Of a stretch of DNA of 14,217 nt, positions 1 through 14,217 are shown piece after piece. The notes beneath the pieces are model-generated. The model searched no databases and was not told the origin of the DNA. It saw nothing but the letters and a program-made list of their open reading frames with translations. How positions within the stretch are numbered: the first letter of the stretch is position 1; each line of letters opens with the position of its first letter. The position numbers were made by a program, and so were the translations under genes. Source of the stretch: a bacterium (GTDB taxonomy: Bacteria > UBP15 > UBA6099 > DSWB01); assembly GCA_020061125.1 (NCBI GenBank), contig JAGUYV010000274.1, forward strand, positions 1 through 14,217, read 5' to 3'.

Positions 1-119
1 CCGCCGGGCGCCATCCCTGCTCGCCCTGGGGCGTGCCCGCCAAGGGCGGCAAGACGCGCCGCGCCAGCGCCAGCAACCGCTTCATCGTCACATCGCGCAA
101 GAAGAAAAAGAAACGCTGA
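1..119 (+). CDS. rplB: 50S ribosomal protein L2, C-terminal fragment
   Basis: This is the last 38 codons of L2, cut by the window edge; the readable frame begins at base 3. L2 is a primary 23S rRNA binder at the peptidyl-transferase centre and subunit interface. The fragment reads [17 protein letters not shown], matching the family's C-terminal HPxTPWGxPxxGxKTR block, followed by NRFIVTSR and a lysine-rich end KKKKKR. The stop TGA lies at 117-119, and rpsS starts 20 nt later, as in the standard S10 operon. The catalytically important His region of L2 lies upstream of the window and cannot be checked. Identification is firm despite the short length. Confidence 0.93.
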
Positions 120-139
120 TTCCAGCGGGGAGGAACACC

Positions 140-421
140 GTGCCCAGATCACTGAAAAAAGGGCCTTTCATCGAAGAAAAGCTCATGAAACGCATCAAGG
201 CCGCGCAAAAGACCAAGCAGGGCGGCATCATCAAGACCTGGTCGCGCGCCTCCATGGTGGTCCCGGAAATGGTGGGACTCACCATCGCCGTGCACAACGG
301 CCGCAAGCATGTGCCCGTGTTCATCACCGAAAACATGGTCGGGCACAAGCTCGGCGAATTCGCGCCCACCCGCTACTTCCGCGGCCACGCGGGCAGCGAC
401 AAGAAATCCAATGTGCGCTGA
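140..421 (+). CDS. rpsS: 30S ribosomal protein S19
   Basis: S19 binds 16S rRNA in the head of the small subunit next to S13 and contributes to the A-site finger bridge. The 93-residue product has the usual family length. It begins [10 protein letters not shown] and carries the conserved [25 protein letters not shown] and [14 protein letters not shown] blocks. The start is GTG at 140, preceded by a good Shine-Dalgarno (GGGGAGGA, 127-134) at 5 nt spacing. It follows rplB by 20 nt and precedes rplV by 42 nt, the canonical S10 operon position. Nothing unusual was seen apart from the GTG start. Confidence 0.98.
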
Positions 422-463
422 ACGCCCACGCGGGCGCGCACTTTTCATCAGGAGCGCTGAACC

Positions 464-820
464 ATGACAGTGAAAACCGAACCCAGGCCCATAGCCAGGG
501 CGCGCTATGTGCGCATCTCGCCCAGCAAGCTGCGCCGCTATGCCAACCTGGTCAAAGGAAAAGAATTCAGCCTGGCCATGGCCGAACTCGAACACATGCC
601 GTCGCCAACGGCCGCGCTCGTGCGCAAGGTCCTGGCCTCGGCCGGCGCCAACGCAGAGGAAAACTGCGACATGGTCAAGGAGCGGACCTTCGTGAAAAAT
701 GTCACCGTGGACCAGGGGCCGACACTTAAACGCTGGCTCCCCCGCGCCATGGGCCGCGCTACAAGAATCCGAAAACGCACCAGCCACATCTTGATCGAGC
801 TGGCTGAATTGAAAGGCTAA
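464..820 (+). CDS. rplV: 50S ribosomal protein L22
   Basis: L22 binds 23S rRNA and sends a beta-hairpin into the peptide exit tunnel, where macrolide resistance and arrest-peptide mutations map. The product is 118 residues, close to the 110 of E. coli. It shows the N-terminal motif ARYVRISPSKLRRYANLVKGK and, near the C-terminus, the tunnel hairpin region GPTLKRWLPRAMGRATRIRKRTSH with the conserved PRAxGRAxRIRKRTSHI. The ATG at 464 has an AGGAG box (451-455) 8 nt upstream. The stop TAA at 818-820 overlaps the Shine-Dalgarno of the next gene, rpsC, so the two are probably translationally coupled. Confidence 0.98.
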   Translation: MTVKTEPRPIARARYVRISPSKLRRYANLVKGKEFSLAMAELEHMPSPTAALVRKVLASAGANAEENCDMVKERTFVKNVTVDQGPTLKRWLPRAMGRATRIRKRTSHILIELAELKG

Positions 821-833
821 GGGAGGCATTCCG

Positions 834-1556
834 GTGGGGCAGAAAGTTAATCCAAGAGGCTTACGCCTCGGCATCATCGAAACCTGGGACAGCCGCTGGT
901 ACGCGGAAAAGGACTACGCGGACCTGCTGCATGAGGATCTGCGCGTGCGCGACATCGTGAACACATGGAACTTCCGCGGCGACAACCGCGGCGCCACGGG
1001 CAAAATCCTCAAGAAAATGCAGCGCGAAAACCGCCGGTTCAGCGGCGTGTCGCGCGTTGAAATCGAGCGCAAGGCGCGCAACATCACGGTGTTCATTTCC
1101 ACCAGCAAGCCCGGCATCGTGATCGGCCAGCAGGGCAAGAGCATTGAGGCCCTCACCAAGCACCTTCGCCAGGTCACCGGAAAGAATGTCGAAATCAAAA
1201 TCCGCCCCATTGACCAGCCCGATCTGGACGCCTATCTGGTGGGCGAGCAGATCGCCACCATGCTGGAGCGCCGCTTCGCCGTGCGCCGCGCCGTGCGCCA
1301 GACCATGGAAAAAGTCATCCGCGCGGGCGCCGAGGGCGTGAGAATCTGCGTGTCCGGCCGCCTGGGCGGCGCGGAAATCGCCCGCCGCGAGTGGGTGCAC
1401 CGCGGCCGCGTGCCCCTGCACACCCTGCGCGCGGACATTGACTACGCCTTCACCGAAGCCTTCACCACCTACGGCAAAATCGGCATCAAAATCTGGGTTT
1501 ATAAAGGCAAAAAAGAACTCTTGAGCAAGAACCGCGTCGCCGCTCTGGCGGACTGA
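834..1556 (+). CDS. rpsC: 30S ribosomal protein S3, with an internal insertion
   Basis: S3 sits at the mRNA entry channel and, with S4 and S5, forms the ribosomal helicase. The product has 240 residues. It begins GQKVNPRGLRLGI and has the KH type II domain with a GxxG loop GQQG at residues 98-101, followed by the S3 C-terminal signature SGRLGGAEIAR and GRVPLHTLRADIDY. Compared from memory with E. coli and Thermus S3, about 20 extra residues lie between the VRDIV helix and SRVEIER (within residues 41-72), while the basic C-terminal tail is short. The start is GTG at 834, with TAAGGGAGG (818-826) 7 nt upstream, overlapping the rplV stop. Confidence 0.98.
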   Translation: MGQKVNPRGLRLGIIETWDSRWYAEKDYADLLHEDLRVRDIVNTWNFRGDNRGATGKILKKMQRENRRFSGVSRVEIERKARNITVFISTSKPGIVIGQQGKSIEALTKHLRQVTGKNVEIKIRPIDQPDLDAYLVGEQIATMLERRFAVRRAVRQTMEKVIRAGAEGVRICVSGRLGGAEIARREWVHRGRVPLHTLRADIDYAFTEAFTTYGKIGIKIWVYKGKKELLSKNRVAALAD

Positions 1557-1580
1557 TCGAGAAAGGCAGATACGAGAACC

Positions 1581-1985
1581 ATGCTGCAGCCGAAAAAAGT
1601 CAAACACCGCAAAATGCAGCGGGGCCGCATGAAAGGCTCGCCGCGCAAAGGCTCCACAGTGGCCTTTGGGCAGTGGGGTCTGCAGGCCATGGAGCCGGGC
1701 TGGATCACGGCCCGCCAGATTGAAGCCATGCGCGTGGCCGTCACCCGCGCCATCAAACGCGGCGGCAAAGTCTGGATCCGCATTTTCCCGCAGAAAAGCA
1801 TCACCAAGAAACCCGCGGAAACGCGCATGGGCAAAGGCAAAGGCGCGCCCGACCAGTGGGTCGCCGTGGTCAAGCCGGGCACCATGCTCATCGAACTGGC
1901 CGGCGTGAGCGACGAGCTGGCAAAGAACGCCCTGAACCTCGCTTATTACAAACTGCCCATCAAAACCCGGATCGTGAAGCGCTGA
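1581..1985 (+). CDS. rplP: 50S ribosomal protein L16
   Basis: L16 organises helices near the A-site tRNA on the large subunit. The 134-residue product matches the usual length (136 in E. coli). It shows [16 protein letters not shown] at the N-terminus, [22 protein letters not shown] in the middle, and the conserved loop [24 protein letters not shown]. The arginine in ETRMGKGKG is the position known to be hydroxylated in E. coli L16; whether it is modified here is unknown. The start ATG at 1581 has only a weak Shine-Dalgarno (GAAAGG about 1561). It follows rpsC by 24 nt and precedes rpmC by 27 nt, in canonical order. Confidence 0.98.
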
Positions 1986-2012
1986 CGCGCCGGGCGGGCA
2001 AGGGAGCACGAC

Positions 2013-2210
2013 ATGAAACCAAAAGACATCAAGGCGCTCAAAGACGCGGAACTGGACGGCAAGCTCGACGACTACAAGCAGGAGCTGTTCAATCTGCGCT
2101 GGCAGAGCGCATCGCACCAAAACCAGAATCCCAAGCGGGCGCGCGAGGTGCGCAAAAACATCGCGCGCATCCTGACCGTCAAAAACGCTCGACAGCAGGG
2201 AAAGGCGTAA
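2013..2210 (+). CDS. rpmC: 50S ribosomal protein L29
   Basis: L29 is a small two-helix protein near the exit tunnel that contributes to the docking site for trigger factor and SRP. The product has 65 residues, the typical length, starting MKPKDIKALKDAEL and containing the signature LFNLRWQSASHQNQNPKRAREVRKNIARILT. The ATG at 2013 is preceded by AAGGGAG (2000-2006) at 6 nt spacing. The stop TAA at 2208-2210 lies only 3 nt before the rpsQ ATG, so translation of rpsQ probably depends on termination here. Confidence 0.97.
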   Translation: MKPKDIKALKDAELDGKLDDYKQELFNLRWQSASHQNQNPKRAREVRKNIARILTVKNARQQGKA

Positions 2211-2213
2211 ATC

Positions 2214-2732
2214 ATGAGGGAAAGCACAAGACAAACGCGCATCGGCACCGTGGTCAGCAACAAAATGGACAAGACGGTGGTCGTGCAGACGGAAACCCAG
2301 AAGCAGCACCCGCTGTACAAGAAATACATCCGCAGGCGCAAGACCTTCAAGGCGCACGACGAAGCCAACGAATGCAACGCCGGCGACCGCGTCAAGATCA
2401 TGGAAACGCGCCCCATCAGCAAGGACAAGCGCTGGCGCGTGGTCGAGATCATCGAGCGCGGCTTCGTGGCCACGGGCGAGGTCATTGACCCCACCGAGTT
2501 CTTCCGCAAGAAAAAACAGAAACGCGACGAGAAGCGCGCGGCCATGGCCGCCGAGGCGGAAAAGCAGCAACTCGAAGCCCAGGAAGAAGATATCGAAGAC
2601 GAAGAGGACCTGGAGGCCGAAGACGCCGCACAGGCCCCCGCGGAACCCGCATCCGAAGAGCAGGATGCTCCCGCCACATCAGATGACGAACAGGCAGGCG
2701 ACGACGATGATTCAGAAAGAGACCAGGCTTAA
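2214..2732 (+). CDS. rpsQ: 30S ribosomal protein S17 with long acidic C-terminal tail
   Basis: S17 is a primary 16S rRNA binder of the 30S body with an OB fold. Residues 1 to about 83 are an ordinary S17: [61 protein letters not shown]. The product is 172 residues against about 84 in E. coli. The remaining ~89 residues are low complexity: a lysine/arginine helix-like stretch (about 97-108), then an Asp/Glu-rich and Ala/Pro-rich tail ending [10 protein letters not shown]. The last 8 codons overlap rplN by 26 nt in another frame, so the tail cannot be a simple late stop-codon loss without involving rplN. The tail's function is unknown; charged tails in r-proteins can be lineage-specific or be processed. 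Confidence 0.96.
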
Positions 2733-3075
2733 GGTAGCGGACAACTCGGGCGCCCGGGAGATTCTGTGCATCCACATCCCCGGGTCCAGCAAGCGCAAAT
2801 ACGCGGGCCTCGGCGATGTCATCACCGCGGCCGTGAAACAGGCCATGCCCAACGGCAACATTAAAAAGGGCAAAGTCATCAAGGCCGTGATCGTTCGCAC
2901 CAAGTCCGCGCGCACCCGCCCGGACGGCACCACCATCAGGTTCGACGACAACGCCGCCGTGGTGCTCGACAACCAGAACAACCCCGTGGGCACCCGCGTG
3001 TTCGGCCCCGTGGGCCGCGAACTGCGCGAAAAGAAATTCATGAAAATCGTGTCCCTGGCCCCCGAGGTGCTCTGA
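2707..3075 (+). CDS. rplN: 50S ribosomal protein L14
   Basis: L14 binds 23S rRNA at the subunit interface, forming intersubunit bridge B8 and docking the silencing factor RsfS. I chose the ATG at 2707 because it gives exactly 122 residues, the universal L14 length, beginning [19 protein letters not shown]. The same frame stays open upstream to 2485, but that is a shadow of rpsQ. Further signatures are [46 protein letters not shown] and a C-terminal SLAPEVL. The start lies inside the rpsQ tail (26 nt overlap) with no strong Shine-Dalgarno (only a GAGG-poor, GACGAC-rich upstream), so coupling to rpsQ translation is likely. Confidence 0.97.
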
Positions 3076-3115
3076 CCCCCGGCAGGCGAGGCGAAGGAAA
3101 GGCGGAACCCGAAAC

Positions 3116-3469
3116 ATGGCTTCCAGGACAGCGGCCAAAAAACCGCAGAAGATGAACATAAAGAAAGGCGACACAGTGCGCGTGCTGGCCGGCAAAGACC
3201 GGGGCAAATCTGGCAGCGTGTTGAGCGTGAAGCCCAAAGACGGCAAAGTGGTGGTGGAGAATGTCAACATCGCCCGCAAGGCCGTGCGCCCTCACCCCCA
3301 GAAAAGCCCCCAGGGCGGAATCATTTCCGTGCCCCAGCCGCTGGACGCTTCCAACGTCATGCTCGTGTGCCCCAGGTGCAGCAAACCCGCCCGCACCACA
3401 AGACACACGGATGCCGAAGGGCGCCGCAGCCGCAAATGTAAAAAATGTGGTGAATTGATCGATGGCTGA
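3116..3469 (+). CDS. rplX: 50S ribosomal protein L24, zinc-ribbon form
   Basis: L24 initiates 50S assembly by binding the 5' part of 23S rRNA. The 117-residue protein has the KOW motif near the start ([20 protein letters not shown], residues 16-35). It then has [16 protein letters not shown] and the GGII region. The C-terminus carries two CxxC pairs, C85/C88 (CPRC) and C108/C111 (CKKC), which form a zinc ribbon in the C+ L24 variant found in many bacteria and lacking in E. coli. About a dozen extra residues precede the usual MNIKKGD start; an internal ATG there (3152) is possible but has a poorer ribosome site. The final TGA overlaps the rplE ATG by 8 nt. Confidence 0.97.
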
Positions 3470-4106
3470 AAAAACCAAAGCACAACAGGACAAGAAACCG
3501 AAGGACAAGGCCAAGGACAAAGGCCCGGTGCCCATGCCCAAGGAGCCTGCGCGCTACGCGATCAGGTATCGCGAGCAGATCGTGCCCGCCATGATGGAGG
3601 AGTTCAGCTACAGCACCGTGATGCAGGTGCCGCGGCTGGAGAAAATCGTCATCAACATGGGCGTGGGCAATGTGCGCGAAGACCCCAAGCTGCTGGAAAA
3701 CGCCATGGCGGATCTGCGTCTCATCTCCGGCCAGGAGCCGGTGAAGACCAAATCGCGCAAGGCCATTTCCAACTTCAAGATTCGCGAAGGCTGGGACATC
3801 GGCACCAAGGTCACGCTGCGCGGCCGCAAGATGTACGATTTCATAGACCGGTTCGTGAACATGGCCGTGCCCCGCATCCGGGACTTCCGCGGCCTGCCCG
3901 TGAAGTCGTTCGACGGCCGCGGCAACTATTCCGTGGGCGTGCGCGAACAGGTCATCTTCCCGGAAATCGAGTACGACAAGATTGACCGCACCCGGGGCAT
4001 GGACATCGTGATCGTGACGACCGCGCGCACCGACGCCGAGGGCCAGGCCCTGCTGCGGCTGTTCGGCATGCCGTTTGCGGGTGCCGCAAGCGTCAACGCT
4101 AAATAA
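3462..4106 (+). CDS. rplE: 50S ribosomal protein L5 with lysine-rich N-terminal extension
   Basis: L5 binds 5S rRNA and forms bridge B1b with S13 in the central protuberance. The product is 214 residues against about 180 usually. Residues 1-30 are a charged, low-complexity tail ([20 protein letters not shown]). The normal fold starts near [20 protein letters not shown], with [56 protein letters not shown] and [20 protein letters not shown] following. The start ATG at 3462 overlaps rplX by 8 nt. A later start would need ATG at 3534, which would remove the tail, but no Shine-Dalgarno is evident there. The tail is therefore probably translated, though this is an inference. Confidence 0.96.
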
Positions 4107-4133
4107 ATTCGTCAAGAGGGAAGGTTCACCGCT

Positions 4134-4322
4134 GTGACACGCAAAGCGCTGTATGAAAAAACATTTGTCAAAGAGCCGAAGTATCCCACGCGCCACCGCA
4201 ACCGCTGCCGCTTGTGCGGCCGCCCGCGCGGCTATCTGCGCAAGTTCGGCCTCTGCCGCATCTGTTTCCGCACCCTGGCCCACGAGGGCAAAGTCCCGGG
4301 CGTGACCAAGTCAAGCTGGTAA
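4134..4322 (+). CDS. rpsN: 30S ribosomal protein S14, type Z (zinc-binding)
   Basis: S14 is a late-assembling protein of the 30S head. At 62 residues this is the short zinc form rather than the ~100-residue form of E. coli. It carries C25xxC28 (CRLC) and C41xxC44 (CRIC), within [27 protein letters not shown], and ends GVTKSSW as is typical for the family. The start is GTG at 4134; AGAGGGAAGG (4115-4124) lies about 9 nt upstream. It sits between rplE and rpsH, the standard spc order. Confidence 0.97.
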
Positions 4323-4353
4323 CGGCACAACACATCGAACAGAGGTTACAAAA

Positions 4354-4752
4354 ATGAGTATCAACGATCCCATCGCCGATATGCTCACACGCATCCGCAA
4401 CGGGGCACGGGCCGGACACGCCACCGTGGACATGCCCTCTTCGCACCTCAAGGTCGAAGTGCTCAAGATCCTCAAGCGCGAGGGCTACATAAAGAATTTC
4501 GTCACACGAAAGCGCAAGACCTTCAATGTGCTCAAGGTCTACATGAAATACACCGAAGACGGCAAGTGCGCCTTCGAGAGAATCGAGCGCGCCAGCACGC
4601 CCGGCCGCCGCGTGTATGTGGACAAGAACAACATCCCCATCGTGGCCGGAGGCTACGGCACCGCGGTCATCTCCACCTCCCGCGGCCTGCTCACCAGCCA
4701 GGAAGCGTTCAAACGCGGAATCGGCGGCGAAGTGCTCTGCAAGATTTACTGA
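4354..4752 (+). CDS. rpsH: 30S ribosomal protein S8
   Basis: S8 binds the central domain of 16S rRNA and in E. coli also represses the spc operon. The product has 132 residues, near the usual 130. It begins SINDPIADMLTRIRNG and has the conserved C-terminal block YGTAVISTSRGLLTSQEAFKRGIGGEVLCKIY, with the STSRG loop that contacts rRNA. The start ATG at 4354 has AGAGG (about 4341-4345) upstream. No S8-binding mimic of the helix-21 type was identified around rplE by eye, so autoregulation cannot be claimed here. Confidence 0.98.
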   Translation: MSINDPIADMLTRIRNGARAGHATVDMPSSHLKVEVLKILKREGYIKNFVTRKRKTFNVLKVYMKYTEDGKCAFERIERASTPGRRVYVDKNNIPIVAGGYGTAVISTSRGLLTSQEAFKRGIGGEVLCKIY

Positions 4753-4782
4753 CACTGTCTCGCATCGAGGTGAAACGAAACC

Positions 4783-5319
4783 ATGTCTCGCATAGGATTG
4801 AAAGAAATCAAAGTACCCGACGGTGTGGCCGTCACCATCACGGGCAACACCGTGCAGGTCAAGGGCAAGCTCGGCGAACTGCAGCACGAGCTGCACCCGA
4901 ACATGTCCATCGAGCAGGAGGACAATGTCCTGCGCGTGAAGCGCGGCTCGGACAAGAAATTCGACAAGTCCCTGCACGGCATGTCCCGCACCCTGGTCAG
5001 CAACATGATCGAGGGCGTGAGCCAGGGCTTCTCCAAAGAGCTTGAGCTTCAGGGCGTGGGCTACCGGTTTGAACTCAAGGACAAGTCCGTGGTCTTCTAT
5101 GTGGGCTATTCCAACCCCAAGGAATTCGCCCTCCCCGAAGGCATCAAGGCCGAGGAAACCGGCAAGAACACATTGAAGGTATCCGGCATAGACAAACAGG
5201 CCGTGGGCCAGACGGCCGCCAACATGCGCTCCATCCGCCCGCCCGACCCGTACAAGGGCAAGGGCATCCGCTACCGCGGCGAGCGCATCAAACTCAAACA
5301 GGGCAAGAGCGGTGTGTAA
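4783..5319 (+). CDS. rplF: 50S ribosomal protein L6
   Basis: L6 lies near the sarcin-ricin loop and factor-binding site of the 50S subunit. The 178-residue product matches family length. It begins SRIGLKEIKVPDGVAVTI, has VKGKLGELQHELHP (first alpha/beta repeat), and includes GYRFELKDKSVVFYVGYSN and the second-repeat signature PPDPYKGKGIRYRGERI. The start ATG at 4783 has GAGGTGA (4766-4772) 10 nt upstream. The stop TAA ends 2 nt before the rplR ATG, indicating reinitiation or coupling. Confidence 0.98.
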   Translation: MSRIGLKEIKVPDGVAVTITGNTVQVKGKLGELQHELHPNMSIEQEDNVLRVKRGSDKKFDKSLHGMSRTLVSNMIEGVSQGFSKELELQGVGYRFELKDKSVVFYVGYSNPKEFALPEGIKAEETGKNTLKVSGIDKQAVGQTAANMRSIRPPDPYKGKGIRYRGERIKLKQGKSGV

Positions 5320-5321
5320 TC

Positions 5322-5693
5322 ATGGCATACAAAAAACGATCGAATTCAAGCACGGCACAGAGGCAGTTGCGGCATAAACGCCGCCGGAATTCCGGCACGG
5401 CCGAGCGCCCGCGCCTCACCGTGTTCTTCAGCAACAAGCATGTGTTCGCCCAGGTCATTGACGACCTCAAGGGCGCCACGCTGTGCGCCTGCGGCACCTT
5501 GAGCAAAGACCTCAAGGAGCTGGCGCAGGGCAAGGCGCAGAGCGAGGCCGCGGCCATCGTGGGCAAGGCCATCGGCGAAAGAGCAAAAGCCGCGGGCGTG
5601 GAAAAAGTCTATTTCGACCGCTCCGGCTACAAGTACGGCAAGCGCCTCAAGGCCCTGGCCGACGCCGCGCGCAAGTCGGGTCTGGACTTCTGA
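5322..5693 (+). CDS. rplR: 50S ribosomal protein L18
   Basis: L18 binds 5S rRNA together with L5 in the central protuberance. The 123-residue protein is of normal length (117 in E. coli). It has a basic N-terminus (RQLRHKRRRNSG), then ERPRLTVFFSNKHVFAQVIDD and the C-terminal signature VYFDRSGYKYGKRLKALADAARKSGLDF. It has no convincing Shine-Dalgarno of its own and starts 2 nt after rplF, so it probably relies on translational coupling. Confidence 0.97.
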   Translation: MAYKKRSNSSTAQRQLRHKRRRNSGTAERPRLTVFFSNKHVFAQVIDDLKGATLCACGTLSKDLKELAQGKAQSEAAAIVGKAIGERAKAAGVEKVYFDRSGYKYGKRLKALADAARKSGLDF

Positions 5694-5738
5694 TCCGCAC
5701 GCACGCCAATCCATAGAGCAACGACGGGAGTTTTCTGC

Positions 5739-6341
5739 ATGTACAAGGATAAGCGGGAGAGAGTCAAGGAACCGGAAGATCAGTTCAAAGAAAAACTGAT
5801 CCACATCAACCGCGTGGCCAAGGTGGTCAAGGGCGGCCGGCGCTTCAGCTTCAGCGCGCTCGTGGCCGTGGGCGACGGCAACGGATCCGTGGGCCTGGGC
5901 TACGGCAAAGCCAACGAAGTGGCCGAGGCCATCCGCAAGGGCATCATGGACGCCAAGAACAACATGTTCCAGGTGGCCATGGCGGGCAATACGATTCCCT
6001 ACATGATCACGGCGCGCGTGGGCGCGGCCAGCGTGATGATGAAGCCCGCACGCCCCGGCACCGGCATCATCGCCGGCGGCGCCGTGCGCGCCATCCTCGA
6101 AACCGCGGGCGTGCGCGACATCGTGGCCAAAAACATCGGCACCAAAAACCAGATCAATTCCGCCAAGGCCGCCATCCACGGACTCAAGAGCCTGCGCACC
6201 CCCGAGGATTTCGCGGACCGCAGAAAGGCGTCCTCCACTCAAAAGAAAAAGGATCCCAAAGACAGACGGGACAGAGCTAAAGAACCCGTGGGCGCGGCCG
6301 CGGACGCGGGCGACTCCGCCACGGAAGAAAACAACGAGTAA
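5739..6341 (+). CDS. rpsE: 30S ribosomal protein S5 with C-terminal extension
   Basis: S5 lines the mRNA entry tunnel with S3 and S4 and affects fidelity; spectinomycin resistance maps to its N-terminal loop. The 200-residue product has the dsRBD-like N-terminal domain with INRVAKVVKGGRRFSFSALV and GYGKANEVAEAIRKG. The C-terminal domain has PARPGTGIIAGGAVRAILE, GVRDIVAKNIGTKNQINSAK and AAIHGLKSLRTPEDFA. About 35 residues beyond this form a charged tail, KKKDPKDRRDRAKEP followed by a small acidic end TEENNE, making it longer than the 166 of E. coli. The ATG at 5739 has GGGAG (about 5725-5729) upstream. The gene normally following, rpmD, is missing: rplO begins 18 nt after the stop. Confidence 0.97.
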   Translation: MYKDKRERVKEPEDQFKEKLIHINRVAKVVKGGRRFSFSALVAVGDGNGSVGLGYGKANEVAEAIRKGIMDAKNNMFQVAMAGNTIPYMITARVGAASVMMKPARPGTGIIAGGAVRAILETAGVRDIVAKNIGTKNQINSAKAAIHGLKSLRTPEDFADRRKASSTQKKKDPKDRRDRAKEPVGAAADAGDSATEENNE

Positions 6342-6359
6342 TCGGGACAAGGAACTGTC

Positions 6360-6803
6360 ATGCATAAACTGGACAATCTGCCGAAAAGAAACTCCGTGAA
6401 AGACCGCAAGCGCGTAGGCCGCGGCCACGGCTCCGGCCTGGTCAAAACCAGCGGTCGCGGCCAGACCGGCCAGAAGTCGCGCGCCGGCGGCAACATCCCC
6501 CCCGACTTCCAGGGCGTCGGCATTTCGTTCTTCCGCCGCATCCCCAAGCTGGGCGGATTCAAGCCGCTGAACAAAATTGTGTACTCGCCCGTGAATGTGG
6601 GCGACCTGGACCGCTTCGACGACGGCGCCGAAATCACCGTGGACACGCTCAAGCAGGCGGGCCTGGTTCGAACCAAAGATCAATTCGTTAAGCTTCTCGG
6701 GGACGGAGACCTGTCCAAGAAGCTGACCGTCACCGTGCACAAGTGGTCCAAGGCCGCTGAAGACAAGGTGCAAAAAGCCGGGGGGCAACTTAACAAAGCC
6801 TGA
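6360..6803 (+). CDS. rplO: 50S ribosomal protein L15
   Basis: L15 is a late-assembly large-subunit protein that threads into 23S rRNA. The 147-residue protein has the glycine-rich basic N-terminus of the family: KRVGRGHGSGLVKTSGRGQTGQKSRAG, then FQGVGISFFRRIPKLGGFKP. The C-terminal half has VNVGDLDRFDDGAEITVDTL, VKLLGDGDLSKKLTVTVHKWSKAAEDKVQKAGG. The ATG at 6360 is preceded by AAGGA (about 6349-6353). Its TGA overlaps the secY ATG by one base (TGATG at 6801-6805), a classical termination-reinitiation junction. Confidence 0.98.
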   Translation: MHKLDNLPKRNSVKDRKRVGRGHGSGLVKTSGRGQTGQKSRAGGNIPPDFQGVGISFFRRIPKLGGFKPLNKIVYSPVNVGDLDRFDDGAEITVDTLKQAGLVRTKDQFVKLLGDGDLSKKLTVTVHKWSKAAEDKVQKAGGQLNKA

Positions 6804-8053
6804 TGCTGCAAACACTGTCTAACGCATTCAAAGTACCGGAACTGCGCAGCAAACTCGTGTACCTGCTGGGCGTCTTTCTGCTCTATGCATTCGGCATGCA
6901 CATACCCGTGCCCGGAATCAACCACGAGGCTCTGGAAAGCATGTTCGGCGCGGGCACTCTGTTCGGCATGTGGGACCTGTTCGCCGGAGGCTCGCTGCGG
7001 CGCTTCTCCATTTTCGCGCTCGGCATCATGCCCTACATCAACGCCAGCATCATCTTCCAGCTTCTGACCGTGGTCATACCCAAGCTCGAAGAACTGGCCA
7101 AGGAAGGCGAAACCGGGCAGAAGCAGATCGCACAGTGGACCCGCTACCTCACCATCATCCTGGGCTTCGTGCAGGCCATCGGCATGTATGTGATGTTGAG
7201 CCAGGCGGGCGCCATCGAGAACACTTCGATTCTGAACATTTTCGTGATCGTCACCACGCTGGTGGGCGGCACCGCGTTCCTCATGTGGCTGGGCGAGGAA
7301 GTGAGCCAGAAGGGCATCGGCAACGGCGTGTCCCTGATCATCTTCATCGGCATCGTGGCGTCCCTGCCCACGCAGATCGGCCAGACCGCGCTCATCGTGC
7401 GCGACTACAGCCGCTACGGCGCAGCCATCGTGCTCACCCTGGTGTCCATCGCCACCGTGGCCTTCATCATCCTCATCCACAAGGGCGAGCGCAAAATCCC
7501 GGTCCAGTACGCCAAGCGCGTGGTGGGCCGCAAGGTGTACGGCGGGCAGACCACCTACATCCCCATGAAAGTCAATTCCGCGGGCGTGATTCCCATCATC
7601 TTCGCGGTGTCCATTCTCATGTTCCCGGCCACCATCGGCCAGTTCATCCCGCACCCCACAGTGCAGGAATGGGTCGCCAAGTTCAACAGCACGCTCATTT
7701 ACAATGTCTCGTACTTCATCCTGGTGTTCATGTTCACATTCTTCTACACGGCCGTGGTGTTTAACCCCAAGGACATCGCCGAGCGCATGAAGCGCCACGG
7801 CGGCTTCATCCTGGGCATCCGCCCGGGCAAGCCCACGGCCGAGTACCTCGAGCGCATCATGATCCGCATCACCTTCATGGGCGCCCTATTCCTGGGCACC
7901 ATCGCCGTGATGCCCTCCGTGGTCATGGCCCTCACGGACCTGAACACCTTCCAGCTCGGCGGCACCAGCCTGCTCATCATGGTGGGCGTGATTCTGGACA
8001 CCGTGCAGCACATCGAGGCACAGTTGCTCATGCGCCATTACGAAGGATTCTGA
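6803..8053 (+). CDS. secY: preprotein translocase subunit SecY
   Basis: SecY is the ten-helix inner-membrane channel of the Sec translocon, working with SecE, SecG and SecA. The 416-residue product is complete, slightly shorter than E. coli (443). TM1 is near residues 18-33, followed by the plug region, and IPVPGIN at 34-40. The block GGSLRRFSIFALGIMPYINASIIFQLLTVVIP (62-93) is the SecY signature for TM2. GEEVSQKGIGNGVSLIIFIGIV (164-185) marks TM5. The cytoplasmic loops contain GERKIPVQYAKR (228-239) and NPKDIAERMKRHGGFILGIRPGKPTAEYL, which interact with SecA or ribosomes. The end DTVQHIEAQLLMRHYEGF is typical. It is translationally coupled to rplO. Confidence 0.98.
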   Translation: MLQTLSNAFKVPELRSKLVYLLGVFLLYAFGMHIPVPGINHEALESMFGAGTLFGMWDLFAGGSLRRFSIFALGIMPYINASIIFQLLTVVIPKLEELAKEGETGQKQIAQWTRYLTIILGFVQAIGMYVMLSQAGAIENTSILNIFVIVTTLVGGTAFLMWLGEEVSQKGIGNGVSLIIFIGIVASLPTQIGQTALIVRDYSRYGAAIVLTLVSIATVAFIILIHKGERKIPVQYAKRVVGRKVYGGQTTYIPMKVNSAGVIPIIFAVSILMFPATIGQFIPHPTVQEWVAKFNSTLIYNVSYFILVFMFTFFYTAVVFNPKDIAERMKRHGGFILGIRPGKPTAEYLERIMIRITFMGALFLGTIAVMPSVVMALTDLNTFQLGGTSLLIMVGVILDTVQHIEAQLLMRHYEGF

Positions 8054-8087
8054 AACAATAAACCGGAACTTAAAGGAGACAAAAGTC

Positions 8088-8732
8088 ATGGCACACAACC
8101 TGGTCATTTTCGGCCCCCCGGGCGCGGGCAAAGGCACCCAGTCCGCAGCCATCAAGGAAAAACTCGCCGTGTTCCACCTCTCCACGGGCGACATGCTGCG
8201 CGAAGCCATCAAGAATGAAACCGAAACCGGCAAGCTGGCCAAGCAGTACACCGAGTCCGGCAAGCTCGTTCCCGACGAAGTGGTCATCAAGATCGTGGAA
8301 GAAGCCGTGTCCCCGCTGCCCGCGGACAAGGGCGTGCTCTTCGACGGATTCCCGCGCACCCTGGACCAGGCCAAGGCCCTGGACGCCATGATGGACAAAC
8401 TCGGCCGCGGCATCAACGGCTGCATCAGCGTGGCCGTGCCCGACGAGGCCATCGTGAGCCGCCTCACCGGACGCCGCATGTGCCCGGCCTGCAACCTCAT
8501 TTACCACATCACCGGCAAGCCGCCCAAAACCGAGGGCAAGTGCGATGTGTGCGGCGGCGACCTCATCATCCGCAAGGACGACAACGAGGAAGTCATCCGC
8601 CAGCGCCTGGACGCCTACCACGCCCAGACCGCCCCGGTCATCGGCTATTACAAGGACAAGGGCCTTCTCAAGGAAGTGGACGGCACCCGGCCGCCCGCAG
8701 AGGTGTCCCAGGAAATCATCGGCATGTTTTAA
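8088..8732 (+). CDS. adk: Adenylate kinase, zinc-LID type
   Basis: Adenylate kinase catalyses ATP + AMP <-> 2 ADP in the cytoplasm. The 214-residue product is the long-LID bacterial form. The P-loop GPPGAGKGT is at residues 9-17, and the AMP-binding region has LSTGDMLREAI (31-41) and DGFPRTLDQA (86-95). The LID contains four cysteines, C132xxC135 and C152xxC155, forming the structural zinc site of many Gram-positive and other bacterial enzymes, in place of the hydrogen-bonding set of E. coli. The final RQRLDAYHAQTAPVIGYY is conserved. AAAGGAGA lies about 9 nt before the ATG at 8088. Position between secY and map is standard. Confidence 0.98.
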   Translation: MAHNLVIFGPPGAGKGTQSAAIKEKLAVFHLSTGDMLREAIKNETETGKLAKQYTESGKLVPDEVVIKIVEEAVSPLPADKGVLFDGFPRTLDQAKALDAMMDKLGRGINGCISVAVPDEAIVSRLTGRRMCPACNLIYHITGKPPKTEGKCDVCGGDLIIRKDDNEEVIRQRLDAYHAQTAPVIGYYKDKGLLKEVDGTRPPAEVSQEIIGMF

Positions 8733-8747
8733 GGGAGACGCACGGCC

Positions 8748-9521
8748 ATCGGAGGCATAGAAATCAAAACCGGAGAACAGCTCGCGAAGATGCGGGCCGC
8801 GGGCCATCTGCTCGCACTCACGATGCAAGAAGTTCTCAAACGCATCGAACCCGGAGCCAAAGACGGCGACATTGACGGATTCGCGGAGGAGTTCATCAGA
8901 AGTCACGGCGCCCTGCCTGCTTTCAAGGGCTACAACGGTTACCCGAAAACCCTGTGCATGTCCTTCAACGAACAGGTGGTGCACGGAATTCCAGGCAACC
9001 GGCGGATCAAGCAGGGCGACCTGATAGGAATAGACTGCGGCGTTATACTGGATGAGTATTACAGCGACATGGCCCGGAGCGTGTTCGTGGGCGGCGAACC
9101 GCCCCGCAGGGTCAGAAAGCTCATGGAGGTCACGGAACGCGCGCTGGAGCGCGGAACGCAAAACATGGTCGAGGGCAAGCGGCTGGGCGATGTGTCCGCC
9201 GCGGTTCAGGCCGAAGTGGAAGCGCACGGATTCAGCGTGGTGCGCGCCCTGGTGGGACACGGCATCGGAACCCGAATGCACGAGGAACCCCAGGTGCCCA
9301 ATTACGGCTCGCCCGGAACCGGGCCGGAAATCCGCAACGGCATGGTCTTCGCCATCGAGCCGATGGTGAACATGGGCCGCTTCGCGGTGAAGACCCTGCC
9401 CGACGGATGGACCATCGTAACCGCGGACAAAAGCCTGTCGTGCCACTTCGAGAACACCGTGGCCGCAACGCCGGACGGACCCGAAATTCTTTCGCGGGTC
9501 CAGTCCGAAGCCAATTTGTAA
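8748..9521 (+). CDS. map: Methionine aminopeptidase type I, probable non-AUG start
   Basis: This enzyme removes the initiator methionine from nascent proteins. The metal ligands of the pita-bread fold are present: counting from the internal ATG at 8790, H65 (VVHGIP), D82 (GIDCG), D93 (SDMARS), H157 (GHGIG), E190 (AIEPM) and E221 (HFENT). The family's N-terminus, E. coli SIKTPEDIEKMR, is matched here by IEIKTGEQLAKMR, which lies upstream of the only ATG (8790). Between the adk stop (8730-8732) and that block the frame has no ATG, GTG or TTG. Candidates are ATC at 8748 (10 nt after AAGGGAG), ACG at 8742, or ATC at 8763 (7 nt after GGAGG 8751-8755). I use 8748; starting at 8790 would lose about 14 residues and has a poor ribosome site. 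Function is secure, the start is not. Confidence 0.93.
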   Translation: MGGIEIKTGEQLAKMRAAGHLLALTMQEVLKRIEPGAKDGDIDGFAEEFIRSHGALPAFKGYNGYPKTLCMSFNEQVVHGIPGNRRIKQGDLIGIDCGVILDEYYSDMARSVFVGGEPPRRVRKLMEVTERALERGTQNMVEGKRLGDVSAAVQAEVEAHGFSVVRALVGHGIGTRMHEEPQVPNYGSPGTGPEIRNGMVFAIEPMVNMGRFAVKTLPDGWTIVTADKSLSCHFENTVAATPDGPEILSRVQSEANL

Positions 9522-9542
9522 AAGTATGGCAAAAGGAGTTTT

Positions 9543-9800
9543 ATGAGCAGAGACGACGTCATCGAAGTCGACGGCACCATCAACGAGGCGCTGCCCAACG
9601 CCATGTTCCGTGTGGAACTGGAAAACGGGCACGAAGTGCTGGCCCACATTTCGGGCAAGATCCGCATGCGCTTCATAAAGATCGTGCCCGGCGACCGGGT
9701 CAAACTGGAGTTGAGCCAGTACGACCTGAACCGAGGACGCATCACCTGGCGCTACCCCGCCAAGGGCCGGAGCGGGCCGTACCCTCCGCCCAGGAAATAG
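9543..9800 (+). CDS. infA: Translation initiation factor IF-1
   Basis: IF-1 occupies the 30S A site during initiation. The 85-residue protein is a single S1/OB domain: [38 protein letters not shown], then [22 protein letters not shown], all highly conserved. The E. coli protein ends shortly after the equivalent of RGRIVFR, whereas here about 13 residues follow, ending [13 protein letters not shown], a basic proline-rich tail. The ATG at 9543 has AAAAGGAG (9530-9537) 5 nt upstream. The map-infA-rpmJ order is the common one in bacteria with a long spc-alpha cluster. Confidence 0.98.
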
Positions 9801-9836
9801 GCGGCGCGCAGGAATATCATTCAAGGTGTGATTGCT

Positions 9837-9950
9837 ATGAAAGTACGGGCATCAGTCAAAAAGATCTGCAAGAAGTGCAAAATCATCAAGCGCCACGGAG
9901 TGGTGCGCGTGATCTGCGAAAACCCGAAACACAAACAGAGGCAGGGCTGA
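9837..9950 (+). CDS. rpmJ: 50S ribosomal protein L36, zinc form
   Basis: This gene, too short for a usual ORF cut-off, encodes a 37-residue protein, exactly the usual L36 length. It begins [20 protein letters not shown] and ends NPKHKQRQG. The zinc ligands C11, C14, C27 and H32 are all present, so it is the C+ form. L36 binds 23S rRNA near the base of the L7/L12 stalk region. AAGGTG (9823-9828) lies 8 nt before the ATG. It sits between infA and rpsM as in most bacteria. Confidence 0.97.
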
Positions 9951-9978
9951 ACGGCCCCGGCTTCGTGGAGGTAGCCAC

Positions 9979-10365
9979 ATGGCACGCATTGCGGGAATAG
10001 ACATCCCCAGGAACAAAAAAATCAAGGTGGCGCTCACCTACATTCACGGCATCGGCGCCAGCACAGCCGCCAAGATCATCGAGATCACCGGCGTGGACGG
10101 CGAACAGCGCGTCAGCGACATGTCCGAGGAAGCGCTGTCCAAACTGCGCCGCGAAATCGAGACCAAATACAAGGTCGAGGGCGAAGTGCGCCGCGATGTG
10201 CAGAACAACATCAAGCGCCTCGTGGAAATCGGCAGTTACCGCGGCCTGCGCCACCGCCTCGGCCTGCCCACCCGCGGACAGCGCACCCACACCAACGGGC
10301 GCACCCGCAAAGGCCGCAAGAAAACCGTGGGCCTCAAAAAGTCCAAGGTCGGCAAGAAAGGCTGA
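9979..10365 (+). CDS. rpsM: 30S ribosomal protein S13
   Basis: S13 is in the 30S head, contacts L5 across the subunit interface, and touches P-site tRNA with its C-terminal tail. The 128-residue product starts [25 protein letters not shown] and has the signature [25 protein letters not shown], then a basic tail ending KKSKVGKKG, slightly longer than in E. coli (118). The ATG at 9979 has GTGGAGG (9966-9972) 6 nt upstream. This is the first gene of the alpha-operon block, but no promoter or terminator was seen in the 28 nt upstream. Confidence 0.98.
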
Positions 10366-10407
10366 CGCGTTTCACCATCTGTTGTTTGAATTTCCGAGGA
10401 GGCATTC

Positions 10408-10800
10408 ATGGCACGCAAGCAGAAAACACGCACCAAGGCCAAAAAGAAAATCCAGATCACCGACGGCGTGGTGCACATCAAGTCTACTTTCAACAACACC
10501 ATCATCACGGTGACCGACAAAAAGGGCAATGTGGTGAGCTGGGCCAGCTCCGGCACCGTGGGCTTCAAAGGCTCCCGCAAGGGCACCCCGTTCGCCGCGC
10601 AGAGCGCCGCGGAAAATGTGGGCAAAGAGGTCAAAGCCATGGGCCTCCGCAACATAGACATCATGGTCAAAGGCCCGGGCGGCGGCCGCGAATCCGCTAT
10701 CCGCTCCCTCCAGGCCCAGGGCTTCCAGATCCGCACCATCAAGGACGTCACACCCATTCCGCACAACGGGTGCCGCCCCAAGAAACGCCGCCGCGTGTAA
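10408..10800 (+). CDS. rpsK: 30S ribosomal protein S11
   Basis: S11 is on the 30S platform close to the mRNA exit and E site. The 130-residue product has the usual length, with [62 protein letters not shown] and the end [18 protein letters not shown]. The HNG near the end is the site of the isoaspartate reported in E. coli S11. The ATG at 10408 has GAGGAGG (10396-10402) 5 nt upstream. Standard position between rpsM and rpsD. Confidence 0.98.
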
Positions 10801-10833
10801 CCGCGGCACTATAACGAAGAGGTGTAAAAAAGC

Positions 10834-11475
10834 ATGTCCAGAGACACAGGACCGCAGTGCAAACAATGCCGCTCCATGGGGCAGAAACTGTACCTCAAGG
10901 GCGAGCGCTGCTACGACGATAACAAGTGCGCCGTGAAACGGCGCCCCTACCCCCCCGGACACCTGGGCCGCTTCTCGCGCCGCGACCGGAGGGCCACGGA
11001 ATACGCCAAGCAGCTCAAAGAGAAACAGAAAGCCCGCTTCATGTACGGCGTGAGCGAGCGCCAGTTCCGCAACTATTATGAACTGGCGTCCAGCCGCCCC
11101 GGCATCACGGGCGAAATCCTGTTCCAGACCCTCGAGCGCCGCCTCGACAATGTGGTCTACCGCCTCGGCTTCGGCGGCTCCCGCCGGGAGGCGCGCCAGA
11201 TCGTGCGCCACCGCCATGTGACTGTCAACGGCCGCATCGTGGACATCCCGTCCTACCTTGTCAAGCCCAACGACATAATCGAAATAAAGGACAAAAGCAA
11301 AAAGATGCAGCGCGTGCGCGACGCGGCCAACGCGAACGCACAGGGCGGACGCATCCCCGCCTGGCTCGAATCCAATGTGCTCGAATTCAAGGGCACGGTC
11401 CTCGAGCTGCCCACCCGCGAGAAAATGGAAATTCCAGTCGAAGATCACCTCATCGTGGAATTCTACTCGCGCTGA
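10834..11475 (+). CDS. rpsD: 30S ribosomal protein S4, zinc-binding form
   Basis: S4 nucleates 30S body assembly and, with S3 and S5, forms the mRNA-entry helicase; in E. coli it represses the alpha operon. The 213-residue product has an N-terminal zinc motif C9xxC12 and C26, C32, as in the C+ form of Thermus. The family blocks are EKQKARFMYGVSERQFRNYY, LERRLDNVVYRLGFGGSRREARQIVRHRHVTVNG (S4 RNA-binding domain) and the end EIPVEDHLIVEFYSR. The start is ATG at 10834, with GAGGTG (10819-10824) upstream. Its location directly before rpoA is standard. Confidence 0.98.
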   Translation: MSRDTGPQCKQCRSMGQKLYLKGERCYDDNKCAVKRRPYPPGHLGRFSRRDRRATEYAKQLKEKQKARFMYGVSERQFRNYYELASSRPGITGEILFQTLERRLDNVVYRLGFGGSRREARQIVRHRHVTVNGRIVDIPSYLVKPNDIIEIKDKSKKMQRVRDAANANAQGGRIPAWLESNVLEFKGTVLELPTREKMEIPVEDHLIVEFYSR

Positions 11476-11506
11476 ACACGGCTAAACTGGCAAACCGGGA
11501 GGTTTC

Positions 11507-12478
11507 ATGAAAACCATCGAACGCCCCAGCATCAAGATTCTCGAAGAATGCGTCACCCCGGACGGAAAAGGAAAATTCGGCCGCTACCAGATCGAGCCGC
11601 TCATCCGCGGATTCGGCGCCACACTCGGCAACTCCATGCGCCGCATCCTCCTGTCCTCCATCACAGGCTCGGCCGTGGTCTTCGTGCAGATTGACGGCGT
11701 GCTCCACGAATTCACCGCCCTCGAAGGCGTGCTCGAAGATGTCACCGACATCGTGATCAACCTCAAGAAACTGCCCATCGCGGTCAACACCGATGACTTG
11801 GTGGTCCTCAAAGTCGAGACCAAAGGCGTCAAGGACATCACCGCCGGCGACATCATCGCCGACGACCGCGTGGATATTGTGGAACCCGATTACCCGCTCT
11901 GCAGCGTCACCCAGGCGGGCAAACCCTTCAAAATGGAAATCGGCGTCAAGCGCGGACGCGGCTACATCATCAGCGAATGGCACAAGGACGACCCGGACAT
12001 CCCCAAGAGCCGCGGCATCATCCTCATTGACTCCGACTTCTCGCCCATTCGCCGCACCCGCTACGAAGTTGAACCCGCGCGCGTGGGTCAGCGCACCGAC
12101 TACGACCGCCTCATCCTCGACATCGAGACCGACGGCACCGTGGACCCGGCCGACGCTTTGAGCGAGGCCGCGCGCATTCTCATCAAGGAATTCTCCTTCA
12201 TCGTGGACTTCAAGGAGCGCATCCTGCTCGAAGAGGAACGCAAGGAAGAGGAAGAAAAGAAGAAAAGCCAGGACCTCAAGAAAACCATTGACGAACTCGA
12301 CCTGTCCGTGCGCTCGTACAACTGCCTCAAGAACGCCAACATCGTCACCGTCGAGGAACTCATCAAATGGTCCGAGCAGCGCCTCAAGGGCCTGCGCAAC
12401 TTCGGCGAAAAGTCCCTCACCGAAATCCGCGCCAAGCTCAACAGCATGGGCCTGCGCCTGGCCGACGACGAACTGTAA
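11507..12478 (+). CDS. rpoA: DNA-directed RNA polymerase subunit alpha
   Basis: The alpha dimer scaffolds RNA polymerase assembly and contacts UP elements and activators. In the 323-residue product the N-terminal domain (about 1-232) includes GFGATLGNSMRRILLSSITG (35-54), with the dimer/assembly arginine, and GVLHEFTALEGVLEDVTDI. A strongly charged linker follows (about 235-255: EEERKEEEEKKK). The C-terminal domain (about 258-320) has ELDLSVRSYNCLKNANI and LRNFGEKSLTEIRAKLNSMGL; R269 is the counterpart of E. coli R265, which contacts DNA minor groove, so UP-element recognition is probably retained. A Shine-Dalgarno GGGAGG (11497-11502) precedes the ATG at 11507. Confidence 0.98.
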   Translation: MKTIERPSIKILEECVTPDGKGKFGRYQIEPLIRGFGATLGNSMRRILLSSITGSAVVFVQIDGVLHEFTALEGVLEDVTDIVINLKKLPIAVNTDDLVVLKVETKGVKDITAGDIIADDRVDIVEPDYPLCSVTQAGKPFKMEIGVKRGRGYIISEWHKDDPDIPKSRGIILIDSDFSPIRRTRYEVEPARVGQRTDYDRLILDIETDGTVDPADALSEAARILIKEFSFIVDFKERILLEEERKEEEEKKKSQDLKKTIDELDLSVRSYNCLKNANIVTVEELIKWSEQRLKGLRNFGEKSLTEIRAKLNSMGLRLADDEL

Positions 12479-12541
12479 ACAAACGACACGCCGCACGCAC
12501 CGGCCCCAACGCCGGCGCCACGCACCAATGGAGAGAGACTC

Positions 12542-12898
12542 ATGAGACACCGCAAGGCTAACAAAAAACTCGGCAGGCCCACGGACCAGCGCATCGCCCT
12601 GCTCAAAAACCAGGTCACGCAGCTTCTGCTTCACGGCAAGATCACCACCACCGAAGCCAAAGCCCGCGCCACCAAGCGCCTGGCCGAGAAAACCATCACC
12701 ATCGCACGCGCCGGCGACCTGCACGCCAAGCGCCAGGCCCGCGAAGTCGTCAACAACGCCGACGCCTTCAAGAAGCTCTTCGCCGAGATCGCCCCGCGCT
12801 TCAAGGACCGCCCCGGCGGCTATGTGCGCATGGTCAAGCTCCCGCCCCGCCGCGGCGACGCCACCCCCATGGCCATGATCATGCTCGCGGAAGACTGA
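12542..12898 (+). CDS. rplQ: 50S ribosomal protein L17
   Basis: L17 lies near the exit tunnel on the 50S. The 118-residue protein begins MRHRKANKKLGRPTDQRIALLKNQVTQLLLHGKITTTEAKA, the hallmark of the family, and ends GYVRMVKLPPRRGDATPMAMIMLAE. GGAGAGAG precedes the ATG at 12542. A 63-nt gap separates it from rpoA. It is the last gene of the superoperon, and an intrinsic terminator follows 35 nt after the stop. Confidence 0.98.
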   Translation: MRHRKANKKLGRPTDQRIALLKNQVTQLLLHGKITTTEAKARATKRLAEKTITIARAGDLHAKRQAREVVNNADAFKKLFAEIAPRFKDRPGGYVRMVKLPPRRGDATPMAMIMLAED

Positions 12899-12933
12899 TT
12901 GCCGTTCCGCATCAATTTTACACGCTCACGACC

Positions 12934-12973
12934 GCGCGGCCCCGCTTCTCTCACAGGGGCCGCGCTTCCTTTT
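12934..12973 (+). terminator. Intrinsic terminator ending the ribosomal superoperon
   Basis: A perfect 10-bp GC stem, GCGCGGCCCC (12934-12943) pairing with GGGGCCGCGC (12956-12965), encloses a 12-nt loop. It is followed directly by TTCCTTTT (12966-12973). This is the textbook arrangement of a rho-independent terminator, 35 nt after the rplQ stop. All genes on both sides face the same way, so it separates the core ribosomal unit from the next transcript. Confidence 0.9.
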
Positions 12974-13022
12974 GCGCAACGCTTCCAGGCATGTGCGTTC
13001 TGTCCGTGTTCGTACCCTGTTC

Positions 13023-13051
13023 TTGAAACATGCGCGCGGGCCGCACATAAT
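13023..13051 (+). promoter_or_regulatory. Predicted sigma70-type promoter for the editing-domain gene
   Basis: TTGAAA (13023-13028) and CATAAT (13046-13051) are separated by 17 nt, each one mismatch from the consensus -35 and -10. It lies downstream of the rplQ terminator and upstream of the editing-domain gene. Transcription would begin near 13058, leaving a leader of about 120 nt before the ATG at 13181. No T-box specifier or antiterminator sequence and no other known riboswitch was recognised in that leader. Confidence 0.6.
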
Positions 13052-13180
13052 CACGCATAAGGCTGCCGAAAAATTCAGGGATGAGAAATCGCTGTTGTTC
13101 CTCACATGCCGTCAAGGAGCAGTTCGCCAAACCGGCAAGGCGCAAATCCGACGCCAAGGGAACAGGCTGGAGACAAATCA

Positions 13181-13597
13181 ATGAGACTTCTGATCTGGCA
13201 TGTGGATTCCTTCAAGAGCATCATCACCCAGAAAGGCCGTTCCGGCCTGGTGGAGGATCCCGGAGACAAGGAAACCTCGGTGGGCGAAGCGCTCATTGTG
13301 TTCACGGCCGCCGAAAAGCAGGATGAAGCGGACCCTGCCGCCACGGCGCACAAAGCCGCCGACCTGCTCGCCGCGCACGCCAAGAATGTCAAATGCCGCA
13401 CTATCGTAATTCACCCGTTCGCGCACCTGTTCGCCGACCTCGGCAGCCCTGAGCAGGCCGTTGCCATCATGGACACAGCAACGGAACTTCTGGCCGCGCA
13501 GGGGTTCGAGGCCATCCGCACTCCGTTCGGCTGGTTCAACAAACTCGAAATCAACGCCAAGGGGCACCCGCTATCCCGCGTGGCCAAACGAATCTGA
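13181..13597 (+). CDS. Freestanding archaeal-type threonyl-tRNA synthetase editing domain
   Basis: The 138-residue product resembles the N-terminal editing domain of archaeal ThrRS (DTD-like fold), which hydrolyses Ser mischarged on tRNA-Thr; no synthetase catalytic or anticodon domain follows. Matches are RLLIWHVDSF at the start, EALIVFTAAEKQDEADP (36-52), IHPFAHLFADLGSP (77-90) and TPFGWFNKLEINAKGHPLSR (114-133). H82 of HPFAHL corresponds to the archaeal catalytic His. In an ungapped alignment the other reported catalytic positions (Tyr120, Lys121, Glu134 in Pyrococcus, from memory) become F119, N120 and R133. The ATG at 13181 has CTGGAGA 7 nt upstream; an in-frame ATG at 13106 lacks a ribosome site. 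It is followed 43 nt later by a DsrE gene. Fold assignment is firm, substrate is inferred. Confidence 0.85.
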   Translation: MRLLIWHVDSFKSIITQKGRSGLVEDPGDKETSVGEALIVFTAAEKQDEADPAATAHKAADLLAAHAKNVKCRTIVIHPFAHLFADLGSPEQAVAIMDTATELLAAQGFEAIRTPFGWFNKLEINAKGHPLSRVAKRI

Positions 13598-13640
13598 CGG
13601 CCGGCCCGCGCCAGTTTTTTCCTCGAAGGGAGACACACCC

Positions 13641-13961
13641 ATGAAACTCGGCATCGTGATCACGCAGACAGAACCGGAGACCGTGTTCAACGCCCTGCGC
13701 TTCGCTTCCTACAGCCTGGAACAGGGCGACCAAGTGCGCATCTTTCTGTCTGGAAAAGGCGTGGAAATTGACGCCATAGAGGATCCGAAATTCGATGTCA
13801 AAGGCCAGGCGCGGAAGGTGGTGGACGCGGGCGGCGAATTTCTCGCCTGCGGAACCTGCCTCAAGCTGCGCAATTCCGTGGGTTCGGAAATCTGCCCCCT
13901 GTCAACGCTCAAGGACCATTACGAGATTGTGCGCGATTCGGATAGGCTTGTGACCGTGTGA
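13641..13961 (+). CDS. DsrE/DsrF-like family protein
   Basis: The 106-residue protein belongs to the small DsrE-like alpha/beta fold, whose members include the sulfur-carrier subunits DsrE and TusD and many uncharacterised proteins. It begins KLGIVITQTEPETVFNALRFA, has VRIFLSGKGVEID (32-44) and the conserved cysteine motif ACGTCLKLRN (69-78) with C70 and C73, plus C85 in GSEICPLSTL. The CGTC motif could carry persulfide or act as a redox pair; which is not evident from sequence. AAGGGAG (13626-13632) precedes the ATG by 8 nt. It probably shares a transcript with the upstream editing-domain gene. No DsrF, DsrH or TusE partner is adjacent, so a sulfite-reduction role has no support. Confidence 0.85.
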   Translation: MKLGIVITQTEPETVFNALRFASYSLEQGDQVRIFLSGKGVEIDAIEDPKFDVKGQARKVVDAGGEFLACGTCLKLRNSVGSEICPLSTLKDHYEIVRDSDRLVTV

Positions 13962-14018
13962 CAGTGCGGCGTTCGTCAGTGATGATCGAATACCGGATAC
14001 GCTATGATATTGATGCAA

Positions 14019-14033
14019 CCGCGCGTGGCGCGG
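14019..14033 (+). other. Short GC hairpin between the DsrE gene and truA
   Basis: CCGCGC (14019-14024), loop GTG, GCGCGG (14028-14033) forms a perfect 6-bp stem. The following sequence (CATGCGTTTCCATTTCC) is only moderately T-rich and starts with non-T bases, so this is at best a weak terminator or leader structure. It lies 34 nt before the truA ATG. It may be meaningless in such GC-rich sequence. Confidence 0.3.
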
Positions 14034-14066
14034 CATGCGTTTCCATTTCCAGATAGCCGGAGCCGT

Positions 14067-14217
14067 ATGGTGACTGACGCAGTGAAAACCATAAAACTCA
14101 CGCTGGAGTATGACGGCACGGGGTTCCACGGGTTCCAGAAACAGCCGGACGGCGCTGTGCGCACGGTGCAGGGCGAGTTGGAAACGGCGCTGTGCGCGCT
14201 GGCCGGCCGGCCGGTGC
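14067..14217 (+). CDS. truA: tRNA pseudouridine synthase A, 5' fragment
   Basis: TruA makes pseudouridine at positions 38-40 of the tRNA anticodon arm. The 50 residues visible carry the family's N-terminal signature [18 protein letters not shown], then [14 protein letters not shown]. The catalytic Asp of the GRTDxGVHA motif lies beyond the window and cannot be checked. Start is ambiguous: ATG at 14067 has GGAG (14059-14062) only 4 nt before it, while GTG at 14070 has 7 nt spacing; either leaves the domain intact. It lies 105 nt after the DsrE gene; a TATGAT at 14003-14008 could be a -10, but no good -35 was seen. Confidence 0.93.

Follow-up and report, generated by a model that had tools for sequence, protein, structure and literature searches.

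A stand-alone archaeal-type threonyl-tRNA synthetase editing domain with a conserved set of pocket replacements in bacteria and archaea

What is the role of a free-standing editing domain of the archaeal type in a bacterium that already has a bacterial threonyl-tRNA synthetase (ThrRS) with its own N2 domain? This question is raised by a 14,217-nucleotide stretch of bacterial DNA (hereafter the window), which encodes a stand-alone tRNA-Thr_ED protein of 138 residues plus stop codon (positions 13181–13597, forward strand), recognized from its open reading frame, its match to PF08915 and an AlphaFold model with the DTD fold. An earlier note made from the DNA alone had considered such a protein unexpected in a bacterium, and the ThrRS found in the host bears this out. 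The gene is located 282 nt 3′ of rplQ, at the rpoA–rplQ end of the ribosomal operon. A GGAG Shine–Dalgarno-like site (13169–13172, forward strand) lies 8 nt 5′ of the ATG, and the start methionine is the same one used by the homologues in the alignment. Between rplQ and the editing-domain gene lies TTGAAA-17-CATAAT (13023–13051, forward strand), a promoter-like site from a consensus scan that found one such site versus 0.1 expected in shuffled sequences; this alone is no evidence of function. On the other side, a DsrE/DsrF-like gene of 106 codons (13641–13961, forward strand; PF02635, E = 1.1e-7) follows 43 nt 3′ of the stop codon and is possibly co-transcribed with the editing-domain gene. 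The window's own genome is a 4.1-Mb assembly of 513 contigs that is 79% complete, and a profile search of this assembly returns the window protein as its only PF08915 match.

The window protein is one complete, free-standing archaeal-type ThrRS editing domain. PF08915 spans positions 1–137 of 137 with 124.4 bits against a curated cut-off of 30.2 (E = 4.5e-36), and it is the sole Pfam match up to E = 1, the DTD family PF02580 being among those that give none. The open reading frame carries this domain alone, with no synthetase fused to it. Sequence searches of the PDB return archaeal ThrRS editing domains only, the best being that of M. jannaschii (4RRF, E = 1.7e-24). The family and the free-standing state assigned in the earlier note are thus confirmed. 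The AlphaFold2 model, which was built on 29 homologues (pLDDT 93, pTM 0.88), superimposes on 4RRF with Z = 23.5 and an rmsd of 1.3 Å over 134 residues, and on the P. abyssi domain (1Y2Q) with Z = 22.9. The editing domains matched in structure include substrate-bound ones. DTD comes next after the ThrRS editing domains, at Z of about 15, in line with a DTD fold. Compared with the archaeal domains PabNTD, MjNTD and ApNTD, the window protein shows about 30–34% identity and rmsd values of 1.2–1.7 Å, and it shares their PFG/KGHP and HPFAHL motifs and the residue His83. The archaeal domains are fused to a synthetase core and an anticodon-binding domain, whereas the window protein is unfused. DTD and ATD are also free-standing and have the same fold (Z = 15.3 and 13.2, respectively), but they share only 13–19% identity with the window protein.

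In and near the pocket, Tyr79, Ser85, Tyr120, Lys121 and Glu134 of the archaeal ThrRS domain (P. abyssi numbering) are replaced by His, Phe, Phe, Asn and Arg. Because there are no gaps in the alignment between PFG and KGHPLS, the correspondence of His83, Tyr120, Lys121 and Glu134 with His82, Phe119, Asn120 and Arg133 of the window protein is unambiguous, exactly as had been proposed. A structure-based check on the AlphaFold model does not restore the Lys and Glu at these positions, so the claim of an altered pocket stands. A GTDB genome scan, using an alignment of three members as the query, returned 30 relatives, and residues were counted in 30 distinct subfamily sequences and in 40 sampled ThrRS domains of archaea and bacteria. 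At the changed active-site pair Phe119-Asn120 (13535–13540, forward strand), Phe is present in 30/30 members versus Tyr in 37/40 ThrRS domains, and Asn in 27/30 (Ser, Phe or Thr in the others) versus Lys in 40/40. Arg133 (13577–13579, forward strand), corresponding to the Glu134 that reaches across the subunits to the α-amino group of the substrate, is likewise fixed (Arg 30/30 versus Glu 40/40). Thus, with Asn and Arg in place of the Lys and Glu found in all sampled ThrRS domains, the window protein does not qualify as an archaeal serine-editing ThrRS domain. Within the HPFAH segment (13412–13426, forward strand), position 78 is His in all 30 members and Tyr (Tyr79) in all 40 ThrRS domains, while His82 is invariant in both groups. 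Phe80 and Phe84 are invariant in the 30 members and differ from the residues of the ThrRS domains. In addition, Arg20 of the KGRS motif (13238–13240, forward strand) is Arg in every member, whereas the equivalent position in ThrRS domains is hydrophobic and variable. The FGW and KGHPxS motifs are invariant across the subfamily. The earlier suggestion that a catalytic lysine had moved by one position, to Lys121 of the window protein, is rejected, since residue 121 varies among T, R, K, A, I, E and S in the relatives and position 120 keeps its Asn in 27 of 30.

The Phe-Asn-Arg proteins form one clade, with a branch support of 96/91 in a tree using all columns. The subfamily labels for the residue counts had been assigned by the FGWF and SR motifs, so the tree was rebuilt without 14 signature columns; the subfamily still occupies one side of a single branch (98/99). 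A subfamily profile gives 185–223 bits for full-length members and at most 132 bits for other PF08915 domains. Eight close pairs with estimable dS have dN of 0.08–0.24 versus dS of 0.57–1.64 (NG86), indicating purifying selection. Bacterial carriers include Desulfocucumis palustris, a Peptococcaceae bacterium, Acetothermia, Nitrospinota, Tectomicrobia, Binatota, Ktedonobacterales and other Chloroflexi; D. palustris NAW-5, a named isolate, carries one member. The archaeal carriers are MAGs of Bathyarchaeota (Bathyarchaeia), Jordarchaeia and Freyarchaeota, Asgard archaea among them. Members were found in 2 of 119 genomes of the phylum of Desulfocucumis and in 13 of 47 genomes of the Ktedonobacterales order of one relative (L039). 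In Thermoproteota, one of 300 sampled genomes scores as a member (213 bits, versus at most 135 bits among the other matches listed). This patchy spread is likely due to horizontal transfer; no plasmid-borne relatives were found. Seven short archaeal open frames with PF08915 were not accepted as members, as they are without the Phe-Asn-Arg signature. A literature search, with subscription papers mostly outside its coverage, returned no description of the subfamily, and databases presumably annotate such proteins generically as 'ThrRS editing domain-containing'.

The host ThrRS (locus L003, 1183–2904) is of the bacterial type, and its tRNA_SAD/N2 domain is intact, with both the HSASH and CAGPH motifs. 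The window protein is therefore not a substitute for a lost N2 domain. The ThrRS open reading frame begins directly before N2, and a TGS (N1) domain was not detected in it. A search with the host N2 region gave a clear match in 20 of the 25 bacterial carriers; three of the others have none (G106, G112, G115), one has a contig-edge fragment only (G116) and one has an archaeal-type ThrRS instead (G001), absences that mean little in genomes that are mostly draft MAGs. A ThrRS-type editing domain is present in G001 and in 6/6 archaeal carriers (in one of these, G101, the remainder of the ThrRS-type protein is masked by N). With complete ThrRS editing in most carriers, the subfamily protein is no replacement for missing Ser-tRNA(Thr) editing. 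This setting differs from that of the archaeal trans-editing protein ThrRS-ed, which complements a ThrRS without editing. The two proteins have homologous editing domains (NF011500, E = 1.3e-19), and the window protein presumably also works in trans. However, it reaches only 70.4 bits against a criterion of more than 362, over model positions 2–133 of 387, it has no counterpart of the anticodon-binding domain of ThrRS-ed, and its pocket residues differ. Within the bacterial order of the window's genome, which uses a bacterial ThrRS with N2, some families (L007–L010, L012) use an archaeal-type ThrRS with a fused PF08915 domain; ThrRS has been replaced within this order.

The mechanism of the parent domain helps to interpret these pocket changes. 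In the archaeal domain, the mutants Y120A and E134A keep activity and Ser/Thr discrimination, neither His83 nor Lys121 catalyses the reaction directly, and the 2′-OH of the tRNA is catalytic; Glu134 crosses the dimer to the α-amino group of the substrate, and the mutation K121M severely impairs three archaeal domains by displacing water (Ahmad et al. 2015, PMC4491819). Catalysis by DTD is likewise RNA-based (PMC4491819). The residues once named as catalytic therefore do not have that role: Tyr120 and Glu134 are dispensable, and His83 and Lys121 do not act directly. Since catalysis in this fold does not come from side chains, the earlier idea of a different chemistry becomes less likely than that of a different recognition. 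These data also lend some appeal to an ordinary stand-alone Ser-tRNA(Thr) hydrolase that backs up ThrRS as ThrRS-ed does, in which the changes would be neutral as the pocket works through backbone and RNA; the tolerated Y120A and E134A mutations and the intact fold and backbone motifs agree with it. We nevertheless regard it as unlikely: nearly all carriers already have complete ThrRS editing, Lys121, the only residue on which activity consistently depends, is missing, and Phe119, Arg133, His78 and Arg20 are strictly fixed across phyla and both domains of life, unlike neutral change. The fixation of several new residues in and near the pocket across two domains of life speaks for a specificity that is new and conserved, not for drift.

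On balance we lean, with slightly better than even confidence, towards a predicted homodimeric DTD-fold aminoacyl-tRNA deacylase that performs RNA-assisted trans-editing through a retuned pocket, on a target other than Ser-tRNA(Thr). This view builds on the family, the fold, the residue replacements, the clade, the purifying selection and the coexistence with complete ThrRS editing, from which we infer the dimer, the deacylase activity and the mechanism. The subfamily, scattered in bacteria and some archaea, would have a common origin with the editing module of archaeal ThrRS. Its conserved PFG and KGHP backbone segments probably bind the 3′-terminal adenosine of the aminoacyl-tRNA, and the 2′-OH of A76 would activate the water as in the archaeal domain. 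Recognition of A76 through the backbone, and hydrolysis based on RNA, should survive in the subfamily. Asn120 may hold the water in place of Lys121. Phe119, His78 and Arg20 would retune the pocket together with Arg133, a cross-subunit residue standing where the archaeal domain has the Glu that contacts the α-amino group of the substrate; with this Arg the amino acid may be recognized differently, perhaps with a preference for a substrate that is negatively charged or lacks a free amino group there. Its most likely target would be a mischarged amino acid different from Ser on tRNA(Thr), removed beside the normal proofreading by ThrRS and DTD.

Three points weigh against this deacylase reading. 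The harm caused by K121M in three archaeal domains might equally result from the Lys-to-Asn change. The published mutants tolerate loss of side chains in the pocket, which counts against a substrate change deduced from pocket residues. Moreover, neither neighbourhood nor co-occurrence in the sampled carriers points to one particular substrate. The first of these points also bears on a catalytically dead scaffold, or a tRNA- or nucleotide-binding protein repurposed from the editing domain: the lysine needed for positioning the water is replaced, and no functional partner is apparent. Yet DTD naturally has Met at the Lys position and works, and the strict conservation is centred on the pocket (His82, Phe119, Asn120, Arg133 and KGHP), as expected of a pocket that still functions and not of a decayed one, which makes a dead protein rather improbable.

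DTD itself provides a further comparison. Of the 25 bacterial carriers, 21 encode a canonical DTD, including G001 from the same order as the window's genome; none was found in the six archaeal carriers or in the window's own assembly, which is 79% complete. A deacylase of D-aminoacyl-tRNA or Gly-tRNA that stands in for DTD would be consistent with these absences and with the shared fold (Z about 15). But the co-occurrence in most bacterial carriers means that the subfamily protein usually does not replace DTD, weakening both that role and the D-aminoacyl-tRNA substrate suggested earlier. In addition, the protein is far closer to the ThrRS domain than to DTD in sequence and structure. We consider this stand-in role very improbable.

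The neighbourhoods were compared across the sampled subfamily loci. No neighbour recurs across lineages, and the rplQ/ribosomal context is not common to the relatives, so a function drawn from operon context is rejected. The large neighbour clusters shared between loci look like alternative reading frames over the editing-domain gene itself. tRNA genes are absent from the neighbourhoods of the subfamily loci except for a few in L026 and L038. In two Asgard genomes (L030 and L032, 5046–6426), cysK is located directly 5′ of the editing-domain gene, suggesting an operon of the two; in L047, cysK lies a few kb away. The Desulfocucumis locus contains a TtcA-like PP-loop gene with a score under the TtcA cut-off. 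Together with the DsrE-like gene in the window, these genes hint at a weak sulfur/cysteine theme.

The sulfur theme gives room for a more specific form of the deacylase reading. A reliance of the parent editing domain on U73 has been reported (PMC8762117). This reliance, combined with the sulfur/cysteine genes adjoining a few members (cysK in the two Asgard genomes, the TtcA-like gene in Desulfocucumis and DsrE in the window), makes tRNA(Cys) a candidate. The subfamily may tentatively be seen as a new trans-editing family, patchy in bacteria and archaea, whose charge-swapped pocket (Lys/Glu to Asn/Arg) would clear a mischarged tRNA without a known editor, conceivably a tRNA with U73 that carries the wrong amino acid, tRNA(Cys) for instance.

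The literature describes stand-alone tRNA-Thr-ED genes of archaea in the vicinity of SepCysS, as well as SepRS fusions from a few bacteria that retain the serine motif (PMC5424206, 2017; PMC8762117, 2022); they contain the same domain as the window protein. Three genomes of the window's order carry a fusion of PF08915 to a class II synthetase of the SepRS type (L016 1501–3411, L014 and L015, in G001, G003 and G002), and TIGR00470 scores above its cut-off in G001, G002, G003 and G005 of this order. The presence of such fusions in order-mates makes a role in the SepRS/SepCysS system attractive. This role is rejected, because SepRS was not found in the window's own genome (79% complete) and the fusions keep Tyr-Lys-Glu and belong to a clade separate from the window subfamily. 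No recognized SepRS or SepCysS neighbour is present at the sampled members or at the window gene, which is flanked by rplQ and the DsrE-like gene instead.

The subfamily is genuine and conserved, and it varies a proofreading module that is already known. Time and again, stand-alone editing proteins have pointed to translation errors that synthetases leave uncorrected, and the pocket of this subfamily departs from the Pyrococcus domain at exactly the positions whose necessity is debated. It bears on the claim that the fold works without particular side chains, and could reveal a new mischarging error. The coexistence with complete ThrRS editing and the fixed pocket swap make a search for the substrate worthwhile, and the proteins are compact, conserved and experimentally tractable.

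Other PF08915 proteins outside the subfamily also depart from the ThrRS pattern. A bacterial frame of 183 residues (L006 in G019, 1501–1902) contains a divergent PF08915 domain (FGYFLDLDISAPGISRAR) without the KGHP motif, on a very long branch. Three further archaeal stand-alone PF08915 proteins (L114, L115 and L116) show different pocket changes, with Arg-Asp-Lys or Glu-Lys-Gln where the P. abyssi domain has Tyr120, Lys121 and Glu134. Their genomes also encode a full ThrRS, and these proteins are possibly further specialized editors.
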